Below are positions 1 to 64,000 of a stretch of 64,000 bases of DNA, piece by piece. Positions within the stretch are counted from its first letter, which is position 1. The number at the start of each line of letters is the position of its first letter. Source of the stretch: Gemmatimonadaceae bacterium. Lineage in GTDB: Bacteria; Gemmatimonadota; Gemmatimonadetes; Gemmatimonadales; Gemmatimonadaceae. The notes under the pieces are model-generated. The model made no database searches, was not told the DNA's origin, and saw only the letters and a program-made list of their open reading frames with translations. The stretch spans positions 62,001 through 126,000 of the forward strand of contig JAIEMN010000004.1 in the NCBI GenBank assembly GCA_019752115.1, given 5' to 3'. A program made the position numbers and the translations under genes.

Positions 1-1
1 T

Positions 2-478
2 GGCCTGCTGGCCCACGAAGTGAATGTGCTCCGCCACCTCATCACGAAGATCGACGACAGCTCGGTCAACTATCGCCCCACCGAAAAACAGCGCAGCTCG
101 ATCGAGCTGGTGCGCTATCTCGTGGTGCAGGGCCCGATCCTCGTGGGGGCCGTCAAGGCCGGCAAGTTCGACGGGGCCGCGTGGGGTGCCGCGCAGGCCG
201 AGGCCGATGCGCTCGATCTCGCCGGCCTGGATGCCAAGCTGGCCGGTCAGGCGGCGTGGTATGCCAACGAGATCGGCGCCATGAGCGACGACGACTTCCG
301 TGGCATCATTCAGCTCTTCGGCCCGCCGGGCTCGCGCGGCGCGCACATCGTGAGCATGATCCTCGGCAACTATGCCGCCTACCGCACGCAGCTGTTCTGC
401 TACCTCAAGCTGTGCGGCAAGACGGAACTCACCACGTCGAACCTGTGGCGCGGCATGGACGCGCCGGCGCAGGCGTAA
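2..478 (+). CDS. DinB-like protein, 5' end outside the window
   Basis: The reading frame is open from base 2 with residues GLLAHEV before the first possible start (GTG at 20), so the gene most likely begins upstream and only about 158 C-terminal residues are visible. The pattern (helical, HEVNVLRHL near the start, PTEKQRSS, then GNYAAYRTQLFCYLKL) resembles the DinB/YfiT four-helix fold, whose members often bind a metal and act as thiol-dependent transferases. No exact function can be given. The next gene starts 5 bp after the stop, so the two are probably co-transcribed. Confidence 0.6.
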   Translation, partial: GLLAHEVNVLRHLITKIDDSSVNYRPTEKQRSSIELVRYLVVQGPILVGAVKAGKFDGAAWGAAQAEADALDLAGLDAKLAGQAAWYANEIGAMSDDDFRGIIQLFGPPGSRGAHIVSMILGNYAAYRTQLFCYLKLCGKTELTTSNLWRGMDAPAQA

Positions 479-483
479 CGCGC

Positions 484-954
484 ATGGGTGCGCCGGCCAA
501 CTATCCCGACCTGTTCGACGCGCGCACCCTCGACGCGACGATCGCGCGCATCAATGCCCTCACACCGGCGTCGCAGCCGGTGTGGGGCAAGATGAACGCG
601 GCGCAGATGCTCGCGCACTGCTGCGTGACGTACGAAATGGTCTACACCGACAAGCATCCGCGCCCCAACCCGATCATGCGCTGGGTGCTGAAGAAGATCG
701 TGAAAGCCAAGGTGGTCGGGCCGGATCCCTACCCGAAGAACACGCCCACGGCGCCGGCGTTTCGCATCACCGACGCGCGTGAGTTCGACGCCGAGCGCGA
801 GCGTCTCATCGCGTACCTGCGGCGCGCGCAGCAGGACGGCCCACGGTTCTACGAGGGGCATCCGTCGCTGAGCTTTGGCCCGCTCACGGCGGCCGAGTGG
901 CGCGTGCTGTTCGGCAAGCACCTCGACCATCATCTGCAGCAGTTCGGCGTCTAG
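484..954 (+). CDS. DUF1569 domain protein
   Basis: This 156-residue protein has the pattern of the DUF1569 family: an N-terminal helix, then VWGKMNAAQMLAHC, and near the C-terminus LFGKHLDHHLQQFG. DUF1569 belongs to the DinB-like fold clan, and the conserved histidines (AHC, KHLDHH) are the kind that coordinate a metal there. It directly follows another DinB-like gene, so this is probably a two-gene unit of related fold. The physiological substrate is unknown. The ATG at 484 was chosen because it sits 5 bp after the previous stop and the family pattern begins soon after it. Confidence 0.72.
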   Translation: MGAPANYPDLFDARTLDATIARINALTPASQPVWGKMNAAQMLAHCCVTYEMVYTDKHPRPNPIMRWVLKKIVKAKVVGPDPYPKNTPTAPAFRITDAREFDAERERLIAYLRRAQQDGPRFYEGHPSLSFGPLTAAEWRVLFGKHLDHHLQQFGV

Positions 955-982
955 CGCAATTCGGCGTCGAGCGCGGCCTGGC

Positions 983-1375
983 TCAGGCGGCGGCCGCGAC
1001 GAGCCGCTGCTGACGCTGCCGGCGCCCGCGCAGCAGCCCCACACTCAGCGCAAGCACACCGAGGACCGCCGGGGCCACGGGCGGCTCCCCGCGGCGCAGG
1101 TGCGTCGCGGTCGCGCCGCCCATGAGGAGTGCGAGTCCAGTACCGGCCACGGGCGTGAGCACCGGAACGATCCCCGTGGCGGCGGGGAGGATCAGGCCGG
1201 CGGCGCCGAGGAGCTCCGCGCTGCCGATGGCGCGGATGTCGCCGTTGCTGAAATCCTGTGTCCACGCCATCTGGGGGTTGGCCCGCAGTGCATCGGGATT
1301 GGCGACCTTCATGCCGCCCGAGGCGGCAAAGGCGAGGGCGACGAGCGCCTGCAGGGTCCAGAGCAGCTTGTTCAT
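983..1375 (-). CDS. DoxX family membrane protein
   Basis: This 130-residue protein has four hydrophobic segments (about residues 4-20, 48-66, 70-88 and 98-116) and an N-terminal pattern LLWTLQALVALAFAASGGMKV typical of DoxX/DoxX-like proteins. Members are small inner-membrane proteins, some linked to thiol or oxidative stress, others uncharacterised. It is divergent from a MarR-family gene at 1489, and two near-palindromic 11-mers lie between them, so MarR control is likely. The C-terminus is basic and then Ala-rich (RGRRQRQQRLVAAAA), probably a cytoplasmic tail. Confidence 0.8.
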   Translation of the reverse strand: MNKLLWTLQALVALAFAASGGMKVANPDALRANPQMAWTQDFSNGDIRAIGSAELLGAAGLILPAATGIVPVLTPVAGTGLALLMGGATATHLRRGEPPVAPAVLGVLALSVGLLRGRRQRQQRLVAAAA

Positions 1376-1410
1376 GAGAGGTTCCGGTTGGAGGAATACC
1401 GTCAGCAGAA

Positions 1411-1437
1411 CTGATCGTCAGTACTACTGATCATCAG
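1411..1437. promoter_or_regulatory. Tandem near-palindromic operator between doxX-like and marR-like genes
   Basis: Two copies of CTGATCRTCAG lie at 1411-1421 and 1427-1437, 16 bp apart start to start. Each is a CTGA/TCAG inverted repeat around a 3-bp centre. MarR proteins usually bind such short palindromes in the divergent promoter they control. Inference: this is the binding site of the MarR protein encoded at 1489. Confidence 0.6.
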
Positions 1438-1448
1438 CTGAGGGTACT

Positions 1449-1454
1449 ATTATA
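1449..1454 (-). promoter_or_regulatory. Candidate -10 box for the DoxX gene
   Basis: A perfect TATAAT reads on the minus strand at 1454-1449. The nearest -35-like hexamer (TTGACG, 1474-1469) is only 14 bp away, a short spacer, so promoter strength is uncertain. The two operator copies would lie just downstream of transcription start for the DoxX gene. Confidence 0.35.
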
Positions 1455-1488
1455 CTCCAGAAGCCGCCCGTCAAGTCCATCTTTCGCC

Positions 1489-1986
1489 ATGCCCAAGAAG
1501 CGCCTCCCCACCGTGCCCGATCCGGACCAGCCGGCCCTCCCCAAGGCCGTGACCTCGAGCGTGGGGTTCCTCTGCGGTCAGGTCGCCGCGCTCTTTCGGG
1601 CGCGCTTCGAAGAGGACATGCGCGAGCACCGCCTGCACCCGCGGCAGTTCCTGATGCTCATGGTGCTGCGCGATGAAGGGACGATGCCGCAGCAAGCGGT
1701 CGGTCAGCGGCTCGGCATGGATCGCACGACCACGATGCAAGCCGCGCTCGGCCTCGCCGAGGCCGGCTACGTGGAGCGGCAGGACGATCCGGATGATCGT
1801 CGCGTCTATCAGCTCGCACTCACGCCCAATGGTCGCCGCCTCGTCGCCACGCTCGAGGGGCGCATGAAGCGCGTGGAGACGGAGCTGCTCGCGCCGCTCG
1901 CGGTACCGGAGCGCGCGGTGTTCGCGCAGCAGCTGCGCGCGGTACTCGCGGCGGCGGGTGAGGCGACGGACTGCACTGGCAGCTGA
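1489..1986 (+). CDS. MarR family transcriptional regulator
   Basis: This 165-residue protein has the MarR winged-helix layout: an N-terminal dimerisation helix, HTH around residues 60-90 (PQQAVGQRLGMDRTTTMQAA), and the wing with the typical DPDDRRVYQLALTPNG motif at about 103-118. MarR proteins are dimeric repressors that usually respond to phenolic or oxidant ligands. It is divergent from the DoxX gene and likely autoregulates through the CTGATCRTCAG sites. The N-terminal 15 residues are basic and Pro-rich and may be disordered. Confidence 0.88.
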   Translation: MPKKRLPTVPDPDQPALPKAVTSSVGFLCGQVAALFRARFEEDMREHRLHPRQFLMLMVLRDEGTMPQQAVGQRLGMDRTTTMQAALGLAEAGYVERQDDPDDRRVYQLALTPNGRRLVATLEGRMKRVETELLAPLAVPERAVFAQQLRAVLAAAGEATDCTGS

Positions 1987-2213
1987 GCTGCGACGTATGC
2001 GCAGAGGATTGCGCGGATTGTTTGGATAACCGGGATAACAGAAACAGCCCTGGTGGATCACGCGGATTAAGGGGATCACTCCGTCCCAATCCGATAAATC
2101 CCCAAGATCCCTGCATGCTGTTTCAGTGATCCGCGAAATCCTGCGCCTCCGCGAGATCCACCGCAGCCGCCAGATCCACCGCGGCCGCCAGATCCACGGC
2201 AGCCGATGCCAGG
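1987..2213. repeat. Extragenic GGAT/GATCC-word repeat region with an 18-bp tandem repeat
   Basis: This 227-bp gap lies between convergent genes. Its first part is built from reiterated words such as GCGGATT, GGATAAC, GGATCACGCGGATTA and GATCCGCGAAATCC, in both orientations. ACAGAAACAGC (2038-2048) and GCTGTTTCAGT (2117-2127) form an inverted repeat with one mismatch. From 2153 to 2206 an 18-bp unit (CAGATCCACCGCAGCCGC and close variants) occurs three times in tandem. No convincing gene is present. It resembles an extragenic palindromic/repeat element, but the family could not be named. Confidence 0.55.
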
Positions 2214-3065
2214 TCAGCGAACGGTCGTCTCAAGCCAGGCGAGAATCTCGGCCGGCAAGCGTGTGTGCAGTGCCGTGCGATCAAACCCCGGCGGGTCCTG
2301 CGACGGCGGAAAGTCGGGGCGACGCAGTGCGTCGGGGAATGGCGTCAGAAAGGCGAAGTGCCCACCACCGGCGACCTCGCGCATGTCGCACGGCGTGTCG
2401 GGCGGCAGGTGCGCGAGCACTGCGCGCACCCGCGTCGGCGGCGTGACCGGATCGTGCTCGGCGACATACACCAGCAGCGGCGTGCGGACGCGCGCGAGTG
2501 CGTCGGGCGCCATGAACCAGTCCGTGGCCGGCGCCAGCAGCACGGCGGCGCGGACGCGGGGGTCGTGCTGCACGTCGAGCGGCACGCGCGCCATGCTCCA
2601 CGGCTGCCCGCCCACCATCGTGAGGGCGGTGAGGCCCCCCATCGAGTGGCCGATCGCGGCGATGCGGGCCCGATCGACGTGCGCACCGAGCGCCTCGTGC
2701 GCGATGACCGCATCGAGCGCCAGCGACGCATGCCGCGCGCGGCGTGCCGCGGCGAGGTCGGTGTTCACCAGCGAGCGATCATTGCGATTGTCCCCGGGAT
2801 GCTCGGGACAGACCACGATCCAGCCGTGCGCCGCGAGATGGGTCGCGATCGAGCGATAGAGCAGATGCGAGCCACCGCCGCCGTGCGACACGACCGCGAG
2901 CGGATGGATGCCGGCAGCGATGGGTGCATCGCGCGTGGCCTCGAACACATAAGGGCCGAGCATTGTGCCGGCCGATGTATCTGGGGTGGGATAGCACACG
3001 ACGGCGGGATACTCGAGCCCGAGCTCGACGTCGTGCACCGTGATCGACCGCAGGCCAGCCGTCAC
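2214..3065 (-). CDS. Alpha/beta hydrolase, dienelactone hydrolase / PAF-acetylhydrolase-like
   Basis: This 283-residue protein has the alpha/beta-hydrolase core: VVSHGGGGSHLLYR as oxyanion region, the nucleophile elbow GHSMGG, the acid region VYVAEHDPVTPP and a C-terminal GGGHFAFL histidine. It probably hydrolyses an ester or lactone. The frame is open further upstream (to 3137), but the GTG at 3065 lies 2 bp after the stop of the preceding gene and just before the conserved region, so translational coupling from it is favoured. No signal peptide is visible with this start. It appears to be the last gene of the operon. Confidence 0.75.
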   Translation of the reverse strand: MTAGLRSITVHDVELGLEYPAVVCYPTPDTSAGTMLGPYVFEATRDAPIAAGIHPLAVVSHGGGGSHLLYRSIATHLAAHGWIVVCPEHPGDNRNDRSLVNTDLAAARRARHASLALDAVIAHEALGAHVDRARIAAIGHSMGGLTALTMVGGQPWSMARVPLDVQHDPRVRAAVLLAPATDWFMAPDALARVRTPLLVYVAEHDPVTPPTRVRAVLAHLPPDTPCDMREVAGGGHFAFLTPFPDALRRPDFPPSQDPPGFDRTALHTRLPAEILAWLETTVR

Positions 3066-3067
3066 GG

Positions 3068-4798
3068 TCAGGGGGGCCCCATCGGCACACACCCGCCGAT
3101 GCTCTTGAGTTCGGGATCGGTTCGCCGCGCGACCCACTTGCCATTCTGGCGACGGACCTCGGTCACCACCATCACGTCGTAGCGCAGGCGGCAGCGGTTG
3201 CCATTCGCGGTGAACGGCGTGCTCCAGCGCACGCGCGTCGTCACGAGAGCGGGCTCACCCGGCGACGCAAGATCGCGTGTGAGCTGCTGCAGAGCGATCG
3301 TCACCGTATCGTCGCCCATGCGGCTACTGCTCGCGATCGGGAGGTTGCGCCGCACCATGGCGCGATGCAGCGGCGCCGCCACCAGCTGGCTCGTGACCGA
3401 GTCCAGCAACGTCAGCATGGTGGTCAGCCGCGGCACGTGCGCCGCCGTCTCGGCCTTGAGGACGGCCCCCATGATCTCGGCGGTGTCGGCGGCCAGCGCT
3501 TCCGCGGTGTTCATGCGGAGCACCCCACACTTCGCCGCCGTGGGGCCGTACCGACGCGCGATCGAGGGCGGCACCAGGGTGGCCGACGCAATCGCGTCGC
3601 TCAGGGTCGCCGGAATGGTCGCCGATTCATAGCGTCCGAGGTACACATCATCCAGAATCGCGATGGTGTTGGGTGCGATTTTGGTGACCGGTCGCTCGAT
3701 CAGCAGTTGCGTCTTTGCCGCTTCCGCGACGGAGTCGGCCCCGCACGACGCCGGTGGCTTGGCCGTCACCAAGGTCACGAAGTCGGCGATCGTGCGCACG
3801 AGTCCCGGCGCCAACGGTTCGTTGGGATCGCGCCACGCCGCTTCCTGCTGGGCGAGTTCGCTGCCGCCCCGTTTGAGCGTATGCGTCATGCTGTCCACCG
3901 AGGCGCGCAGACAGAGCGGCTGCGCCTTGGCCAGCGTATCCGCTTCTGCGGCCGTCTGCTGCAGATCGTGAACACCATGCACGAGCAGACACGGGGCCAG
4001 GATGCGGCTCATCTCCGCGGCGGGATGATAGCGCATCCACGAGATGAGATACGGCTGCAGCGTGGGGCGAAAGAGCCCCGCGAGCTGAAAGGGCACCGCA
4101 TCGACGATACTGTCGGCGCGCATGGCGCGAATGAGCGTATCGATGCGGGCGGCCACATCGGCCGGCTGCCCCGGCAGGAGCTGTTCGCGCAACAGTTCAT
4201 CGGCCTGACGCGACGGCCCGCCGATGAAGATGTAGGCATCGGCCGGTACGCCACGCTGCGACACGGCCGCCACGAGCGCCCCCTCGTCGTGTCCGAGCAC
4301 CACCACGGGCGCCATCGTCCGGCGGCGAAGCTCGTAGATCCACGCGCCCACATCGAGACTGAAGACGTCGAAGACGGTCTGATGCTCGGGGAGCGTGGCC
4401 GGGGCATTGGCGCCGACGCCGCGCTTGTCGTAGCGCAACGACGCGATCCCCCGTGTGGCGAGTGATTCGGCCAGCTGCCGGAACGCATCGGTGCGCAGGG
4501 GCGCCCCCGCCAGATTCCCGTTCCGATCGACCGGACCGGCGCCACCGACAAAGAGCACGATTGGCGGTTTGGAGACCCCGCGTGGCGTCAGCAGGGTGCC
4601 CACCATGCGGGCCGGATCACGCGTGACCTTGATCTCACTCGTGTCGAACGCGAACGGCGTATTCGGCTGCAATCGGACCACCTGCGCCGGGAGCAACCCC
4701 GCAACGCCGGCGAGCGCAACGAGGCCGAGTAACCCGGCACGCACCGCCACGCGCCAACGCGGCACCAGCGCAATCCATATAGGCAACAGAGCGACCAT
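3068..4798 (-). CDS. Exported alpha/beta hydrolase with Asp at the nucleophile position, plus C-terminal domain
   Basis: This 576-residue protein has an N-terminal hydrophobic anchor or signal (about residues 1-40) and an alpha/beta-hydrolase domain at about 60-350. LFVGGAGPVDRNG and RYDKRGVGAN are the patterns of S9-type esterases, which normally carry GHSEG at the elbow. Here the elbow reads GHDEGA, with Asp171 (codon GAC) in place of Ser. The later acid (HGVHDLQ) and base (SMTHTLK) motifs remain. The last 200 residues have no recognised family and contain paired Cys (AAKCGVL, NRCRL, GGCVP). ATG at 4798 is chosen over TTG at 4804. It runs straight into the next hydrolase gene. Confidence 0.65.
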   Translation of the reverse strand: MVALLPIWIALVPRWRVAVRAGLLGLVALAGVAGLLPAQVVRLQPNTPFAFDTSEIKVTRDPARMVGTLLTPRGVSKPPIVLFVGGAGPVDRNGNLAGAPLRTDAFRQLAESLATRGIASLRYDKRGVGANAPATLPEHQTVFDVFSLDVGAWIYELRRRTMAPVVVLGHDEGALVAAVSQRGVPADAYIFIGGPSRQADELLREQLLPGQPADVAARIDTLIRAMRADSIVDAVPFQLAGLFRPTLQPYLISWMRYHPAAEMSRILAPCLLVHGVHDLQQTAAEADTLAKAQPLCLRASVDSMTHTLKRGGSELAQQEAAWRDPNEPLAPGLVRTIADFVTLVTAKPPASCGADSVAEAAKTQLLIERPVTKIAPNTIAILDDVYLGRYESATIPATLSDAIASATLVPPSIARRYGPTAAKCGVLRMNTAEALAADTAEIMGAVLKAETAAHVPRLTTMLTLLDSVTSQLVAAPLHRAMVRRNLPIASSSRMGDDTVTIALQQLTRDLASPGEPALVTTRVRWSTPFTANGNRCRLRYDVMVVTEVRRQNGKWVARRTDPELKSIGGCVPMGPP

Positions 4799-4941
4799 CC
4801 CCAAGAATGAACCCGCGCGGCAGAAGTGGCGAGCGCCGCCGTTGCCGCCATCGCGAGCGCGGGCGCCGCCCCGGGGATGACAGGGCGAACCGGCGACAGC
4901 GTTGCCGCACGGGCGCCGTGGACTGCGCGAACCGGCGCGCC

Positions 4942-5241
4942 TTAGCGCGGATACACCGTCACCGGGCCGGTCGCGCCGTCCAGCACCCCGGGGAGTTCCC
5001 GCACCGACGGAAACCCGTCGAGCACATCGGCGCCGTGATCCATGAGATCGTCCCAGCCGGGGGCGTCGTCGTGCGCGGTGAACGTTTTGCCGTTCTTGAG
5101 CTGCAGCCGCAGGGTGATGACGAAGCCCTCGCGCTGCAGTTCAGCGCGGACCACATCCTCCCATTGCCCCGAGGCGATGGGACGCGTGCCCTTGAGCAGG
5201 CTGAAGTCGACGTCGGTGGCGACGAGGAGTTCGGGGAGCAT
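4942..5241 (-). CDS. Small hypothetical protein
   Basis: The coding frame starts at ATG 5241 and encodes 99 residues without a signal peptide or TM segment. It has mixed alpha/beta character: LVATDVDFSLL, an amphipathic stretch LQREGFVITLRLQLKNGKTFTAHDD, and a C-terminal GATGPVTVYPR. The frame is open upstream to 5697, but that stretch is antisense to the barrel gene and low in family-like character. No family recognised. It lies between an outer-membrane protein gene and a hydrolase gene on the same strand. Confidence 0.5.
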   Translation of the reverse strand: MLPELLVATDVDFSLLKGTRPIASGQWEDVVRAELQREGFVITLRLQLKNGKTFTAHDDAPGWDDLMDHGADVLDGFPSVRELPGVLDGATGPVTVYPR

Positions 5242-5354
5242 ACGAAGCGGGGTGCGGGGCTCGGTCGGTGTCCCCGCGAACGTACGCCGCGGAACGCCCC
5301 GCCACAATTCCGTGACGGGGCGCCGCGGGCGGGCGCCAAGCCGGCGCCGTGCCC

Positions 5355-6755
5355 TTAGAAGAACATGAACGCGAACCGGCCGCCGCTGGCCCCGAGGCTG
5401 CTGAAGCGCTGGTTCACGATGGTGTTGTAGATCGAGCCGAAGGTGTAGCGGATGCCGATGTTCGTGGTGATGCGGAACCCGGTCTGAAGCGCCTGCCGCT
5501 GCAGCAGGATCTCCTCTTCGGTGTTGCCGGCGCGCGGCAGGTAGATCTGGTCGTTCACGCGCGCCGCCGAGCCACCCACGTTGAGCGAGAAACCGCGCCC
5601 GAGGCGGAGGTCCACATTGCCGCTCAGCGTGAGCGCGTGGCGGTTGAAGTCGTGGAGATAGTTGAGCCAGTCGAGCGACACATTGCTCGAGCCCCACGAC
5701 TGACGCGCCACATACGACGCGGTCAGCTGCTGACTGACCCGCAGCTCGTGGTCCTTGTCGAAGACCGTCGTGCGCTGATAGTCGTAGTAGTTGGGCCCGA
5801 CGTTGTAGAGGAACGTGAGCTGCCGGCGCGTCTGCTCGGTCCAGGGGAAGACGTTGTACTCCACCGCCGGCTGCGCGCGCAGCGCCAGATCCTGGTTCAG
5901 GAAGTCGGAGTACCCCGCGCCGAGCTTGAGACCGGCCGACCAGTGCGTATTGAGCGAGCGCACGATGAGCGAGTTCGCGTTGTACGTGCGCTGCTCATTC
6001 GTGACCGTGAACGCCGGACGCGTCCGCGACGCGGGAATCTCGAAGCGCTGCGCGTTCACATTCCCGCTCACCGACACGTTGAGCTTCCACTGCTCGGTGG
6101 CGCGGTTCGCCGAGAGGGCGAGCGAGCCGTTGATGGAGCGCTGCTGCTCCTCCGCACGAATGAAGGCGTTGAAGTTCGTGGTGTACGTCCAGAGGTTCCA
6201 CTTGTCCTTCAGATTCGCGGCGGTGGCCTGTTGCTGCTGCGCCCCGAACGGCGGGATGTAGGCGAGCTGAATGCGCGAGGCGATAGGCGACTTCGCGACA
6301 TAGCGCGCGAGCCCGATCTTGAAGGTGCGCGCGAGCTCGCGCCGAATACGATCGTCGGGATCGTTCGGGAGCGTGTTCAACACCAGCGTGTCGGCCATCC
6401 CCTCGAAGCGACGGCGGCCGATGAAGGTGATCGTGTTCTCGTTGCCACCGCCGCCATTCTGCAGGCCGGAGACGAGGATCTGCACGTCGGCATCGAAGCG
6501 ATCGCGCATCCAGTTCACGAAGTTCACATCGGTGACGATGAAGTCGCGGTCGCAGCCGCGAATGCGCCCCTGGCAGTCGAGGAAGACGCGGATGGCCTGG
6601 GACTGCAGCGTCAGCGAATCGGGCGCCGCCGGACGTGCGGCGGCCGAGAGACCAGCCGGCGGACCGGCCGGGCGGCCCTGCGCCATGGCGGCGCTGGACA
6701 CGCACAACAGAAGGGTCGCAGCTGTCGCCGCGACCCGAAAATGGGCACTGGACAT
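5355..6755 (-). CDS. Putative outer-membrane beta-barrel protein
   Basis: This 466-residue protein has a clear signal peptide (FRVAATAATLLLCVSSAAMAQ) followed by a Pro/Ala-rich linker, then a soluble N-terminal region with two Cys (VFLDCQGRIRGCDRDFI) and the phrase FVNWMRDRFDADVQILV. From about residue 150 the sequence alternates polar and aromatic residues in strand-like segments of 8-12 residues and ends in FAFMFF, the aromatic C-terminus that BAM recognises on outer-membrane barrels. Substrate unknown. ATG at 6755 is the first Met before the signal peptide. No Shine-Dalgarno is obvious. Confidence 0.6.
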   Translation of the reverse strand: MSSAHFRVAATAATLLLCVSSAAMAQGRPAGPPAGLSAAARPAAPDSLTLQSQAIRVFLDCQGRIRGCDRDFIVTDVNFVNWMRDRFDADVQILVSGLQNGGGGNENTITFIGRRRFEGMADTLVLNTLPNDPDDRIRRELARTFKIGLARYVAKSPIASRIQLAYIPPFGAQQQQATAANLKDKWNLWTYTTNFNAFIRAEEQQRSINGSLALSANRATEQWKLNVSVSGNVNAQRFEIPASRTRPAFTVTNEQRTYNANSLIVRSLNTHWSAGLKLGAGYSDFLNQDLALRAQPAVEYNVFPWTEQTRRQLTFLYNVGPNYYDYQRTTVFDKDHELRVSQQLTASYVARQSWGSSNVSLDWLNYLHDFNRHALTLSGNVDLRLGRGFSLNVGGSAARVNDQIYLPRAGNTEEEILLQRQALQTGFRITTNIGIRYTFGSIYNTIVNQRFSSLGASGGRFAFMFF

Positions 6756-6888
6756 GAACACACGGTCAGGGCCCGGCGCCGAACCGCGCGCCCGGCCGGT
6801 GGGGCGGGATGGTCGAACCTTGGCCAGCATCGGCCGCCCCAATAATGCCGAATTCCTTTGTCGGATTGCACTGCCCGCCAGGCCCGGC

Positions 6889-8295
6889 CTACAGCTGGCC
6901 GGTGCTTCCCCAGCGTTCGAGGCGGGCCAGATAGGCGGGATCGGCGAAGCGCCCGGGGGCGACGGCCGCGGCGTAGGGCGGTGATGGCACCCCCAGGATG
7001 GCATCGGCGACGATCTCCGCACAGGCCGGTGCGGCCATGAGCCCAAAGCCACTGAAGCCGGCGCAGACAAAGGCCCCGCGGGCCCCCGACGCCCCGACCA
7101 GCGGGCGATTCTCGACCGTCTTCGTGTAGTAGCCGCCGTCCACGTAGTTGTGCGGCAAGCGGTCGAGATAACGCGCGAGGCCGGGGGCGAGGCGCGTCAT
7201 CCCGCGCAGCACCACTTCGGGATAGAACGGATCATCAGGGAGCGGATACTCGGGCGCGTCGAAGCGATGCGCGCTGTGATAATCCCAGAGCATCAGCACC
7301 GTGGTGCTCGCGCCGTACCCTTCGGGACGCAGGTGAATCCCGGCCGGGAGTGGCTCGGTGAGCCACCGCGTGCTGTCATCGGCCGCGAGCTCGGCGCGCT
7401 CGTCGTCGCTCCACTCGAGCGGCTGGGGATCATCCAGAATCACGAGCCCGGTGCCGCGATCGACGGCGCCGTGCGGATCTTCGATGCTCACCTTGTAGTG
7501 CGCCTCGGAGAAGAGCGGCAGGGTCTGCCCGGCGAGTGCGCCCACCGCTTTGGCAAACGGGCCGGCGCAGTTCACGAACGTGGGCGTCACGATATCGTGC
7601 GCGGTGCCGTCGCTCGCGAGCACCTGCACGCCAGCCACCGCACCGTTCGCAGTGTGCACCGCCGCAACGCGCCCGCTGACCAGCACCGCGCCGCGCGCCT
7701 TCGCGTCCTCGAGCAGATACGCACCCAGTTGCTGCCCGCTGAACCACCCGCAGCGCCGCGCATGCAGCACCGCCACCAGATCCGTCGCGAGCCAGGGGAA
7801 CTGCGCGCGAATGACATCGGTGCCGAGAAAGAGGTCGGCCCCCGTGGGATGATCACGCCACCCCGTGGTCGCGCTTGGGGCGTACGCCGCGAGTTCCTCA
7901 CGGGAACGGTAGACGCGCACCGGCCCGGCGCCCTGCGCACTGGCAAGCGCCGCCTCGGCTTCGAACTGCGCCGCGCGCTCAGCCCGCGCCGTGCAGTAGA
8001 AGTAGCCGCGGCGATTGAGGAGGAACCGATTGTGGCTCGCGTCGGCCCACTGCTCGAGCCGGTCGATGGCGCGGTTCATCAGCTGCACCATGGCGTCGTC
8101 GGGACCGGGCCACCAGTTACGATAGGCCTCGGTGCTCTTGTCGCTTGTGAGCGTGAGCGGCGCGCGGTCATCCACGAGCACGACGCGGGTGAGCCCGCGT
8201 CGCGTGAGCTCCTGCGCCACCGCCACGCCGGCGATCCCGGCACCGCAGATCACGGCGTCGGCCGTCGTCGGCCTCATCGTCTGCACGGTTGTCAC
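6889..8295 (-). CDS. FAD-dependent oxidoreductase (DAO / sarcosine oxidase-like)
   Basis: This 468-residue protein has the N-terminal Rossmann FAD motif (AVICGAGIAGVAVAQEL), followed by the acidic residue LVDD that binds the FAD ribose, and a C-terminal FAD-contact region (FVCAGFSGFGLMAAPACAE). This is the layout of the D-amino-acid/sarcosine oxidase (DAO) superfamily, which oxidises secondary or primary amines to imines. No covalent-FAD motif is evident. It starts with GTG overlapping the TGA of the SDR gene (GTGA), so it is translationally coupled and is the last gene of a five-gene operon. The substrate cannot be read from sequence. Confidence 0.8.
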   Translation of the reverse strand: MTTVQTMRPTTADAVICGAGIAGVAVAQELTRRGLTRVVLVDDRAPLTLTSDKSTEAYRNWWPGPDDAMVQLMNRAIDRLEQWADASHNRFLLNRRGYFYCTARAERAAQFEAEAALASAQGAGPVRVYRSREELAAYAPSATTGWRDHPTGADLFLGTDVIRAQFPWLATDLVAVLHARRCGWFSGQQLGAYLLEDAKARGAVLVSGRVAAVHTANGAVAGVQVLASDGTAHDIVTPTFVNCAGPFAKAVGALAGQTLPLFSEAHYKVSIEDPHGAVDRGTGLVILDDPQPLEWSDDERAELAADDSTRWLTEPLPAGIHLRPEGYGASTTVLMLWDYHSAHRFDAPEYPLPDDPFYPEVVLRGMTRLAPGLARYLDRLPHNYVDGGYYTKTVENRPLVGASGARGAFVCAGFSGFGLMAAPACAEIVADAILGVPSPPYAAAVAPGRFADPAYLARLERWGSTGQL

Positions 8296-9083
8296 ACCTT
8301 CAAACGATCGCGGCGGTAGCGCTGGCGGAGTCCGCCGAGCACCCAGATCGCGTGCTTGAGGAAGAACACGATGAGCTTGAAGCGCTTGCCCGGCACGCAG
8401 ACCACGGCCCCGCGCGCGTTGGCCTGCGCGAGACTCTCACTGACCACGCGATCGGCCGACAACCACGCCCAGGTGGGAATCCCCTTCCGCCCATTGCCGA
8501 GGCGATCGTGGAATTCGGTGTACGTGAAGCCTGGGCAGAGCGCCTGGATGTGCACGCCGGTGCCATCGAGTTCGGTGGCCAGCGCCTCGCAGTACATGCG
8601 CTGGTAGGCCTTGGTGGCGTTGTAGTTCACGTTGCCGGCGGTGGGGCTCCAGCTGGCGACGCTCGCGACCACAATGATCGTCCCCTGCTTGCGCTCCACC
8701 ATACCGGGGAGCGCGGCGCTCACGAGCTCGTGCGTGGCCACCACATGCAGCTGGATCATCTGCCGCTGCTTGGCCGGATCCGCTGTGAGAATGGTGCCGC
8801 GCGTGCCGAAGCCGGCGTTGCTCACCAGCGTGGCAAGGCGCGATTCGCCGCGCAGCCGGTCCGCGAGGCGCGCGATGTCGGCCGGGTCGCTCAGGTCGGC
8901 GTTGAATGCTTCGGCGCCGATGCCGTGCTGCTTGGCCAGCTCCAGGCACACGCCCGTGAGGCGTTCGGCGTCACGGGCCACGAGCAGCAGGTCATGTCCA
9001 CTGGCAGCCAGTTTCTGCGCGAAGACATGACCAATACCGGCGGTGGCGCCGGTGACCACGGCGAGAGGGCGAGAGGGCGTCAT
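8292..9083 (-). CDS. Short-chain dehydrogenase/reductase
   Basis: This 263-residue protein is a classical SDR with the NAD(P) motif TGATAGIG (11-18), NAG at 89-91, catalytic Ser in VVASVASWSP and the active-site Y154-NAT-K158. The Arg in ARDAERL after beta-strand 2 suggests NADP preference. The C-terminal PGFTYTEFHD is typical of SDRs acting on acyl or sterol-like substrates (DltE/YqjQ type). The end KRFKLIVFFLKHAIWVLGGLRQRYRRD is hydrophobic then basic and could give membrane association. It starts 4 bp after the upstream gene and overlaps the FAD oxidoreductase gene by 4 bp. Confidence 0.85.
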   Translation of the reverse strand: MTPSRPLAVVTGATAGIGHVFAQKLAASGHDLLLVARDAERLTGVCLELAKQHGIGAEAFNADLSDPADIARLADRLRGESRLATLVSNAGFGTRGTILTADPAKQRQMIQLHVVATHELVSAALPGMVERKQGTIIVVASVASWSPTAGNVNYNATKAYQRMYCEALATELDGTGVHIQALCPGFTYTEFHDRLGNGRKGIPTWAWLSADRVVSESLAQANARGAVVCVPGKRFKLIVFFLKHAIWVLGGLRQRYRRDRLKV

Positions 9084-9087
9084 GCCC

Positions 9088-9606
9088 TCAAGCTATCGCG
9101 ATTCGCCGACGCTGGCGTCTCCATACCGCGAGGCCGCCCAGTACGAGTGAGGCGGCGGCGACCAGCGCCCAGAGCCGCACATCCTCCCGGCGGAGCTGCG
9201 CCCGAACATCGCGAACCCCCACCTCCCGAATGCGCCGCAGATCGTCCTGCGTGGCGCGGATGGCATCGGCCTCCGCCTGCGTGCGCGGCGTCTGTGCGCC
9301 GTCCGCCCGGAAGGGGTTGAGATACATCGCCTGCCAGAGCGAATCCACCGGCGGGTCCGGCAACAGCGGATACTCCACCCGCACCGCGGTGCCGTGCAGC
9401 CGTGTGCGCAGTGCCTGCAGGGCGAGTTCGGTGGCGCTGTCGGGCGCTACGCCGCTGGCCACCAACCCCTGCCAGTAGTCGCCCGCGCGACGCTGCTGGG
9501 TGAGCACCCGCGTGGTGGCGCGTGCGTCCACCTGGGCCGTGGCGTTGGCCACGAGGCCAATCAGGCTCGCGATCACCACGAGCGTCGCCACTTCACTGCG
9601 AGGCAC
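9088..9606 (-). CDS. Small exported or bitopic membrane protein
   Basis: This 172-residue protein has an N-terminal hydrophobic segment (VATLVVIASLIGLVANATAQ), a charged middle rich in Arg/Asp (QRRAGDYWQGL, RIREVGVRDVRAQLRRED) and a C-terminal TM segment (LWALVAAASLVLGGLAVW) with a basic tail. No family recognised. The start is GTG at 9606 because GGAGGT at 9619-9614 lies 7 bp upstream, whereas the TTG at 9612 would be only 1 bp away. The gene sits between the tricorn protease and SDR genes, so it may help anchor or assist one of them (inference). Confidence 0.55.
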   Translation of the reverse strand: MPRSEVATLVVIASLIGLVANATAQVDARATTRVLTQQRRAGDYWQGLVASGVAPDSATELALQALRTRLHGTAVRVEYPLLPDPPVDSLWQAMYLNPFRADGAQTPRTQAEADAIRATQDDLRRIREVGVRDVRAQLRREDVRLWALVAAASLVLGGLAVWRRQRRRIAIA

Positions 9607-9613
9607 GCGCAAG

Positions 9614-9619
9614 ACCTCC
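9614..9619 (-). promoter_or_regulatory. Ribosome binding site that fixes the GTG start at 9606
   Basis: GGAGGT reads on the minus strand 9619-9614, 7 bp before GTG 9606 and 5 bp after the tricorn-gene TAA. Confidence 0.7.
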
Positions 9620-9620
9620 G

Positions 9621-12600
9621 TTATCGCCCGATCTTCTTGAGCAACGCGTCCACCGCCGCGTCGAGCTGCACATCCTTGCCGCTGTACGACTCGCCGACTG
9701 GCCGGGTGACGGGCACGTCAACCTGGCGCGGCACCAGCTCCATGTCCTTCCCCTCGTGGTCGAGGATGCGCGAGAACGGCAGACGCAACGAGCTCTGCCC
9801 ATCGAGCAGCGTCACGTTGCTCGTGAAGATGATCCAGCCCGCGGTGGGCTCGCCGACCACGGGCCCGAGGCCGAGCGCGCGATAGCCTTCGGTGAAGTCT
9901 TCGGCGTCGGAGAGGGAGTGCTGATTCACCACCAACACCGTGGGCTTCTCGAGCGAGCGCTGCCCGAGCTGACTGCGAGCGGGAATGGCCGGCTCGCCGC
10001 GCGGCACCATGGTGAGGTAGCCCTTCCGCGTGAAGACATCGAGTGCATACGGGTTCACGAACCCGCCGTTGTTGTTGCGCACGTCGATGACCACGCCGTC
10101 CTTCCCGAAATTCTCGGCGTCAAGGTCCACGTACAGCTGCGCGAGCGACGGGGCACCCATGTCGAGCATGTGCACATAGCCAAGGCGCCCGTTCGACACC
10201 TTGGCGACGTAGGCGCGGCGTTCTTCGACCCACGCGCGGTACACGAGGTTCTTTTCAGCGGCGAGTGACACCGGGCGCACCGCGACGGTCCGCACGGCGC
10301 CATTGGCGGCCGCGACGCCGAGCTCCACGCGGCGGCCCGCGGTGTTCTGGAGCAGCGAGTCGATGTTCATCGCGCCATCGAGTGCGACGCCCTGAATGCT
10401 CCGCAGCTGATCCCCCACCGCGATGCCGCCGGCCAGCGCGGCGGGGCCCAGCGGAATGAGCTCGGCGACGCGATAGGTGCCGCGTTCGAGCGCCGCGCGA
10501 TCGAAGCGCAGCCCCAGTCGACCAACCGGCTGCGGCGCCACCGGCGCCGGCCCGCTCACGCCCATGTGCGACGCATTCAGTTCGCCAACCATGAGCTGCA
10601 GGATGCGGCGCAGCTCATCCGGCGTTTGTGCGCCCGCCACATAGGGCGCGACGCGCTCGCGGACGCCCGGCCAGTCCACACCGTTCATCTGCGGGTGAAA
10701 GAAGTTGTTGGCCTCCCACCGCCACGCCTGCTCGAACACCGCCAGCTTCTCGGCGTGGAAGTCCACTTCCAGTTCGGCGGTCATGGCCACGGGGCGCGCA
10801 TTGCGCGACTCCACGGTGAGCGCGGTGAGCACACCGCCATCCGTGTACCACAGTTCGCGGCTGTCGGGGCTCCACTGCACGTTGCTCTTGGGGCCGGCCG
10901 TGGTGGTGAGCTGACGCGCCACGGGGGCCTCGCGGGCGGTTTCGTCGAGCGACCAGAGATAGAGATTCGGCTGACCGGAGCCGCTGCTTACGAGCGCGAG
11001 CGACTTCCCGTCGGGCGAAATCGTCGCGGCATCCACCACCAATCCGGGCTGCAGCAGCGTCGCCCGATTGCGAATCCCGTCGAACACGATCTCGGTGCGG
11101 CGCAGTGCTGGCTTCGCGGTGTCGGGCGCGGCAAAGAGGTCGCGGAAGAGATCTTCGCGATAGCGCGGTGTGCGCGGCACGAGATCGACGCGCACGAGCT
11201 GCGCCTCTTCCGTACGCTGCGACGTCTGGTACAGCAGCCAAGTGCCGTCGGGTGCCCACTCGAGGCCCGTGGAAAAGCTGGAGGCCAGGAAGCTCACCTG
11301 CCGGGCCTCGCCACCGTCGGCGGCGACGACCCACACGTTGTCGAAGCCGCGCGTCCCGGTGTTGAGATAGGCAATCCAGCGAGAATCGGGCGACCACGCG
11401 ATCGCCTTGCCACCGGCGAACGGCGCCCGTGAGAAGACGCCGCGCGCGAGCACGCGATCGTTGGTGCCATCGGCACCGACCACGTGCAGCTCGCCGCCGT
11501 TGCGCGTGTAGGCCACGAGCTTGCCGTCGGGCGACACGGTGAGATGCGCGTTGTCTCCGGTGGGGACGATCACCGTCTCCGTACCACCCAGCACCGGCGC
11601 GCGCACGATGGGTGAGGCGCCATCGCGCTGAGCGATGAAGAACACCGACCGGGAATCGCGCCCCCAGACCACCGGCCCATCGGCCGACAGACTGCGCGTG
11701 ATGCGGAGCGCGTCGCCACCATCCTTGGTGCCAGCCGCGAACACCTCTCCGCGCGCGATGAACGCCACCTTCTTGCCGTCGGGGGCGATGCGCACGCTTT
11801 CCCAGCCGCGCGTGAGGGTCACCGGTTCGGTGCCGCGGCCAGCCACCGCACCGCGCAGGGTGATGGCCACGGTGCGCGCCGAGCCGGCGGCGATGTCATA
11901 CGCCCAGATCCCGAAGTCGCGTTCGAAGACGATCGTCTTGCCGTCGGCCGCGATCTGTGGCCAGAGTACGCGCCCGTTGGTGAAACGCGTGAGCTGTTTG
12001 GCGGCGCCACCGGCCACCGGGCGGCTCCAGAGATTCTCCTGACCGCTGCGGTCGCTCATGTAGTAGAGCGTGGCACCGTCGGGGCTCCACTGCGGCCACG
12101 CATCCTTGGCCCCGCCGGGCTCACCCACCCGCCGATACTGCGGCACGTCGCCCAGCGTCACGACCCACAGCTCCGATTCATCGAGATGGCTGTGCCCGTG
12201 CCGCCACCACTGCCCGCTCACGTTGGCGCGGGCATTGATGGCGAGCGACTTGCCATCGGGGGACGGCTGCGCGAAGTACTCCGACGCATAGCGATCCCCC
12301 GCCACGACGGCCGGCGTGCCACCGGTGCTGCGCACGCGATAGACATCATTCATGCCGGCGATGTCGCGCGCGCTGCTCGAGAAGTAGAGCCACTCCCCAT
12401 CGCGCGACCACGCATCGAGCTGCTCGGCGGCATCGTCGTACGTGATGCGCGTGAGCCGCCCGGTGGCGAGCTCCAACACGTAGACATCGCCGTTCCCCGT
12501 GCGGTTCGACACGAACGCGAGCCGCTTGCCATCGGGCGACCAGAGCGGGCGCGATTCGGTCGCGGGGTGCGCGACCAGCAGCCGCGCCTCGCCGCCGCCG

Positions 12601-12761
12601 AGCGGGACGCCCCAGAGGTCCCCGCCGCTGGCGAAGGCGATCTCGCCCTGCGGCGAGAGCGAGGGTTCGGCGAAGGCGGGGCGCGCGGCGACGCGCGCGG
12701 GCTGTGCGAACAGTGGCGTGGCCGCGAAGAGGGCAAGGCACGCGAATCGAATAGAACGCAT
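9621..12761 (-). CDS. Tricorn-type S41 peptidase
   Basis: This 1046-residue protein has a signal peptide (RFACLALFAATPLFAQ), then many beta-propeller PD40/WD40-like repeats (WSPDG, PDGKSLA, SPDSRW) over about residues 30-660. These are followed by the tricorn core C1 helix region (WRWEANNFFHPQMNGVDW), a PDZ domain (about 760-850) and the C2 catalytic domain. The nucleophile Ser is in VLVVNQHSLSDAEDF at about residue 948. The family degrades oligopeptides released by other proteases; this one would act in the periplasm. The gene follows the PF20091-type hydrolase with a 5-bp gap, so they are co-translated. Confidence 0.88.
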   Translation of the reverse strand: MRSIRFACLALFAATPLFAQPARVAARPAFAEPSLSPQGEIAFASGGDLWGVPLGGGEARLLVAHPATESRPLWSPDGKRLAFVSNRTGNGDVYVLELATGRLTRITYDDAAEQLDAWSRDGEWLYFSSSARDIAGMNDVYRVRSTGGTPAVVAGDRYASEYFAQPSPDGKSLAINARANVSGQWWRHGHSHLDESELWVVTLGDVPQYRRVGEPGGAKDAWPQWSPDGATLYYMSDRSGQENLWSRPVAGGAAKQLTRFTNGRVLWPQIAADGKTIVFERDFGIWAYDIAAGSARTVAITLRGAVAGRGTEPVTLTRGWESVRIAPDGKKVAFIARGEVFAAGTKDGGDALRITRSLSADGPVVWGRDSRSVFFIAQRDGASPIVRAPVLGGTETVIVPTGDNAHLTVSPDGKLVAYTRNGGELHVVGADGTNDRVLARGVFSRAPFAGGKAIAWSPDSRWIAYLNTGTRGFDNVWVVAADGGEARQVSFLASSFSTGLEWAPDGTWLLYQTSQRTEEAQLVRVDLVPRTPRYREDLFRDLFAAPDTAKPALRRTEIVFDGIRNRATLLQPGLVVDAATISPDGKSLALVSSGSGQPNLYLWSLDETAREAPVARQLTTTAGPKSNVQWSPDSRELWYTDGGVLTALTVESRNARPVAMTAELEVDFHAEKLAVFEQAWRWEANNFFHPQMNGVDWPGVRERVAPYVAGAQTPDELRRILQLMVGELNASHMGVSGPAPVAPQPVGRLGLRFDRAALERGTYRVAELIPLGPAALAGGIAVGDQLRSIQGVALDGAMNIDSLLQNTAGRRVELGVAAANGAVRTVAVRPVSLAAEKNLVYRAWVEERRAYVAKVSNGRLGYVHMLDMGAPSLAQLYVDLDAENFGKDGVVIDVRNNNGGFVNPYALDVFTRKGYLTMVPRGEPAIPARSQLGQRSLEKPTVLVVNQHSLSDAEDFTEGYRALGLGPVVGEPTAGWIIFTSNVTLLDGQSSLRLPFSRILDHEGKDMELVPRQVDVPVTRPVGESYSGKDVQLDAAVDALLKKIGR

Positions 12762-12766
12762 GGCGC

Positions 12767-14836
12767 TCAGGGCAGTTGAGGAGAGCGTGAAGAACGCAGG
12801 ACGTCGCTGGCGGCAGCAGCCTCGACGAGCGAAGCCGCGTCGACCGGAGTGAGGAAGCGCATCGCCACCGCACGCTCGGCCGCGCGGCGGACGGCGGCCA
12901 CATAGCCGTCGTGATCGCCATAGCGCTCCTCCAGCGACAGCCGTGGATCACCGGTGGCCAGCCGCTCCGCCTTCGTGTTCGCGAACGGGATCATGCCGGC
13001 CGCATAACTGCACGCCTGTCCGGCAAAGAATCCCGACGCGGTGATGTTCCATCCGGTGTAGGTCCCCAGTGGCGCGTCGCGCAGCACGAGCGGGACACCA
13101 CCCAATTCGTTGCCGTCGGCATCGACCTTGGGCACCATCATCGGGAAGACCTTGCGAATGCCGGGGGGCACCCGATCGACGATGCCGGAGCCGTCGACCC
13201 GATCAAAACGCGGCCCCCACTCGTAGTCGATGAACGGATTCACCAGCCCCGTCGGAGCAGTGGCGGGGAGCCCGGGGAGCGTGGGAAACCCCATGGCCTC
13301 TTTCGTCGCCGCGACGAGCGTCCCATCGCTAATGCGCGGCCACACACTTGGCGGGGGCTCCGTATTGGCCATGACCCAGGCGCGGATATGCACGCGCAGC
13401 GCGTTGACCGTCTCCGTGTGCGGCAGTGGGTTGGCAGCGAGCACCCCTGTCCCCCAGTTCCGCGACGGACAGAGGGCGGGCGGTGGCGGCTGCACACTGA
13501 AGCCGCCGCCGGCGCCGCCGTGTGCGGTCCCTGGGATGTAGTAGCGTCGCACGTTGTCGGGGAGCGGCAGATCGCGCGTCCCGTCGGTGCCGACCCACTC
13601 GGGCGACAGCTTGAGCCCCCACACCTCCGCGGCGCCGAAGTGTTCCACGATCTTGGGGCAGGTCGTGGTGCGCGTACAGCGATCGAGAATCCCGCTTTCG
13701 GGCAAGCCGCGCGCCGTGTCGCGCCACGGCCCCCACCACTGCGGCCCTTCGCTTCCTGCGCCGTACAGCGGCAGGATCCCATCGGGCAACGCAAAGCGGG
13801 TGTTCAACGAGATGCGACGGCCGGCGATGATGACCCACTCGCCATCGTGCACCCGCTTGCCGTCGAGGCCCTGATTGAAGCCCAGCTGCAAGAAGGCCCG
13901 CAGGAAATTGCCCGACTGCGAGATACCGCGACCGATCATCCAGCGGACCTGCGAGGCGAGCGGATTGGGCGTGCCCTGCGCATCAGTTGTGGCGGTGCGA
14001 AAGAACGTCGCCACATCGCGAAAGGCGGCGAAACCGATGCCGAGAATGGGCGGATCCTGCGCCGTGAACTCCACCTGATAGAGTCGGCCAGCATCGAATC
14101 CGTGGCGCAGGCAGATCTGCGTACTGTCCGGCACCCCGGGAAAGGGATGCTCGGCGGTGCACCGTGCCCACGCCCAGTCCGACGGCGGCACCACCACCTC
14201 GCCGGTGACGCGACCATCCGCGGTCTCTGACACGCGCGATACGAGCCGCGCTTGGCGCGTGTCGAGGGTACGCGGGCGATACGGCACCGGATTCACGTAG
14301 ACATAGAGCGGCTGCGACGCCGGCCCCGTGGCGTTGAAGATGCGCCCGAGCACCCGGCCGGTGATCGGCGGGCCCGTGCGCGGACGGGCCCGTGGCACGG
14401 TGAGCACTTCGCGCCCGGGGGTATGTGCGGTCCCACCCGATTCGTCGCCCTGCCACCCGGAACTGATACCGATATCGCCGTTCTGCCGGTCGGCCTCACT
14501 CAGCACGATGCGCCCGCCACGATTGGGGACATCGTGCCACACGAGCCCACTGCTGCGGCGCATGTCCACCGGCTTCACCACGAAGAAGGTGGTCTGGTAC
14601 TCTACCTTGCCGCGGGCATTGCGCGGTGCGAACCGCAGATCGGTCATGATCGTGTTGCGCGGGTCGTTCGGATCGAGCTCACCGAAGGCGCGCCCGGCCA
14701 GCGTTTCGTACGCCCCCGCCGTGCCGTACGTCGCGCCCCGAAAGGCCGGCGACACGACGGAGTCGATGATGATCCGGGTAATCTGGGCCTGCAATGGCGT
14801 CGCCCACAGCACGCTGGTGACGAGCAGTCTTCGCAT
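12767..14836 (-). CDS. Exported alpha/beta hydrolase domain protein (PF20091-like)
   Basis: This 689-residue protein has a signal peptide (MRRLLVTSVLWATPLQAQ) followed by the pattern of large actinobacterial and gemmatimonad alpha/beta hydrolase-domain proteins: ITRIIIDSVVSPAFRGATYG at the mature N-terminus, GRGISQSGNFLRAFLQLGFN with the Ser nucleophile, RRYYIPGTAHGG near the base, and C-terminal LRDAPLGTYTGWN. Substrates in this family are not established. ATG 14836 has GGAGAG 5 bp upstream (14847-14842), which decides the start against the much longer open frame. It is the first gene of the operon through 6889. Confidence 0.75.
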   Translation of the reverse strand: MRRLLVTSVLWATPLQAQITRIIIDSVVSPAFRGATYGTAGAYETLAGRAFGELDPNDPRNTIMTDLRFAPRNARGKVEYQTTFFVVKPVDMRRSSGLVWHDVPNRGGRIVLSEADRQNGDIGISSGWQGDESGGTAHTPGREVLTVPRARPRTGPPITGRVLGRIFNATGPASQPLYVYVNPVPYRPRTLDTRQARLVSRVSETADGRVTGEVVVPPSDWAWARCTAEHPFPGVPDSTQICLRHGFDAGRLYQVEFTAQDPPILGIGFAAFRDVATFFRTATTDAQGTPNPLASQVRWMIGRGISQSGNFLRAFLQLGFNQGLDGKRVHDGEWVIIAGRRISLNTRFALPDGILPLYGAGSEGPQWWGPWRDTARGLPESGILDRCTRTTTCPKIVEHFGAAEVWGLKLSPEWVGTDGTRDLPLPDNVRRYYIPGTAHGGAGGGFSVQPPPPALCPSRNWGTGVLAANPLPHTETVNALRVHIRAWVMANTEPPPSVWPRISDGTLVAATKEAMGFPTLPGLPATAPTGLVNPFIDYEWGPRFDRVDGSGIVDRVPPGIRKVFPMMVPKVDADGNELGGVPLVLRDAPLGTYTGWNITASGFFAGQACSYAAGMIPFANTKAERLATGDPRLSLEERYGDHDGYVAAVRRAAERAVAMRFLTPVDAASLVEAAAASDVLRSSRSPQLP

Positions 14837-14911
14837 GATGGCTCTCCGGTGAACCGCGCACATATCCCCGATGAACATGGCGCGAATCCGCACCGACGGA
14901 TAGCGTAGCAG

Positions 14912-16300
14912 ATGATGCTTCGTCGCGACTTCCTCCGAACCACCGCCGCGTCCGCGGCTGCCCTGTCGCTTGGCCGGCGGGTGCTCGGCGCCGACCCGTT
15001 TCCAGCCGCCGACCGCATGACGTGGTGGCGCGACGCCAAGTTCGGGATGTTCATCCACTTTGGCCTCTATTCCGGCCCCGGTGGCGAGTGGAACGGGAAG
15101 CCCACCGGCTCGCACGAGTGGATGCGGAACAACGCGAAGATTCCGCACGAGGAGTACATCCGCCTCGCCGAGACGTTCAACCCCACCGCACTCGACGTGG
15201 ACGCGTGGGTGCGCACCGCGAAGGACGCCGGCCAGAAGTACATCGTCTTCACGACCAAGCATCACGAAGGGTTTGCGCTCTTCGACAGCGCCGTGTCGCC
15301 GTACACGGTGATGCACACGCCGTACAAGCGGGACATCTGTGCCGACCTGGCGCGCGCCTGCCGCAAGCATGACATGAAGCTCGGCTGGTACTACTCCATC
15401 ATGGACTGGTATCACCCCGACTATCTGCCGCGCCGGGACTGGGAGCAGCAGGGGGCGACGCGACGGGACGCCACCGGCGCCGATTTCTCACGCTATCTGG
15501 CGTTCATGAAGGCGCAGCTTCGCGAGCTGCTCACCAAGTATGGGGACATCGCCGTGCTCTGGTTCGATGGACAGTGGGAGAGCACGTGGACGCACGCGGC
15601 CGCGCTCGAGCTCGAGGCGTACTGCCGGAAGCTCATGCCCAACGTGATCATCAACGATCGGATCGACGTCGGCATGCCCAAGGAGCCCCCCGAGGGCTAT
15701 CGACGCGCCGGTGATTACACGACGCCCGAGCTCACTGTCCCCGAGCGCGGCCTTCCCGGGCAGGACTGGGAAACGTGCATGACGATGAACAAGAACTGGG
15801 GCTACGCGAAGGACGACAGCGAGTGGAAATCGGTGCCGGAGCTCGTGAAGCTGCTGGTTGGCACCGCGTCGCGCGGCGGCAATCTGCTGCTGAACGTGGG
15901 CCCCGATGGCAGCGGGCGCATTCCGCCCGAAAGCCTCGCCGGGCTCCGCGGCATGGGCGCCTGGCTGCGCACGAATGGCCGCGCGATCTACGGCACCAAG
16001 GGCAATCCGTTCGATCGCGGGCTGCTCGTCCAGCGCGCGGGCGTCCGCACACCAGTGCGCGTCACGCGCGGCGATCGTACGCTCAACCTCTTCGTGGAGG
16101 AATGGCTGGGCGGCCCGCTGGTGCTGCCGGGTGTGCGTCAGGCGCCACGGGCCGCTACGGTGCTGGGTGCTGCGGCGGTGCCGATCGAATGGGAGCAGAC
16201 GCCGGCGGGACTGACACTCACGTTCGGCGAGCGTGGTCCGAATGCCGTGATGCCGGTGGTGCAGTTGCGCTTCGAATCGGTGTTGCGGATTACGGAGTAG
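14912..16300 (+). CDS. Alpha-L-fucosidase, GH29, Tat-exported
   Basis: This 462-residue protein has a twin-arginine signal (MMLRRDFLRTTAASAAALSL) and the GH29 signature through its catalytic domain: WWRDAKFGMFIHFGLYS, IVFTTKHHEGFALFDS, LGWYYSIMDWYHPDY, and the nucleophile Asp219 in VLWFDGQWE. It removes terminal alpha-L-fucose from glycans. The length fits a catalytic domain plus a small C-terminal beta domain. Start is either ATG 14912 or 14915. It is divergent from the hydrolase gene and overlaps the convergent paralogue gene by 11 bp at its 3' end. The nearby sulfatase is consistent with use of fucosylated, sulfated polysaccharide (inference). Confidence 0.9.
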   Translation: MMLRRDFLRTTAASAAALSLGRRVLGADPFPAADRMTWWRDAKFGMFIHFGLYSGPGGEWNGKPTGSHEWMRNNAKIPHEEYIRLAETFNPTALDVDAWVRTAKDAGQKYIVFTTKHHEGFALFDSAVSPYTVMHTPYKRDICADLARACRKHDMKLGWYYSIMDWYHPDYLPRRDWEQQGATRRDATGADFSRYLAFMKAQLRELLTKYGDIAVLWFDGQWESTWTHAAALELEAYCRKLMPNVIINDRIDVGMPKEPPEGYRRAGDYTTPELTVPERGLPGQDWETCMTMNKNWGYAKDDSEWKSVPELVKLLVGTASRGGNLLLNVGPDGSGRIPPESLAGLRGMGAWLRTNGRAIYGTKGNPFDRGLLVQRAGVRTPVRVTRGDRTLNLFVEEWLGGPLVLPGVRQAPRAATVLGAAAVPIEWEQTPAGLTLTFGERGPNAVMPVVQLRFESVLRITE

Positions 16301-17213
16301 ACGTCAGCGGCACGCGGCGCCAATCGTCTCCGCCGATCGCGGCGCCGATGGGCCACCCGATGAGCCAGCCGTAGCCAGCACCAGCGACCGCGCCGAGGGC
16401 GAGACCGGCCGCCGCGCCTTGGCCGCCGCCCCAGCCACCGATCGCGGCGCCCATCACCCCGAGGCTGACGGTCCCGATGATCGCGCCGATCTTGCCACCA
16501 CGTCGGCCGCCACCCTTCGCCGTGCGACCGGCGTAGCGCTCGAGCCGCGTGATCCCGGCCCAGTCATATGCCGTCACCGCGGCCCCATTGGTGATCCGCA
16601 GCGAATCCCTCTCAACCGCAGCGACGGTGCCGAGCACCCGTTTAGTAGTCGGCGTGGCAAAGCGCACGACCTGACCCGATACGAGCAGCGGGCGATCAGC
16701 GAGGAGGATCGGTGTTGCTGCGGACGTCGCCGCTACGGGTGCAGCTGTTGGCGTGGCGGCGGCCACCGGCGTCGCGGCGGGCACGGCGGGCGCCACGGGC
16801 GCACTCGGCAGCACCGCCGCCGTCCACGACTCACCGCCGATCACCGCGCCAAGGCCGGCCCCCACAGCGCCGCCCATAGCAATCCCCGCGCCGCCGCCGA
16901 GCAGTCCCACGCCCATCCCCCACAGCACGCCGCGCCTGACGCCGCCGGACGGCGTACGCCCGCGCGACCGCTGGACATCGGTGAGCGAGCCGATGAGCAG
17001 CGATTCCGCGTACCCCGCGTCGGTCTGCACCACCAGCGTGTCCCCACGCTGCGCGACCAGCGTGCCGGTGATGCGCTGCATCGAGGGGGTTCGTCGTACG
17101 CGCAGGCGCTGCTCCACGCGGATCGTATCGAGCGTCTGCGCCGAGAGGGGAGCGCCACTGGCGACCAGCGAGAATATCGCCACGAGTGGCGTCACGCGGA
17201 GTCGTCGAGTCAT
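16290..17213 (-). CDS. Exported glycine-zipper paralogue 3 of 3
   Basis: This 307-residue protein has a signal peptide (VTPLVAIFSLVASGAPLSAQ) then two similar halves. Each half has a beta-rich segment (first: IRVEQRLRVRR, ITGTLVAQRGDTLVV, TDVQRSRGR; second: VVRFATPT, VLGTVAAVERDSLRI, ITRLERYAGR), a basic stretch, a Gly-rich helix-hairpin and a Trp-containing end (ESWTAA; GDDWRRV). An Ala/Pro-rich linker (about 150-195) joins the halves. It shares this plan with the two genes upstream. Function unknown; the Gly-rich parts look like glycine zippers that insert in or lie on a membrane. ATG overlaps the upstream TGA (ATGA). Confidence 0.75.
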   Translation of the reverse strand: MTRRLRVTPLVAIFSLVASGAPLSAQTLDTIRVEQRLRVRRTPSMQRITGTLVAQRGDTLVVQTDAGYAESLLIGSLTDVQRSRGRTPSGGVRRGVLWGMGVGLLGGGAGIAMGGAVGAGLGAVIGGESWTAAVLPSAPVAPAVPAATPVAAATPTAAPVAATSAATPILLADRPLLVSGQVVRFATPTTKRVLGTVAAVERDSLRITNGAAVTAYDWAGITRLERYAGRTAKGGGRRGGKIGAIIGTVSLGVMGAAIGGWGGGQGAAAGLALGAVAGAGYGWLIGWPIGAAIGGDDWRRVPLTSTP

Positions 17214-18196
17214 CGCCGGGAGGATTCCAGGTGAATGGTGCGCCAATCATCGCGGGGCATCGTCTGCCCGATCAGGCTTCCCAGGCCAGCGCCGATCCCG
17301 CCAAAGAGCGCCGCGCCCGCCAACACGCCGGTGGCCTTGCTGCTGTTGGGGTTGCACACATCAAAGCAGATGTTGGAGAGGGCCAGACCAACGAGCCCGC
17401 CCAGCGCCACGCCGATCGTGCCGCCAACGATGCTGCCGTGCACGGCGCCGGCCCGGCTGGTCTTTCCGTAGTAGCGCTGCAGGCCGACGACCTCGCGCAG
17501 CGGATAGCGCAGCGCGAGACCACCACGGTCGAGTAGCAGTGAATCGTCGGTGGCCGCGATGACCGTGCCGGCGACGCGCTCGGTGGCCCCGTTCGCGCGA
17601 AAGCGAATGACATCGCGCGGCGTGAGCGCGAGCAGGGTGTGTCGGAGGGGCGGCGGCTCGCTGGGTCGCGGTGTGACGCGATCCGGCGTCGCGGGAGCCA
17701 GCCCACTCGTGTCTACGGTCCTCCGCGCGACCGTCGTACCCGACGCGGGCATCGCCAGGACCGCGAGACGCCACCGCTCGGGCCGACGCAGGGCGCCAAT
17801 GACGCCACCCAGGGCCGCCCATGTTCCAATGGCGCCGACCACCTCGGCGCCCTTCATGCCGTAGGCGCCACCGAGGGCCATGACGCCACCGCCAATCGCC
17901 GCCCCCCAGAGAGCATCGTGCCGCGCCCCGCGCGTGCGGCTGCGTCCGAGTGACCGCTCGAGCTGCTGCACCGAGCGGCCGAGGGCGCGTTGCGTGAACG
18001 CACCGCCGCGGAGCACCAGCGTGTCGCCGGTACGCGCCTCGAGCGTGGCCGTGATCGGTCGCATGTCGCCGGCGATCTCGACCCGCACCCGATCGCCAAC
18101 GCGCACGGTGTCGCGGGGCTGGGCCTGTGCCGGGCGTGGTGAGGTGCCGTGTACCACGCCGAGCAGTAACAGGGCGACTTTCGTGCGCCGGTTCAC
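17210..18196 (-). CDS. Exported glycine-zipper paralogue 2 of 3
   Basis: This 328-residue protein has a signal peptide (VALLLLGVVHGTSPRPAQAQ) and the same two-half plan as its neighbours. Half one has VRVGDRVRVE, ATLEARTGDTLVL, VQQLERSLGRS and ends RRPERWRLA; half two has DVIRFRAN, VAGTVIAATDDSLLL, VVGLQRYYGKTSRAG and ends RDDWRTIHL. The second Gly-rich segment carries two Cys (NICFDVCNPNSSK), absent from the paralogues. GTG start overlaps the previous stop (GTGA) and the gene overlaps the next by 4 bp, so all three are one translationally coupled operon. No known family assigned. Confidence 0.75.
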   Translation of the reverse strand: MNRRTKVALLLLGVVHGTSPRPAQAQPRDTVRVGDRVRVEIAGDMRPITATLEARTGDTLVLRGGAFTQRALGRSVQQLERSLGRSRTRGARHDALWGAAIGGGVMALGGAYGMKGAEVVGAIGTWAALGGVIGALRRPERWRLAVLAMPASGTTVARRTVDTSGLAPATPDRVTPRPSEPPPLRHTLLALTPRDVIRFRANGATERVAGTVIAATDDSLLLDRGGLALRYPLREVVGLQRYYGKTSRAGAVHGSIVGGTIGVALGGLVGLALSNICFDVCNPNSSKATGVLAGAALFGGIGAGLGSLIGQTMPRDDWRTIHLESSRR

Positions 18197-19203
18197 TTGC
18201 GGAGATCCTCGCGCCGCACCGTGCGCCAGTCATCGGCGGGGTGCGCGGCACCCATCGGATAGGCGTAGGCAAAGCCGACACCGGCACCGAGCGCGCCCAT
18301 CCCCAGCGCCGCGCCCGCGTAGTTCGGCTGACGCGTCGCCGCGCCCAAGCCGGCGAGGGCCATGCCGGTCAGCGCGCCCAGCACGCCACCCACGGCGGCG
18401 CCGCGGGCGCCCATGCGCATCCCGCCGGCACGCGCCGTGCGCCCGTAGTAGCGCTCCAGTCGGTCGATCGCGTCGAACGACAGCCGCTGCTCGATGCCGC
18501 CGCGCAGCACGCGCAGCGAGTCCTGCGACGCCGCCACCACCGTGCCCTGCAGGCGCGGCGCGGAGAAGCGCGAGTACCGAATGACATCACCCGGCGAGAG
18601 CACGCGCGAGGTGTGCAGCAGCGTTTCTGACGCGGGGATGGAATCGTAGACCACGCCGGCGGTCACGACCGGCCGCGTCGGCGTCGCCGCCGCGGTGACC
18701 GGGTCGGTCGGGCTCGCAGGTACGGCGGCCGCGGCAGACGCCACCGGGGCGGACGTGGCGATGGTGATGGAGCGCCACCGCTCGTCCGGCTTGAGAGCAC
18801 CGGCCACGGCGCCGAGCGCGGTCCAGGAGAGCACAACGCCGGCCGTACTCTGCCCCCCCGGAAAGACGGCCTGGTTTGGTTCGCGAATGGCCGCCAACAC
18901 GCCCCCCCCGATCGCACCAACCACCGCACCCTTCTTCGCGCTGGCCGAACTGCTCCGTCCAATCGACCGCTGCACATCGCGCATCGCCAACGGATGCAGC
19001 CGGTGGGTCATCCCGTCCGAATCGCGGATGACCAGGGTGTCCCCCCGCCGGTCGATCACCGTACCCACCAGCCGATGCGAATCGCCGAGTCGCCGAAAGC
19101 GCAGGCGGTCGTTCACCCGCACCTCATCGGAGGATTGTGCGCCAAGAACCGGCGGCAGGCAGACCAGGGCGACCAGAGCGAGGATGCGGTTGGGAGCGAG
19201 CAT
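18193..19203 (-). CDS. Exported glycine-zipper paralogue 1 of 3
   Basis: First gene of the three-gene paralogue operon, 336 residues. A signal peptide (RILALVALVCLPPVLGAQ) is followed by half one (VRVNDRLRFRR, LVGTVIDRRGDTLVI, MRDVQRSIGRSS, AKKGAVVGAIGGGVLAA, ending DERWRSI) and half two (GDVIRYSRF, LQGTVVAASQDSLRV, IDRLERYYGRTARAGG, then Gly-rich, ending PADDWRTVRRED). The linker is Ala/Thr/Pro-rich. Short KOW/SH3-like beta segments followed by a glycine-zipper hairpin are a reasonable reading, but no named family is recognised. It is divergent from an ArsR gene; palindromes at 19274-19297 lie in the shared upstream region. Confidence 0.75.
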   Translation of the reverse strand: MLAPNRILALVALVCLPPVLGAQSSDEVRVNDRLRFRRLGDSHRLVGTVIDRRGDTLVIRDSDGMTHRLHPLAMRDVQRSIGRSSSASAKKGAVVGAIGGGVLAAIREPNQAVFPGGQSTAGVVLSWTALGAVAGALKPDERWRSITIATSAPVASAAAAVPASPTDPVTAAATPTRPVVTAGVVYDSIPASETLLHTSRVLSPGDVIRYSRFSAPRLQGTVVAASQDSLRVLRGGIEQRLSFDAIDRLERYYGRTARAGGMRMGARGAAVGGVLGALTGMALAGLGAATRQPNYAGAALGMGALGAGVGFAYAYPMGAAHPADDWRTVRREDLRK

Positions 19204-19273
19204 GGTGAGGAGCGCGGAGGGGGCGGGCCAGCGAACGCCGACAATCTGAGAAATCCGGGGATGAGCCGCGATA

Positions 19274-19297
19274 CGTCATGTGACGCAGACGTACGTC
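19274..19297. promoter_or_regulatory. Paired palindromes upstream of the paralogue operon
   Basis: CGTCATGTGACG (19274-19285; CGTCA/TGACG arms) and the perfect palindrome GACGTACGTC (19288-19297) share TGACG/CGTCA half-sites. They lie 70-95 bp upstream of the start at 19203, a plausible operator position. The cognate regulator is unknown. Confidence 0.4.
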
Positions 19298-19338
19298 ACC
19301 CGCCGCCCCTTGCGCGGAGAGCGATTGGGCCACAAACT

Positions 19339-19354
19339 ACAACCATATGGTTGT
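19339..19354. promoter_or_regulatory. ArsR-type operator spanning the start codon
   Basis: ACAACCATATGGTTGT is a perfect 16-bp palindrome, and the ATG of the ArsR gene (19347-19349) lies in it. Inference: the ArsR protein represses its own operon here by blocking polymerase. Confidence 0.65.
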
Positions 19355-19715
19355 ACGTTCTTCGCTCACCGATCCGGAACTCGACCGGCTCTTCCGCGCC
19401 CTCGCCGATGCCACCCGCCGCGACATCGTCGCCCGGCTGCTCGCCGGCGAAGAGGCCTCCGTCTCGGCGCTCGCCACCCGCTACGACATGTCCTTTGCAG
19501 CCGTGCAAAAGCACGTCGCCGCGCTGGAGGAGGCCGGCCTGGTGTCCAAGGAATCGCGCGGGCGGGAGCGGATCGTCCGCAGCAACCCCGAGCGCCTCGC
19601 GCAGGCGCGGGCCCTTCTCTTCCAGCTCGAGCAGCTGTGGATCGCCCGCTTCAGCCAGCTCGACGACGTCCTCGCCGATCCGCAGTTCGACTCCCCACCG
19701 CCTCGCCCGGCCTGA
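19347..19715 (+). CDS. ArsR family transcriptional regulator
   Basis: This 122-residue winged-helix protein has LDRLFRALADATRRDIVARLL and the recognition region MSFAAVQKHVAALEEAGLVSKE, typical of the ArsR subgroup that accompanies SRPBCC genes. No CxC metal-binding motif is present, so it is not an arsenic-type metal sensor. It is followed after 3 bp by an SRPBCC gene. The ATG sits inside a perfect palindrome, which implies a very short or absent mRNA leader if this start is right; the protein pattern gives no better start downstream. Confidence 0.85.
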   Translation: MVVRSSLTDPELDRLFRALADATRRDIVARLLAGEEASVSALATRYDMSFAAVQKHVAALEEAGLVSKESRGRERIVRSNPERLAQARALLFQLEQLWIARFSQLDDVLADPQFDSPPPRPA

Positions 19716-19718
19716 GCC

Positions 19719-20696
19719 ATGCCCATTACCGACGTCATCTCCAACACGCAGGACCTCACCCTCACGGTGATCGCCGAGTATCCGGTGCCGGTGACGCGCC
19801 TCTGGGACGCCTACGCCGATCCGCGCCAGATCGAACGCTTCTGGGGCCCGAAGGAGTGGCCCGCCACCTTCACGCGCCACGACATGGCCGTGGGCGGCGA
19901 GTCGCACTACTACATGACCGGCCCGGATGGGCAGCAGTCGAAGGGCTACTGGAAGTTCCTCGCGGTCGAGCCGTATCAGTTCTTCGAGGTGCAGGACGGC
20001 TTCGCGAACGAGGCCGGCGAAGCGAACCCCGACATGCCCTCCATGCGCATGATCTTCCGCTTCGACAGCACCGCCACCGGCTCGCGCTTCACGAGCACCA
20101 CGTGGTTCACGAGCCTCGAGACGATGGAGCAGCTCGTGCAGAGGGGGATGATGGAAGGGATGAAGTCGGCGATGGGCCAGATCGACGAGGTCGTCACCGA
20201 CCTCCAGTCATACGCCGTCGATTGCGCGACCAACGCGCAGCTCCTGAGCGACACGCAGGTGCGTATCAGCCGCATCATTCGCGGCACGCCGCAGCAGGTG
20301 TGGCGGGCCCATCACGAACCGGCGCTGCTGCAGCGGTGGCTGCTGGGGCCGGATGGGTGGACGATGCCGGTGTGCCAGGTCGCCACGCACGTGGGCGACC
20401 GCTATCGCTACGAATGGCAGCACAGCGCCGACCCGCAGCAGCGGTTCGGCTTCGAAGGCGAACTGCTCGAAAGCGCGCCGCCCTATCGCGCGGTCACCAC
20501 CGAGCGCATGGCGGGCACCCCCGGCCCGTCCACGCGCAATGAACTCACCATGACCGCCGTACAGGGCGGCACGCTCCTGAGCCTCGTGATTACGTACCCG
20601 AGCAAGGACGTGCGCGACATGATCCTGGGCACCGGCGTGACCACCGGCATGGAGACGAGCTACCAGCGACTGGAGCGCGAGTTGCTCGCCGGTTGA
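19719..20696 (+). CDS. Two-domain SRPBCC (AHSA1-like) protein
   Basis: This 325-residue protein carries two SRPBCC/AHSA1 domains. The first (about 15-165) contains FPVPVTRLWDAYADPRQ-like text (YPVPVTRLWDAYADP) and ERFWGPKEWPATFTRHDM; the second (about 180-325) contains RIIRGTPQQVWRAHHEP and LLQRWLLGPDGW. The fold has a deep hydrophobic ligand pocket. Most relatives are single-domain, so this is a tandem duplication. It is co-transcribed with the ArsR gene, a common pairing in which the ligand-binding protein's role is still poorly known. Confidence 0.82.
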   Translation: MPITDVISNTQDLTLTVIAEYPVPVTRLWDAYADPRQIERFWGPKEWPATFTRHDMAVGGESHYYMTGPDGQQSKGYWKFLAVEPYQFFEVQDGFANEAGEANPDMPSMRMIFRFDSTATGSRFTSTTWFTSLETMEQLVQRGMMEGMKSAMGQIDEVVTDLQSYAVDCATNAQLLSDTQVRISRIIRGTPQQVWRAHHEPALLQRWLLGPDGWTMPVCQVATHVGDRYRYEWQHSADPQQRFGFEGELLESAPPYRAVTTERMAGTPGPSTRNELTMTAVQGGTLLSLVITYPSKDVRDMILGTGVTTGMETSYQRLERELLAG

Positions 20697-20699
20697 CGC

Positions 20700-21302
20700 T
20701 TACTGCGGCCGACGGAACAGTCCCACGATGACCGCCTTGCCGAGCACGTGGCCCTGCATCGCCTTCATCACGGCGGCGCGGGTCTCGAGCGCCGCGGGCA
20801 CCAGCTGGGCGTTCGTGGAGGCAGTGACGTCGATCATGGTATCGAGCGCGTAGAGCTCGAAGGTGTAGTGATGCAGCGGCCCCGTGGCCGCCGCGCCGGG
20901 GCCACGATACTGCAAGCCGGACGCACTGATCTGCCGACTGCCATCGGCGAGCTGGGCGCCCGGCTTGATCCCTTCCGGCAGTCCCGTCGCCGTGCCGGGA
21001 ATGTTCCACACGATCCAGCGCGGCTGCGTTTCGGTGCCGCGCTGAATCGCCACGTCGGGGTCGATCATGTTGAGGACGAAGCTCACCGTGCCGGGGGGCA
21101 CATTCGTCCACGTGAGCGCGGGGGACAGCTGTTCACCGGCCTGCGTGTACTTGATCGGAATGATCCCGCCATCGGGCCAGGCGGTCGTGGTGAGCGTGAG
21201 CGGCGGGACACGCGGGGCCGCTGGCGCCGGCGTTTGCGCGCGAGCCACGCTGGCGTGCAACACCAGCGCGACGGTGACGAGAGCGAATGTGTGACGACGC
21301 AT
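20700..21302 (-). CDS. YbhB/YbcL family (PEBP-like) exported protein
   Basis: This 200-residue protein has a signal peptide (FALVTVALVLHASVARAQ) and the bacterial phosphatidylethanolamine-binding protein pattern: IPIKYTQAGEQLSPALTW, DPDVAIQRGTETQPRWIVWNI and GPLHHYTFELYALD. The DPD and the HHY segment form the anion-binding pocket in PEBPs. The partner or ligand in bacteria is not established. The start at 21302 was chosen as the Met before the signal peptide. The gene ends 4 bp from the convergent SRPBCC gene. Confidence 0.85.
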   Translation of the reverse strand: MRRHTFALVTVALVLHASVARAQTPAPAAPRVPPLTLTTTAWPDGGIIPIKYTQAGEQLSPALTWTNVPPGTVSFVLNMIDPDVAIQRGTETQPRWIVWNIPGTATGLPEGIKPGAQLADGSRQISASGLQYRGPGAAATGPLHHYTFELYALDTMIDVTASTNAQLVPAALETRAAVMKAMQGHVLGKAVIVGLFRRPQ

Positions 21303-21345
21303 AAATGGAAGTGGTGAGAGGGGAACGAACGACAGCCCGCAGACG

Positions 21346-23049
21346 TCAGCGGAACGGCCGCGGGCCCACGCCATCGCGCAGCTCGCGGAGCATGCGATCA
21401 TCGCCGGTGAGTTCCCAGTACACCAGCGACACCGGGATCATGCCCACCGCATTCACTTCATCAAAGAACCGCTGCATGGTGAACGCCGCGCCGAGCTGAC
21501 GGGCGCGCTCAGCCATCGTTTCCTCCATCAGCCGCCCGCCGGTGATGTAGCTCGCGCCATAGCCCGGCTGCCGCAGATACAGATGCTGTTCAAAGCCGAG
21601 GAGCGGATCGCGCCGCATCCACCCGCGCGGGGTCCACGATACATGCAGCGTGCCCGCCTCCGCCATGGTGAGTTCGTTGCTGTGCGCGTAGAGATTGCCC
21701 AACCCGCGCGCCGCACGGGCGGCCAGCATCGTCCACACGATCTCGCGTGACCGCGGCGACTGATCGTAGAGCCCGGCGTGCATCATCCACTCTTCCATGG
21801 ACGTCGCCATCCCCTCGGCGCGGCTCATCCACACGTTGTACAGCAGGGGCGTGCGCCGGATGGGGCTCGCATGCGGATGCTCACGGAAGCGTCCGTTGTC
21901 CCACCAGTGCCAGAGATGAGTCCACAACGTGCGCGGATCGCGATGCGTGGCCTGGGCGAAGAAGTTGCGCGTGGGCTCCGGGCTGTAGGGCGGAAAGCGC
22001 TCGCGGAGCGCGCGCTCCATCCACGGTTCGACGGTGACGATCTGCTTGTCGCGCATGAACTGCAGATAGCCGGGCAGTGCGTTCGCCTGCAGGGCCGCAA
22101 ACTCGGCGGGTGAACTCGCCACGGGCATCGGCGGGAGCGCGGCGTTGCGCGTCTCCTCGAGCCGGAGGGAGGCGTGCGCACGCGCGAGCTCGCGACGCGT
22201 GATCGTGACCTCTTCCTCCCAGGAGAGCGGCACGAGCAGCACGTTCCGCAGGAACCAGGTGTACGACGCCTTGCCGATGCCGGACGGGCCCGTGCGCTTG
22301 GGGGCTTCGACCCGCAACCACGCCGCAAAGTCCGCCGTTGCCGCCGAGGCGGAAGCAATGGCGGCCCGCAACGCGGTGTCGCCGGGCATCCGCGCCTGCG
22401 CGCGTTCGGCGAGCGTGCCCAGCGCCTCGTGCTGTTCCTCGAAGGCGCGCACGGCACCGATCCAGAGATCATGCGCCGTACCGCCGGCCAAATTACGCCG
22501 GGCCTGCGCCAGCAGGGGCGCCACGGTGCGCAGTTGACCCGCGAGCTGCGCCGATTCGGTGCTCGTCAACGCACGAACGGTATCGAGCGCGGTGCGCGGC
22601 CAGAGGCCGTAGCGCCAGAGGCGAACCGCCCCGTGAATGGTGGGCCCCTCTTCGGCCGGTGTATCGCTTTCCTCGGTGCGAATCGACGCGTAGTAGGCCG
22701 GATCGCGCGCAAAGGGCTGCAGTACCGTGAGGTGGTACTGCATCCCGTTCATCTCGGCGCGGACGAGGTGCCAATCCACCTGTTCGGGAATACGCCACCC
22801 GGTCGTATCGATACGCCGGAGCCGCGCCTGCAACGCCCGCAGTGCCAGCAGGCGGCGCGCATTGGTCGCGGGGCGATAGTCGGGAATCCCGTTGACGCGC
22901 GGCGGCTCTTCGAACGTGCGCCATTCCGCAAAGAGCGTGACGAGCTGCGCATAGGTCGGGCTGGCGGCTTGCGCCGAGGCCGCGAGGGCCGGCGCGAGGA
23001 GGAGCAGCAGGGCCAGCCGGACGGATCGGAACAGGTGGGTGCGGGACAT
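21346..23049 (-). CDS. DUF885-like exported protein without the HExxGH motif
   Basis: This 567-residue protein has a signal peptide (LALLLLLAPALAASAQA). Its C-terminal part follows the DUF885 pattern (SRAEGMATSMEEWM, RAARGLGNLYAHSNELTMAEA, PGYGASYITGGRLMEETMAERA, FFDEVNAVGMIPVSLVYW). The family's usual metallopeptidase-like HExxPGH block, expected just before SRAEGMA, is not seen; that stretch reads HWWDNGRFREHPHASP. It may use different ligands or be inactive. The first 280 residues are mostly helical. It is divergent from the M14 carboxypeptidase gene. Confidence 0.6.
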   Translation of the reverse strand: MSRTHLFRSVRLALLLLLAPALAASAQAASPTYAQLVTLFAEWRTFEEPPRVNGIPDYRPATNARRLLALRALQARLRRIDTTGWRIPEQVDWHLVRAEMNGMQYHLTVLQPFARDPAYYASIRTEESDTPAEEGPTIHGAVRLWRYGLWPRTALDTVRALTSTESAQLAGQLRTVAPLLAQARRNLAGGTAHDLWIGAVRAFEEQHEALGTLAERAQARMPGDTALRAAIASASAATADFAAWLRVEAPKRTGPSGIGKASYTWFLRNVLLVPLSWEEEVTITRRELARAHASLRLEETRNAALPPMPVASSPAEFAALQANALPGYLQFMRDKQIVTVEPWMERALRERFPPYSPEPTRNFFAQATHRDPRTLWTHLWHWWDNGRFREHPHASPIRRTPLLYNVWMSRAEGMATSMEEWMMHAGLYDQSPRSREIVWTMLAARAARGLGNLYAHSNELTMAEAGTLHVSWTPRGWMRRDPLLGFEQHLYLRQPGYGASYITGGRLMEETMAERARQLGAAFTMQRFFDEVNAVGMIPVSLVYWELTGDDRMLRELRDGVGPRPFR

Positions 23050-23143
23050 GGGCGCGAATCTACATCCGGTCCGCCAGCGGGCACGACCGGCGCCGCGTAA
23101 ACTTGAGCGACCGAAGTACTGTCGCCTTTTGCCCGGACTGCGG

Positions 23144-25786
23144 ATGTCCCGTTCCCCTTTGCGCCTGCTGGTGGCCGCGTGGCTCGCGGCCGCGCCCTCG
23201 CTGATGGCTCAGCCCAAGCCGGCCGCCCGCGCCGCGATTCCCACCCCCGAATCGCACTTTGGCTTCAAGCCCGGCGCCGACAGCATGCTCTTCACGTACG
23301 ACCAGAGCATCGACTACTTCCGCAAGCTCGCCAAGGCGCAGCCCACGCGCGTGAAGCTGCTGGATGTGGGCAAGACGAGCACCGGGCATGCGTGGACCGC
23401 CGTGCTGATCTCGTCGCCGCAGAACCTCGCGAAGCTCGAGCGGTACCGGCAGATCAATCAGCAGCTCGCGCGCCCGGAATTGCTCACCGATGCGCAGGCA
23501 CGGGCGCTGGCCAAGGAAGGGCGCGCGTTCGTGGATATCAGCGGCGGGCTGCATGCCTCCGAGATTGCCGGGTCGCAGCACACCCCCGAGCTGGCGTATC
23601 AGCTGCTCGCGAAAATGAACGAACCGGACACGAAGGAGATCCTCGACAACGTGATCTTCTTCCTGTGGCCGAGCATCAACCCCGATGGGCAGGACATCGT
23701 GGTGAACTGGTGCAACGACCGGAAGAAGGGCACCGCTGGGCTGCAGGCGCCGATGGAGCTGTACCAGAAGTACGTGGGACACGACAACAACCGCGACAGC
23801 TACATGCTGAATGTGGTGGAGTCGCGCGTCGTGGCGCGCACGTGGCGGGAGTGGGAGCCGCAGATCATCTACGCCCACCACCAGAGCTCCCCCTTCCCCA
23901 CGCGCATCTGGATTCCGCCCTTCGCCGACCCGATCGGCCTGTATGCGCCGCCGATCATGAGCCGGCAGGTGAACGCCATTGGCATGCGCATCGCTGCGGA
24001 GCTCGATGCGAACAACCAGCCGGGTGCCGTGCACATGCTGGCCACGTTCGACGCCTACTACCCGGGGTACATCGACTACATGCCGATGTATCAGAACATC
24101 GCGGCGTGGTGGACCGAAACGCAGGGCGGTAACTGCGGGCTGCCGCGCACGAGCACGCGCGCGGAGCTCCCCGAAGATTACAAGTCGCTGATGCCCACCT
24201 CCATGTACGCGAGCCCATGGGCCGAAGGGACGTGGCACTTCCGCGATCAGATCGACTACATGGTCACCGCGAGCATGGCCACGCTGCGCTACGCGGCGCG
24301 CTTCCGTGAAGAGCTGCTGTACAACCGCTACCAGAGCGGGCGCAACACCATTGCCCAGTATCGCAAGGGACCGCCGTACGCGTACGTCGTGCCGCAGGCG
24401 CAGCATGACCCGATGGCGCCGGTGGAGCTCCTGCGCCGGCTCGCGTTCCTCGGCCTTCGGGTGACGCAGCTTGATACCGACGCCATGTTCGACGGTACGA
24501 CCTATCCCAAGGGCACGTGGGTGGTACCCATGGACCAGGAGTTCGCCCAGCTCGCGCGTGAACTGCTCGAGGTGCAGAAGTATCCCGAGCTCGGCGACGA
24601 CCTGCCGTATGACGCGGCCGGCTGGACGCTGCCGATGCAGATGCACGTGAACGTGGTGGAGGTGAAGCAGCCGATTGCCGCCGCGACGCGCACGGCCATG
24701 AAGCCGGTGACCGGCAAGGCCGACACGTGGGGCGCGTCGGCGGAGTATCCGTTCACGACCAACGCGGTGGCCGCGGGCATTCTCCCGCCAGCGGGGGTGC
24801 TCACCGGCAGCGGCGACGCCATCGCGCTCGATCCACGCGAGAACAACGCGTTCAAGTTCCTCAATCGCGCCCTCAAGGCCGGCGGAACGGTGCGTGTGGA
24901 CACGGCGGTGAATGCGCGCGGTGCGCGCTACGTGGTGACCGGCGTGGACGGCGCCAAGGCCGACGCGTGGGTGCGTGAGCTGGGCGTGCGCGCCGAACGC
25001 ACCACCGTGAAGGCCACGGCCGCGGTCGCGCCGACGCGCGTGGCGCTCTACAAGGCGGCGCCCGGCAACATGGATGAAGGATGGACCGAGTGGCTGTTCG
25101 ACACCCATGAGTTCCAGTACGCGCTCATCGGCCCCGAGGTGCTGCGTGCGGGCAAGCTCGGGGAGAAGTACGATGTGCTCGTGCTGGCGTCACAGGCGCT
25201 CGCGCGCACCGGCGGCTTCGGTGGCGGGCGTGGCGGCAGCGGTGGCAGCGCGGACACCGCGCTGGTCAACGCCGTCGCCGAATTCGTGCGCGGCGGCGGC
25301 ACGGTGGTGGCATGGAATCAGGGCGCCACCGGCGCGATCAGCGCGCTCGGACTGCCGGTGAAGAACGTGCTGCAGGGGGTGAACCGGCAGCAGTACTTCA
25401 CGGGCTCCTCGGTCATGCGCACGCTGGTGGACGCGGCACACCCGGTGATGGCGGGGATGCCCGATACCACCGATGTCATGGTCAGCAACAGCCCGGTCTT
25501 CACACCCGCCGAAGGCTTCAAGGGGTCGGTGATCGCCAAGTACCCGGTGGACGCGAATCCGCTGCGCTCGGGCTATCTCAAGGGCGCGGCCTACATGCAG
25601 GGGCAGGCGGCGGCGCTCGATGTGGAACTCGGCAGCGGGCACGTGGTGCTGATGGCGTTCCAACCACAGTGGCGCGGACAGCCTTCAGGCACGTTCCGCA
25701 CGATCTTCAATGCGGTGTACTTCGCGCGGAACACCAACAAGGCCAAGCCCACGAACGGATTCTGGACGCCGCCGGTCATGAAGTGA
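23144..25786 (+). CDS. M14 family zinc carboxypeptidase, exported
   Basis: This 880-residue protein has a signal peptide (LRLLVAAWLAAAPSLMAQ) and an M14 catalytic domain at about residues 40-360. The first zinc ligands are in SGGLHASEIAGSQ (HxxE), and LWPSINPDGQDIV is the usual substrate-site region. The C-terminal half continues with a beta-rich linker and a glutamine-amidotransferase-like region (about 640-860) found in large M14 proteins of this type. It probably trims peptides in the periplasm. An earlier in-frame start (23039) would put extra residues before the signal peptide and was rejected. Confidence 0.83.
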   Translation: MSRSPLRLLVAAWLAAAPSLMAQPKPAARAAIPTPESHFGFKPGADSMLFTYDQSIDYFRKLAKAQPTRVKLLDVGKTSTGHAWTAVLISSPQNLAKLERYRQINQQLARPELLTDAQARALAKEGRAFVDISGGLHASEIAGSQHTPELAYQLLAKMNEPDTKEILDNVIFFLWPSINPDGQDIVVNWCNDRKKGTAGLQAPMELYQKYVGHDNNRDSYMLNVVESRVVARTWREWEPQIIYAHHQSSPFPTRIWIPPFADPIGLYAPPIMSRQVNAIGMRIAAELDANNQPGAVHMLATFDAYYPGYIDYMPMYQNIAAWWTETQGGNCGLPRTSTRAELPEDYKSLMPTSMYASPWAEGTWHFRDQIDYMVTASMATLRYAARFREELLYNRYQSGRNTIAQYRKGPPYAYVVPQAQHDPMAPVELLRRLAFLGLRVTQLDTDAMFDGTTYPKGTWVVPMDQEFAQLARELLEVQKYPELGDDLPYDAAGWTLPMQMHVNVVEVKQPIAAATRTAMKPVTGKADTWGASAEYPFTTNAVAAGILPPAGVLTGSGDAIALDPRENNAFKFLNRALKAGGTVRVDTAVNARGARYVVTGVDGAKADAWVRELGVRAERTTVKATAAVAPTRVALYKAAPGNMDEGWTEWLFDTHEFQYALIGPEVLRAGKLGEKYDVLVLASQALARTGGFGGGRGGSGGSADTALVNAVAEFVRGGGTVVAWNQGATGAISALGLPVKNVLQGVNRQQYFTGSSVMRTLVDAAHPVMAGMPDTTDVMVSNSPVFTPAEGFKGSVIAKYPVDANPLRSGYLKGAAYMQGQAAALDVELGSGHVVLMAFQPQWRGQPSGTFRTIFNAVYFARNTNKAKPTNGFWTPPVMK

Positions 25787-25805
25787 CCGGCGGCACCGGT
25801 GGGGC

Positions 25806-26207
25806 TCACCGCCCCTGAATCATCTTCCACCCGTTCCCTGACGGATCGCGGAAGCCAGCGTCGATCGTCCCGTAGCGATCGATGGGCTCCTGTGTGAACT
25901 CCACACCGCCCGCCTGCAGGCGGGCGTACTCGGCGCGGCAATCGCGCACGTAGTACACGAGCGGTGGCATCGCGCCCTTCGCCACCAGGGTGTTGAGCGC
26001 CGCCGCCGTATCCGCATCGTGCACCGGCGGGCCGGGGCGGAAGAGCCCGAGCTGGAACGACTGCTCGGGATGCTGCACGGTGAGCCAGCGGTAGTCGCCG
26101 TTGCGCACGTCGGTGTGCACGCGAAAGCCCAGCTGCTCCACATAGAACGCCAGCGCCGCGTCCTGATCGTGGACATAGATGCCAACCACGCCAACACCAG
26201 CACTCAT
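25806..26207 (-). CDS. VOC family (glyoxalase-like) protein
   Basis: This 133-residue protein has the VOC layout: GVVGIYVHDQDAALAFYVEQLGF at the N-terminus and GTIDAGFRDPSGNGWKMIQ at the C-terminus, where the conserved metal-binding acid would lie (here DPSGNGWKM lacks the usual Glu). Such proteins include dioxygenases, resistance proteins and binding proteins; no substrate can be inferred. ATG overlaps the stop of the AraC gene (ATGA), so the two form a coupled pair. Confidence 0.8.
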   Translation of the reverse strand: MSAGVGVVGIYVHDQDAALAFYVEQLGFRVHTDVRNGDYRWLTVQHPEQSFQLGLFRPGPPVHDADTAAALNTLVAKGAMPPLVYYVRDCRAEYARLQAGGVEFTQEPIDRYGTIDAGFRDPSGNGWKMIQGR

Positions 26208-26722
26208 GTCTGCTCCTTGGTAGGGGGAGCCGGATAGCTACGGTCGATCTCCCGCCGGCGCTTCTCCGAAACTGCCATGATGAGGTCGGGACGATCGGCG
26301 GCGCTCACGATGCAGGCCGGGATCTGCCAGCGCCCCTGGGCTGAGGCGCGCCCGCGAACGCGGTTCTCGCTGGGGCTTTCGCCGGTGATATCGCGAAAGG
26401 TGCGCCCGAACGTCCCGAGACTCTCCCACCCCGTCTGAAAGGCGATCTCGGTGATGGAGAGGTCGGTGTCGCGCAGCAGGGCGCACGCCCGCTCGATGCG
26501 CCGCGTGAGCAGATAGCGATGCGGCGGTACCCCGAAGGCGGTTTTGAACTCCCGGGCGAAGTGGGCCTCGGACACGCCGCTCACGGCGGCGAGGCGCGTG
26601 ACGGGCCACGCTTCGTGCGACGCGGCGTCCATGCGGTCCTTGGCGCGCAGGAGGCGACGCAGCAACGCCGCGTCCTGCACGGGGAGCGCGCGGGGGCGCG
26701 GAGGCGTGTTCGATGTCGCCAT
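26204..26722 (-). CDS. AraC family transcriptional regulator
   Basis: This 172-residue protein has two AraC-type HTH motifs at about residues 35-130: TRLAAVSGVSEAHFAREFKTAFG and SITEIAFQTGWESLGTFGRTFRDITGESP. There is no N-terminal cupin sensor domain; the C-terminal 40 residues (WQIPACIVSAADRPDLIM) are extra. Regulators of this kind are found with VOC genes, as here, where the VOC gene follows with a 4-bp overlap. The start at 26722 is the Met closest to the HTH. Confidence 0.85.
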   Translation of the reverse strand: MATSNTPPRPRALPVQDAALLRRLLRAKDRMDAASHEAWPVTRLAAVSGVSEAHFAREFKTAFGVPPHRYLLTRRIERACALLRDTDLSITEIAFQTGWESLGTFGRTFRDITGESPSENRVRGRASAQGRWQIPACIVSAADRPDLIMAVSEKRRREIDRSYPAPPTKEQT

Positions 26723-26862
26723 ATCGACAATTAATCCTCGCGCACCGATCCTGCCGAGGCCCTCGCCTCTGACCGTCCGAGCCCCGATCTCGTTTCCGAC
26801 ATCCGAGTCCATCTGATCCGTGTCTCCGAGCGGTTCGTCCCGCCACGGGCTACGTTTCCCCC

Positions 26863-29448
26863 GTGACTGACGCCCTCACCCGACTCACCCACGCCCTCGC
26901 GGACCGCTACCGCGTCGAACGCGAACTCGGCGCCGGCGGCATGGCCACGGTGTATCTCGCCCACGATCTCAAGCATGATCGTGACGTCGCCATCAAGGTG
27001 CTGCATCCGGAGCTCGGCGCCGCGTTGGGTGACGACCGGTTCCTGAGCGAGATCAAGACCACCGCCAAGCTGCAGCACCCGCACATTCTGCCGCTGCTCG
27101 ACAGCGGCGCGGCCGAGGGACTGCTGTACTACGTCATGCCGCTCGTGACCGGCGAAACGCTGCGCGGGCGGCTGGAGCGGGAACGGCAGCTGCCGATGGC
27201 CGACGCGGTGCGACTCACGCGTGAGGTCGCAAGCGCGCTCGACTATGCGCATCGCCAGGGTGTCATCCACCGCGACATCAAACCCGAGAACATCCTGCTG
27301 CACGACGGCAGCGCCCTCGTGGCCGATTTCGGCATTGCGCTGGCCGTGCAGAGCGCGGGTGGAGGCCGGCTCACGCAGACGGGGCTCAGCCTCGGCACAC
27401 CGCAGTACATGAGCCCCGAGCAGGCGATGGGCGAACGCACCATCGATGCGCGCAGTGACGTGTACGCCTTGGGCGCCGTCGCCTACGAAATGATCACCGG
27501 CGATCCGCCGTTTACCGGCTCCAGTGTGCAGGCGGTGGTGGCGAAAGTCATGAGCGCGGTGGTCGAGAAGCCGTCGCTCACGCGCAAGGCGGTCACACCG
27601 GGGGTCGAAGCCGCGGTGCTGCGTTCGCTTGAGAAGTTGCCCGCCGATCGCTTTGGCACGGCGGCGGAGTTTGCGGCCGCGTTGCTGGTGGAACCGGCGG
27701 CGGTGGCAAGCGCGCCGAGTGCTCCCGCGAAGCGCGGCTCTCGCGTGCTCCTCGCGAGTGTGGCTCTACTCGCGCTGGTCGCCGGCGCAGCCGGCGGGTG
27801 GTTCGCGCGTCGTGCGCCAGCCGCGAGTACGATCGGCGCGCGGCGCCCGACGCGTCTCACGCACGACGGCCGCGCGGGATGCGCGTCCATCGCGCCGGAC
27901 GGTCGCCAGTTCGCGCTGGTGGTCGGTGACTTCTCCGATGAATCCCAGTGCGCCGGTGCACTCGTCGTACGACCCGTACCCACCGGCCCCGATGTCGAGG
28001 TGGCGCGCGTCGCGAATACCACCGAGTTCCAGTGGAGCCCCGCGGGCGACGCCGTCCTCTTCGTTGGCCGGCTGGTCGGCAAGGCGGAAGGCGTCTGGAT
28101 CGTGCCGACCCGCGGCGGTGGCCCCCGGCTGCTGTTCTCTACGCGGGTCAGTGCGGCCGGCTTCCTCTCGGACAGCGCGACCTTCGTCATCACGCGGACT
28201 CCGCGCCAGTTGAACGATACGCTTTCGCAGGTGTGGCTCCGGACACTCGATGCGCGCTCGGGGGTGGTGGTCGACTCGGCGCGGCTTCCGGTGGAGCCGC
28301 GGTACCGCGCGCATGCGTCGTCCTCCGGTCGCTACCTCGTCATGGCGTCAAGCGAGAGCCCCGCGACGCTCATTGTCTCCCGCACCGGCCAGGTCACCGA
28401 CAGCGTCATCAACCCTGGCGGACAGGTGAACCAGTGGGTTGGGGATTCGGCGATCGTGAGTTATCCGCAGCCGGACTGGCGGCCGGGCGACCTCGTGATG
28501 CGACGCGTCGACCCGGAACGCGGCCGCTTCGTTGGCGAGGCCACCACGCTCGTGGCCAACCTGACAGAAGTGCGCATGATGAACGTATCGACCACGGGGA
28601 TGATGCTCTGGGTCACGCGGGCCATCACCGATGAGCTTGCGATCACGCCTATTCCGGTGGCCGGCAGCAGCCGCATTCTCACGCGCTCGCTCAATGCCTA
28701 CTTGGGGAATCCGGTGTTTTCCCCCGACGGGAGACGGGTAGCCTACACGCGACAGGATGCCCTCGGCTCCAATGCGTATGCCATCGACCTTCAAACACGG
28801 GTCGAGACGGCGCTCACCGGCGACACGCTCCCCCTCATCAAGCTCTTCTGGCCGTCGGCCCAGCAACTCGTCCGCACGAACGACGGCCTCGACCTGCAGC
28901 TCCTGGATCTCGCCACGGGTCGCACCCGCACGCTGCCACTCCCCCGCGGTGAGGAGTTCCTCAAAGCGCACGGCAACACGCGGCTGATGGGTCGCAACAA
29001 CCGCGGCACGCTCGTCTGGCGCGACTCGTTACTGCAGCACCAGCGGGTGATGCCCATCCCGTCAGATGTGCGGCGACACCTCAGTGGGGCCCTGTCCCGG
29101 GACGGCAAGCTGTATCTGGACCTCGGCGAGCTGCTGGACGGCCGGCCGGGCTACGCGCTCTTCAACACCGAGACGTTCACGTGGTCGCCGGCGGTGGCGC
29201 TCGACACAACCGCACTCTCTCTGGTGGCGCTCGCCAACGACGGCACGGCGTACTTCGCGCGCATTACCGATCAGACCGAGATCTGGCGTCTGCAACCGGG
29301 CAGGCCGCGGTCGCGCCTCGCGACGCTACCGGTGCACTGCTACCTCGGGAGTATCGAGGTGAACGGGGACGGCACGCTGGTCGCGTGCAACAAGACCACC
29401 AGCTTGCCGGATGTGTGGATGATGCCGTTGCCGGGCACGGGCCGCTAA
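26863..29448 (+). CDS. Serine/threonine protein kinase with TM segment and extracytoplasmic propeller
   Basis: This 861-residue bitopic kinase begins with GTG. The kinase domain (about 17-275) has GAGGMATVY (23-31), Lys45, HRDIKPEN (136-143) and DFG (155-157), so it looks active. A TM helix (294-313) is followed by an extracytoplasmic region of about 540 residues with PD40-like repeats (FSPDGRRVAYTRQD, ITRTPRQL), probably a beta-propeller sensor. This architecture is frequent in Gemmatimonadota and related phyla. Ligand unknown. It stands alone, divergent from the AraC gene. Confidence 0.88.
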   Translation: MTDALTRLTHALADRYRVERELGAGGMATVYLAHDLKHDRDVAIKVLHPELGAALGDDRFLSEIKTTAKLQHPHILPLLDSGAAEGLLYYVMPLVTGETLRGRLERERQLPMADAVRLTREVASALDYAHRQGVIHRDIKPENILLHDGSALVADFGIALAVQSAGGGRLTQTGLSLGTPQYMSPEQAMGERTIDARSDVYALGAVAYEMITGDPPFTGSSVQAVVAKVMSAVVEKPSLTRKAVTPGVEAAVLRSLEKLPADRFGTAAEFAAALLVEPAAVASAPSAPAKRGSRVLLASVALLALVAGAAGGWFARRAPAASTIGARRPTRLTHDGRAGCASIAPDGRQFALVVGDFSDESQCAGALVVRPVPTGPDVEVARVANTTEFQWSPAGDAVLFVGRLVGKAEGVWIVPTRGGGPRLLFSTRVSAAGFLSDSATFVITRTPRQLNDTLSQVWLRTLDARSGVVVDSARLPVEPRYRAHASSSGRYLVMASSESPATLIVSRTGQVTDSVINPGGQVNQWVGDSAIVSYPQPDWRPGDLVMRRVDPERGRFVGEATTLVANLTEVRMMNVSTTGMMLWVTRAITDELAITPIPVAGSSRILTRSLNAYLGNPVFSPDGRRVAYTRQDALGSNAYAIDLQTRVETALTGDTLPLIKLFWPSAQQLVRTNDGLDLQLLDLATGRTRTLPLPRGEEFLKAHGNTRLMGRNNRGTLVWRDSLLQHQRVMPIPSDVRRHLSGALSRDGKLYLDLGELLDGRPGYALFNTETFTWSPAVALDTTALSLVALANDGTAYFARITDQTEIWRLQPGRPRSRLATLPVHCYLGSIEVNGDGTLVACNKTTSLPDVWMMPLPGTGR

Positions 29449-29528
29449 GCGGTCGGAGGCGGGGCTGACGGCGAGCGCGGCTCAGAGTTACGGGATACGT
29501 TATCGGTCCCTCCCACCTTGAGTCCGCT

Positions 29529-30947
29529 ATGCGTCGGTTTGCGACTGTTGGAGCCCTGCTCACCTCGTCGGCGATGATTGCCACCGCCCAGCGAGCGCCC
29601 ACCGCCCGGTCGGCGGCGCCGGCGCGCCCCAACGTCATCATGATGTTCGCCGACAACGTCGGCTGGGGCGAAGTGGGCGCCTACGGCAGCGTGCGCGGTG
29701 TACCCACGCCCAACATCGACAGCATCGCCGCGCAGGGAATCCGGCTCGACAACTTCAACGTCGAGTTCTCCTGCACCGTGTCACGCGCCGCGCTGATGAC
29801 CGGGCGCTACGCGATCCGCGCCGGCGCGGCGCAGCCCACCGGCATCACGCTGTGGGAAGTCACGATGGCCGAGGGACTCAAATCGGTGGGCTACACCACC
29901 GCCCTCTTTGGGAAGTGGCACCTGGGCGGGGCGAACTGGATCAACAACCGCACGCCCATCGATCAGGGCTTCGATGAGTGGTACGGCATCCCGAATACCA
30001 GCAACGAAGCGCTCTGGGCGAAGACCCCGTCGCTCGCCCCCAAGCCGGGTGACTCGAGCTTTGTGTGGGAGCAGAAGGCCGGGAGCCCGCCGCGGAAAGT
30101 GAAGCAATTCGATATCCCCGCGCGCTCCCTGGTGGACCGCGAAGCCGCGCAGAAGAGCGTGGAGTTCATGAGCCGCAGCGTGAAGGCGGGCAAGCCGTTC
30201 TTCGTGTACTACCCCATCACGCAGGCGCACTTCCCAGCGGTCGCGCACCCGGACTTTGCCGGCAAGACGGGCGCCGGTGATGTGGGCGACGCGATGGCCG
30301 ACATCGACTTCAACGTGGGTGTCGTGTTGGCGGGGCTCAAGCAGCTAGGCGCCGACCGCAACACCATCGTGCTCTGGTGCACCGACAACGGGCCCGAAGC
30401 GCGTCGCCCGTGGCGTGGGAGCTCCGGACCATGGCGCGGCTTCTACAACACGGTGATGGAAGGCGGCATCCGCACGCCGTGCGTGATCCGCTGGCCGGCG
30501 CGCATGCCACGCGGGCGCACGTCGAACGCGATGGTGAGCGAGATGGACATCTTCCCCACGATCGCCGCCGCCGTGGGGGCGCCGCAGATCGTGCCGAGCG
30601 ATCGCCCGATCGATGGCATCAACATCCTCCCGTTTCTCGAGGGGAAGACGAAGGATTCGGGGCGCGAAAGCCTCCTGTACTTCACCGGTCAGCAGGTGCG
30701 CGCCGTGAAGTGGAAGGATTGGAAGTTCCACTACGCCTTTCAGCCCGAGCCGCGCGTCACCGAACCGCCGCTCATGCGCCTCTTCAACCTGCGCGCCGAT
30801 CCACGTGAGGAGTCGGACGTGAAGGATGTGAACCCGTGGGCGATCGGCGTCATGGACAAACTCGTCGCCGACTTCATGGCCACCACGGAGCGCTTCCCCA
30901 ACGCGCCGGGCGGCGCGAAGGACCCCTACCTGCCCGGCAAGCGCTGA
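29529..30947 (+). CDS. Arylsulfatase-like sulfatase with variant CxPxR motif
   Basis: This 472-residue exported sulfatase (N-terminal signal, then NVIMMFADNVGWGEVG) has the alkaline-phosphatase-superfamily plan: FGKWHLGG, and VLWCTDNGPEARR for metal binding. The formylglycine motif is CTVSRAALMTGR (Cys82, Val84, Arg86), where CxPxR is the norm, so Pro is replaced by Val. ADNxG in place of ADDxG is common in this subgroup. If matured, it would hydrolyse sulfate esters. No formylglycine-generating enzyme is visible in this window. Confidence 0.8.
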   Translation: MRRFATVGALLTSSAMIATAQRAPTARSAAPARPNVIMMFADNVGWGEVGAYGSVRGVPTPNIDSIAAQGIRLDNFNVEFSCTVSRAALMTGRYAIRAGAAQPTGITLWEVTMAEGLKSVGYTTALFGKWHLGGANWINNRTPIDQGFDEWYGIPNTSNEALWAKTPSLAPKPGDSSFVWEQKAGSPPRKVKQFDIPARSLVDREAAQKSVEFMSRSVKAGKPFFVYYPITQAHFPAVAHPDFAGKTGAGDVGDAMADIDFNVGVVLAGLKQLGADRNTIVLWCTDNGPEARRPWRGSSGPWRGFYNTVMEGGIRTPCVIRWPARMPRGRTSNAMVSEMDIFPTIAAAVGAPQIVPSDRPIDGINILPFLEGKTKDSGRESLLYFTGQQVRAVKWKDWKFHYAFQPEPRVTEPPLMRLFNLRADPREESDVKDVNPWAIGVMDKLVADFMATTERFPNAPGGAKDPYLPGKR

Positions 30948-30962
30948 CGGACGCGCGTCGCC

Positions 30963-31520
30963 TCAGCGCTTTCGCGTGTAGGTCGTCGTGACGCGGTTCG
31001 TTGGCGCCCCAGCGACGCCAACCCGCGTGGTGGTGATCTGCAGGGCGTCGGGCGCCGTGAGCACGAGCGCGCGCTGTACCTCGGCCATGACACCGGCGCC
31101 GCCGACTTCGGGCGGCACCGGCTGTCGCGTCACGATGACCAGCGTGTCGCCGCGCCACGCGGTGCGCGACTGCAAGCGGGTGACGCCGGGGCCGATCACG
31201 ACCTCGTTGAGCGTTTCGCGTCCATCGAGCGCAAACTCGTAGCGCAGGGGCGCCATCCCGTCGTACGCCACGAAAAAGTGGTATTCGAGCAGCAGGCGAT
31301 CGCCGCGGGTGGTGAGCGTGAGCGTCGTGCCCCAGCCGCTCCCCATGTCACCCACCTTGAAGGCGGCGTCGCCGCTTTCCGCCACGATGGTGGTGCGCGG
31401 TGCCTCGGAGACGTTGAGCACCCACGTGCCGTCGAGCGTGGGGTGCGCTTGTGCATGCACCGGCGCGATCAGTACGCTGGCGGCGATCGCGAGAGAACCA
31501 AGGCGGAGCGCGTGTCTCAT
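30963..31520 (-). CDS. Exported hypothetical beta-rich protein
   Basis: This 185-residue protein has a signal peptide (LAIAASVLIAPVHAQA) and then a beta-rich body (LDGTWVLNVSEAPRTTIV, TTLTLTTRGDRLLLEYHFFVAYDG, NRVTTTYTRKR). The pattern resembles small lipocalin-like secreted proteins but no family is recognised. It lies downstream of the DUF1028 gene on the same strand with a 10-bp gap, so it is probably co-transcribed with it. Confidence 0.6.
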   Translation of the reverse strand: MRHALRLGSLAIAASVLIAPVHAQAHPTLDGTWVLNVSEAPRTTIVAESGDAAFKVGDMGSGWGTTLTLTTRGDRLLLEYHFFVAYDGMAPLRYEFALDGRETLNEVVIGPGVTRLQSRTAWRGDTLVIVTRQPVPPEVGGAGVMAEVQRALVLTAPDALQITTTRVGVAGAPTNRVTTTYTRKR

Positions 31521-31530
31521 GGCGCTGACG

Positions 31531-32583
31531 TTACCGTCGAATCATGGTGATGTCGAGCAGCTGCTTGCGCACGGCGTCCGCCTTCCCGGCCTTTGCCAAC
31601 GCCGCCCAGAGCCGCTCCACCGTTTCTGCATCCACCAGCCCGGCTGGTGACCCACCCACCGCGGGGGTCCCCATTTTCTCGCTCGTGCGGAACGCATCCA
31701 CCGCCGCGACCACGTCGGCCGTGAACAGGTTGGCATCGGTCATGCGCGGCGAGAGCGCCTCCTTGGGCGTGTAGAAGCCCAGCGCGTTGAGCATCACCTT
31801 GAGCTGATACACATCGCCGCCGGAGAACTGCTGCAGCGTGCGATAGCCGAGCGTTTGCGACACGGCGTTGTAGATGCGGCGGAGTTCGCCCACCGGGTTG
31901 TCGTTCTCGCACACATTGATGTTCACCGTCTGCCCGTCAGTGCGGCGTGACATCCCCGCGCGCGAGTCGGCCACGACGACCGCGGCCGAGGTTCGCAGAC
32001 CGTGGCGCTTGTCGCCGCCCAGCTCGAAGCCGGCCATAATGGCGTCGATCAGGCGATCAGCGAGATGTCGCGGCGTGCCTTCGCTCGCTTCGAAGCTTTT
32101 CGCGACCGCGTCGATCACCTGTGGCCCGACGAGGATGTTCCCCTGTGTGACGTAGTTCTTGCCGGCGCGATGGCCGGCCCACGCGTTGGGGCCGGTGCCG
32201 GTGTGCTGCGCACTCCGCCCGTCGATGCTGATGACGCCGATCTGGCGCTGCTGAAAGCCGCTGTCCGCCGCCATGAGGCGCTTGAGCGCGGCATCTGGCG
32301 CCTCCCCTTTCTGCAGCGCGTCGAGGAGTTCATTGCCGTACTCCGTGCGCGTGCTCGCCTGCGTGGCGACGGCGCCGACCCCTTTGCGCACCCACGGCAC
32401 GCCGTTGCCCACACAGGGCACGCGCGTGGTGACGGCCACGCCCACTTCGCCCGTGCGCGGATCGATGGCCGCGATGGAGAAGGTGTGAAAGACAAGGCCA
32501 TCACGCCACGCATACGGCTCCTGCGCGCGGAGGGTCGCGGGCAACGAGACGAGTGCGCACAGGAGCGCGAGTCGAAGACGCAT
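31531..32583 (-). CDS. DUF1028 protein with peptidoglycan-binding-like C-terminus
   Basis: This 350-residue protein has a signal peptide (LALLCALVSLPATLRAQ) and the DUF1028 core (about 30-240): TFSIAAIDPRTGEVGVAVTTRVPCVG, VPWVRKGVGAVATQA, and LADRLIDAIMAG. This core is thought to adopt an Ntn-hydrolase-like fold. The last 80 residues (LKVMLNALGFYTPKEALSP, DVVAAVDAFRTSEKM) match the putative peptidoglycan-binding module often found with DUF1028. Function is not established; location in the periplasm is likely. Met at 32583 precedes the signal peptide. Confidence 0.8.
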   Translation of the reverse strand: MRLRLALLCALVSLPATLRAQEPYAWRDGLVFHTFSIAAIDPRTGEVGVAVTTRVPCVGNGVPWVRKGVGAVATQASTRTEYGNELLDALQKGEAPDAALKRLMAADSGFQQRQIGVISIDGRSAQHTGTGPNAWAGHRAGKNYVTQGNILVGPQVIDAVAKSFEASEGTPRHLADRLIDAIMAGFELGGDKRHGLRTSAAVVVADSRAGMSRRTDGQTVNINVCENDNPVGELRRIYNAVSQTLGYRTLQQFSGGDVYQLKVMLNALGFYTPKEALSPRMTDANLFTADVVAAVDAFRTSEKMGTPAVGGSPAGLVDAETVERLWAALAKAGKADAVRKQLLDITMIRR

Positions 32584-32612
32584 GGAAGGATCCGGGAAAG
32601 GGGGAAACGCGC

Positions 32613-33079
32613 TCAGTCCACGAGCGCGCACTTCATGCCAATGTGCGACGCAACGAATCCGAGCCGCTCGTAAAACCGCCGCGCGTCCGTGCGCGAGACG
32701 TTCGACGACAGCTGCATCATGGTGCAGCCGGCGTTCCGGGCGCGCGCCATCGCCTCGCGCACAAGCGCTTCGCCAAGCCGCTGCCCGCGGTGCGTCGACG
32801 CGACGCGCACCCCTTCGATCTGCGCCCGTGTCGCGCCCTGCAGACTGATGCCGGGGAGGATGATCAGTTGCAGGCACGCCACCACTTCGCCGTTGATCTC
32901 GCCGATCAGCAGTTCGTTGCCGCCCTGCTGCTCCATGGCCGCAAACGCATCGGCGTAGCTCGCCGGCAGTGGCGTCTCCGACCGCTCGCGGGCGGCGCCG
33001 AGGGCGTCATCAGCGAGCATCGCCACGACAGCCGGCAGGTCGGCGGCGGTCCCCCGTCGAAAGGTCAGCGCTCCCGTAC

Positions 33080-33083
<4 letters not shown>
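32613..33083 (-). CDS. GNAT family acetyltransferase
   Basis: This 156-residue protein has the GNAT fold pattern: [18 protein letters not shown] at the N-terminus, the acetyl-CoA motif region [20 protein letters not shown] at about 90-110 (R/Q-x-x-G-x-G/A form: RGQRLGEA), and [13 protein letters not shown] near the C-terminus. It probably N-acetylates a small molecule or peptide. ATG 33083 overlaps the stop of the DUF2200 gene (ATGA), so it is translationally coupled to it. Confidence 0.85.
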
Positions 33084-33436
<353 letters not shown>

Positions 33437-33464
33437 CGCGTGAGCCACAGAGAACAGGACAGGT

Positions 33465-33830
33465 TCAGGGGACCGGCGCCGACTCGCGGCGAGCCCGAAC
33501 AAGCAACGGAAGCAAAACCATGAGCGTCACGAGCAGCACGAGCGAGCTCCAGTCGACCCGGTGGTCCTGTTGCCACCAGCGGATCAGGCGTGCGCCGTGA
33601 CTCTGCAGCTGCTGTAGCGTGACGAGCGCGAAGAGCGGGGCCACCCAGCGTTGACGCCGCCACTCGGCCCGCCCCAGCACCAAGGCGGCGCTGAGCGCGA
33701 GCACGAGAAAGAGGGCGTGACGCCACGGCGGGCTCGCCGGGTCTACCGACGGAACGGCGAGCGCGACGCCATGAAAGAGCGCGACGCCGACCGCGGCGAA
33801 GGCGACTACTGCCCAGGCAGCGGTTCCCAT
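33465..33830 (-). CDS. Small four-helix membrane protein
   Basis: This 121-residue protein has four hydrophobic segments (about 5-28, 41-57, 65-85 and 97-114) with a Trp/Arg-rich segment between the last two ([14 protein letters not shown]). No family recognised. It overlaps the end of the upstream VOC gene by 25 bp, so it depends on coupled translation or on the start choice; ATG 33830 is the first Met before the TM pattern. Confidence 0.55.
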
Positions 33831-34192
33831 AGCTCGATCTTGTTGCCCTCGGGATCGACCACCCATCCGAACTTGCCGAAGTCGGGGTCGTCCACCGGAT
33901 CGAGCACCTGGCACCCTTCCTCACGCAGCGCGGCGAGCAACGCGTGCAGATCGGCCACGCGGTAGTTCACCATGAAGGGCGCGGTGCCGGGCGCGAACGC
34001 CTCCGGACCCGCCGGCCGCAGGCACCACGCGGTGGACCCGCCCACCGGGGTGCCCTGGGCGTCGGTCCACGAAAACGCCGCCCCGCCCCACGGCTGCACA
34101 TCGATCCCCAGATGGCGCCGATACCACTCGGCCTGGGCCTTGGGATCCTGGGCCGCGAAAAAGATGCCGCCAATGCCGGTCACGCGAGTCAT
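33806..34192 (-). CDS. VOC family protein
   Basis: This 128-residue protein has the VOC pattern ITGIGGIFFAAQDPKAQAEWYRRHLGID-like start (GIGGIFFAAQDPKAQAEWY) and the C-terminal [21 protein letters not shown], which retains the conserved Glu metal ligand. It is close to the bleomycin-resistance/glyoxalase-like branch. It is the first gene of a minus-strand run to 30963 and is divergent from the PadR gene; the operator cluster at 34251-34306 may control both. Confidence 0.82.
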   Translation of the reverse strand: MTRVTGIGGIFFAAQDPKAQAEWYRRHLGIDVQPWGGAAFSWTDAQGTPVGGSTAWCLRPAGPEAFAPGTAPFMVNYRVADLHALLAALREEGCQVLDPVDDPDFGKFGWVVDPEGNKIELWEPLPGQ

Positions 34193-34250
34193 GCGCTGGG
34201 CTCCGAAAGAGGTGCGGCAAAAGTACCGCCGATTCTTTCCCCTTGACCGC

Positions 34251-34306
34251 TATATCGTACGATATATCTTGCGATACAACGTGACGATATATCGCAGCGA
34301 TATATC
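34251..34306. promoter_or_regulatory. Cluster of GATATATC operator-like palindromes
   Basis: TATATCGTACGATATA (34251-34266) is a perfect 16-bp palindrome; CGATATATCG (34285-34294) is another; CGATATATC follows at 34298-34306. Such AT palindromes stand out in this GC-rich window. Inference: binding sites for the PadR protein encoded at 34372, shared with the divergent VOC gene. Confidence 0.6.
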
Positions 34307-34371
34307 TTAAGGCCGCGGGAGTGTCCCGCCCCCTCGCATGCGATCGGCACGGGTCAATCAGGAGCGCCTCT

Positions 34372-34923
34372 ATGCGGGGATTCGATGCCGACTTCAGCGC
34401 CTTCTTCGGCGGTGGCCGCGGGCGCCGCGGGCCGTTCGGCGGCGGGCGGATGTTCGATCAGGGCGATCTCAAGCTCGTGATCCTTCGCCTGCTCGATGAA
34501 AAGCCGCGGCACGGCTACGAAATCATCAAGGCGCTCGAGGATCGCTCGGGCGGTCGCTATACCCCCAGCGCGGGCGCGGTCTACCCGACGCTCACGATGC
34601 TCGAGGATCTGGGCTACGCCGTGGCCACCACGGAAGAGGGTGGCAAGAAGGTCTATACCATCACCGACGCCGGCCGCGCGCATCTCGCCGAGCACCGCAC
34701 AGTGGTCGACGACCTGTTCGACCGGGTCGGACAGATGGGCGAAGCCGTTTTCGGCGACGGTGTGCGACCGGCGCGCGAGGCCATGATGCACCTCGCGCGC
34801 GAGTTCGGCGCCGCGATGTTCAATCCGCGGCGCACCGCGGAACACGCGGTGAAGATCGGGGAAATCCTCGAGGGCGCCGCCGCCGAGATCCGTGCGGTGC
34901 AACGCGACGACGCGGCGGTGTAG
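34372..34923 (+). CDS. PadR family transcriptional regulator
   Basis: This 183-residue protein starts with a Gly/Arg/Phe-rich low-complexity tail (FFGGGRGRRGPFGGGRMF), then the PadR winged helix (DLKLVILRLLDEKPRHGYEIIKALED, YPTLTMLEDLGY, GKKVYTITDAG) and a C-terminal dimerisation region. The Gly-rich start is common in this subgroup. ATG 34372 has AGGAG at 34360-34364, 7 bp upstream, which decides against GTG at 34321. PadR proteins are repressors responding to phenolics or drugs. Confidence 0.88.
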   Translation: MRGFDADFSAFFGGGRGRRGPFGGGRMFDQGDLKLVILRLLDEKPRHGYEIIKALEDRSGGRYTPSAGAVYPTLTMLEDLGYAVATTEEGGKKVYTITDAGRAHLAEHRTVVDDLFDRVGQMGEAVFGDGVRPAREAMMHLAREFGAAMFNPRRTAEHAVKIGEILEGAAAEIRAVQRDDAAV

Positions 34924-34941
34924 CGCGAACCGCGCCGCGCG

Positions 34942-35358
34942 TCAGCTCTCTTTCTTGCCGGAGATCTTCGACCCGTCTCCGGCCATGCCCCACTCACCCT
35001 CCACGGTGTTGTCGGGCTTCACCGTGAGGGTGACCCCCGCCGGGCCGCCTGGCGTCTGCACGCCAATCGTCATCGTGCGCCCTTCCAGCTTGAAGCTCGT
35101 GCTCGGAATGTCACCGAGCTCGGCGTTGCGGAAGACGCCCGAGAACGTGCCGTCGGCCTTCTTCTCGACGACCAGTGCCATGGTCATGGCCTGCCCGTCC
35201 ACGGTGAGGGTGAGGGTGTAATTCCCTTCGGCTTTGAAAGCGGTATCGGAGACGGCGCGCGCCGCGGGCGCGACCGAAATGGTTGGGGCCGCCGCGGCGC
35301 TACGGGGCATCACAGCCATCAGCACGGGCAGCAGAGCAGCAAACGCGATTCGACGCAT
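34942..35358 (-). CDS. Exported hypothetical beta-rich protein
   Basis: This 138-residue protein has a signal peptide (IAFAALLPVLMAVMPRSAAAA) and a beta-rich body with repeated strand-like phrases: GNYTLTLTVDGQAMTMALVVEK, DGTFSGVFRN, EGRTMTIGVQTPGGPAGVTLTV, NTVEGEWGMAGDGSKISGKKE. The G-x-F/W-x-G repeats suggest a small lipocalin-like barrel. No family name can be given. It converges on the PadR gene. Confidence 0.65.
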   Translation of the reverse strand: MRRIAFAALLPVLMAVMPRSAAAAPTISVAPAARAVSDTAFKAEGNYTLTLTVDGQAMTMALVVEKKADGTFSGVFRNAELGDIPSTSFKLEGRTMTIGVQTPGGPAGVTLTVKPDNTVEGEWGMAGDGSKISGKKES

Positions 35359-35442
35359 GGCAGTTGGCGGGATTGGGAATGCGTGATGATCGGTGGACAC
35401 GCGGGCCACAGAGCATTCGACGCCAGAATGCGCCGCAAGGTT

Positions 35443-36027
35443 TCAGCCGGTGGTGATGGCGGCCCGGTGATGCGCCCAGAGTGCCTGTTCCACCATCACC
35501 GGCGACCACGCTGACCCCAACGCCTGCGCGCGCGTCACCAGTGCCTCGGCGTAGCGTCGATAGTAGGCGAGCGTCCACGCAACCGGGCCGAGTGCCGGCA
35601 CCTGCTTCGCCACCTCTTCGTCGAAGAACGGGTAGCGCGACGGGTCCATGATGGCGAGTACGGCACTCGCCGTGGCGGGGCCGACCCCATCGAGTTCGGT
35701 GAACGCGCCGATCGCCTTGTTGAGCGTACCCAGCTGCGCCGCGGCAGCGCGGCCGGCGGCGTCAACGGCATCTGGCGTATTCGCCTTGACCTTGACCAGG
35801 TTGGGCGCCCGCCAGACCCCGCGGGCCATCTTCCACTCGGTGACCTTCACCATCTCCTCGTGCGTGATCGTCATCGGATCACGGGCGCGGATGGCCGCCG
35901 GCAACTCCTCGCGGTACCAGCGATCGAGCGCCTGCAGGCGGGCGACGGGATGCGCGGCAATCATGGCAGGATACGACGCGTGGGCAGCGTGCCACCGCGC
36001 GAGATCGTCGGCAACGAACAGCGTCAT
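35443..36027 (-). CDS. Helix-hairpin-helix protein of unknown function
   Basis: This 194-residue all-helical protein contains a helix-hairpin-helix-like motif (TELDGVGPATASAVLAIMDP, about 115-134) followed by YPFFDEEV and an Arg/Lys-rich segment ITHEEMVKVTEWKMARGVWR. HhH motifs bind DNA without sequence preference, as in base-excision DNA glycosylases. The pattern resembles HhH-GPD-like hypothetical proteins, but catalytic residues cannot be named. The ATG lies 2 bp after the stop of the upstream lipoprotein gene. Confidence 0.6.
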   Translation of the reverse strand: MTLFVADDLARWHAAHASYPAMIAAHPVARLQALDRWYREELPAAIRARDPMTITHEEMVKVTEWKMARGVWRAPNLVKVKANTPDAVDAAGRAAAAQLGTLNKAIGAFTELDGVGPATASAVLAIMDPSRYPFFDEEVAKQVPALGPVAWTLAYYRRYAEALVTRAQALGSAWSPVMVEQALWAHHRAAITTG

Positions 36028-36029
36028 GC

Positions 36030-36533
36030 TCAGCCCCTCGGAACGGGAAGTACGGTGATGCGCTGCACGACCCACTCGTGCCGGATGCGCCGGAGGGTGA
36101 GTCGCCAGGCGTTGCGACAGTGCTCGCCGCAGGCGCGGCCCACCACGATACTCGCGTCGTTGCCCTCCACGCGCGGCGCCGCCACCTCGATCAGCCCACC
36201 ATTGGCCGGATTCGCCGCAAACCAGGCGTCCCACCCCGTCCGATGCGTGCGGAAGAACGCCTCCATCTGATGCTGATCCGCGACGTGCGTGGGGATGGGG
36301 AGCGCGAGCGTCGCCGAATCGAGTGGCAGCCGCTCGCGCGCGTCGGCATCGGGCAGCGCACGCAGCGTGAGCGAGAGCGTGTCGCGCCACAGCGTGAGGG
36401 CCTGCGCCCGCTCACGGGTGAGGAAGAGCTGGCGAATGGCCACGCGGGCGATGTCCACCTGCGTGACCGCAGCGGGACGGCCACAGGCCATCACGCCGCA
36501 CGCCAGCAGCGCCGCTACAGCGCCGCGGGCCAC
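36030..36533 (-). CDS. Putative lipoprotein
   Basis: This 167-residue protein starts at GTG 36533 with a short signal (VARGAVAALLACGVMAC) and lipobox-like VMAC-G, predicting a lipid-anchored periplasmic protein. The body is helical then beta-rich, with Cys in GRACGEHCRNAW at about 130. It overlaps the end of the DUF3179 gene by 19 bp and is followed by the HhH-protein gene after 2 bp. No family recognised. A longer open frame upstream is not favoured because it lacks a signal. Confidence 0.5.
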   Translation of the reverse strand: MARGAVAALLACGVMACGRPAAVTQVDIARVAIRQLFLTRERAQALTLWRDTLSLTLRALPDADARERLPLDSATLALPIPTHVADQHQMEAFFRTHRTGWDAWFAANPANGGLIEVAAPRVEGNDASIVVGRACGEHCRNAWRLTLRRIRHEWVVQRITVLPVPRG

Positions 36534-37729
36534 GATGTCGCCGGCGTGCGCATGGCACTGCGGACACCGGGCTCGCGGGGCGGCACCGGAAACTGATCGG
36601 TGCCGGGCTGGAAAGACCGCCAGCTGTGCCAGAACTCCTGACTCGCGGCGAGCGGCGCGAGCGTGCCGTGCGGCCCGGTGCCGTTGAAGCCGTACTTTGC
36701 CGTCCCCGCCACCAACGAGTCGCCGTCGAGACGGAACATCATATCGGCCGAAGGACGCACGAAGGCAAAGAAGCTGGCGCCGTCTCGGGCCAGGGCCAAC
36801 ACGAGCGGCGTGCCATGGAGCACATCGTTGATGACACGATGCCGCTGAAGATGATTCCAGTCGTACGCCCGACTGGCCCCGCCGATGGTGATCCCCACCA
36901 CCCAACTCTTCTCTTCCCACGAACGCGGATCGGTGCCGGTCAGCGATCGCCGGCTGGTCCCGCGCTCATACGCGTAGTCATTGGCATACGCCTGCACGAA
37001 GGCCGGATCCGCCTGCATGATGCCGCTCTGGGGATACAGCGCGAGCCACTGCTGCAGGGTGACCTGACGACTGGGCACTTCGGCGAGCCGCACCCCCTTG
37101 CGAGGACCAATCACCGCTTCGCCGTTGGCCTGACGCCACCAGCTCCTGGTCTCGACATCCTCCAACATCGCGTTAAAGGTGTTCATCCCCACCAGTCGGA
37201 ACTGCTGCCGCGCGCCTTTGATGAACGGCTGATACACACGCCCGGTGCGGCACACGGTGCAGTAGGTCACCAGCAGCTCCTGCCCGCCCACACGATCGCG
37301 CACCTGATGGTGATACCCGATGAACTGCAGCGGATAGGCGCGTGCCTCACCATTGATCACCACGCCAACCACCAGACGATCCATGGCCACCCGATTCTGC
37401 GCCGACGGGACGACCCGCACCACCGTGGGCGGCCGAAAGACCGCGTCAGCCGCGATGCGCAGATTGATGAATGCCGGCACGCCCACCGCGAGCAGCATCA
37501 GCGGCGCCACGACGAGCCACCGCCGGGCACGGCTGCTCCACTGCGCCGGCACGCCGGCCAGCATCAGTACCGCAAGCCCCGCGCGCACCCACCACCGCCA
37601 GCTCCAGAGCGTGTAAGCCAGCGACAGACTGCGCATGCGCTGACTGCCCGGAAACGGCATGAGGAAATACACGGTGGCCAGCTCGAACAGCACGAGCGAC
37701 AGAGCGGCGAACGGCAACAGACGGCGCAT
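36515..37729 (-). CDS. DUF3179 membrane protein
   Basis: This 404-residue protein has three hydrophobic segments in the first 90 residues (7-24, 43-60, 72-89) followed by a large extracytoplasmic DUF3179 domain: RVVPSAQNRVAMDRLVVGVVINGEARAYP, YHHQVRDRVGGQELLVTYCTVC and the Cys-x-x-Cys motif YCTVCRTG. DUF3179 is uncharacterised; the CxxC suggests a redox or metal site. Neighbours are a putative lipoprotein (overlapping) and a dienelactone hydrolase-like lipoprotein. Confidence 0.85.
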   Translation of the reverse strand: MRRLLPFAALSLVLFELATVYFLMPFPGSQRMRSLSLAYTLWSWRWWVRAGLAVLMLAGVPAQWSSRARRWLVVAPLMLLAVGVPAFINLRIAADAVFRPPTVVRVVPSAQNRVAMDRLVVGVVINGEARAYPLQFIGYHHQVRDRVGGQELLVTYCTVCRTGRVYQPFIKGARQQFRLVGMNTFNAMLEDVETRSWWRQANGEAVIGPRKGVRLAEVPSRQVTLQQWLALYPQSGIMQADPAFVQAYANDYAYERGTSRRSLTGTDPRSWEEKSWVVGITIGGASRAYDWNHLQRHRVINDVLHGTPLVLALARDGASFFAFVRPSADMMFRLDGDSLVAGTAKYGFNGTGPHGTLAPLAASQEFWHSWRSFQPGTDQFPVPPREPGVRSAMRTPATSWPAAL

Positions 37730-37761
37730 ACGGAGAAGCTTAGCCGGGTGCCGAGGCGCGG

Positions 37762-38553
37762 CTAGTGCGCGCGCCGGAAGAAGCGCACGCTGCGGAGGAG
37801 CGCGTCGGCGCTGGCCGAATCGCTCAGCGTATGGGACTCGTGCGGATAGACATGCAACTGCGCCGTCCGTCGATTGGCACGCAGCGCCTGCAGCAACCGC
37901 TGCGCGTCGCCGATGGGCACCACATCATCCTCGGCGCCATGCAGCAGCAGCGCCGGTGGGGCGTGCCGCAGACTGTCACGCACGGAGGGCTCGAGCCCGG
38001 ATCCGATCAGGGCCACGCGATGGACCCGCGGATCGACCGCTCCCACGCCGACGCCGATCCAGGCGCCGAGCGAGATCCCCAGCAGCTCGACCTGCCGCTC
38101 GTGCACGTACGGCTGGCGGAGCGCCCAGCTGATGCCGTCGCGGACCTGCCGCACCCAGGTCCAGTAGTACGCGCGTTCGTCGTCGTCGGACGCCGTGAAG
38201 TGGCCGGTGCCATCGAAGTAGTGCACGACCAGCGCGGTAAAGCCGAGCGAGGCCAGCGTTCGGGCGTAGCGCGTGATCTGCTGCGGCCCCAGATCGTGGA
38301 TCCCTGCTGAACTGTGGAGCAGCAGGATGGTGTGGTGCCGCGCCGACGCTTCGGGGCGATAGACATCGACCTGGATCTCGGCGCCGTCGCTGACATAGCT
38401 CGCGGAGGCCTCGATCACGGGGTGCTGCAGGACGCTCCCCGGCAACGGCAAGGCCGCGCGGTTGAAACAGGCGGTGCAGAGCACCAGCAGCAGCGCCCAC
38501 GCCGCGCCGCGTGGCGAGGCCAGCCAACGCCGCTCGCCCGCGCGCGTCGTCAT
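37762..38553 (-). CDS. Dienelactone hydrolase-like lipoprotein
   Basis: This 263-residue protein has an N-terminal signal with a lipobox (WALLLVLCTACFN), so it is probably lipid-anchored. The alpha/beta-hydrolase motifs are HTILLLHSSAGI (oxyanion), LLGISLGAWIGVG (Ser nucleophile, G-x-S-x-G), LLLHGAEDDVVP (acid) and YPHESHTLSD (base). These fit the dienelactone hydrolase family. ATG overlaps the HAD gene stop by 4 bp. Confidence 0.82.
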   Translation of the reverse strand: MTTRAGERRWLASPRGAAWALLLVLCTACFNRAALPLPGSVLQHPVIEASASYVSDGAEIQVDVYRPEASARHHTILLLHSSAGIHDLGPQQITRYARTLASLGFTALVVHYFDGTGHFTASDDDERAYYWTWVRQVRDGISWALRQPYVHERQVELLGISLGAWIGVGVGAVDPRVHRVALIGSGLEPSVRDSLRHAPPALLLHGAEDDVVPIGDAQRLLQALRANRRTAQLHVYPHESHTLSDSASADALLRSVRFFRRAH

Positions 38554-39416
38554 CCCGCCAGGTCGGCGAGCAGGTACGTTGGCGCGTGCGCCCCCGCCGC
38601 GAGGGCCTGCGCCTCCGTCGTGACGCCTGTAAGCACGATGGCACTGCTGATGCCGACCCCCTGCGCACCCGCGATGTCGGTGTGCAGCGTGTCGCCGAGC
38701 ATCACCGCGTGGCGCGTGCCCAGGCGCGCGAGCGCGGTTTCGAAATGCATCGCGGCGGGCTTCCCCAACACCTCGAAGCGCGGGGCATGGGCGCCGACCA
38801 GCAGCTGCAGCGCGCGCTCGAGCATGCCGGCCAGTGAGCCAGCGGTGAAGCCGAACGCCCCTGGCCCCGACGGATAGACGAGATCGGGATTGGCAAGGAG
38901 CAACACCGGCGGGCGGCCGCGTTCGCAGCCGCGCAACACCATGGACAGCACATCGTCCATCACGTCGAGCAGGTTGAAGCCGCCTTCGTCGGCCACCACC
39001 AGCACGTCGGCTGGACTGTCGGGGTTCGGACTTTCGACCGTGGCGCCAACCGCCGTCGCATAGGCCGCCGAATCACCGGTCCCGAGCACCACCACGCGAG
39101 CGCGGTCGAGCCCACGTTCGATCAGCGCCGGTCCGATGAGCATCCCCGACGAGAGAATGTGGTGGGGGCTGACCGGCATGCCGAGGCGCTGCAGGCGATC
39201 GGCCGCACGCTCCGGTGACCGCGAGGCGTCGTTGGTGACCACGAGAAAGGGGACGCGATCGTTCACCAGGGCCGTGATGGCGGCCGGTGCCGTCGGCAAG
39301 GCACCCGATGCATCGACGAGGACGCCATACGCGTCGAAGAGGATCGCATCGTAGCGTTCGACCAGCTGCCCCAGCGTGGCACGCGTCACCGCCGGTACGG
39401 CGGGTATCTCAGGCAT
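38550..39416 (-). CDS. HAD-IIA family hydrolase, D+2 Asp replaced by Tyr
   Basis: This 288-residue protein follows the class IIA HAD layout: motif I FDAYGVLVDA with nucleophile Asp28, motif II FLVVTNDASRSP, motif III Lys in EVLGKPAAMHF and motif IV MLGDTLHTDIAGA. Position D+2 is Tyr30, where phosphatases carry the Asp acid/base; some HAD-IIA members (TIGR01459-like, DxWGV) share such a change. Activity may differ from sugar-phosphate hydrolysis. It overlaps the DUF1697 gene by 8 bp and the next gene by 4 bp. Confidence 0.8.
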   Translation of the reverse strand: MPEIPAVPAVTRATLGQLVERYDAILFDAYGVLVDASGALPTAPAAITALVNDRVPFLVVTNDASRSPERAADRLQRLGMPVSPHHILSSGMLIGPALIERGLDRARVVVLGTGDSAAYATAVGATVESPNPDSPADVLVVADEGGFNLLDVMDDVLSMVLRGCERGRPPVLLLANPDLVYPSGPGAFGFTAGSLAGMLERALQLLVGAHAPRFEVLGKPAAMHFETALARLGTRHAVMLGDTLHTDIAGAQGVGISSAIVLTGVTTEAQALAAGAHAPTYLLADLAG

Positions 39417-39972
39417 CGCCCATCATCTCCAGCAACGTGTTCATCGTGGTCCAGTTGCGACTGGTAACCCCTGCCCCCAACTGTCGCCCCAGCTGTTCGA
39501 AGGGCTTGCTCGTCGAGATCCCCGCGGGCAGCGAAAAATAGACGGCGTCCTCACCGACGGCGGCGCGTTCCACGGTGAAGGGCACACTCGTGATCCGCGC
39601 GGCAAGGTCAGCCGTGATGGGACCGTCGAACAGCATCACCAGAAACGCCGACGGGTGCGCCGCCGCCTCGTGGCGGAGCGGATTCGCCTCGATGAGGCGG
39701 GCCAGCTCGGCGCGCGTGCGTACGAGCACCGGTGTATCCACCGCGCAGCGATCGGCGAGCCCGGCCCGAATGCGACGGGCTGCTGTCGCCGTGGTGGCGC
39801 GTGGTGCGCGAAAGATCACGTTTCCGCTGTTGAGCAGGGTGCGGGCCGCCGAATAACCACAGGCCTCCACGATGGCCTTGAGCTCGGACATCGGCACACG
39901 CTTGTTGCCCCCGACATTGACGCCACGCAGAAACGCCACCATCCAGGCGGCCGACGGGTGCGAGTTGGGCAT
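39409..39972 (-). CDS. DUF1697 protein
   Basis: This 187-residue protein has the DUF1697 pattern: MVAFLRGVNVGGNKRVPMSELKAI, YSAARTLLNSGNVIFRA and a C-terminal TTMNTLLEM. DUF1697 proteins are small soluble alpha/beta proteins of unknown role. The first Met is at 39972. It is the first gene of a four-gene run (DUF1697, HAD, dienelactone hydrolase, DUF3179) with overlaps between the first three. Confidence 0.85.
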   Translation of the reverse strand: MPNSHPSAAWMVAFLRGVNVGGNKRVPMSELKAIVEACGYSAARTLLNSGNVIFRAPRATTATAARRIRAGLADRCAVDTPVLVRTRAELARLIEANPLRHEAAAHPSAFLVMLFDGPITADLAARITSVPFTVERAAVGEDAVYFSLPAGISTSKPFEQLGRQLGAGVTSRNWTTMNTLLEMMGDA

Positions 39973-40098
39973 GCGGTAAATTAGTAGGGCGCGTGCGTTG
40001 TTCAGGGGGCACGACCCGGCTAGATTTATTGGAACGGGTCTACCGGATGCCATCGCGTCGCGATTGCAGGTGTCGACTCGCCCTTGAGCCGTATTGCC

Positions 40099-40626
40099 AT
40101 GATCGAGCGCGCCCCTGCTTCTTCCCAGGCGACCGAGGTTGATCGCCACGCGTTCCTCGGCTCGCATCGCGCGATTTCCGTCGGCGCGCGCGAGTTCACC
40201 CGGCTCTCGGAAGCCCTCGTCGCCGCCGCCAAGCAGATGGCCCCGGCCCATGGGGCCGAGCCGCCGACGTCGCGGCTCTCGCCCGACCGCTGCATCGTGC
40301 AGGTTGGTCCGGTCGCGCTCACGGTCCTCTACATCCGCAATGGCACGGACGTGCCTGCGGGCGGCCAGCTGCTTGCCATGGTGTGGCGCGGAACGATTGC
40401 GGCGCGCGGCGACCATGTGCCCGAGCGCATGCCGGCGCGGCGCGTGACCCCGCAGCCGGTGGCGGTGTGGGAGGAGACCCATGTGGTCTCGGCCGACAAC
40501 GAAGCGTCGTGGCATTGGCACCCGAAGTCGCTGCTGGAATGCGGCTATACGTCGCCGGAGCTCGCGGATCGGTGCATGGAACAGCTGCGCGCCGCGCTGG
40601 TCGAGTCGGCGCCCGTCGTTGCCTGA
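40099..40626 (+). CDS. Unrecognised soluble protein
   Basis: This 175-residue protein has no signal or TM segment. It has a beta-rich centre (RCIVQVGPVALTVLYIRNGTDVPAGGQLLAMVWRG) and a Trp/His-rich turn (EASWHWHPKSLLECGYTSPELADRCM). It matches no family I know and may be lineage-specific. ATG 40099 is preferred over TTG 40084. A terminator-like hairpin lies 47 bp after its stop and overlaps the start of the next gene. Confidence 0.6.
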   Translation: MIERAPASSQATEVDRHAFLGSHRAISVGAREFTRLSEALVAAAKQMAPAHGAEPPTSRLSPDRCIVQVGPVALTVLYIRNGTDVPAGGQLLAMVWRGTIAARGDHVPERMPARRVTPQPVAVWEETHVVSADNEASWHWHPKSLLECGYTSPELADRCMEQLRAALVESAPVVA

Positions 40627-40672
40627 ATGAGGCACGCGGCGTCACGCCGCGGCGGAGTTGACGAGTCAGGGG

Positions 40673-40714
40673 AGGGCACGCGTTCTTAGGCGAATGCGTG
40701 CCCTCTCTTTTTTT
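40673..40714 (+). terminator. Terminator-like hairpin overlapping the next start codon
   Basis: AGGGCACGC (40673-40681) pairs perfectly with GCGTGCCCT (40696-40704) around a 14-nt loop, followed by TCT and seven T (40708-40714). This is a textbook intrinsic terminator shape for the gene ending at 40626. The start codon of the next gene (ATG 40694-40696) is in the loop and stem, and its first codons encode the T tract. Confidence 0.7.
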
Positions 40715-41968
40715 GCGACCGTCGCGGCGGTCGCCCTCGTTGGCATCCTGCCATCGGCGACACCGATCGCCGCCCAAGTCATGGTCGGCCGTGCGCCCAT
40801 CGCGCCGGCCACGGTCTTTCATCCGGCGCGACTCACGCGGCTCGACAGCACCCTGAAGCAGTGGGTACGCGACCAGCGCATTCCGGGCGCTGCGGTCCTC
40901 ATCGTGAAGGACGGCCATGTCGTGCTCGATACCGCGTACGGCGTGCGCGATATCGGGACCAAGGCGCCGCTCCACTCCACGGATCTCTTCCGGCTGGCCT
41001 CGCAGACCAAAGCGGTGACCTCGCTCGCCGTCCTGATGCTCTGGGAAGAAGGGCGTTTCGGCCTCGACGATCCCATCGGCCGCTATCTCCCGGAGTTCCG
41101 TCGCCATACGGTGCTGACGAAGTTCAATCCGGCCGACTCGAGTTTCGAATCGCGTCCGACCGCGCGCCGCATCACGATCCGCCAGCTGCTGACGCACACC
41201 AGCGGCATCGACTACGCGCAGATCGGCAGTGAGGACATGAAGGCGATCTACGCCAAGGCTGGCGTCACGGCGGGGATCGACGATCACGGCACGCTGGCCG
41301 ACAAGATGAAGATCCTGGGCAGTCTGCCACTCAAGGCGGAGCCGGGCGACCGCTTCATCTACAGCCTGTCGATCGATGTCCTCGGGCGCCTGGTGGAAGT
41401 GATCAGTGGCATGTCCCTCGATCAGTTCTTCCGCACACGCATCTTCACGCCGCTCAGGATGAAGGACACCGGCTTTGCGCTCGATGCCGCGCATGCCGCG
41501 CGCCTCGTGGCGCTGCATGAAGAGCGCGACGGCAAGCTGACCGTATCGCACACGGCCACGTCGGGCTCGAATCCGGACTGGCCCGCCGGCAAGGTGACCT
41601 ACTTCTCTGGCGGTAGTGGCCTGTCCGGCACCACCCTGGACTACGCGCGGTTCCTGCAGCTGTTCCTGAACGGCGGCGAACTCGATGGCGTGCGCCTGCT
41701 GTCGCGCAAGACGGTGGAGATGATGCTCACCAATCAGATCGGCACGATGCAGCCCAACTTTGGCCTGGGCTTTGGGCTCGAGACCGAGCAGAACGACAGC
41801 CGTTCGCCGTTGACGATCGGCTCGTTCTCCTGGGGCGGGGCGTTCAACACCACGTACTGGGCGGATCCCAAGGAAAAGCTGATCGCCCTGATCTACACCA
41901 ACATCTTCAACTCCACCGTGCCGCTCGGCGACACGTTCAAGACGCTCGTCTACTCCGCCCTCAAGTGA
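40694..41968 (+). CDS. Class C beta-lactamase-like serine hydrolase
   Basis: This 424-residue protein has a signal peptide (LSFFATVAAVALVGILPSATPIAAQ) and the serine beta-lactamase/penicillin-binding-protein fold: SxxK motif SQTK at 103-106, Tyr motif YSLSIDVLGRLVE, and C-terminal FSWGGAFNTTYWADP. Related proteins are esterases or D-amino peptidases rather than true beta-lactamases. The start codon lies inside a terminator-like hairpin, so initiation may be limited by RNA structure. The next gene, an alcohol dehydrogenase, may overlap this stop (GTGA). Confidence 0.85.
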   Translation: MRALSFFATVAAVALVGILPSATPIAAQVMVGRAPIAPATVFHPARLTRLDSTLKQWVRDQRIPGAAVLIVKDGHVVLDTAYGVRDIGTKAPLHSTDLFRLASQTKAVTSLAVLMLWEEGRFGLDDPIGRYLPEFRRHTVLTKFNPADSSFESRPTARRITIRQLLTHTSGIDYAQIGSEDMKAIYAKAGVTAGIDDHGTLADKMKILGSLPLKAEPGDRFIYSLSIDVLGRLVEVISGMSLDQFFRTRIFTPLRMKDTGFALDAAHAARLVALHEERDGKLTVSHTATSGSNPDWPAGKVTYFSGGSGLSGTTLDYARFLQLFLNGGELDGVRLLSRKTVEMMLTNQIGTMQPNFGLGFGLETEQNDSRSPLTIGSFSWGGAFNTTYWADPKEKLIALIYTNIFNSTVPLGDTFKTLVYSALK

Positions 41969-43026
41969 CCGCTCCCCTTCCCTCCACCATGCGCGCCGTA
42001 CGCCTGGTCGCGCCGGGCCAGCCGGTGGCGCTGCACGAGATCCCGGTGCCGCCGATCGGGCCCCACGATGTGCTCGTGAAGGTGATGGCCGCCGGCATCT
42101 GCCACTCGGATGTGCACTACCGCGCCGGGCGATCGCGGGTCGAGCCGCTGCCGCTCACCCTGGGCCATGAAGTGGCGGGCGAGGTCGTGGCGGTTGGCGA
42201 GCATGTGTTGCGACTCAATGTCGGCGACCGGGTGTGCCTGCATTACCTCGTGATCTGCGAGCAGTGCGAGCACTGTCTGGCCGGTCGCGAGCAGTTCTGC
42301 GTGCAGGGGCTCATGCTCGGTCACTTCACCGACGGCGGATGGGCGGAATACATCGCCGTTCCGGCACGGAACGCGGTACTGCTTCCCGACGACGTGCCCT
42401 ATGCGCACGGGGCGGTGATGATGTGTTCGTCGGCGACGTCGCTGCACGCGCTCCGCAAAGGGCGACTCGCCCGCGGGGAGACGGTGCTCGTGGTTGGTGC
42501 CGGTGGACTGGGACAGAGCGCGGTGCAGATCGCCCGCGAACTCGGGGCCGCGCAGGTCATCGCCGTGGATCGCGATGCCGCCAAGCTGGCACTCGCCGAG
42601 CGCTTCGGCGCGGTGACCGTGAACGCCAGCGGCCTGTCGGTGAGCGCGGTGGTCGAGGCAGTGCGCGCCGCCACCGGCGGCCGCGGGGTCGATGTCGCGC
42701 TCGAACTCGTGGGCCACGGCGACACGGTCCAGATCGCGCTCAAGAGCGTAGCCCCCCTCGGGCGCGCGGTCGTGGTCGGCCTCAACGACGTCACCGTCCC
42801 CATCGACACCTACCGCGACCTGATCGGCCGAGAAGCGGAGCTCATCGGCTCCAACGATCACTTCCTGAGCGAACTCGAGGAGCTGTGCGCGATGGCGCGC
42901 GCAGGGTCGCTGGTGCTCGACGACGTCGTGACCGCCGAGGTCCCGCTCTCGGCGGAGGCGATCAATGGGGTACTCGATGCGCTGGAGGAAGGGCGGGCGC
43001 CGGCGCGGACGGTGGTCGGGTTCTGA
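41965..43026 (+). CDS. Zinc-dependent alcohol dehydrogenase (MDR)
   Basis: This 353-residue medium-chain dehydrogenase has the catalytic zinc ligands Cys in AAGICHSDVHY and His in LTLGHEVAGE, the structural zinc Cys cluster (CEQCEHC, then REQFC), and the NAD(P) Rossmann motif LVVGAGGLGQSAVQ. Substrate unknown; an alcohol or sugar alcohol is likely. It either starts at GTG 41965, overlapping the previous stop, or at ATG 41989 (MRAVRLV). The second is nearer the family's usual start. A nested palindromic element follows its stop. Confidence 0.87.
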   Translation: MTAPLPSTMRAVRLVAPGQPVALHEIPVPPIGPHDVLVKVMAAGICHSDVHYRAGRSRVEPLPLTLGHEVAGEVVAVGEHVLRLNVGDRVCLHYLVICEQCEHCLAGREQFCVQGLMLGHFTDGGWAEYIAVPARNAVLLPDDVPYAHGAVMMCSSATSLHALRKGRLARGETVLVVGAGGLGQSAVQIARELGAAQVIAVDRDAAKLALAERFGAVTVNASGLSVSAVVEAVRAATGGRGVDVALELVGHGDTVQIALKSVAPLGRAVVVGLNDVTVPIDTYRDLIGREAELIGSNDHFLSELEELCAMARAGSLVLDDVVTAEVPLSAEAINGVLDALEEGRAPARTVVGF

Positions 43027-43039
43027 AGGAGCGGGATTA

Positions 43040-43153
43040 TTGCCTTGGAGAGGCGAGTGGCGAGTGGGGGTTTGAGACATGCGCGGGAGTGATGAGCTCA
43101 CCACTCCCACACATCACCCAAACCCCCACTCGCCTCTCGCCTCTCCAAGGCAA
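43040..43153. repeat. Nested palindromic element, copy 1
   Basis: An outer inverted repeat of 35 bp (43040-43074 with 43119-43153) has one mismatch; its arms contain GGAGAGGCGAG. Inside, 43085-43108 forms a 24-bp palindrome centred on TGAGCTCA with flanks GGGAGTG and CACTCCC. It lies between the stop of the alcohol dehydrogenase gene and that of the convergent DUF6624-like gene. A close copy occurs at 49073-49172. It could act as a bidirectional terminator or be a small mobile palindrome. Confidence 0.8.
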
Positions 43154-43161
43154 CCCACCCC

Positions 43162-43812
43162 CTACCTCCTCCCCCTCGCCCAACACTCCGAACTCGAAAC
43201 CCGCGGCAGCCACGCCCCTTCTCGACGCATGTCCACATGCTCAGGATCCTCGAGCCGGTACATCTGCAGCGCGCCGCTCGCGGTGCGCGTGAAGTGGGTG
43301 CCGTAGAGCTGCCCGCGTCCCTGACGCACGCGGTTGGCGTCTTCCATCACCGCCACCTCGGCGGGTGAGGACTCGCCGAGTCCGGCTTCCATCATGCGGC
43401 GCTGGGCGGCGATGCTGAGCACGCTGTCGCCCTGCGAGAGGAGCCACGCGGCGTGCACGCCGGCAGCACCCACAGCGGCGCGCGACGGCCATTGACGCTT
43501 GGCAGCCATGGCGCGCAGAGTGGCGAGAACGGCCGTGTCCTTGGCCACGACCGTGGGCGTCTCCCCGATGATGCGGAAGCCCAGTTCGGGGGTGAAGGCC
43601 GCCTGACTGTCGTAGCCGGCGGCGGCGAGCAGCTGCTGGCGCAGCGCCGGATCGGTGAAGGTGGCGCCGGCACTGTCGGCAAAGCTCCGCTGCTTCACGA
43701 ACCAGTCGGCCTTGGGATTCACCGGCGCGCAGGCTGCGGGCCGCTTGGCTGGCTGCGCCGAGAGCACCGATGTTGCGATCAGCGACGCGAGCGTGACGAC
43801 GAAGCGGCGCAT
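43162..43812 (-). CDS. Exported DUF6624-like protein
   Basis: This 216-residue protein has a signal peptide (FVVTLASLIATSVLSAQ) and the DUF6624 pattern: helical TLRAMAAKRQWPSRAAVGAAGVHAAWLL, QRRMMEAGLGESSPAEVAVMEDANRVRQGRGQLYGTHF. DUF6624 is uncharacterised; the conserved QWP...GxxA and GQxYGT phrases support it. ATG overlaps the upstream TGA by one base (TGATG), so it is coupled to the preceding gene. Confidence 0.75.
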   Translation of the reverse strand: MRRFVVTLASLIATSVLSAQPAKRPAACAPVNPKADWFVKQRSFADSAGATFTDPALRQQLLAAAGYDSQAAFTPELGFRIIGETPTVVAKDTAVLATLRAMAAKRQWPSRAAVGAAGVHAAWLLSQGDSVLSIAAQRRMMEAGLGESSPAEVAVMEDANRVRQGRGQLYGTHFTRTASGALQMYRLEDPEHVDMRREGAWLPRVSSSECWARGRR

Positions 43813-44516
43813 CACTTTCCCTCCGGCGTGACCACGAACGCGTCGAAGAGCGTCATGCTGTCGGTCTTGGACCAGAGCCCGACCTTGCCGCTGACCGGCT
43901 CGGGCAGCGTGAACTCCACCGCCAGCTGTCCATTCAGATAGGCCTTGAAGTCGGTGCCCTTCACGGTGACCGAGAGGGTGTTCCACGTGCCCAGCTCGAG
44001 CGGGTACGAACCGGTGCCACGCTTTACGAACGAACGCACTCCGTTCTTGAAGGTCCAGAGCACCACGTTGTCTTCGGTGCCGTTGAAGCGTACGGTGAGA
44101 TAATCGCCGTTCGGCTTCACGTTGAAGAGAATGCCGCCGCACCGATCGAGCGCACCGCCGATCATCTTGAACTTCACGGTGATCGTGCCGTTGCTGAAGC
44201 TCGGCACGGCCTTGTTCACGGCAATCGGGAAGTACGCGAACGCCTTCACGTTGTCGATGAATTCCTCGTGCTCAGCGCCGTAGATCGCGCGCGCCTTGTC
44301 GGCGAGACCGCCCGCCGGTTGCCCCTTCTTCCAGATGCGGCCGTCCACCATGAGCACATTCTTGCCGCCATCCTTGGTGACCACCCAGTTGCCCACCATC
44401 GGGAGAAACTGAGTGGGCTCCTTGCCGACGGCGTCATTGGCAAAGGCGAAGGACTGGGCGGACAGCGGTGCGGCGACGAGCAGTGCCGCGAGGGCGAGAG
44501 GTCGGAGGTGGCGCAT
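43812..44516 (-). CDS. Exported LamG/jelly-roll-like protein
   Basis: This 234-residue protein has a signal peptide (LALAALLVAAPLSAQ) and then a beta-jelly-roll pattern like 3-keto-disaccharide hydrolase/LamG domains: NGTITVKFKMIGGALDRCGGILFN, GDYLTVRFNGTEDNVVLW, GTWNTLSVTVKGTDFKAYLNGQLAVEF and KVGLWSKTDSMTLFDAFVV. The last phrase is very typical of DUF1080-like carbohydrate proteins. Probably carbohydrate binding or hydrolysis. Start at Met 44516, before the signal peptide. Confidence 0.75.
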   Translation of the reverse strand: MRHLRPLALAALLVAAPLSAQSFAFANDAVGKEPTQFLPMVGNWVVTKDGGKNVLMVDGRIWKKGQPAGGLADKARAIYGAEHEEFIDNVKAFAYFPIAVNKAVPSFSNGTITVKFKMIGGALDRCGGILFNVKPNGDYLTVRFNGTEDNVVLWTFKNGVRSFVKRGTGSYPLELGTWNTLSVTVKGTDFKAYLNGQLAVEFTLPEPVSGKVGLWSKTDSMTLFDAFVVTPEGK

Positions 44517-44567
44517 GCGAGGGTTGCGGTGACAGGTGGCAGAACGCACGGGGATTGGTGGGCCGCC

Positions 44568-45887
44568 CTACTGCCGGCGGCGCCACCATGCGGCGGCAAC
44601 AAACGCGGGCCACCCGATGCCGCAGAGCAGCATCTCCCACAGGCTGGCCGTGATGCGGCTGGGATAGCCGGGGTACACCGGCGCGCCGCCGGTCGGCGGT
44701 GCGACCTTTGCGAGCTGGTAGATCGTTTCGAGCACAATGTTCGGGACGGTGGAGCGGCTCGCTTCCTTGGCCCCGCCAAGCTCGTACCAGATCTCGCCGT
44801 AATGAGCCTCGTTGCCGGCGAACAAGCCGGTGCTGCTCTGCGCGGCATACTGCACGGTGACGTGCGGCATGGTGCGCACGAGCTTCTGCAACACGCCACG
44901 TTCAAGGTCGGCGCGGCGCGGATCACTGGGCCCGAGATGGACGGTGATCGTGAGCGGCTGCGTGATGGCGGCCAGCGCCTGCTCATCGGCGGGTGCGAAC
45001 GAGTTGCGGCGATCTTCACTCAGGTCGCGCCCGCCGTGCAGGCGTGCCGCGAGGGGGAGGAGAAGCGCACTGGCCAGCAGCACCACCCCCGTGTGCTGCA
45101 AGGCGCGCGCCCGGCGCTGCGCCGATTCAAGCCAGATCACCGTGAGCGCCAGCAGCGCTCCGATGAGCACGAGCGCGACGGCCACTTCGTTGACCACCAC
45201 CAACCCGTGCTCGAACGAGCGCAACATGGCATCGGGCGTATACGGCGCGAGCACCGCCGCGAGCCCACCGCGCACACTGGCGGTAAAGTCCACCGCCCAG
45301 GCCCCGAGGGTGACGGCGAGGGCGACCACCGCCGCACTGGCGGCACTTTCGGTGATAGCGGCACTGGCCAGGCCGAGCGCAGCCACGAAGGCGCCATGCA
45401 GCAGGTGGCCGAGCAGCACCCCGGCGGTTTCGGTGGCATCGAGATGGCCGCCCCGGGCGCGCCACACCAGCAACAGGAGCACGCCGGGGATGAGCCAGAG
45501 CGCCCACGTGCCAAGCAGGGCCGCAAACCGTGACAGCACCTGACGCCAGAGGGGCACCGTGGTCTGCAGCAAGAGCCCGTGCGCGCCGCTCGCCTTCTCC
45601 GCCGCGACGGTGCGAATGGCCACGAACGGCAGCAGCAGCGTGGCGATGACGGCGTACGCGCCCAGCACTGGGGCCACGATCCCATCGAGTGGACTGAGCG
45701 CGCCGGCCAGTGCGGCCGCGGCGTCACCCGGCGTTCCGCTCATCTCCGTGTAGATCGACGCCGCCTCGCGCCAGGCGAGGCCAACGAATGGACCAATGGC
45801 GAGCGCCACCAGCAGCCACGCCCGTGAGTGGCGAAGCGTACGCCAATCCTTGGCAAGCAATGCCCGCCCCACGCGCGGTGTGATCAC
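44568..45887 (-). CDS. ABC transporter permease with Gld-like periplasmic domain
   Basis: This 439-residue protein has about six TM segments (first from 22, then in 70-100, 125-150, 160-190, 225-250, 265-280) and, after about 300, a soluble region (SFAPADEQALAAITQPLTITVHLGPSDPRRADLERGV) that resembles the ABC auxiliary (GldG-type) domain, then a last TM (ITASLWEMLLCGIGWPAFVAAAW). It fits an ABC-2 exporter permease fused to the auxiliary domain. GTG 45887 follows the ATPase gene by 13 bp. Cargo unknown. Confidence 0.75.
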   Translation of the reverse strand: MITPRVGRALLAKDWRTLRHSRAWLLVALAIGPFVGLAWREAASIYTEMSGTPGDAAAALAGALSPLDGIVAPVLGAYAVIATLLLPFVAIRTVAAEKASGAHGLLLQTTVPLWRQVLSRFAALLGTWALWLIPGVLLLLVWRARGGHLDATETAGVLLGHLLHGAFVAALGLASAAITESAASAAVVALAVTLGAWAVDFTASVRGGLAAVLAPYTPDAMLRSFEHGLVVVNEVAVALVLIGALLALTVIWLESAQRRARALQHTGVVLLASALLLPLAARLHGGRDLSEDRRNSFAPADEQALAAITQPLTITVHLGPSDPRRADLERGVLQKLVRTMPHVTVQYAAQSSTGLFAGNEAHYGEIWYELGGAKEASRSTVPNIVLETIYQLAKVAPPTGGAPVYPGYPSRITASLWEMLLCGIGWPAFVAAAWWRRRQ

Positions 45888-45900
45888 GGGCGCGAGTGCG

Positions 45901-46629
45901 TCAGGTGAGCGCAAGGAAGATCTCCTCGAGCCCCGCGTCGGACCCCACCTGCGCAGTCTCCTGCAGCACGGGCAGCGGGCCGTGGGCCAGCACGCGCCCT
46001 TCGTGCAGCAGCAGATGCGCATCACAGGTGCGCATGGCATCGCCGGCCGAATGGATCGACAGCACGAAGGTGCGCCCCGCCGCGGCCGCCGTGCGCACCA
46101 CCCCGGTGAACGCGCGGGCCTGCCGCGGGTCGAGCCCCTCGAACGGTTCGTCGATGAGGGTGACCGCGCGCGGAATCAGCATGGCCATCGCGAGCAGCAC
46201 CCGCTTGCGCTGCCCCTTCGAGAGGTCGCCGAGTCGCTGACGCACAAGCGCATCAATCGAGAGCGCCTCGGCGAGCGCCCCGCGCCAGTCGCTCGTCGCG
46301 CCGTACGCGTCGCGCGCAAAATCGAGGACCCATCCCGCGCGCTGATCGTCCCACGGGGCAATACCGTCGGGGAGAAAGAACATCTGCGCGCGCCGCGCGG
46401 CGGCACGACACTCACGCCCCGCAACGCGAATGCGACCCTGCTGCGGCTCAGCCACCCCCGCCAGACAGGCGAGCGCCGTGCTCTTCCCCGCGCCATTCGG
46501 ACCGATGACGCCGAGCACCGAACCTTGCGGCACGATGAACGAGACATCGCGAAGCGCGTGCACCGGCCCGTAGGCTTGGTGCAACCGTTCTGCGTGTAGC
46601 AGCGGGAGGGATTCCGTTGGCGACAGCAT
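45901..46629 (-). CDS. ABC transporter ATP-binding protein
   Basis: This 242-residue ATPase has Walker A GPNGAGKST (43-51), the signature LSKGQRKRV (a variant of LSGGQ) and Walker B RAVTLIDEPFEGLDP. It pairs with the downstream permease gene as an ABC-2 type exporter. The D-loop (LDPRQ) and switch His (VLSIHSAGD) are present, so it should be active. An imperfect hairpin (46632-46658) precedes the start. Confidence 0.9.
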   Translation of the reverse strand: MLSPTESLPLLHAERLHQAYGPVHALRDVSFIVPQGSVLGVIGPNGAGKSTALACLAGVAEPQQGRIRVAGRECRAAARRAQMFFLPDGIAPWDDQRAGWVLDFARDAYGATSDWRGALAEALSIDALVRQRLGDLSKGQRKRVLLAMAMLIPRAVTLIDEPFEGLDPRQARAFTGVVRTAAAAGRTFVLSIHSAGDAMRTCDAHLLLHEGRVLAHGPLPVLQETAQVGSDAGLEEIFLALT

Positions 46630-46631
46630 GC

Positions 46632-46658
46632 ACGCAACGTACGCACGAGTCGTTGCGT
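46632..46658. promoter_or_regulatory. Inverted repeat upstream of the ABC operon
   Basis: ACGCAACG (46632-46639) and CGTTGCGT (46651-46658) form an inverted repeat with an 11-bp spacer in the divergent gap between the ABC ATPase and TonB receptor genes. A regulator binding site is possible. Confidence 0.35.
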
Positions 46659-46726
46659 ATGCTCACCGCCTGTGGTGGTAACGGTCCCGCCCCGTCAAAC
46701 CGCTTCACTCTGGGGCCGCTCCACCG

Positions 46727-49054
46727 ATGTCATTAATCTCCCGTCAAGGTTTCTCCGTCGCGCTCGTTCGCGGGGCCCTGTTCACCGCGGCGCTCGCGCT
46801 GGCGGCGGCACCCGTCTCCGCGCAGGCGCGAGGCCGCATCAGCGGTACAGTGAAAGGCGCCACCGGCGCACCGGTGGCCGATGCCACGGTGTCCATCACC
46901 ACCCCCGCCCGCAGCAGTCTGACCGGCTCCGATGGCCGCTATACGCTGCGCGACCTCGCCGCGGGCAGCTACGAAGTGACGGTGACCGCCGTCGGGCTGG
47001 CGAGCCAGCGGGCCACCGTCGCGGTGCAGGCGGGGCAAACGGCGACCCTCGACTTCTCGCTCAAGGCCGGCTCCATCCTGCTGCCGGGGTATGTCGTGTC
47101 GGCGACCAAGCAGCCGATCGAAGCGAACAAGGTCGCCGGCACGGTGAATTTCCTCACGCCCGAGCAGGTTCGCACGACGCCGGCGCGCGAAACGCAGGAC
47201 ATGCTGCGCGAGATCTCGGCGATCGAAATGCCCCGCACGAGCAGTCAGGTGGGCGGCACCGCACAGATCGTGTCCATTCGCGGCGTGGATGAGGGGCGCA
47301 CGGCCGTGCTGCTCGACGGCATTCCCCTCAATGACGCGTGGGGCGAATGGATCGACTGGAACCGCGCGCCGCGCGGCAGCGTGGAGCGGGTGGAAGTGTT
47401 CGAAGGCGGCGGATCGAACCTGCATGGCAACGGCGCGATGGGCGGCGTGATCTCGCTCTTCTCCAAGCCGATCACCCCCGGGAGCTATCGCGTGTCGGTG
47501 GACGGCGGTTCGCGCGGCGGCCGCCACAGCTTTGGCACCGTGGGCGTGCCGCTCACGCACGGCCTCACCCTGGGGCTCACCGGCGACTATGGCGATGGCG
47601 GCGGCTATCAGCTCGTGCGCAAGGCCAACGCCGGTCCGATCGACGGCGAGTCGGAAGCGATCGTGCGCAACGGCATCGCCAAGCTGGAGTACGCACCAAG
47701 TGCCACGTTCAGCGTCTTCGCGACCTATCAGAAGTTCGGCGACACGCGCGCCCTGGGCACGCCGCTTACGCGCGCGCGGCGTGAGGATGACGCCGTGACC
47801 GCCGGGGTGAACCTGGGCGCCGCCGACCAGGGGCTGCTCTCGCTCCGTGGCTGGACGCGCGAGATGACCGAGCGGAACGTGAACTCCACGCTGCTCACGG
47901 TGAACAGCGTGGCCCGCGCCGGTGAGCGCTACAACACAACGGCCGAGATCCCGAGCCAGGACCGTGGCGTGACCGTGTCCTGGACGCGCAACCATGTCCT
48001 GGGCTTCGAAAGCGTGGCCGCCGGAGGCGACTATCGCTTCTACGGTGGCCACTATGTGGAGCAGGCGTACGCCAACAACGCCGCCAATGCCAAGACCACC
48101 ACGATCGAAAGCGGTGGTGATCAGGCCTTGAGTGGCATCTTCGTGAGCGGAGTGCTCGCGCCGATGCCGCAGGTGCGCGTGGAGCTGTCGGCCCGCGGTG
48201 ATCAGTGGGGCAACAACAACGGGTATGTGATCGATGCGTCCGGCCGCACGGCCTACGACAACCAGACGCGCCGCGCCTTCTCTCCGCGCGCCGGTGTGCG
48301 CTGGCAGGCGCTGAGCAGCCTGGCGCTGCACACCGCGGCGTATCGGGCGTTCCGCGCCCCGAACCTGGCGGAGCTCTATCGCCGCCAGACCAGCACCAGC
48401 ACGATCTCCCTCCCGAACCCGGGGCTCAAGCCGGAGTACGCCAACGCGTGGGAAACCGGACTCGATTGGCAGCCCGCCACGTTCCTGCAGCTCAAGGGGA
48501 CGTTCTACCGCGCCGATTACAAGGACTTCAATACCTTCGTCACGACGAGCGCAACCGGGGTGACACCGGCCACGCGCCAGCGCCAGAATGTGACGCAGAC
48601 GCGCAGCCAGGGCGGTGAGGTCTATCTCGCGGTGATTCCCGTGAAGGGGCTCACGATCTCGGGGAGCCTCAACTACAACGACTCGAAGATCACCGACATG
48701 GGCAAGGCCACGCCCACGGCCACGCTCTTCAAGGGCTCCCGCGTGGCGCGCGTCCCGACGCAGAAGTCCACGACGCGCATCGCGTACGACCACCCGCTGC
48801 TCGGCACGCTGACGTTCCTGTACCGCACCGAAGGCATCGTGACGACGTTCGGCAACACCTTCACGCTTCCGAGCTTCCGCGTGGCCGACGCCTCCTACCG
48901 CCGCGGCGTGGCGGGCGGCGTGTCCGTGTTCGGCTCGGTGGAGAACATCGGGAACACGGAGTACTTCGTGGGGCTCTCCGGCGCGGCCGCGTCGCCGATT
49001 GCGACGTTGGGGTTGCCGCGCACGGTGCGCGTGGGGGTGGAGGTGGCGCGCTGA
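46727..49054 (+). CDS. TonB-dependent receptor with carboxypeptidase-regulatory-like N-terminal domain
   Basis: This 775-residue outer-membrane receptor has a signal peptide, a CarboxypepD_reg-like beta sandwich (ISGTVKGATGAPVADATVSIT, about 35-110), then the plug domain (ETQDMLREISAIEMPRTSSQ, IVSIRGVDEGRTAVLLDGIPLND) and a 22-strand barrel region with RAFRAPNLAELYRRQTS near the middle. Its substrate is not evident. The last stem of a terminator hairpin straddles its stop codon. It is divergent from the ABC exporter genes. Confidence 0.88.
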   Translation: MSLISRQGFSVALVRGALFTAALALAAAPVSAQARGRISGTVKGATGAPVADATVSITTPARSSLTGSDGRYTLRDLAAGSYEVTVTAVGLASQRATVAVQAGQTATLDFSLKAGSILLPGYVVSATKQPIEANKVAGTVNFLTPEQVRTTPARETQDMLREISAIEMPRTSSQVGGTAQIVSIRGVDEGRTAVLLDGIPLNDAWGEWIDWNRAPRGSVERVEVFEGGGSNLHGNGAMGGVISLFSKPITPGSYRVSVDGGSRGGRHSFGTVGVPLTHGLTLGLTGDYGDGGGYQLVRKANAGPIDGESEAIVRNGIAKLEYAPSATFSVFATYQKFGDTRALGTPLTRARREDDAVTAGVNLGAADQGLLSLRGWTREMTERNVNSTLLTVNSVARAGERYNTTAEIPSQDRGVTVSWTRNHVLGFESVAAGGDYRFYGGHYVEQAYANNAANAKTTTIESGGDQALSGIFVSGVLAPMPQVRVELSARGDQWGNNNGYVIDASGRTAYDNQTRRAFSPRAGVRWQALSSLALHTAAYRAFRAPNLAELYRRQTSTSTISLPNPGLKPEYANAWETGLDWQPATFLQLKGTFYRADYKDFNTFVTTSATGVTPATRQRQNVTQTRSQGGEVYLAVIPVKGLTISGSLNYNDSKITDMGKATPTATLFKGSRVARVPTQKSTTRIAYDHPLLGTLTFLYRTEGIVTTFGNTFTLPSFRVADASYRRGVAGGVSVFGSVENIGNTEYFVGLSGAAASPIATLGLPRTVRVGVEVAR

Positions 49055-49068
49055 CGCGCGCGTTTTTT
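49046..49068 (+). terminator. Terminator whose stem straddles the TonB receptor stop codon
   Basis: GCGCGC (49046-49051) and GCGCGC (49056-49061) pair around a TGAC loop that holds the TGA stop (49052-49054), followed by six T (49063-49068). Confidence 0.6.
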
Positions 49069-49072
49069 CGCT

Positions 49073-49172
49073 GGAGAGGCGAGAGGCGAGAGGGAGTGTG
49101 GGTGGTGTGCGGGAGTGGTGAGCTCATGACTCCCGCGCATCTCTCACACTCCCACTCGCCTCTCGCCTCTCC
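49073..49172. repeat. Nested palindromic element, copy 2
   Basis: An outer inverted repeat of 28 bp (49073-49100 with 49145-49172) has one mismatch and uses the same GGAGAGGCGAG arm as copy 1. The inner palindrome 49111-49134 is GGGAGT, TGAGCTCA in the centre, ACTCCC. Like copy 1 it sits between a plus-strand gene and a convergent minus-strand gene. Confidence 0.8.
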
Positions 49173-49201
49173 ATTGCAACCCCAGCGAAGCCCTCCTCCA
49201 G

Positions 49202-51910
49202 TCAGGCGGCCATGCTCCCCGCCCCCAACCGCGCCCGCATCCCCTCCACATCCCACGCGCGCAGGAGCGCGGCGACGGCCTGGCGGTCGCCGGGGCGGGC
49301 GATGACGAAGCCCTGGGCGTAGCCGCAGCCAAGTCGGACCAGCTGATCGAGCTGGCGTTCGGTCTCGACGCCTTCGGCGACCGTGCGCAGCCCGAGGCTG
49401 TGACCGATCGAGACGATGGCGCGGGTGACGCCGTCGGCGGTGATGTCGGCGTCGTGGTCGGCGAGGAAGCTGCGATCGACCTTGAGGATGTCGATCGGGA
49501 AGCGGCGCAGATAGGCCAGTGAGGAATAGCCGGTGCCGAAGTCGTCGAGCGCGATCTGGACGCCGAGCTCGCGCAGGACCTTCAAACGCTCGGCGATGAT
49601 CGACTCATTTGCGGCGAGCACCGTCTCGGTGATTTCGACCACGAGCGCCTGCGGATCGCAGTGGGCGTCGTGGATGGCCTGCTGGATGTCGGTCACGACC
49701 TCCGGCAGCAACAGATGGCGCGGCGACAGGTTCACGGCCACCTGCAGGGTGGCCGCGGCCGGCGACGTGCCGCGCAGCCACACCGCGTCGCGCGCGGCCT
49801 GCCGCAACGCCGTGCGGCCAATCTCCACGATAAGGTCGCTCTCCTCCGCCACCGAAATGAATCGGCCCGGGGAGATGGGTCCCTTCGTGGGATGATCCCA
49901 GCGCATCAGCGCCTCGACACCGGTGATCTTCCCGGAATGGAGATCGAGCACCGGTTGATAGACGAGATAGAGCTCCTCGCGCGCGATGGCGTGCCGCAGC
50001 TCGCTCTCGATCTCCATGCGCTCGCGCGCCGTCGCGCGCATGGCACTGGAGAAGCCCTGGATACGCCCGCGCCCGGCCTGCTTGGCGCCGTACATGGCGG
50101 CGTCGGCGTCGGCGAGCAGATCATCCACATCGTGTGTCTCGTGGGCATGCGCAATGCCGATGCTGGCGCGCGCGTACACCTCGCGATCGTCGATCACGAT
50201 GGGCCGCTCGAGCGCCTGCTGGATACGCAGCGCCGCCGCTTCGGCGTCGCTTGGCTCGAGCATGTCCTCGAGGAGGACGGCAAACTCATCGCCGCCCAGT
50301 CGCGCGATGGTGTCCGACGTGCGCAATACCGCAGTGATGCGCCCGGCGACCGTTGTCAGGAGCGCATCGCCCGCGGCGTGCCCCAACGTGTCGTTTACGA
50401 TCTTGAAGTGATCGAGATCGAGGAAGAGGACCGCCATGAGGTTGGCGCCGCGCTGATGCCGCGCCAGCGCATGCTCCACGCGATCGCGGAACAGCCGTCG
50501 ATTGCCCAGCCCCGTGAGTGGATCCCGCAGCACCTGATCGAGGAGCCGCGCCTCCATCGCCTGCCGCTCGGTGACGTCGCGGCCATTGAGCACGATCGCG
50601 CCGATGCTCGGCTCATCACGCAGGTCGGTGGCGAAGCCGTCGATCCAGCGCCACGACTTGTCGGCGTGACGTACTCGGAAGGTCACGGCAAACGCCCCCT
50701 GTTCACCCTTCACCAGCGACGCGAACGCGGTCTGCACCTTGGGGAGATCGTCGCGGTGGATGCCGTCGAAGAGATTCTTCCCGACCAGCCACTCGGCGCT
50801 GTGGCCCATCGTGATCTCATGCGACGGGCTGGCGAAGCGCAGCGTGCCGTCGGGGTCGATGATCGACAGCAGGTCGGTGCCGTGGCGCACCAGCGCGGCC
50901 AGCTTGCCCTCGGCGTGCAGCGAGGCCCGCTCTTCGTACAGGACTTCGAGCTCGCGGGCGGCGATGTACTGGCGCGCCAGGACGAGGATCGTCACGATGC
51001 CGACGCAGAGCGTGACCAGCTTCATCAGCTCGTGATTATCGCCCGTGACGGCCAGGACCAGCGCGATGTACGCCGCCGTGACCATCAGATACGGCAAGCG
51101 CGAATGCTGGACCCGCGCGATCGGCACCCGCAGTCGCGGCCGCATCGCCAGGGCCGCGGCATAGGCATGGGTGCCCCAGCTGCCGTACCAGGCCATGCGC
51201 ACGAACCAGGGCGACGGATGCCCCACGCTCCGCGGCATGGCGTAGTACACGTCGCCGATCATGCCGATCAGCAGCGACCAGCCCAGCCACATGGCCCACG
51301 CCGGGACGTCGGTGTAGTCGCGGCGCACCCACAGCACCGCGAGGCCACCCAGCGTCAGGAGACCGGTGACGGGATCGAGCACCTTGAGGAGATCGCTCGG
51401 ACGCGTGAGCACATGGAGCGCCCCACCCGCGGCGAAGAGCGTGGCCAGGAGCGTCGTGAGCGCGATGAACACCACCGTGGTGTCGATCGCCGTGCGCCAG
51501 CCGTCGGCGCGATCGATCACCTTCAGCCGTCCGCGCAGGCTGCCGATCAGCAGCATCGGCGCGAAGAGCAGGCTGACGACATCCTCGGGATCCCACGCGA
51601 AGTTCTTGCCGGCGGCCCAGCCTACGAACCACCACATCTCGTAGGCGTAGAGGCCAAGCGTGCCAACCAAGATCCACTTCCACGAGGCGGCCGTCTCGGC
51701 GTCGCCATCGCGAATGACACGCCACGCCCACCAGAGCGGAAAGAGCGGCAGGATCGCCGACGACCAGGCATAGATCGCATCGCCAAGGACCGTCGGGATG
51801 CGCAGCATGATCACCGGCAGCACGAGGCCAGCGGCGATGAGCGCATACGCGAACTGCACCGCACGTCGGGCGCGGTGCAATCGGCTGTCTCGGTTTTGGG
51901 ACGTCAGCAT
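49202..51910 (-). CDS. Membrane PAS-GGDEF-EAL protein (cyclic-di-GMP synthesis/degradation)
   Basis: This 902-residue protein has about nine hydrophobic segments in the first 315 residues, a PAS domain (about 330-450), a GGDEF domain with intact GGDEF and I-site RTSD five residues before it, and an EAL domain with EALMRW, EITETVL, DDFGTGYSS and AEGVETE. All EAL motifs look intact, so both making and breaking cyclic-di-GMP are possible. The TM region resembles no standard MASE. ATG 51910 or 51922 are both possible starts. Confidence 0.9.
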   Translation of the reverse strand: MLTSQNRDSRLHRARRAVQFAYALIAAGLVLPVIMLRIPTVLGDAIYAWSSAILPLFPLWWAWRVIRDGDAETAASWKWILVGTLGLYAYEMWWFVGWAAGKNFAWDPEDVVSLLFAPMLLIGSLRGRLKVIDRADGWRTAIDTTVVFIALTTLLATLFAAGGALHVLTRPSDLLKVLDPVTGLLTLGGLAVLWVRRDYTDVPAWAMWLGWSLLIGMIGDVYYAMPRSVGHPSPWFVRMAWYGSWGTHAYAAALAMRPRLRVPIARVQHSRLPYLMVTAAYIALVLAVTGDNHELMKLVTLCVGIVTILVLARQYIAARELEVLYEERASLHAEGKLAALVRHGTDLLSIIDPDGTLRFASPSHEITMGHSAEWLVGKNLFDGIHRDDLPKVQTAFASLVKGEQGAFAVTFRVRHADKSWRWIDGFATDLRDEPSIGAIVLNGRDVTERQAMEARLLDQVLRDPLTGLGNRRLFRDRVEHALARHQRGANLMAVLFLDLDHFKIVNDTLGHAAGDALLTTVAGRITAVLRTSDTIARLGGDEFAVLLEDMLEPSDAEAAALRIQQALERPIVIDDREVYARASIGIAHAHETHDVDDLLADADAAMYGAKQAGRGRIQGFSSAMRATARERMEIESELRHAIAREELYLVYQPVLDLHSGKITGVEALMRWDHPTKGPISPGRFISVAEESDLIVEIGRTALRQAARDAVWLRGTSPAAATLQVAVNLSPRHLLLPEVVTDIQQAIHDAHCDPQALVVEITETVLAANESIIAERLKVLRELGVQIALDDFGTGYSSLAYLRRFPIDILKVDRSFLADHDADITADGVTRAIVSIGHSLGLRTVAEGVETERQLDQLVRLGCGYAQGFVIARPGDRQAVAALLRAWDVEGMRARLGAGSMAA

Positions 51911-51963
51911 GCCGAACTCCATATAACAGTGGAGAGTGTCGGCACCTGAAACGCCCAACTGTA

Positions 51964-52380
51964 CTATTCGGGGGGCGGTCGCCAGCCGAGCGCGCGCAAC
52001 TCGACAATCGGCGTGAAGAGTGGTTCAGGAAGCGCCTCCCACCGGCACCACTGCCACGCCGCACATTTGTCCGGTTCGCGCGCTTCGGGCTCACCCGACT
52101 CAGCGCGCGTGAGCACGAACAGGGTCACATACTGGCGCCCTTCGGCGGTGAAGAAGGAGTCCACCCACGGGCCCCGCCCTGTCACGCGGACGGCCAGCCC
52201 GGTCTCTTCACGCGCCTCGCGAACCGCGCACTGCTCAACGGTTTCGCCGAATTCGAGATGTCCGCCGGGGAACTGCCACGTGCCGTCGCCATGTGTGGCG
52301 CTGCGCCGCTGCCCGACGAGCACGGTGTCACCACGCTGGATGATGACGGCGACACCGATGCGAGGAATGGGAGCGGTCAT
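51964..52380 (-). CDS. NUDIX hydrolase
   Basis: This 138-residue protein has an intact Nudix box (GGHLEFGETVEQCAVREA followed by REETGL) at about 39-61, with the metal-binding Glu pair. The sequence IGVAVIIQRGDTVLVGQR and the C-terminal WRWEALPEPLFTPI support a small MutT-like pyrophosphatase for nucleotide or nucleoside diphosphate derivatives. Substrate unknown. The start at 52380 gives the standard N-terminus. Confidence 0.88.
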   Translation of the reverse strand: MTAPIPRIGVAVIIQRGDTVLVGQRRSATHGDGTWQFPGGHLEFGETVEQCAVREAREETGLAVRVTGRGPWVDSFFTAEGRQYVTLFVLTRAESGEPEAREPDKCAAWQWCRWEALPEPLFTPIVELRALGWRPPPE

Positions 52381-52397
52381 GAACGGGGGGGGTGGCG

Positions 52398-53435
52398 TTA
52401 GCGGACGTACTCCTGCGCCGCGGCGCTGAAGGCGGTCGGCGTTGGCTGCGTGGCGGGTACGTACTCGAGCCGTACCCGCGATTCGCTGAGGAGTTGCGCG
52501 AGCACCCACCCGGCGCCGATGCGCCCCATCACGGGCGTTCCGCGAAAGATGACGAGACCGCGCGACTGGTCTACCGTGCGCGGGTCGGGATCGGTGGCGG
52601 CGATTTTCAGGACGCCGGCCTCGGTGAGGGTGCCCCCGATGGAGATGCGCGGCGTGCCATCGGTCCAGTCATAGGTGAACGACACGCTCTTGGGCCAGCC
52701 GGCGGGGCCGTTCACGAGCTCGGATGCCGAGGTCGCAATGGACGTATGGAACCAGTCGCCGGAGAGTCGACCGGCCACGCCGTAGTCGGTCTTGCCATCG
52801 GGATCGATCGGACGGCCATCGATCGTTCGCACGCGCGCGCGCAACCAGCTGCGTAGCGGTTCAATGAAGTAGCGGTACGGCGACGCCACATGCAGCGAGG
52901 CGCCATAACGTGCCGGCACGAGCCGCCCGGGTACTGGTGCGTCGTCGTCCACGACGCCGAGGTCCATGCTCGGACACCGGCCCGTGGTCGTCCCGATGGT
53001 ATCACCCACCTGGACGCGGGTACCGACTCGAACGCCGGGCTTCAGCAGAATGTGGTCGTAGTAGTAGCGGAAGGTACGCGTCATCAGGACTTCGACCTTG
53101 AGATCCCCCGTGGATTCGGTCTGCAGCACGAAGTCGATGACGCCGCTGCCGATCGCGCGCACGGGGCGCGGCGAACAATCGGGCGGCGTGGGGCTCCCAC
53201 TCCACGGGTCCACGAAATTCAGATAGACGTGATCGGTGGGCAGCACGTGGCCCGGTGGCGCCAGATAGCCGAGGGGCGTCCCCGACACGAGGGTGCTGCT
53301 GTCGAGCGGCAGGACCGTGAAGACTCCGGGGCCGGTGGCGGTGATGCCGTACGGATTGTCGTTCGCGGGCGCCGTGCTCTCGTGCGAACCGCAGGCGGCG
53401 AGGGCGACGAGACTGAAGAGGACGAAGGGGCGCAT
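52398..53435 (-). CDS. Lipoprotein with degenerate M23-like domain
   Basis: This 345-residue protein has a signal with lipobox (LVALAACGS), so it is probably lipid-anchored. The middle (about 95-190) follows the LytM/M23 peptidase pattern: AIGSGVIDFV, TFRYYYDHILLKPGVRVG, VQVGDTIGTT. However, the final HxH of M23 is replaced (SMDLGVVDD), and the HxxxD site is unclear. It is therefore probably a non-catalytic member, as seen in cell-wall regulatory proteins. The C-terminal half is beta-rich and unrecognised. Confidence 0.55.
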   Translation of the reverse strand: MRPFVLFSLVALAACGSHESTAPANDNPYGITATGPGVFTVLPLDSSTLVSGTPLGYLAPPGHVLPTDHVYLNFVDPWSGSPTPPDCSPRPVRAIGSGVIDFVLQTESTGDLKVEVLMTRTFRYYYDHILLKPGVRVGTRVQVGDTIGTTTGRCPSMDLGVVDDDAPVPGRLVPARYGASLHVASPYRYFIEPLRSWLRARVRTIDGRPIDPDGKTDYGVAGRLSGDWFHTSIATSASELVNGPAGWPKSVSFTYDWTDGTPRISIGGTLTEAGVLKIAATDPDPRTVDQSRGLVIFRGTPVMGRIGAGWVLAQLLSESRVRLEYVPATQPTPTAFSAAAQEYVR

Positions 53436-53489
53436 GCCCTACGGACGGGGGCAGGCGGCCACTGGCAACCAGCGGTCTCGATGGGCGGC

Positions 53490-54053
53490 CTAGTCGCCGG
53501 GGAGGCTGACGTCCTGAAGAAAGAAGGCGGCGAGTTCGCTGCGGCCCTGCACGCCGGCTTTCCGGTACACGTCGACGGCCTGCTGGCGGACGGTGCGTTC
53601 GGAGCGGCCAAGCTGGGCGGCGACCTGCTTGTGGCCGAGTCCCTTGAGCAGGAGCAGGGCGACTTCGCGTTCGGCGCGGGTGAGCTGCCAGGTGGTGAAC
53701 TGCCCGTCGATCGCCGCGCCGAATCCCTGCAGGGCCTGTTCGGCGCTCGCGCGCCAGGCGTCGCGCTCCTGCTGGCGCTGGGCCAGCGCGGCGGTGGTGG
53801 CGGCCAGGCTGTGCTGGGTGTCGCGGAGCGCCGCGGTGGAGGCACGCCAGCGGCGGAAGAGAACAATGGAGAAGCTCAGACTCACCACAACGGTGAGCAC
53901 TTCCCAGGCGACGTGCAGCGTGAGCCAGGAGGCCGGGCGGTCGAGCACGAGATCGACGACGCCCGCCACAACCACAAAGAACAGGAACGCGGCCATGATC
54001 GCGCTGAGCGATCCGGTCATCGGGTCCGATTCGGCGTCACGTTCCGCGTGCAT
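53490..54053 (-). CDS. Membrane-anchored LuxR-type regulator
   Basis: This 187-residue protein has two hydrophobic segments (about 15-33 and 42-61), a coiled-coil (RASTAALRDTQHSLAATTAA, to about 105) and a C-terminal LuxR HTH (LTRAEREVALLLLKGLGHKQ and QLGRSERTVRQQAVDVYRKAG). No sensor domain is visible between membrane and HTH. Anchored regulators of this kind are uncommon; the membrane part may itself be the sensor. A palindrome with CGACAGTGA/TCACCTGTCG arms lies in the divergent promoter region. Confidence 0.75.
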   Translation of the reverse strand: MHAERDAESDPMTGSLSAIMAAFLFFVVVAGVVDLVLDRPASWLTLHVAWEVLTVVVSLSFSIVLFRRWRASTAALRDTQHSLAATTAALAQRQQERDAWRASAEQALQGFGAAIDGQFTTWQLTRAEREVALLLLKGLGHKQVAAQLGRSERTVRQQAVDVYRKAGVQGRSELAAFFLQDVSLPGD

Positions 54054-54073
54054 GGTACAGATGTCGGATAGAT

Positions 54074-54099
54074 CGACAGTGAAATCAAGTCACCTGTCG
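54074..54099. promoter_or_regulatory. Inverted repeat between the LuxR-type and DUF2231 genes
   Basis: CGACAGTGA (54074-54082) and TCACCTGTCG (54090-54099) form an inverted repeat (one-base offset) in the divergent gap. It is a candidate binding site for the LuxR-type protein. Confidence 0.45.
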
Positions 54100-54203
54100 G
54101 ATTCAGCGGGCGGCCGGTGCGGCTGATGTTCATCTCCGAGGCGCCGCTCGAGCGCCCCGTCGATGTACGCACGGTGAACACGCCCTTTGAATCGGAGCTG
54201 ACG

Positions 54204-54770
54204 ATGATGTTTCAAAACCTGCCGTTGCATGCGCTGGTGGTGCATCTCCCCATCGCGCTGACCGTTCTGGTCCCGCTGTTCGTGCTGCTGGCCTTCTTTC
54301 TGGCGAAGCGCGGGGTCGCCGCCAACAAGGCCTGGATGCTCCCGACTGGGCTGCTGGCCCTGCTGCTGGTGAGTGGCTGGGTCTCGCTGCAGACGGGTGA
54401 GCAACAGGAAGACAAAGTCGAGCCGGTGGTCCCGGGCGCGGCGTTCGAGACCCATGAGGAAGCCGCCGAGCTATTCCTGTTCATCACCGGCGGCGTGCTC
54501 GTGCTGGCGGCAGGTGGTCTGATGAACAACCGCGCGGCCAAGGCGCTGCGCGTGGCGGGGGCCGCCGGCACCCTGGCCGTGCTGGGCGCGGGCTACAACG
54601 TGGGACACAGCGGCGGAAAGCTGGTCTACCAGTACGGCGCGGCCAGCGCCTATGCGACGGCGGGGACGACAGCGACCGCGCGTGCCCAGGGTGGCGCGGC
54701 GGCCGGACCGATGACAGGATCGGCGGCGGGCGAACTGAGCCGCGGCGATCACAAGGACGACGATCGCTAA
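54204..54770 (+). CDS. DUF2231 membrane protein
   Basis: This 188-residue protein has four TM segments (about 10-33, 46-62, 88-106, 115-132) and the DUF2231 pattern NLPLHALVVHLPIALTVLVPLF with conserved His, plus HEEAAELFLFITGG. DUF2231 proteins are heme/redox-linked membrane proteins of uncertain function. ATG 54204 has GGAG at 54194-54197 (6-bp spacing). The C-terminal 45 residues are Ala/Gly-rich then acidic. It is divergent from the LuxR-type gene. Confidence 0.8.
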   Translation: MMFQNLPLHALVVHLPIALTVLVPLFVLLAFFLAKRGVAANKAWMLPTGLLALLLVSGWVSLQTGEQQEDKVEPVVPGAAFETHEEAAELFLFITGGVLVLAAGGLMNNRAAKALRVAGAAGTLAVLGAGYNVGHSGGKLVYQYGAASAYATAGTTATARAQGGAAAGPMTGSAAGELSRGDHKDDDR

Positions 54771-54806
54771 AGGTCAGCCCATAACCGACCGATCGATCCA
54801 GAACCC

Positions 54807-55382
54807 TCAGCGACCGCGCAGGATGCCGATCAGCGCCTCAAGATCGGCGGTGAGGTCGCTGAGGGTGGCGCCGGAGCCGACCCGGACCGGCACGCTGGCC
54901 CAGTGGTTCACCACGGCGCGGGCCAGCGCGGCCACGGGTGCGGTCCCCCGTACCTCGCCGCGCCGGACGGCGATGGCGAGGACGGTGGCCACGGCGCCGA
55001 GCAGGCGGGTCTGCAGGGAGGACAACGCCTGTTGCACGCCGGGGTCGGCGCCGCGCTCCAGCGCGGCCCAGGCGAATACACAGCCGCCCTGCTCGAGGAC
55101 CCGGGTGGCCCGCCCGAGCAGATAGGCCCGCAGGGCGCTGACACCAGCCGCCGCCTCATCGAACAGCTGAGCGATCCGCGCCTCTTCGGCAGCAACCTCG
55201 TGCGCCAGTGCGCTCGCGAAGAGCCCCGCCTTGTCACCGAAGGTGTCGTAGAGACTTTGGCGGCCCAACCCGGTCGCCTCCTCGAGGGTGGCCAGCGATG
55301 CCCCGGCGTAGCCCCGGACGCGAAAGACCTGCCCGACCAGCGGGACGATCTGCGCAGGATCGAAGGCTTTGGGGCGGGCCAT
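54807..55382 (-). CDS. TetR family transcriptional regulator
   Basis: This 191-residue protein has an N-terminal TetR HTH (FRVRGYAGASLATLEEATGL and RQSLYDTFGDKAGLF) and a helical ligand-binding region. The ligand is unknown. The gene begins 12 bp after the stop of the lipoprotein gene, so they are probably one operon. A perfect palindrome TGACCGATCGGTCA in the gene boundary is its likely operator. Confidence 0.88.
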   Translation of the reverse strand: MARPKAFDPAQIVPLVGQVFRVRGYAGASLATLEEATGLGRQSLYDTFGDKAGLFASALAHEVAAEEARIAQLFDEAAAGVSALRAYLLGRATRVLEQGGCVFAWAALERGADPGVQQALSSLQTRLLGAVATVLAIAVRRGEVRGTAPVAALARAVVNHWASVPVRVGSGATLSDLTADLEALIGILRGR

Positions 55383-55394
55383 GGCCCATGGATA

Positions 55395-56075
55395 CTATTT
55401 TCTGACCGATCGGTCAACCATCTGCGAACTTTGCCGGCGGCTGCGCTGATGGATACTCAGCGACGGCACCACGATCACCCGGTTGCGGCGGAGTTCGAGC
55501 GCGGAGCGATCGTAGAACACCCCGACCTCCAGCCCCAGCCCCAGCCCCAGCGCACCGCTCCCCATGCGGAGGCCGCCGAACGCCCCCGCCGTGGGGTCGT
55601 CCCGCACCGCGGTGCTCGACATCGGCAGCACCTGAATGACGCGGAGCCCTCCATACGGCACCCAGTCCCGATCGGGGTCCCCCGACCGGATCAGGGTCGC
55701 TTCGAAGTGGGCGTGCTGCCCGAGGTTCACGAATCCGGCCCCGGCCAGCAACGCCGTGGCGGCTCCCGGCTTGGCCGAACGTCCATCAAGCCGGTGCTTC
55801 ACGGTCATGATCACGCCGCTCGAGGAGTTGATCCGCACGCCGACGTCGTTCCGCTCGTCCACGCCATGCCGGATGTCGACATCGAGCGATGGCACGGAGT
55901 AGCGGTTGCCGGCGCTGTCGAAATTGGCCCCGTTGGGCACCACGGTCATAATCGACGTGACCGATCGCTCGCCCTCGGCGAGGGGCTGGGCGGTCGTGTG
56001 CACGGCGTAGGGGGTGCAGGCCACCAGCAGCACGCCGGCCGGGAGCAGTGGGAAGAAGCGTCGGAGGCTGGGCAT
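55395..56075 (-). CDS. Exported lipoprotein, beta-rich
   Basis: This 226-residue protein has a signal with lipobox (PAGVLLVACTPYAV). The body is strand-rich with repeated short hydrophobic patterns (SVTSIMTVVPNG, DVGVRINSSSGVIMTV, GALGLGLGLEVGVFYDR), suggesting an outer-membrane-like beta protein. It contains a (CCAGCC)4-type repeat coding for GLGLGL at about 55529-55552. Its last residues (VDRSVRK) are encoded by the TetR operator. It is followed after 12 bp by the TetR gene and is divergent from FabH. Confidence 0.55.
   Translation of the reverse strand: MPSLRRFFPLLPAGVLLVACTPYAVHTTAQPLAEGERSVTSIMTVVPNGANFDSAGNRYSVPSLDVDIRHGVDERNDVGVRINSSSGVIMTVKHRLDGRSAKPGAATALLAGAGFVNLGQHAHFEATLIRSGDPDRDWVPYGGLRVIQVLPMSSTAVRDDPTAGAFGGLRMGSGALGLGLGLEVGVFYDRSALELRRNRVIVVPSLSIHQRSRRQSSQMVDRSVRK
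55403..55416. promoter_or_regulatory. TetR-type operator in the lipoprotein/TetR gene junction
   Basis: TGACCGATCGGTCA is a perfect 14-bp palindrome 21 bp upstream of the TetR start. It overlaps the 3' coding end of the upstream lipoprotein gene, so it can be seen by RNA polymerase only after transcription of that gene or from an internal promoter. Confidence 0.6.
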
Positions 56076-56162
56076 CGGGCGTCGGGGTTGGGGCGGACCG
56101 GCCATCCGGTCACGCCGTGGAGTGCCAACACAGTGCCCGGCGCCGAGTCCGCGGCCCATCCG

Positions 56163-56175
56163 CTACGTGACGTAG
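56163..56175. promoter_or_regulatory. Palindrome in the FabH/lipoprotein divergent gap
   Basis: CTACGTGACGTAG is a perfect palindrome around a single G. It lies in the 220-bp gap (56076-56295) between the divergent lipoprotein and FabH genes and is a possible operator. No other clear signal is seen there. Confidence 0.4.
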
Positions 56176-56295
56176 ACGGCTCCGGCAGCCGGCCCATCTT
56201 GTCCCGGCTCTCCCCGCTCTCTAGCGTTCCGCACCTCCCTCCGGCCCGGCGCTCCCGCCGGCCCACCGACGCTGCCACCTCCGGCCACTCCCCTC

Positions 56296-57432
56296 GTGAC
56301 GCGCTACGCGGCCATCACCGGTTGGGGCGAAGGGCTCCCGCCCGCCGTCCTGACCAACGACGACCTGTCCACCTTCCTCGAGACGTCCGACGAATGGATC
56401 GTCCAGCGCACCGGCATGAAGGAGCGCCGGGTGTCGCATGTCTCGGCGATCGAGATGGCGACCATCGCCAGTAAGCGCGCCCTCGCCTGTGCGGGCCTCG
56501 ACGCATCGGCGCTCGAGCTCATCGTGTACGGCAGCTGCTCCCCCGATGAGCAGGTCCCAAACTCGGCCTCCGGCGTGCAGGTCGCCATCGGGGCGACGCG
56601 CGCCGCGGCGATGGATGTGAATACGGCGTGCACGAGCTTCCTCTACGGTCTCTCGAGCGCCACCGCGATGATCCAGAGCGGCATGGTGCAGAACGCGCTC
56701 GTCATCGGCGTGGAGTACATCAGCCCGTTCATGGACTGGAGCAACCGCAACGTGGCCGTGCTCTTTGGCGACGGCGCGGCGGCGGTGGTGCTGCAGGCCA
56801 GCGATACGCCGAGCGGCGTGATCGGCACCGTACTCGGCTGCGATGCCGAGGCGCGGCAGACACTCCGCGTGCGCGGGATGGGATGCAGCTATGTGAACGG
56901 CGGCCTCACCTACGGCGACACCCTGTGGGACTTTGACGGGCAGGCCATCTTCAAGCGCGCCGTGCACGGGATGAGCGAAGCGTGCGCCCGGGTAATGCGC
57001 GAGGCCGGCGTCACCGCGGATGACATCGATCTCGTGGTACCGCATCAGGCCAACCTGCGCATCATCGAGGCGGTGGCGAAGTATGCCGGCGTGCCGATGG
57101 AGCGCGTCATGGTCACCGTGCACAAGTACGGCAACATGAGCGCCGCCACCGTGCCGGTGAGCCTGGTGGACGCGCTCAAGGAAGGGCGCATCACCCCGGG
57201 CTCGCTGGTGTTGATGCCCGGCTTTGGTGGTGGACTGACGTTCGGCGCGCTGCTCGTGCGCTGGGGCGATCGGGTGACGCCGCTCGGTACGAGTGACGCC
57301 GCCTTCCCCCCGGCACCGCATACCGCACTCGAGATGGTGAACGCGATCCGGGCCCGGCAGGTGCACAAGGAGCGCTCGCAGCAGGCGCTGCTCGAGACGC
57401 GGTTCATCGAAAGCATGCTCGCGCCGGCCTAG
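56296..57432 (+). CDS. fabH: 3-oxoacyl-ACP synthase III-like (KAS III) protein
   Basis: This 378-residue protein has the KAS III triad: Cys112 in DVNTACTSFLYG, His250 in VVPHQANLRI and Asn280 in VHKYGNMSAATVP. It condenses acetyl- or acyl-CoA with malonyl-ACP to start fatty-acid synthesis; standalone FabH copies can also make secondary metabolites. Typical FabH is about 320 residues, so this one has about 45 extra at the C-terminus (SQQALLETRFIESML). GTG 56296 is the start by alignment; no neighbouring fab genes are present. Confidence 0.88.
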   Translation: MTRYAAITGWGEGLPPAVLTNDDLSTFLETSDEWIVQRTGMKERRVSHVSAIEMATIASKRALACAGLDASALELIVYGSCSPDEQVPNSASGVQVAIGATRAAAMDVNTACTSFLYGLSSATAMIQSGMVQNALVIGVEYISPFMDWSNRNVAVLFGDGAAAVVLQASDTPSGVIGTVLGCDAEARQTLRVRGMGCSYVNGGLTYGDTLWDFDGQAIFKRAVHGMSEACARVMREAGVTADDIDLVVPHQANLRIIEAVAKYAGVPMERVMVTVHKYGNMSAATVPVSLVDALKEGRITPGSLVLMPGFGGGLTFGALLVRWGDRVTPLGTSDAAFPPAPHTALEMVNAIRARQVHKERSQQALLETRFIESMLAPA

Positions 57433-57474
57433 GGCGCGGAACCGGGGCGCGTGGCGGCGCATTAGGTTGCCGCC

Positions 57475-57897
57475 ATGCTCGAACCCCGCATCGATCTCCG
57501 TCGCATTCCCCTGGCCACCGCCATCGCCACCACCGGTGGCGTGGCGGGGAACGTGGTCATCCTGAAAGTCGCCGAACGCTACGGCACCCTCACCATTGGC
57601 GTGGGCGAGACAGTTCTGTTCAGCGTCATCGGTGCGCTCCTCGCGGCCGCCGTGTTCGCCGCGCTCGGCAAAATGACGCCGTACGCGGTACGCTGGTTCA
57701 CGATTCTCGCGACCATTGCCATCGCCGTCTATGGCGTGGGCCCCATTGCGGCGGCGTACGAACCCTACATGGAAGGCGCGCCGCTGTTCACGCTCACCAC
57801 CGTCGTGGCGACGGAGCTGATGCACATCAACAGCGGCGCGTGGATTCTGGTGGCGCTGTTGCGCTTCACACGGGCGCCGTTGGCACCCACACACTGA
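57475..57897 (+). CDS. Four-TM membrane protein (DUF6069-like)
   Basis: This 140-residue protein has four hydrophobic segments (about 13-33, 45-63, 73-90, 102-126) and a phrase pattern (LATAIATTGGVAGNVVIL, ELMHINSGAWILVALL) seen in DUF6069-like proteins. Function unknown. It follows FabH after 42 bp and overlaps the convergent histidine kinase gene by 32 bp at the 3' end. Confidence 0.6.
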   Translation: MLEPRIDLRRIPLATAIATTGGVAGNVVILKVAERYGTLTIGVGETVLFSVIGALLAAAVFAALGKMTPYAVRWFTILATIAIAVYGVGPIAAAYEPYMEGAPLFTLTTVVATELMHINSGAWILVALLRFTRAPLAPTH

Positions 57898-59137
57898 AGG
57901 TCGTGCCCCGCCCCACGGCGCTGCTCACGCGCACCCGGCCACGGGCCCCTTCGAGAATCCGGCTCACCATCGCGAGCCCAAGCCCCGTACCGCGCGCGCA
58001 CGTCTTGGTGGTGAAGAAGGGCTCCCACATGCGTCGCTGCACCTCCGTGGCAATACCGGTGCCGGTATCCTGCACGTCAAAGAGCACACCGTCTTCCTGC
58101 GGATAGGCGTGCACGCGTAGCGTGCCACCGGCCGGCATCGCGTCGCGCGCGTTGAGCGCGAGGTTGATGAGAACCTGTTCGAGTCGTCCGCGATCGATGG
58201 CGAGGGGCGCGTCGGCTTCATTCTTCAGCTCGACCTGCACCCGCTGCCCCATGAGCGGGCGCAAGATCAGGTCGAGTCGAGCGAAGAGCTCGCTCGGCAT
58301 CGCGGTGGTATCGTCGGCCCCCGTCTCCCGCCCCACCGTCAGAATCGTGCGCAGGCGCGTCGACGCCTCGTCGCCCACCCGACGCAGATCACGGATCGCC
58401 ACCTGCGCCTCCGCGGGTAGCGGATGCTCTTCGAGCAGCTCGGCCGTAGCGGTCATCACCTGCACGATGTTCGCCAGATCGTGCGTCATCCCGGTGGTGA
58501 CGACATTTACCAGCTCGCGGCGCTGCAGCACCTCGACTTCCCGCTGCGCCTCCAGCATGGCCTGCAGGCGGGCCTCCGCTTCGGCCTGCGCATCACGGTA
58601 GATGTGGATGGTCTGCTGCAGTACCCGTGCGCTGAACCACAGCCCCGTGAACATCACCAGAATGGTGACGATGCGATACGTCACCGGCTGCAGATATTCG
58701 GGCGCCGTTGGAGTGACGAGGTTGTTGGCGGAGAGGACGAGATTGAGGACGACCGCCACCACATACGCCGCCAGCACGCCGAGTGAGGCCCGCATGCCGT
58801 AGAACAGCATGGAGAGCGTGAGCACCACCACGACTGCCATCGTGCTGAGCGCGCGCGGGGCATTCACGATCATCGGGACGATCGAGATCAGCATGATGAC
58901 CGCAATCGCGTACCGGGCGCGCTGCTCCGCGGGCCAGCGCGGGCGTTGCAGCAGCCACCCCACGAATGGCAGACCTCCCAACACCAGCAGGATGAGCGGG
59001 CGCGTGCCCGGCTCATTCCAGCGCGAGATCAGTCCCGCACCAAAGACCGGCGTCCAAAGCCACAGCACCAATCGCGAGAGGAGGCGCAACGCCGCCTCTC
59101 GTGCCGATTCGAGCGGATGATGTCCCACCGAGAGCAT
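57866..59137 (-). CDS. Membrane histidine kinase
   Basis: This 423-residue protein has about five TM segments (22-150) and a cytoplasmic kinase core: H-box MTHDLANIVQVM, N-box NLALNARDAMP, G1 DTGTGIA and G2 GTGLGLAMV. All are intact. A short coiled coil (IYRDAQAEAEARLQAMLEA) joins the membrane part to the H-box. No response regulator gene is adjacent, so it is an orphan kinase. ATG 59137 is the first Met before the TM part. Confidence 0.85.
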   Translation of the reverse strand: MLSVGHHPLESAREAALRLLSRLVLWLWTPVFGAGLISRWNEPGTRPLILLVLGGLPFVGWLLQRPRWPAEQRARYAIAVIMLISIVPMIVNAPRALSTMAVVVVLTLSMLFYGMRASLGVLAAYVVAVVLNLVLSANNLVTPTAPEYLQPVTYRIVTILVMFTGLWFSARVLQQTIHIYRDAQAEAEARLQAMLEAQREVEVLQRRELVNVVTTGMTHDLANIVQVMTATAELLEEHPLPAEAQVAIRDLRRVGDEASTRLRTILTVGRETGADDTTAMPSELFARLDLILRPLMGQRVQVELKNEADAPLAIDRGRLEQVLINLALNARDAMPAGGTLRVHAYPQEDGVLFDVQDTGTGIATEVQRRMWEPFFTTKTCARGTGLGLAMVSRILEGARGRVRVSSAVGRGTTFSVWVPTAPV

Positions 59138-59233
59138 GTCACAAAGCAACGAGGCTGACGCGACGTGCGCCAGCCTCGGTGCCCAACCGTTCGTCCCGCG
59201 CGCCTGTCGTGCGATCGACCGGTCGCGTGCGCT

Positions 59234-61627
59234 TTACGGCCAGGGCAGCACGATCACCTGATAGCGTGGCCGCAGCTCCGGCTTGTCATTCCCGTCCACA
59301 AAACGCTGGATATCGAAGAGCGCGGCGCTGATGTGCGCCTTCGCCGCATCGTCGGCGCCGGTCATGCCGCCCAGGCGAGTCTGGAGGGCCTTAATATGGT
59401 GCACCGCCGCCGCGCGCACATCGGGCATCGCCTTCGCATCGCCCGCGAGGTCGAGCAGGATATCCAGCGCCGAACGCTGCGCCGCGCGCTGCATGGCCCG
59501 CTCGGCCGCGGATGCGGGTGCCGGCGATCCCCACGTGCGGGTGAGGATCGTGCTGATCACTTCGTCGAGCGTGAGCTGATTGGCGTCGCGCGACGCCTGC
59601 ACCACCAGGCGCGCGGCGCGCTCACGGTCGAGCAGATAGCCGATCACTTCGGTGGCGAGCCCCCCACCGAGCGTCACCGGATCGAATGTGGGACCCGTGT
59701 AGCCCTCGGCCCAGATCTGATCGCCGTTGAAGCCCGGAGGAGCCGGCGGAATGAGCGCCTGCACGCGATCGGGCACCGTGAGTTCGGCGGGCTGGATGGC
59801 GTCGAGGGCCAGAGTGAGCGCCTTGCGCTGCTCATCGGCCGCGATGAGACGCGTCGGCACCTGCCCGTCGCCGCGCAGCGCAAAGCTGAAGTCTTCGCCG
59901 CCCACGTACTTGGCCACCGCCTCCAGCGAGTACCGGTGATGCAGGTACGCGTGGGTGAATCGCATGTTGAGGAGCGCCATCGGTTCGCCGGGCTGAATCG
60001 CGCGCTCGTCGAACTTGTCGATCAGCACCCGCCGCACGGCCCGCGTGCGATTGACCGCATCGAACGCCGTCGCGCCCTCTTCCCACCGCGTCACGAAGGG
60101 ATTGGGCGTGTTGCTGTTGGCGTACGTGTCGTTGATGAAGCGCACGTTGCGGGCGATGCCGTCCTTCATGATGGCGGCGAGCCCCGTCTTTTCCTTCGCG
60201 GCGTCGGGGAACCAGTGATAGCCGAGGTTGATGGCGAGCGAGTCCCACGCGCCGGGGCCGGTGCGGTAGGCGTCGCGCAGATCGAGCGTGCCATCCTTGG
60301 CAACGGTGATGAACGGGAACGGATAGTCCATCACGCTCGAGCGGTTCTGCGTGCTCGCGATGTAGTTGTGCTGGAGACCGATCGTGTGGCCGATTTCGTG
60401 CGCCGCATGCTGACGGCGACGGGCCATGGCGAACGCCTCGGCGGTCACGTTGGGACCATTCGGGCCCGCCGCCGGCACGGCGCCGGCCCAGATGTTGTAG
60501 TCGATCAGCGAGCGCCACGCGTCCATGCGCGCCATGCCGCGAATGATTTCGCCGGTGCGCGGATCGGAGTAGCTGCCGCCGACGCTCGGGCCAGGCCCGT
60601 TGCGATGCAGCCAGAAGAGCATGCTGTAGCGGGCATCCATCGGATCGGCGCCCGCCGGAAGATCGAGCACGCGAAAGGCATTCTTGAAGCCCGCGCCCTC
60701 AAAGACCTTGGCCCACCAGTTGCCGCCTTCCTTCATCGCCGACTTGTACGGCTCGGGCGTGGAGGGGTCGAGGTAGTAGGTGATCGGCGTGACCGGCTCC
60801 ACCAGTTCACCGCGCGCGTACGCGGCGGGATCCTTGGGGATGAGGCGCCAGCGGTTCACGTAGCCGCTGCGGTAGTCGCCACTGAGCGGCTCGGAGAGAT
60901 CGGCAAAGGACGTGGTGCCGTATCCGTAGCGCGGGTCGGCGATGCGCGGACGGAAGCCCGTGGTATCCGGGAGCATCACCAGCGAGTGGTGCTCCTCGAA
61001 CGTCATGGCCTTCGCATCGGGGGCAAGCCCACCGCGCCCGCCGCGGCCGCCCTGGTCGGTCACGAAGGTGAGGACCGCATGCACCTCGACGTTGCGCGGG
61101 AACGCCTTGGTGCGCTCGCCGTCGATGTAGCTGCGCGCCGCATCGACGCGATAGGCACCGGCGCCGGGCGCGGCGCCGCGCAGGTTTTCCGCCACCCCGT
61201 AGGCATCGCCCAGGAAGAGCGACGAGGCATCGGCGACGATCACCCCGCTCGAGTCGCGCTCAATCGGAAAGGAGCCGACGATGGAGCGCGGGAAGGCATC
61301 GCGCGCGGCCTTCTGCTGGACGGCGTCGCCGGTGAGGGTGCGCACGCCCCAGTTGTCGCGCACCAGCAGGACGCGATTGCCCCGACGCTCCAGGCGCACG
61401 ATGCCGTTGGGGCCGGTGGAGCCGCGATCGAGGCTGCCGTTCCCCAGGCCGGTGGCGATGGTGACCTGATGGAGGAAGTCCTTGTTCAGCTGCGCCGCGG
61501 GGATCTCGAGCAGTGCCCGATTGCGGGCGTCGTCGATGCGGACGCGGAGGAAGGGGGCGTCCTGAGCGCCGGCGGGAAGCGCCAGCAGGAGCGGGACGAG
61601 GCCGGTCGCGAGGGGGCGTCGAAGCAT
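59234..61627 (-). CDS. DUF5117-type zinc metalloprotease, exported
   Basis: This 797-residue protein has a signal peptide (LVPLLLALPAGAQ), an N-terminal DUF5117 region (about 20-330: LRVRIDDARNRALLEIPAAQ) and a zinc-metalloprotease domain with HEIGHTIGLQHN (HExxHxxxxxH; the third ligand His is in QHN) near residue 430. The C-terminal part is helical. The family is typical of Bacteroidetes and Gemmatimonadota and acts outside the cytoplasm. ATG 61627 begins the signal peptide. The upstream region is a 379-bp divergent gap. Confidence 0.88.
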   Translation of the reverse strand: MLRRPLATGLVPLLLALPAGAQDAPFLRVRIDDARNRALLEIPAAQLNKDFLHQVTIATGLGNGSLDRGSTGPNGIVRLERRGNRVLLVRDNWGVRTLTGDAVQQKAARDAFPRSIVGSFPIERDSSGVIVADASSLFLGDAYGVAENLRGAAPGAGAYRVDAARSYIDGERTKAFPRNVEVHAVLTFVTDQGGRGGRGGLAPDAKAMTFEEHHSLVMLPDTTGFRPRIADPRYGYGTTSFADLSEPLSGDYRSGYVNRWRLIPKDPAAYARGELVEPVTPITYYLDPSTPEPYKSAMKEGGNWWAKVFEGAGFKNAFRVLDLPAGADPMDARYSMLFWLHRNGPGPSVGGSYSDPRTGEIIRGMARMDAWRSLIDYNIWAGAVPAAGPNGPNVTAEAFAMARRRQHAAHEIGHTIGLQHNYIASTQNRSSVMDYPFPFITVAKDGTLDLRDAYRTGPGAWDSLAINLGYHWFPDAAKEKTGLAAIMKDGIARNVRFINDTYANSNTPNPFVTRWEEGATAFDAVNRTRAVRRVLIDKFDERAIQPGEPMALLNMRFTHAYLHHRYSLEAVAKYVGGEDFSFALRGDGQVPTRLIAADEQRKALTLALDAIQPAELTVPDRVQALIPPAPPGFNGDQIWAEGYTGPTFDPVTLGGGLATEVIGYLLDRERAARLVVQASRDANQLTLDEVISTILTRTWGSPAPASAAERAMQRAAQRSALDILLDLAGDAKAMPDVRAAAVHHIKALQTRLGGMTGADDAAKAHISAALFDIQRFVDGNDKPELRPRYQVIVLPWP

Positions 61628-62006
61628 GGCAGATCGGTCAGAGCGTGAATCACAGGGGTGCCGAGCTCCCAATGGTACTCCGGGCTGCCGCCGCTCGCGA
61701 TAACGCGCCGCGAATAGCGAGCTCAGCCTATTTCGCGCCGGGCACGAATTGTCGTATATAACGTTTCCTTCATCTATAATTTTCCTGATTTCGGTATATC
61801 TGTAAATCTCACTCAGGTATGCAGTTATGGATTCTGGTAACGCCTGTCACACCGTCTCGAAGTATTCCCCGGCTTGGTGCGCTGGGTCACTGCGCTCGTG
61901 AGACCTCATCCATAGTTCATTCGTCCCAGCGGAGTAGGGGAACTCCCGTACGCAGTTCTACGGAGGGCTGACGAGCCCTGCCGTTTCGAAATCGCTGGCC
62001 AGCCTG
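61628..62006. promoter_or_regulatory. AT-rich divergent intergenic region with possible promoter
   Basis: This 379-bp gap is the longest gene-free stretch. 61740-61830 is strikingly AT-rich for the window. TATAAT at 61775-61780 and TTGTCG at 61749-61754 (20-bp spacing, longer than the usual 16-18) could serve the plus-strand redox genes. Other AT words (GTATATA, GGTATATC) could serve either side. No gene, hairpin terminator or recognisable riboswitch was found. Confidence 0.4.
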
Positions 62007-62933
62007 ATGACTGCACCCACGTCGCCGTTGCCCATTCCGACCACCACGGCCCGCGTCCCGAGCCCGGCAAAGAAGCCGGGCGCGAGTCGCCTGGACGGCG
62101 TGCCCCTCACGCTGCTCCTCTCGGCGCTCATCGCCATCAACGTTCTTGGCGCGCCGTACTACCTCGCGCCCGCCACGGCCCGCCCGCGCCACCCGTGGCA
62201 CCAACTGCTCAAGCCCTCGGGTGATATCGGACAAACGGCCGGCATTCTGGCCTTCGTCATCTTCGTCTTTTTGTGGCTCTACCCGCTGCGCAAGCGGTGG
62301 AAGCCGCTCAAGTGGACCGGCGCCGTGGCGCGCTGGCTCGATGTGCATGTCACGACGGCGCTCGGTTTGCCGTTGCTGCTCACCATTCACGCCGCGTGGC
62401 GCTCCGACGGCGTGATTGGTCTGGGCTTCATCGCCATGCTCATCGTGTGTGCCTCGGGTGTGGTCGGTCGCTATCTGTACGTGCGCATCCCGCGTGCGAA
62501 GAGCGGTGTGGAGCTCACGCGCGATGAAGTGGCCGCGGAGCAGCTGGACGTGCTGCAGGCGCTGTCCAAGGCCCTCAACGAGCCGATCGACGAGCTGCGC
62601 AAGCTGATCGAGCCCGCCGAGCGCACCGCCAACACGAGTGTGTGGGGCGTGCTGGAGGGGCTGCTGCTCAATGACGTGCGCCGCTGGCAGCGCCGCCGTG
62701 AACTGTCGGCGCTCTGGGCCCGCAAGGGCGTGTCGAAGGCCACGATCAAGAAGGCCGTGACGCTCGCCAGCCGCGAGATCGCGCTCACCGATCAGGTGCG
62801 CATGCTCGAGGCGACGCAGCGCGTCTTCAAGTTCTGGCACATCGCTCACATGCCGTTTGCGCTCACCGCCCTCATCGCCGTGACGGTGCATGTGGTGGTC
62901 GTGATTGCGGTCGGCCAGACCTGGTTCTGGTAG
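62007..62933 (+). CDS. Membrane cytochrome b561/ferric-reductase-like protein
   Basis: This 308-residue protein has five TM segments (about 30-50, 73-92, 108-130, 134-155, 281-303). Histidines appear in helix-facing pairs in two of them: WLDVHVTTALGLPLLLTIHAAW and FWHIAHMPFALTALIAVTVHVVV, the usual arrangement of heme b ligands. A charged helical segment (about 160-275) lies between the last two TMs. It is probably a membrane electron carrier for the Fe-S flavoprotein that starts 6 bp later. No exact family name can be given. Confidence 0.65.
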   Translation: MTAPTSPLPIPTTTARVPSPAKKPGASRLDGVPLTLLLSALIAINVLGAPYYLAPATARPRHPWHQLLKPSGDIGQTAGILAFVIFVFLWLYPLRKRWKPLKWTGAVARWLDVHVTTALGLPLLLTIHAAWRSDGVIGLGFIAMLIVCASGVVGRYLYVRIPRAKSGVELTRDEVAAEQLDVLQALSKALNEPIDELRKLIEPAERTANTSVWGVLEGLLLNDVRRWQRRRELSALWARKGVSKATIKKAVTLASREIALTDQVRMLEATQRVFKFWHIAHMPFALTALIAVTVHVVVVIAVGQTWFW

Positions 62934-62939
62934 GCACCC

Positions 62940-64000
62940 ATGCTGCTCACCACGCTTGGCTTCTTCGCGCTTACGGGCTTCTTCATCTGGCTGCAGCTCC
63001 GCAAGAGTGCGCCGTCGTCGGATGCGGCGCCCGCGACCAGCGGCGGCAACATGACGTCGACGCACAACTGCGTCCGATGCGGTGCCCCGGTACCGACCAA
63101 GTCCACGTACTGCCCCGGGTGCGGCGTGGCGCAGCAGCTCTTCGAGATCGTGGCAGCGCCAATGGCGCTGGGCGCCACGGCCCTTGGCGGTGGCCAGCCG
63201 AAGGCGCTGGTGCGAGCCGACATGTGCGTCGGCTGCGGGACGTGCGTGGCGGCGTGCCCGGAGGACGGCGCCATCTCGATGCGTGGCAAGCTGGCCGTGG
63301 TCAATGACGCGCTCTGCAAAGGCATTGGCGAGTGCGTCGCGGCGTGTCCGGTTGGCGGCATCAGCGTGACCACGGGCGCTGCCGTGAATCGGGTGTCGGT
63401 GCCGCTGATCGATGCGAACTTCATGTCCAACGTGCCGGGGATCTACATTGTCGGCGAGTTGGGGGGCCGCGGCCTGATCAAGAATGCGATCAACGAAGGC
63501 AAGCTGGCGGTCGAGCACATTGCATCGGAGTTGCCTGGCGGTGAAGCGCGCCCCGATGGCGATGAGGACGCGTTCGACGTGGTGATCGTGGGATCGGGTC
63601 CGGCCGGTCTGTCGGCCGGTCTCGAGGCCCACAAGGAGCACCTGCACTACGTGATCCTCGAGCAGGGCTCGCTGTCGGACACGGTCCGCAAGTATCCTCG
63701 CAAGAAGCTCCTGCTGGCCGAGCCGGTATCGATTCCGCTGTATGGAGACCTCTGGGTCGCCGACGCCTCGAAGGAAACGCTGCTCGAGGTGTGGGAAACC
63801 ATCGTGGCCAACACCGGGCTCAACGTGAAGACCGGCGTCAAGGTCGATCGCGTGGTTCGGAACGGTGCGTTCTTCGAAGTCATGAGCGACGGCGCCCGCT
63901 ATCGGGCCCGTCGCGTCGTGCTGGCGATGGGGCGCCGCGGGACGCCGCGCCGACTCGGTGTCCCGGGCGAGGAGACCGAGAAGGTGTTTTACGACATCGT
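62940..64000 (+). CDS. Fe-S/FAD-NAD(P)-binding oxidoreductase, 3' end outside the window
   Basis: At least 353 residues are visible. The order is an N-terminal TM (LLTTLGFFALTGFFIWLQL), a zinc-ribbon (C44, C47, C58, C61), a 4Fe-4S site (C96, C99, C102, C106) and a second site with C126, C132, C136 but Ile129 at the second position. Then comes an FAD-binding thioredoxin-reductase-like domain (DVVIVGSGPAGLSAGLEA) with NAD(P) parts running past the window edge. It probably transfers electrons between NAD(P)H and the membrane cytochrome just upstream. The C-terminus is missing. Confidence 0.75.
   Translation, partial: MLLTTLGFFALTGFFIWLQLRKSAPSSDAAPATSGGNMTSTHNCVRCGAPVPTKSTYCPGCGVAQQLFEIVAAPMALGATALGGGQPKALVRADMCVGCGTCVAACPEDGAISMRGKLAVVNDALCKGIGECVAACPVGGISVTTGAAVNRVSVPLIDANFMSNVPGIYIVGELGGRGLIKNAINEGKLAVEHIASELPGGEARPDGDEDAFDVVIVGSGPAGLSAGLEAHKEHLHYVILEQGSLSDTVRKYPRKKLLLAEPVSIPLYGDLWVADASKETLLEVWETIVANTGLNVKTGVKVDRVVRNGAFFEVMSDGARYRARRVVLAMGRRGTPRRLGVPGEETEKVFYDI

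Follow-up and report, generated by a model that had tools for sequence, protein, structure and literature searches.

A tandem gene triplet of two-unit glycine-zipper proteins in a Gemmatimonadaceae bacterium and its single-unit relatives across the phylum

Three overlapping genes and their six half-units

The window analysed here, a 64,000-nucleotide stretch of a Gemmatimonadaceae contig, carries three consecutive minus-strand genes, designated A, B, and C. Gene A (18193..19203), the first in the operon, starts with ATG and encodes 336 amino acids; gene B (17210..18196) starts with GTG and encodes 328; gene C (16290..17213) starts with ATG and encodes 307, a longer reading with a TTG start also being possible. 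Adjacent genes share 4 bp, GTGA at 18193-18196 between A and B and ATGA at 17210-17213 between B and C. Third-position GC is 0.80 to 0.85 in all three, a coding-type value that supports genuine coding. The best genome match of gene A is gene A itself (E value of 1.5e-213).

All three products are predicted to be exported. The signal peptide of A (19138..19203, minus strand; residues ~1 to 22, ending in VLGA before Q) was placed from the peak of a hydrophobic segment together with a reading of the sequence. N-terminal hydropathy indicates an export signal clearly in A and C and more weakly in B, and by sequence reading the N termini of A, B, and C lack a lipobox cysteine. Coordinates and signal peptides confirm the outline given by an earlier, sequence-only reading of this DNA, which had described three consecutive genes with 4-bp overlaps encoding exported proteins of 307 to 336 residues.

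The surroundings are of mixed character. Convergent with gene C, at 14912-16300, is an alpha-L-fucosidase gene (PF01120) with a twin-arginine-like leader, MLRRDFLRTTAASAAALSLG. Divergent from A, positions 19347-20696 hold an ArsR-type regulator and then a protein with two AHSA1 stretches, a common pairing. A Tricorn-like protein with a PD40 propeller, Tricorn_C1 and S41 peptidase domains, and an apparent signal peptide is encoded at 9621-12761.

Each protein consists of two related units, all given here on the minus strand. The N-terminal unit of A (18754..19128; residues ~26 to 150) comprises a predicted barrel, a short hairpin, and a strand with the motif ERW, and its C-terminal unit (18211..18618; residues ~196 to 331) comprises a barrel, a hairpin, and a strand with DDW. 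The units of B lie at 17753..18112 (residues ~29 to 148) and 17222..17632 (residues ~189 to 325), and those of C at 16815..17132 (residues ~28 to 133), where the hairpin loop is the shortest, and 16305..16712 (residues ~168 to 303). Among the six halves, only the C-terminal unit of B has a pair of cysteines in the hairpin loop, Cys277-x3-Cys281 (17354..17368).

Paralogy of the three genes, as first proposed from the sequence, is borne out by blastp, with E values of 3e-45 for A against B, 2e-39 for C against A, and 2e-29 for C against B. The proposed relatedness of the halves holds as well. Half-against-half blastp gives 8e-11 for A1/B2, 7e-8 for B1/B2, and 3e-8 for A1/A2, and in Smith-Waterman alignments all 15 half pairs score above every one of 500 shuffles, with Z scores from 5 to 32. 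The least similar halves are the two of C itself, which reach 3e-5 at best by blastp yet are clear in the shuffle test. The plan that had been described, of beta strands, a DSL or DTL turn, an [ST]xGR line, a basic stretch, a Gly-rich hairpin, and a Trp, recurs, apart from minor deviations, in each of the six halves.

The N-terminal halves of A, B, and C are closer to one another than to their own C-terminal halves, and the C-terminal halves likewise. In a tree of 89 units, built from 145 columns by a quick method and with most forks unresolved, the N-halves of the window form one clade (SH-aLRT support of 97) and the C-halves another (92). Separate clades of this kind imply an order of events in which duplication and fusion came first and tripling second. 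The simplest history would thus be that a unit was duplicated and fused once in the lineage of the window, and that the fused gene was then tripled.

A family of single-unit relatives

Of 61 genomes searched with a profile of the six halves, 31, that of the window among them, encode short exported single-unit proteins that match it. A second profile, built from 16 single-unit members without the window sequences, recovers the unit from 181 of 298 sampled genomes across the phylum, in 85 of 119 genera, with up to ten copies per genome; a single-unit protein has ~190 residues. Plasmid records yielded no match. Similar proteins may also occur in Acidobacteriota and Bacteroidota. This profile also matches both halves of A, B, and C with E values of 1.5e-11 or better, over a shorter stretch in the N-half of C. 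The single-unit proteins are thus homologous to A, B, and C by profile and have in common with them the predicted barrel and zipper hairpin, the Trp, and the export signal. They differ in having one unit rather than two, in that most carry a cysteine pair in the loop, and in that many carry a C-terminal tail, which is absent from the window halves.

Single-unit genes also occur in tandem, as pairs and in one run of four, with 92 to 227 bp between matches. The genome of the window itself has such a pair on another contig (C29, locus L037, 180-1135), each gene with a loop cysteine pair. The run of four consecutive single-unit genes is found in a class-level relative (locus L064, 6994-9232), with 117 to 176 bp between matches, and is an unfused parallel to the six units of the window.

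Two-unit fusions are present in at least four other genomes, namely G371 (loci L057/L085), G045 (L018/L086), G249 (L100), and G229 (L104); these were found by inspection of long open frames, so the count is a lower bound rather than a census. Once the four had turned up, the idea that double units are unique to the genome of the window was dropped. Halves of these other fusions are scattered on the 89-unit tree, and the fusions are weakly suggested to be independent events.

A run of three fused genes was seen only in the genome of the window. Whole-protein searches of 61 relatives, 395 genomes of the phylum, and 179 of the family recovered the triplet from its own genome only, and a three-protein profile run against the genome collection gave no match. 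The sequence-only reading had proposed a candidate undescribed membrane-associated system and had pointed to other Gemmatimonadota genomes as the place to look for the operon. What those genomes hold is the unit and some two-unit fusions, not the triplet; the unit is free-standing throughout the phylum, and no gene travels along with it. That reading was therefore correct as an observation and only partly so as an interpretation, and the triplet is better described as a lineage-specific amplification of a common envelope protein family that has no name.

The absence of a traveling partner comes from a comparison of 26 unit loci, in which no conserved partner gene recurs. Protein kinases, together with beta-propeller proteins, make up the only widely recurring cluster near the units. 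A motif test places six kinases in the ~0.35 to 0.4 Mb around the units, against roughly three to four expected (~1.7 times background) from a rough estimate of 236 in ~25.6 Mb of six whole genomes, and a kinase-unit link was not adopted. Kinase domain matches are very numerous, at 98, 46, and 42, in three whole genomes of the phylum (G225, G028, and G195, respectively).

Alignment of 89 units reveals a sharp pattern of conservation. Gly6 (93%), Arg10 (97%), Asp31 (93%), Gly58 (92%), and Trp129 (99%) are near invariant. There are two runs of five glycines with a spacing of four, one in each predicted helix, which make up two near-perfect GxxxG zippers. The first has Gly at columns 64, 68, 72, 76, and 80 in 69 to 94% of units; the second has Gly at 113, 117, and 121 in 88 to 99% and at 105 and 109 in 44%. 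All six window halves keep Arg10, Asp31, Gly58, and the Trp, and between 6 and 10 of the 10 zipper glycines remain in each, while identity between the window copies is 34 to 43%.

The loop of the predicted hairpin has a distinctive cysteine content. Among 83 units outside the window, 23, 1, 55, and 4 have zero, one, two, and three loop cysteines, respectively, such that 78 have two or none; cysteines outside the loop are rare, with 68 of the 83 lacking any. A Poisson model of equal mean predicts 28 single-cysteine loops where one is seen, with a nominal P value of 1e-16 that treats related sequences as independent and so ignores shared ancestry. Loop cysteines thus appear to be kept or lost jointly, as a disulfide predicts, implying a loop that is not cytoplasmic. 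Export is likewise a property of the family as predicted: 73 of 78 relatives pass a crude signal peptide test, compared to 73 of 244 neighboring open reading frames, the test being lenient and run on stop-to-stop frames.

Predicted fold and comparison with known families

An AlphaFold2 model of a single-unit relative, made from ten sequences, has a pLDDT of 85 to 89 over most of a small barrel. Its strands span residues 10 to 15, 21 to 30, 33 to 37, 43 to 47, and, after a short turn, 51 to 61; helices at 62 to 82 and 102 to 124 and a strand at 126 to 132 follow. In an AlphaFold model of protein A from three sequences, the order of strands and helices is the same in both halves, each being modelled as a five-strand Sm/Hfq-like barrel, a hairpin, and a closing strand, with the second half more confident. 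The structural kinship of the halves anticipated from sequence is thus also predicted by the model. Helix regions are less confident (pLDDT of ~55 to 72, and ~35 to 60 in the N-half of A), and the pTM values of the models are 0.49 and 0.37.

The closest solved folds to the barrel are of the Sm/Hfq type, with a best Z score of 8.2 and an rmsd of 2.2 over 57 residues; the Foldseek E value is only ~0.01, and a Z score near 8 is only suggestive, as it can reflect merely a common arrangement. Next comes a mechanosensitive channel, YbiO (7a46), whose Sm-like domain aligns with a Z score of 7.8 and an rmsd of 1.9 over 55 residues. Some alignments, to YaeO and Rpp29, start in the barrel and extend past the hairpin, suggesting that the modelled strand after the hairpin and Trp may close the barrel. 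Matches to transporters and to MBT and Tudor repeats were set aside, their rmsd being large.

The sequence-only reading recognized no named family, and searches of Pfam, NCBIfam, PHROGs, and PDB sequences likewise return nothing above curated cutoffs for A, B, or C. Single-unit relatives have weak matches to glycine-zipper families and DUF6232, below the cutoff wherever a score was given. PF13441 (Gly-zipper_YMGG) scores 23.3 and 18.7 bits in two single-unit members against a cutoff of 28.9, and PF13488 (Gly-zipper_Omp) scores 13.6 bits in B against a cutoff of 25, with no match in A or C. Zipper length is similar in these two families, but the matches are confined to the zipper, the models being of 45 to 46 positions without a barrel. 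DUF6232 (PF19744) gives 13.2 bits in B (E value of 0.13) and 24.6 in the best single-unit member against a cutoff of 27.4; the weak match, found in 6 of 16 single-unit members, covers the strand, zipper, and Trp region.

Three known systems resemble parts of the plan. First, SlyB is a glycine-zipper outer-membrane lipoprotein. Like the window units, the SlyB/Rick_17kDa_Anti two-transmembrane lipoproteins (PF05433) combine export to the envelope with a glycine-zipper hairpin. SlyB has a lipid anchor and a different domain order, whereas the window units lack a lipobox and place the barrel mainly before the hairpin; PF05433 has no Pfam match in A, B, or C, and its best single-unit match has an E value of only 0.0034. 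Second, the predicted barrel of the unit may have the fold and strand order of Sm/LSm/Hfq proteins, and like them it has an Asp where strand 2 turns into strand 3, but the unit is exported and fused to a predicted membrane hairpin. Profile searches give no Sm/LSm/Hfq family match for the window proteins or the single-unit members, and, as regards the cytoplasmic RNA binding of Sm proteins, the signal peptides argue against a cytoplasmic site. Third, the beta domain of the MscS family, as in YbiO, sets an Sm-like barrel beside a Gly/Ala-rich membrane helix, similar to the unit. The order is reversed, however, with helix then barrel in MscS and barrel then hairpin in the window unit, and the MS_channel Pfam profile matches neither A, B, and C nor the single-unit members searched; an MscS-type channel was not adopted.

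A putative zipper protein of the envelope

Taken together, the data lead us to favor, tentatively, an oligomeric envelope protein that would sit probably in the outer membrane with its barrel in the periplasm. Each half would be one copy of an envelope unit common in the phylum and exported via Sec, and since the signal peptides put the barrel outside the cytoplasm, the five-strand Sm/SH3-like barrel would come to lie in the periplasm. The paired glycine-zipper helices, which support as a prediction the membrane association suggested in the sequence-only reading, would span a membrane as a hairpin, the outer membrane being the likeliest, and the strand past the conserved Trp would pack back onto the barrel. 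In most free-standing members, a disulfide between the helices would place the loop outside the cytoplasm. A hairpin that crosses the membrane has its loop on the far side, and a disulfide there would point to the outer rather than the inner membrane.

Tight helix packing is driven by glycine zippers, according to Kim et al. 2005 as cited in PMC5380434, and SlyB assembles into transmembrane rings that encircle outer membrane proteins (PMC13067283). Zipper packing and the SlyB rings favor an oligomer in the outer membrane whose barrel would lie in the periplasm. The zippers would allow hairpins to pack tightly on one another, with a homo- or hetero-oligomer as the probable product that could seal, stabilize, or gate a patch of membrane, as proposed for SlyB rings. 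Duplication, fusion, and tripling of one unit gene would have given six barrels and six hairpins per operon, which probably co-assemble. Five of the six window halves lack loop cysteines and the loops of the N-halves are short, so these copies may have given up some of the ancestral role.

Anchoring in the inner membrane, with a periplasmic barrel and the short loop in the cytoplasm, is in our view unlikely but deserves the most weight among the alternatives. The units would then act as small subunits of a scaffold or channel, recalling the pore helix of MscS together with its Sm-like beta domain, a picture to which the resemblance of the barrel to YbiO and the modelled helices, whose 19 to 32 residues suit the inner membrane, both lend support. 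In that topology, however, the loop disulfide would be exposed to the reducing conditions of the cytoplasm, although the cysteines are paired; the lack of an MS_channel match and the opposite domain order also speak against it. Slightly less likely still are soluble periplasmic or membrane-peripheral proteins whose glycine-rich helices merely pack on the barrel. Helix hydropathy in the window proteins is indeed modest (19-residue means of ~1.1 to 1.9) and the helix part of the models uncertain, but two zippers with up to five glycines spaced by four are typical of tightly packed membrane helices.

We consider it improbable that the triplet arose as a neutral amplification, by now partly degenerate and devoid of a separate role, with function confined to single-unit genes at other sites. 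Its restriction to one genome, the loss of cysteines from five of six halves, and the shortened hairpins of the N-halves would fit; against this, the three genes are intact, with their 4-bp overlaps and coding-type third-position GC, and despite the low identity between copies the Arg10, Asp31, Gly58, and Trp of every half and most zipper glycines are kept. Very improbable here are secreted toxins, or proteins that aggregate, on the model of the Cdz two-peptide bacteriocins, with tandem copies diversified by competition. Zippers, tandem paralogues, and patchy copy number do recall Cdz-like systems, but Cdz proteins have 84 to 86 residues and are encoded next to genes for type I secretion and immunity (PMC5380434), whereas A, B, and C are long, Sec-exported proteins with a conserved barrel, their neighbors are a fucosidase and an ArsR/AHSA1 pair, and the 26 loci compared share no partner gene.

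The favored outer-membrane reading, if true, would add to the outer membrane an alpha-helical element that carries an Sm-like barrel on its periplasmic side, and would make glycine-zipper function testable outside Proteobacteria. A far more speculative extension, to which we give very little credence, is that A, B, and C co-assemble as a six-barrel hetero-ring, an exported Sm-like ring on an outer-membrane glycine-zipper pore; such a structure would amount to an undescribed kind of channel or seal, alpha-helical and set in the outer membrane, derived from single-unit homo-oligomers. Whatever the role, the window exposes an abundant family of predicted exported proteins in a poorly studied phylum, unnamed in the family libraries used. 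The sharp, testable signature of this family combines two zippers, each with as many as five glycines, a Trp that almost never varies, and a loop with paired cysteines. The window also illustrates how a unit can be doubled, fused, and tripled; related genomes, for their part, have tandem genes and fusions of their own.

Follow-up and report, generated by a model that had tools for sequence, protein, structure and literature searches.

A terminator-like hairpin overlapping the start codon of a secreted hydrolase gene in a Gemmatimonadaceae bacterium

The Gemmatimonadaceae genome analysed here carries a hairpin followed by seven T that overlaps the first codons of a gene for a secreted serine hydrolase. 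With a probability of roughly 0.5, this arrangement is an ordinary intrinsic terminator of the upstream open reading frame (ORF) overlapping the hydrolase start, with the hydrolase transcribed from its own start site inside the hairpin. The hairpin would then be an ordinary strong intrinsic (Rho-independent) terminator, most likely that of the conserved upstream ORF (40084-40626). In this lineage the hydrolase gene would lie directly behind that ORF, the descending arm and T tract doubling as codons 1-7, and its mRNA, probably leaderless and starting at or near A40694, would lack the ascending arm. The hairpin could therefore neither terminate this mRNA nor hide its ATG. The initial annotation had offered three explanations, and the one in which an upstream terminator overlaps a new neighbour's start by coincidence is the best supported of them, because the hairpin lies 41 nt behind the conserved ORF, the gene order changed there and no ortholog of the hydrolase shares the structure. 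It looks like an end-of-gene signal overlapping the next gene, in one genome only, and not like a conserved switch.

The window, a stretch of 64,000 nt, corresponds to positions 62,001 to 126,000 of contig C4 of this genome (G000; assembly of 83 contigs, 5.17 Mb). Its relevant features are:

40084..40626, + strand: upstream ORF, 180 aa from TTG; the true start may be ATG 40099
40658..40663, + strand: TTGACG, -35-like, beginning at -36 from the ATG and including an in-frame TTG
40668..40685, + strand: ascending arm of the hairpin, with the perfect core at 40673-40681 (sequence and fold)
40682..40687, + strand: GTTCTT at the place expected for a leaderless -10 box (-12), a poor match to TAnnnT
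40686..40691, + strand: hairpin loop TTAGGC (fold)
40692..40709, + strand: descending arm of the hairpin, holding the ATG and codons 2-5
40694..41968, + strand: secreted serine hydrolase, 424 aa, PF00144 Beta-lactamase family (Pfam, 7.1e-69)
40708..40714, + strand: T tract of seven, hydrolase codons 5-7 (TCT TTT TTT)

Hairpin, T tract and hydrolase start codon

The perfect core of the hairpin pairs 40673-40681 (AGGGCACGC) with 40696-40704 (GCGTGCCCT) over 9 bp with 14 nt between the arms, the full fold comprises 18 pairs including G-U and a 6-nt loop, and the T tract follows directly after the stem. A stable GC-rich hairpin with a T tract immediately behind it has the make-up of an intrinsic terminator. 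Sequence reading and folding agree with the stem, spacing and seven T reported initially, and with the position of codons 2-7 within the descending stem and T tract. The ATG, which had been described as lying in loop and stem, is placed by the full fold entirely in the descending arm, where 40694-40696 are paired. Positions 40660-40730 fold at -40.7 kcal/mol, compared with -24.15 kcal/mol (sd 2.93) for 200 shuffles, none of which was as good (z -5.65), and 40627-40714 give a z of -5.68. Runs of at least seven T (or A) occur once in the window and only six times in 1,971,871 bases of the genome, in which a seven-T run is exceptional at a GC content of 67.5%. Given the z of -5.65 and the scarcity of such runs, hairpin and T tract are not due to chance, and the structure presumably terminates transcription in the cell. 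Another short inverted repeat (GCGACCGTCG/CGGCGGTCGC) follows the T tract immediately, at 40715-40734, inside the coding region.

The hydrolase reading frame is intact over 424 aa, with a full Pfam match, a high coding score and a signal peptide (MRALSFFATVAAVALVGILPSATPIAAQ, judged by eye). Its earlier designation as class-C beta-lactamase-like is valid at the level of PF00144 only; the NCBIfam model for class C beta-lactamase (AmpC) gives it 40.3 bits, with the cut-off set at 415. Eight Gemmatimonadota orthologs, chosen by eye from open frames together with their start codons, all begin at a signal peptide matching that at ATG 40694. Their second residue is Arg in seven and Lys in one, their fourth is Leu, and the segment has the look of a signal peptide. 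This set consists of the seven of 80 loci titled Gemmatimonadetes, Gemmatimonadota or Gemmatimonadaceae and of L003, leaving out the Bacteroidota loci L037, L043 and L046 and the other 70 of the 80. Judged by this comparison, ATG 40694 is the right start, in agreement with the initial annotation, so that the hairpin does cover the initiation codon. Translation from the in-frame TTG at 40658, which would place the stem inside the coding region to be opened by ribosomes, is highly improbable: the frame is open from there without a stop, but GGAG abuts the TTG without spacing, codon scoring is negative immediately ahead of 40694 and the orthologs uniformly start at the position of the ATG.

The codons forming the T tract are unusual. 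TCT accounts for 1.4% of Ser codons in gene bodies and 7.8% in codons 2-10 of this genome, and two or more TTT in codons 2-10 are found in 6 of 1521 called genes (gene, codon, terminator-spacing and stem counts here and below rest on a simple gene caller and have approximate starts). In this one sequence, such codons are as expected if the DNA served as a terminator first and as coding sequence second.

Upstream ORF, gene order and conservation

The upstream ORF has no Pfam or NCBIfam match and was left uncalled by our simple codon-model gene caller, so it is only through conservation that it can be proposed as the client of the terminator; 26 of the 30 genus genomes, counting this one, contain relatives. 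The 41 nt between its stop codon and the hairpin are typical of this genome, where 74 intergenic terminators in 1.97 Mb lie a median of 53 nt behind the upstream stop and 19 of them, this hairpin included, are as strong. The 11 relatives with loci, out of 25 that have the ORF, were viewed; all carry infA (IF-1, recognized by eye from its sequence) directly behind the ORF, and none has a comparable terminator there. Here, the two PF01176 (infA) genes are located on contigs C32 and C33, the C32 copy behind a cold-shock-like gene. Because infA adjoins the ORF in all relatives viewed and is found on other contigs here, the gene order has changed at the interval between ORF and hydrolase, where the terminator is also new; as infA is the usual follower, it would be a new neighbour that came to overlap the terminator. 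Of the 30 genus genomes, two encode a close hydrolase ortholog, this genome (100%) and one other (60%), the remainder reaching at most 42%, and the nearest named orthologs come from Gemmatimonadota. In the genome with the 60% ortholog (G010), the gene preceding the hydrolase is a different one, whose end overlaps the hydrolase start.

Alternatively, the hydrolase might have been cut off from any promoter and left silent, be it by an assembly join or by a recent rearrangement. The altered order falls exactly at this interval, in an assembly of many contigs, and no convincing promoter was identified; against this stand the intact frame, the full Pfam match and the high coding score, and no direct sign of a join was seen, which leaves this reading quite improbable.

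The hairpin is not shared with any of the eight orthologs, in which the best stem within a stretch reaching from 45 nt upstream to 30 nt downstream of the start has 3-7 bp and the longest T run at most 4 nt. A DNA search of 179 family genomes with 40560-40900 aligned across the hairpin in the own genome only (0 of 178 others); the other 31 genomes with matches gave short pieces, none of which spans it. Absence of stem conservation had been named in the initial annotation as a finding that would speak against its proposal, and this is what both comparisons returned. Furthermore, Rfam, the eight orthologs and the 179 family genomes yielded neither a conserved aptamer or leader nor a stem retained through compensatory changes. 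A known RNA family was ruled out by the missing Rfam match and a genomic repeat by the single copy of the hairpin in its genome.

Elsewhere, the genome contains an interspersed palindromic repeat with the core AACTGATCAGTT and arms that vary together (e.g. AAACCCGGAACCCAG...CTGGGTTCCGGGTTTTTGG), which resembles a mobile repeat of the REP type with GATC at its centre. The core has 36 matches in 1.97 Mb, one of them inside a called gene; G001 and G002, searched over 400 kb each, have none. Examples are C6:42694 and C24:29289 (joined stretches); the copies on contig C4 are at 44049, 161709 and 168677, with none in the window.

A transcription attenuator, or a ligand or protein switch, would require an mRNA starting upstream and an antiterminator or bound factor deciding whether the hairpin forms. 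A strong terminator before and into the coding start, with a buried ATG, would suit such a device, but the hairpin core pairs at a probability of 1.0, and preventing its two arms from pairing with each other costs 17.5-24 kcal/mol across the four transcript lengths folded, none of which yielded a mutually exclusive antiterminator. An attenuator with an alternative fold was accordingly rejected. In addition to the lack of conservation and of an Rfam match, a scan of 39500-42500 gave no match to a sigma-70-type promoter. Attenuation, as first suggested, is thus disfavoured and a switch of any of these kinds very doubtful.

Leaderless signature and accessibility of the start

The genus carries what reads as a clear sequence signature of leaderless mRNAs. 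In the own genome, TAnnnT begins at -13/-12/-11 in 31/70/25 of 1173 ATG genes, compared with 3.9 per position in a control stretch, and the box is thereby present in 126 of the 1173 genes. The signal is weaker in 400 kb each of G001 (2/9/5 vs 1.4) and G002 (2/12/10 vs 0.7). The -10 consensus is roughly TAG(A/C)TT, and TTGAC at -36/-35 is also enriched in the own genome (3/8 vs 0.7, the hydrolase gene counted). Leaderless mRNAs occur in mycobacteria, as described in the cited part of PMC4633059; compared with what is reported there, the -10 boxes 11-13 nt before the ATG across the genus are similar, whereas the hydrolase gene has a -35-like hexamer in place and no good -10 box. A search of open-licence papers found none linking Gemmatimonas or Gemmatimonadetes with leaderless genes, and within the cited part of PMC10783764 a Gemmatimonadota class is mentioned nowhere but in an anti-SD table and the accompanying text.

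Since the terminator overlaps the start, the hydrolase would have to be transcribed from a site within the hairpin, and a transcript beginning there would be the simplest way to read the gene. The hydrolase gene lacks the -10 box that leaderless genes carry some 12 nt ahead of the start: the candidates at -13 to -11 (CGTTCT, GTTCTT and TTCTTA) all lack A at position 2. Because TAnnnT is missing and no sigma-70 match was obtained, the own promoter is the weak step of the proposed mechanism, and leaderless transcription of the hydrolase is offered here as a hypothesis that fits, not as a result.

Predicted accessibility of the start codon depends on where the RNA begins. The probability of an unpaired ATG is 0.001 in read-through RNA, a value as low as in 6 of 300 sampled genes, vs 0.875 in an mRNA starting at the ATG. 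The start region ranks 12th of 1173 in stability at -30..+30 and is ordinary (430th) at +1..+40. The RNA-structure control of initiation considered initially is therefore plausible for read-through RNA, although the hairpin is not conserved, and an mRNA starting inside the hairpin would escape such control.

Start-spanning structures and known systems

Among the 74 intergenic terminators, the next start on the same strand follows within 0-100 nt behind the stem in 13 and within 0-20 nt in 5, and is located inside the hairpin in one, the case described here. The overlap of start and terminator falls at the extreme of spacings that vary continuously. Two genus-mates, surveyed over 400 kb each, gave 1 of 21 terminators (weak, with a 7-bp stem, -11.4) and 0 of 7 overlapping a called start, and a wider genus class of start-spanning terminators was rejected on these counts. 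Start-spanning palindromes were likewise rejected as an enriched class: stems of at least 10 bp across start codons are under-represented in the own genome (52 of 866 genes vs 91-110 at seven shifted positions), and those of at least 15 pairs are not depleted (7 vs 2-14 of 866).

Several other structures near gene starts were noted. At C1:71721 of the own genome a terminator-like hairpin with a T tract precedes a gene pair that we take, by eye, to be rimP-nusA; leader terminators before these genes are known from other bacteria. An ATG seemed to lie in the loop, but the gene starts further on, and the site was rejected as a look-alike. In three genus genomes (C20:106955 of the own genome, L268; L266; L269) a hairpin with differing arms lies across the ATG of a polA-like gene (MADVT...LIDGYALIYRAF or LVDGYALIYRAF; named by eye); pattern matches in G004, G026 and G029 are not this gene. 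On the minus strand of C19 in the own genome, a leaderless-like gene for a secreted protein starting at 197133 (joined stretch) has a 21-pair palindrome that spans the -10 box and ATG, carries no T tract and may represent either an operator or a hairpin that hides the start.

As in other intrinsic terminators, a GC-rich stem followed by seven T is located shortly behind a stop codon; unlike these, the hairpin reaches into the next gene, whose ATG and codons 2-7 occupy the descending arm and T tract. The transposase genes of IS10/IS200 are protected from outside transcription by structure at the gene start. The hydrolase start resembles them in a structure that would block the use of read-through RNA, but the hydrolase is an ordinary chromosomal gene with no mobile element seen there. 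In phage T4, the start of gene e (and of soc, 49 and I-TevI) is hidden by a hairpin in long early RNA, and late RNA starting inside the hairpin escapes this hiding, according to the cited passages of PMC3014915. Relative to the system as these passages portray it, read-through RNA would here also bury the start, by prediction, and RNA starting inside the hairpin would not; the hydrolase start differs in having the T tract of a terminator and in lacking both conserved copies and a promoter mapped to the ascending arm. Of the elements of such a promoter, TTGACG at -36 was seen and TAnnnT was absent. Membership of the gene e type cannot be claimed, because the inner promoter is putative and conservation is lacking throughout.

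A selected two-level insulator, with the hairpin stopping read-through and hiding the ATG in escaping transcripts while leaderless mRNA is immune, would operate in the manner of T4 gene e plus termination and is rather unlikely. The contrast in predicted ATG pairing between the two RNAs, a stable start region that is ordinary from +1 onwards, rare codons kept as a T tract and TTGACG at -36 are consistent with it. The hairpin is, however, missing from all eight orthologs and the sole case among 74 terminators, long stems across starts are under-represented and the hydrolase lacks a -10 box. That a terminator was built into the promoter and first codons of the next gene, such that read-through is cut off or start-hidden and the gene's own leaderless RNA escapes both, is a similarly tentative proposition, which if true would make this a terminator-insulated leaderless start and a compact gene boundary.

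Should the preferred reading, an ordinary terminator overlapping a newly adjacent gene, amount to overlap only, it would caution annotators that a terminator may reach into a genuine coding start. If leaderless transcription holds as well, the site would show a terminator and the next start sharing the same 40 bases in a leaderless-rich genome. The apparent leaderless signature of the genus may be a more useful by-product of this analysis than the hairpin overlap itself.
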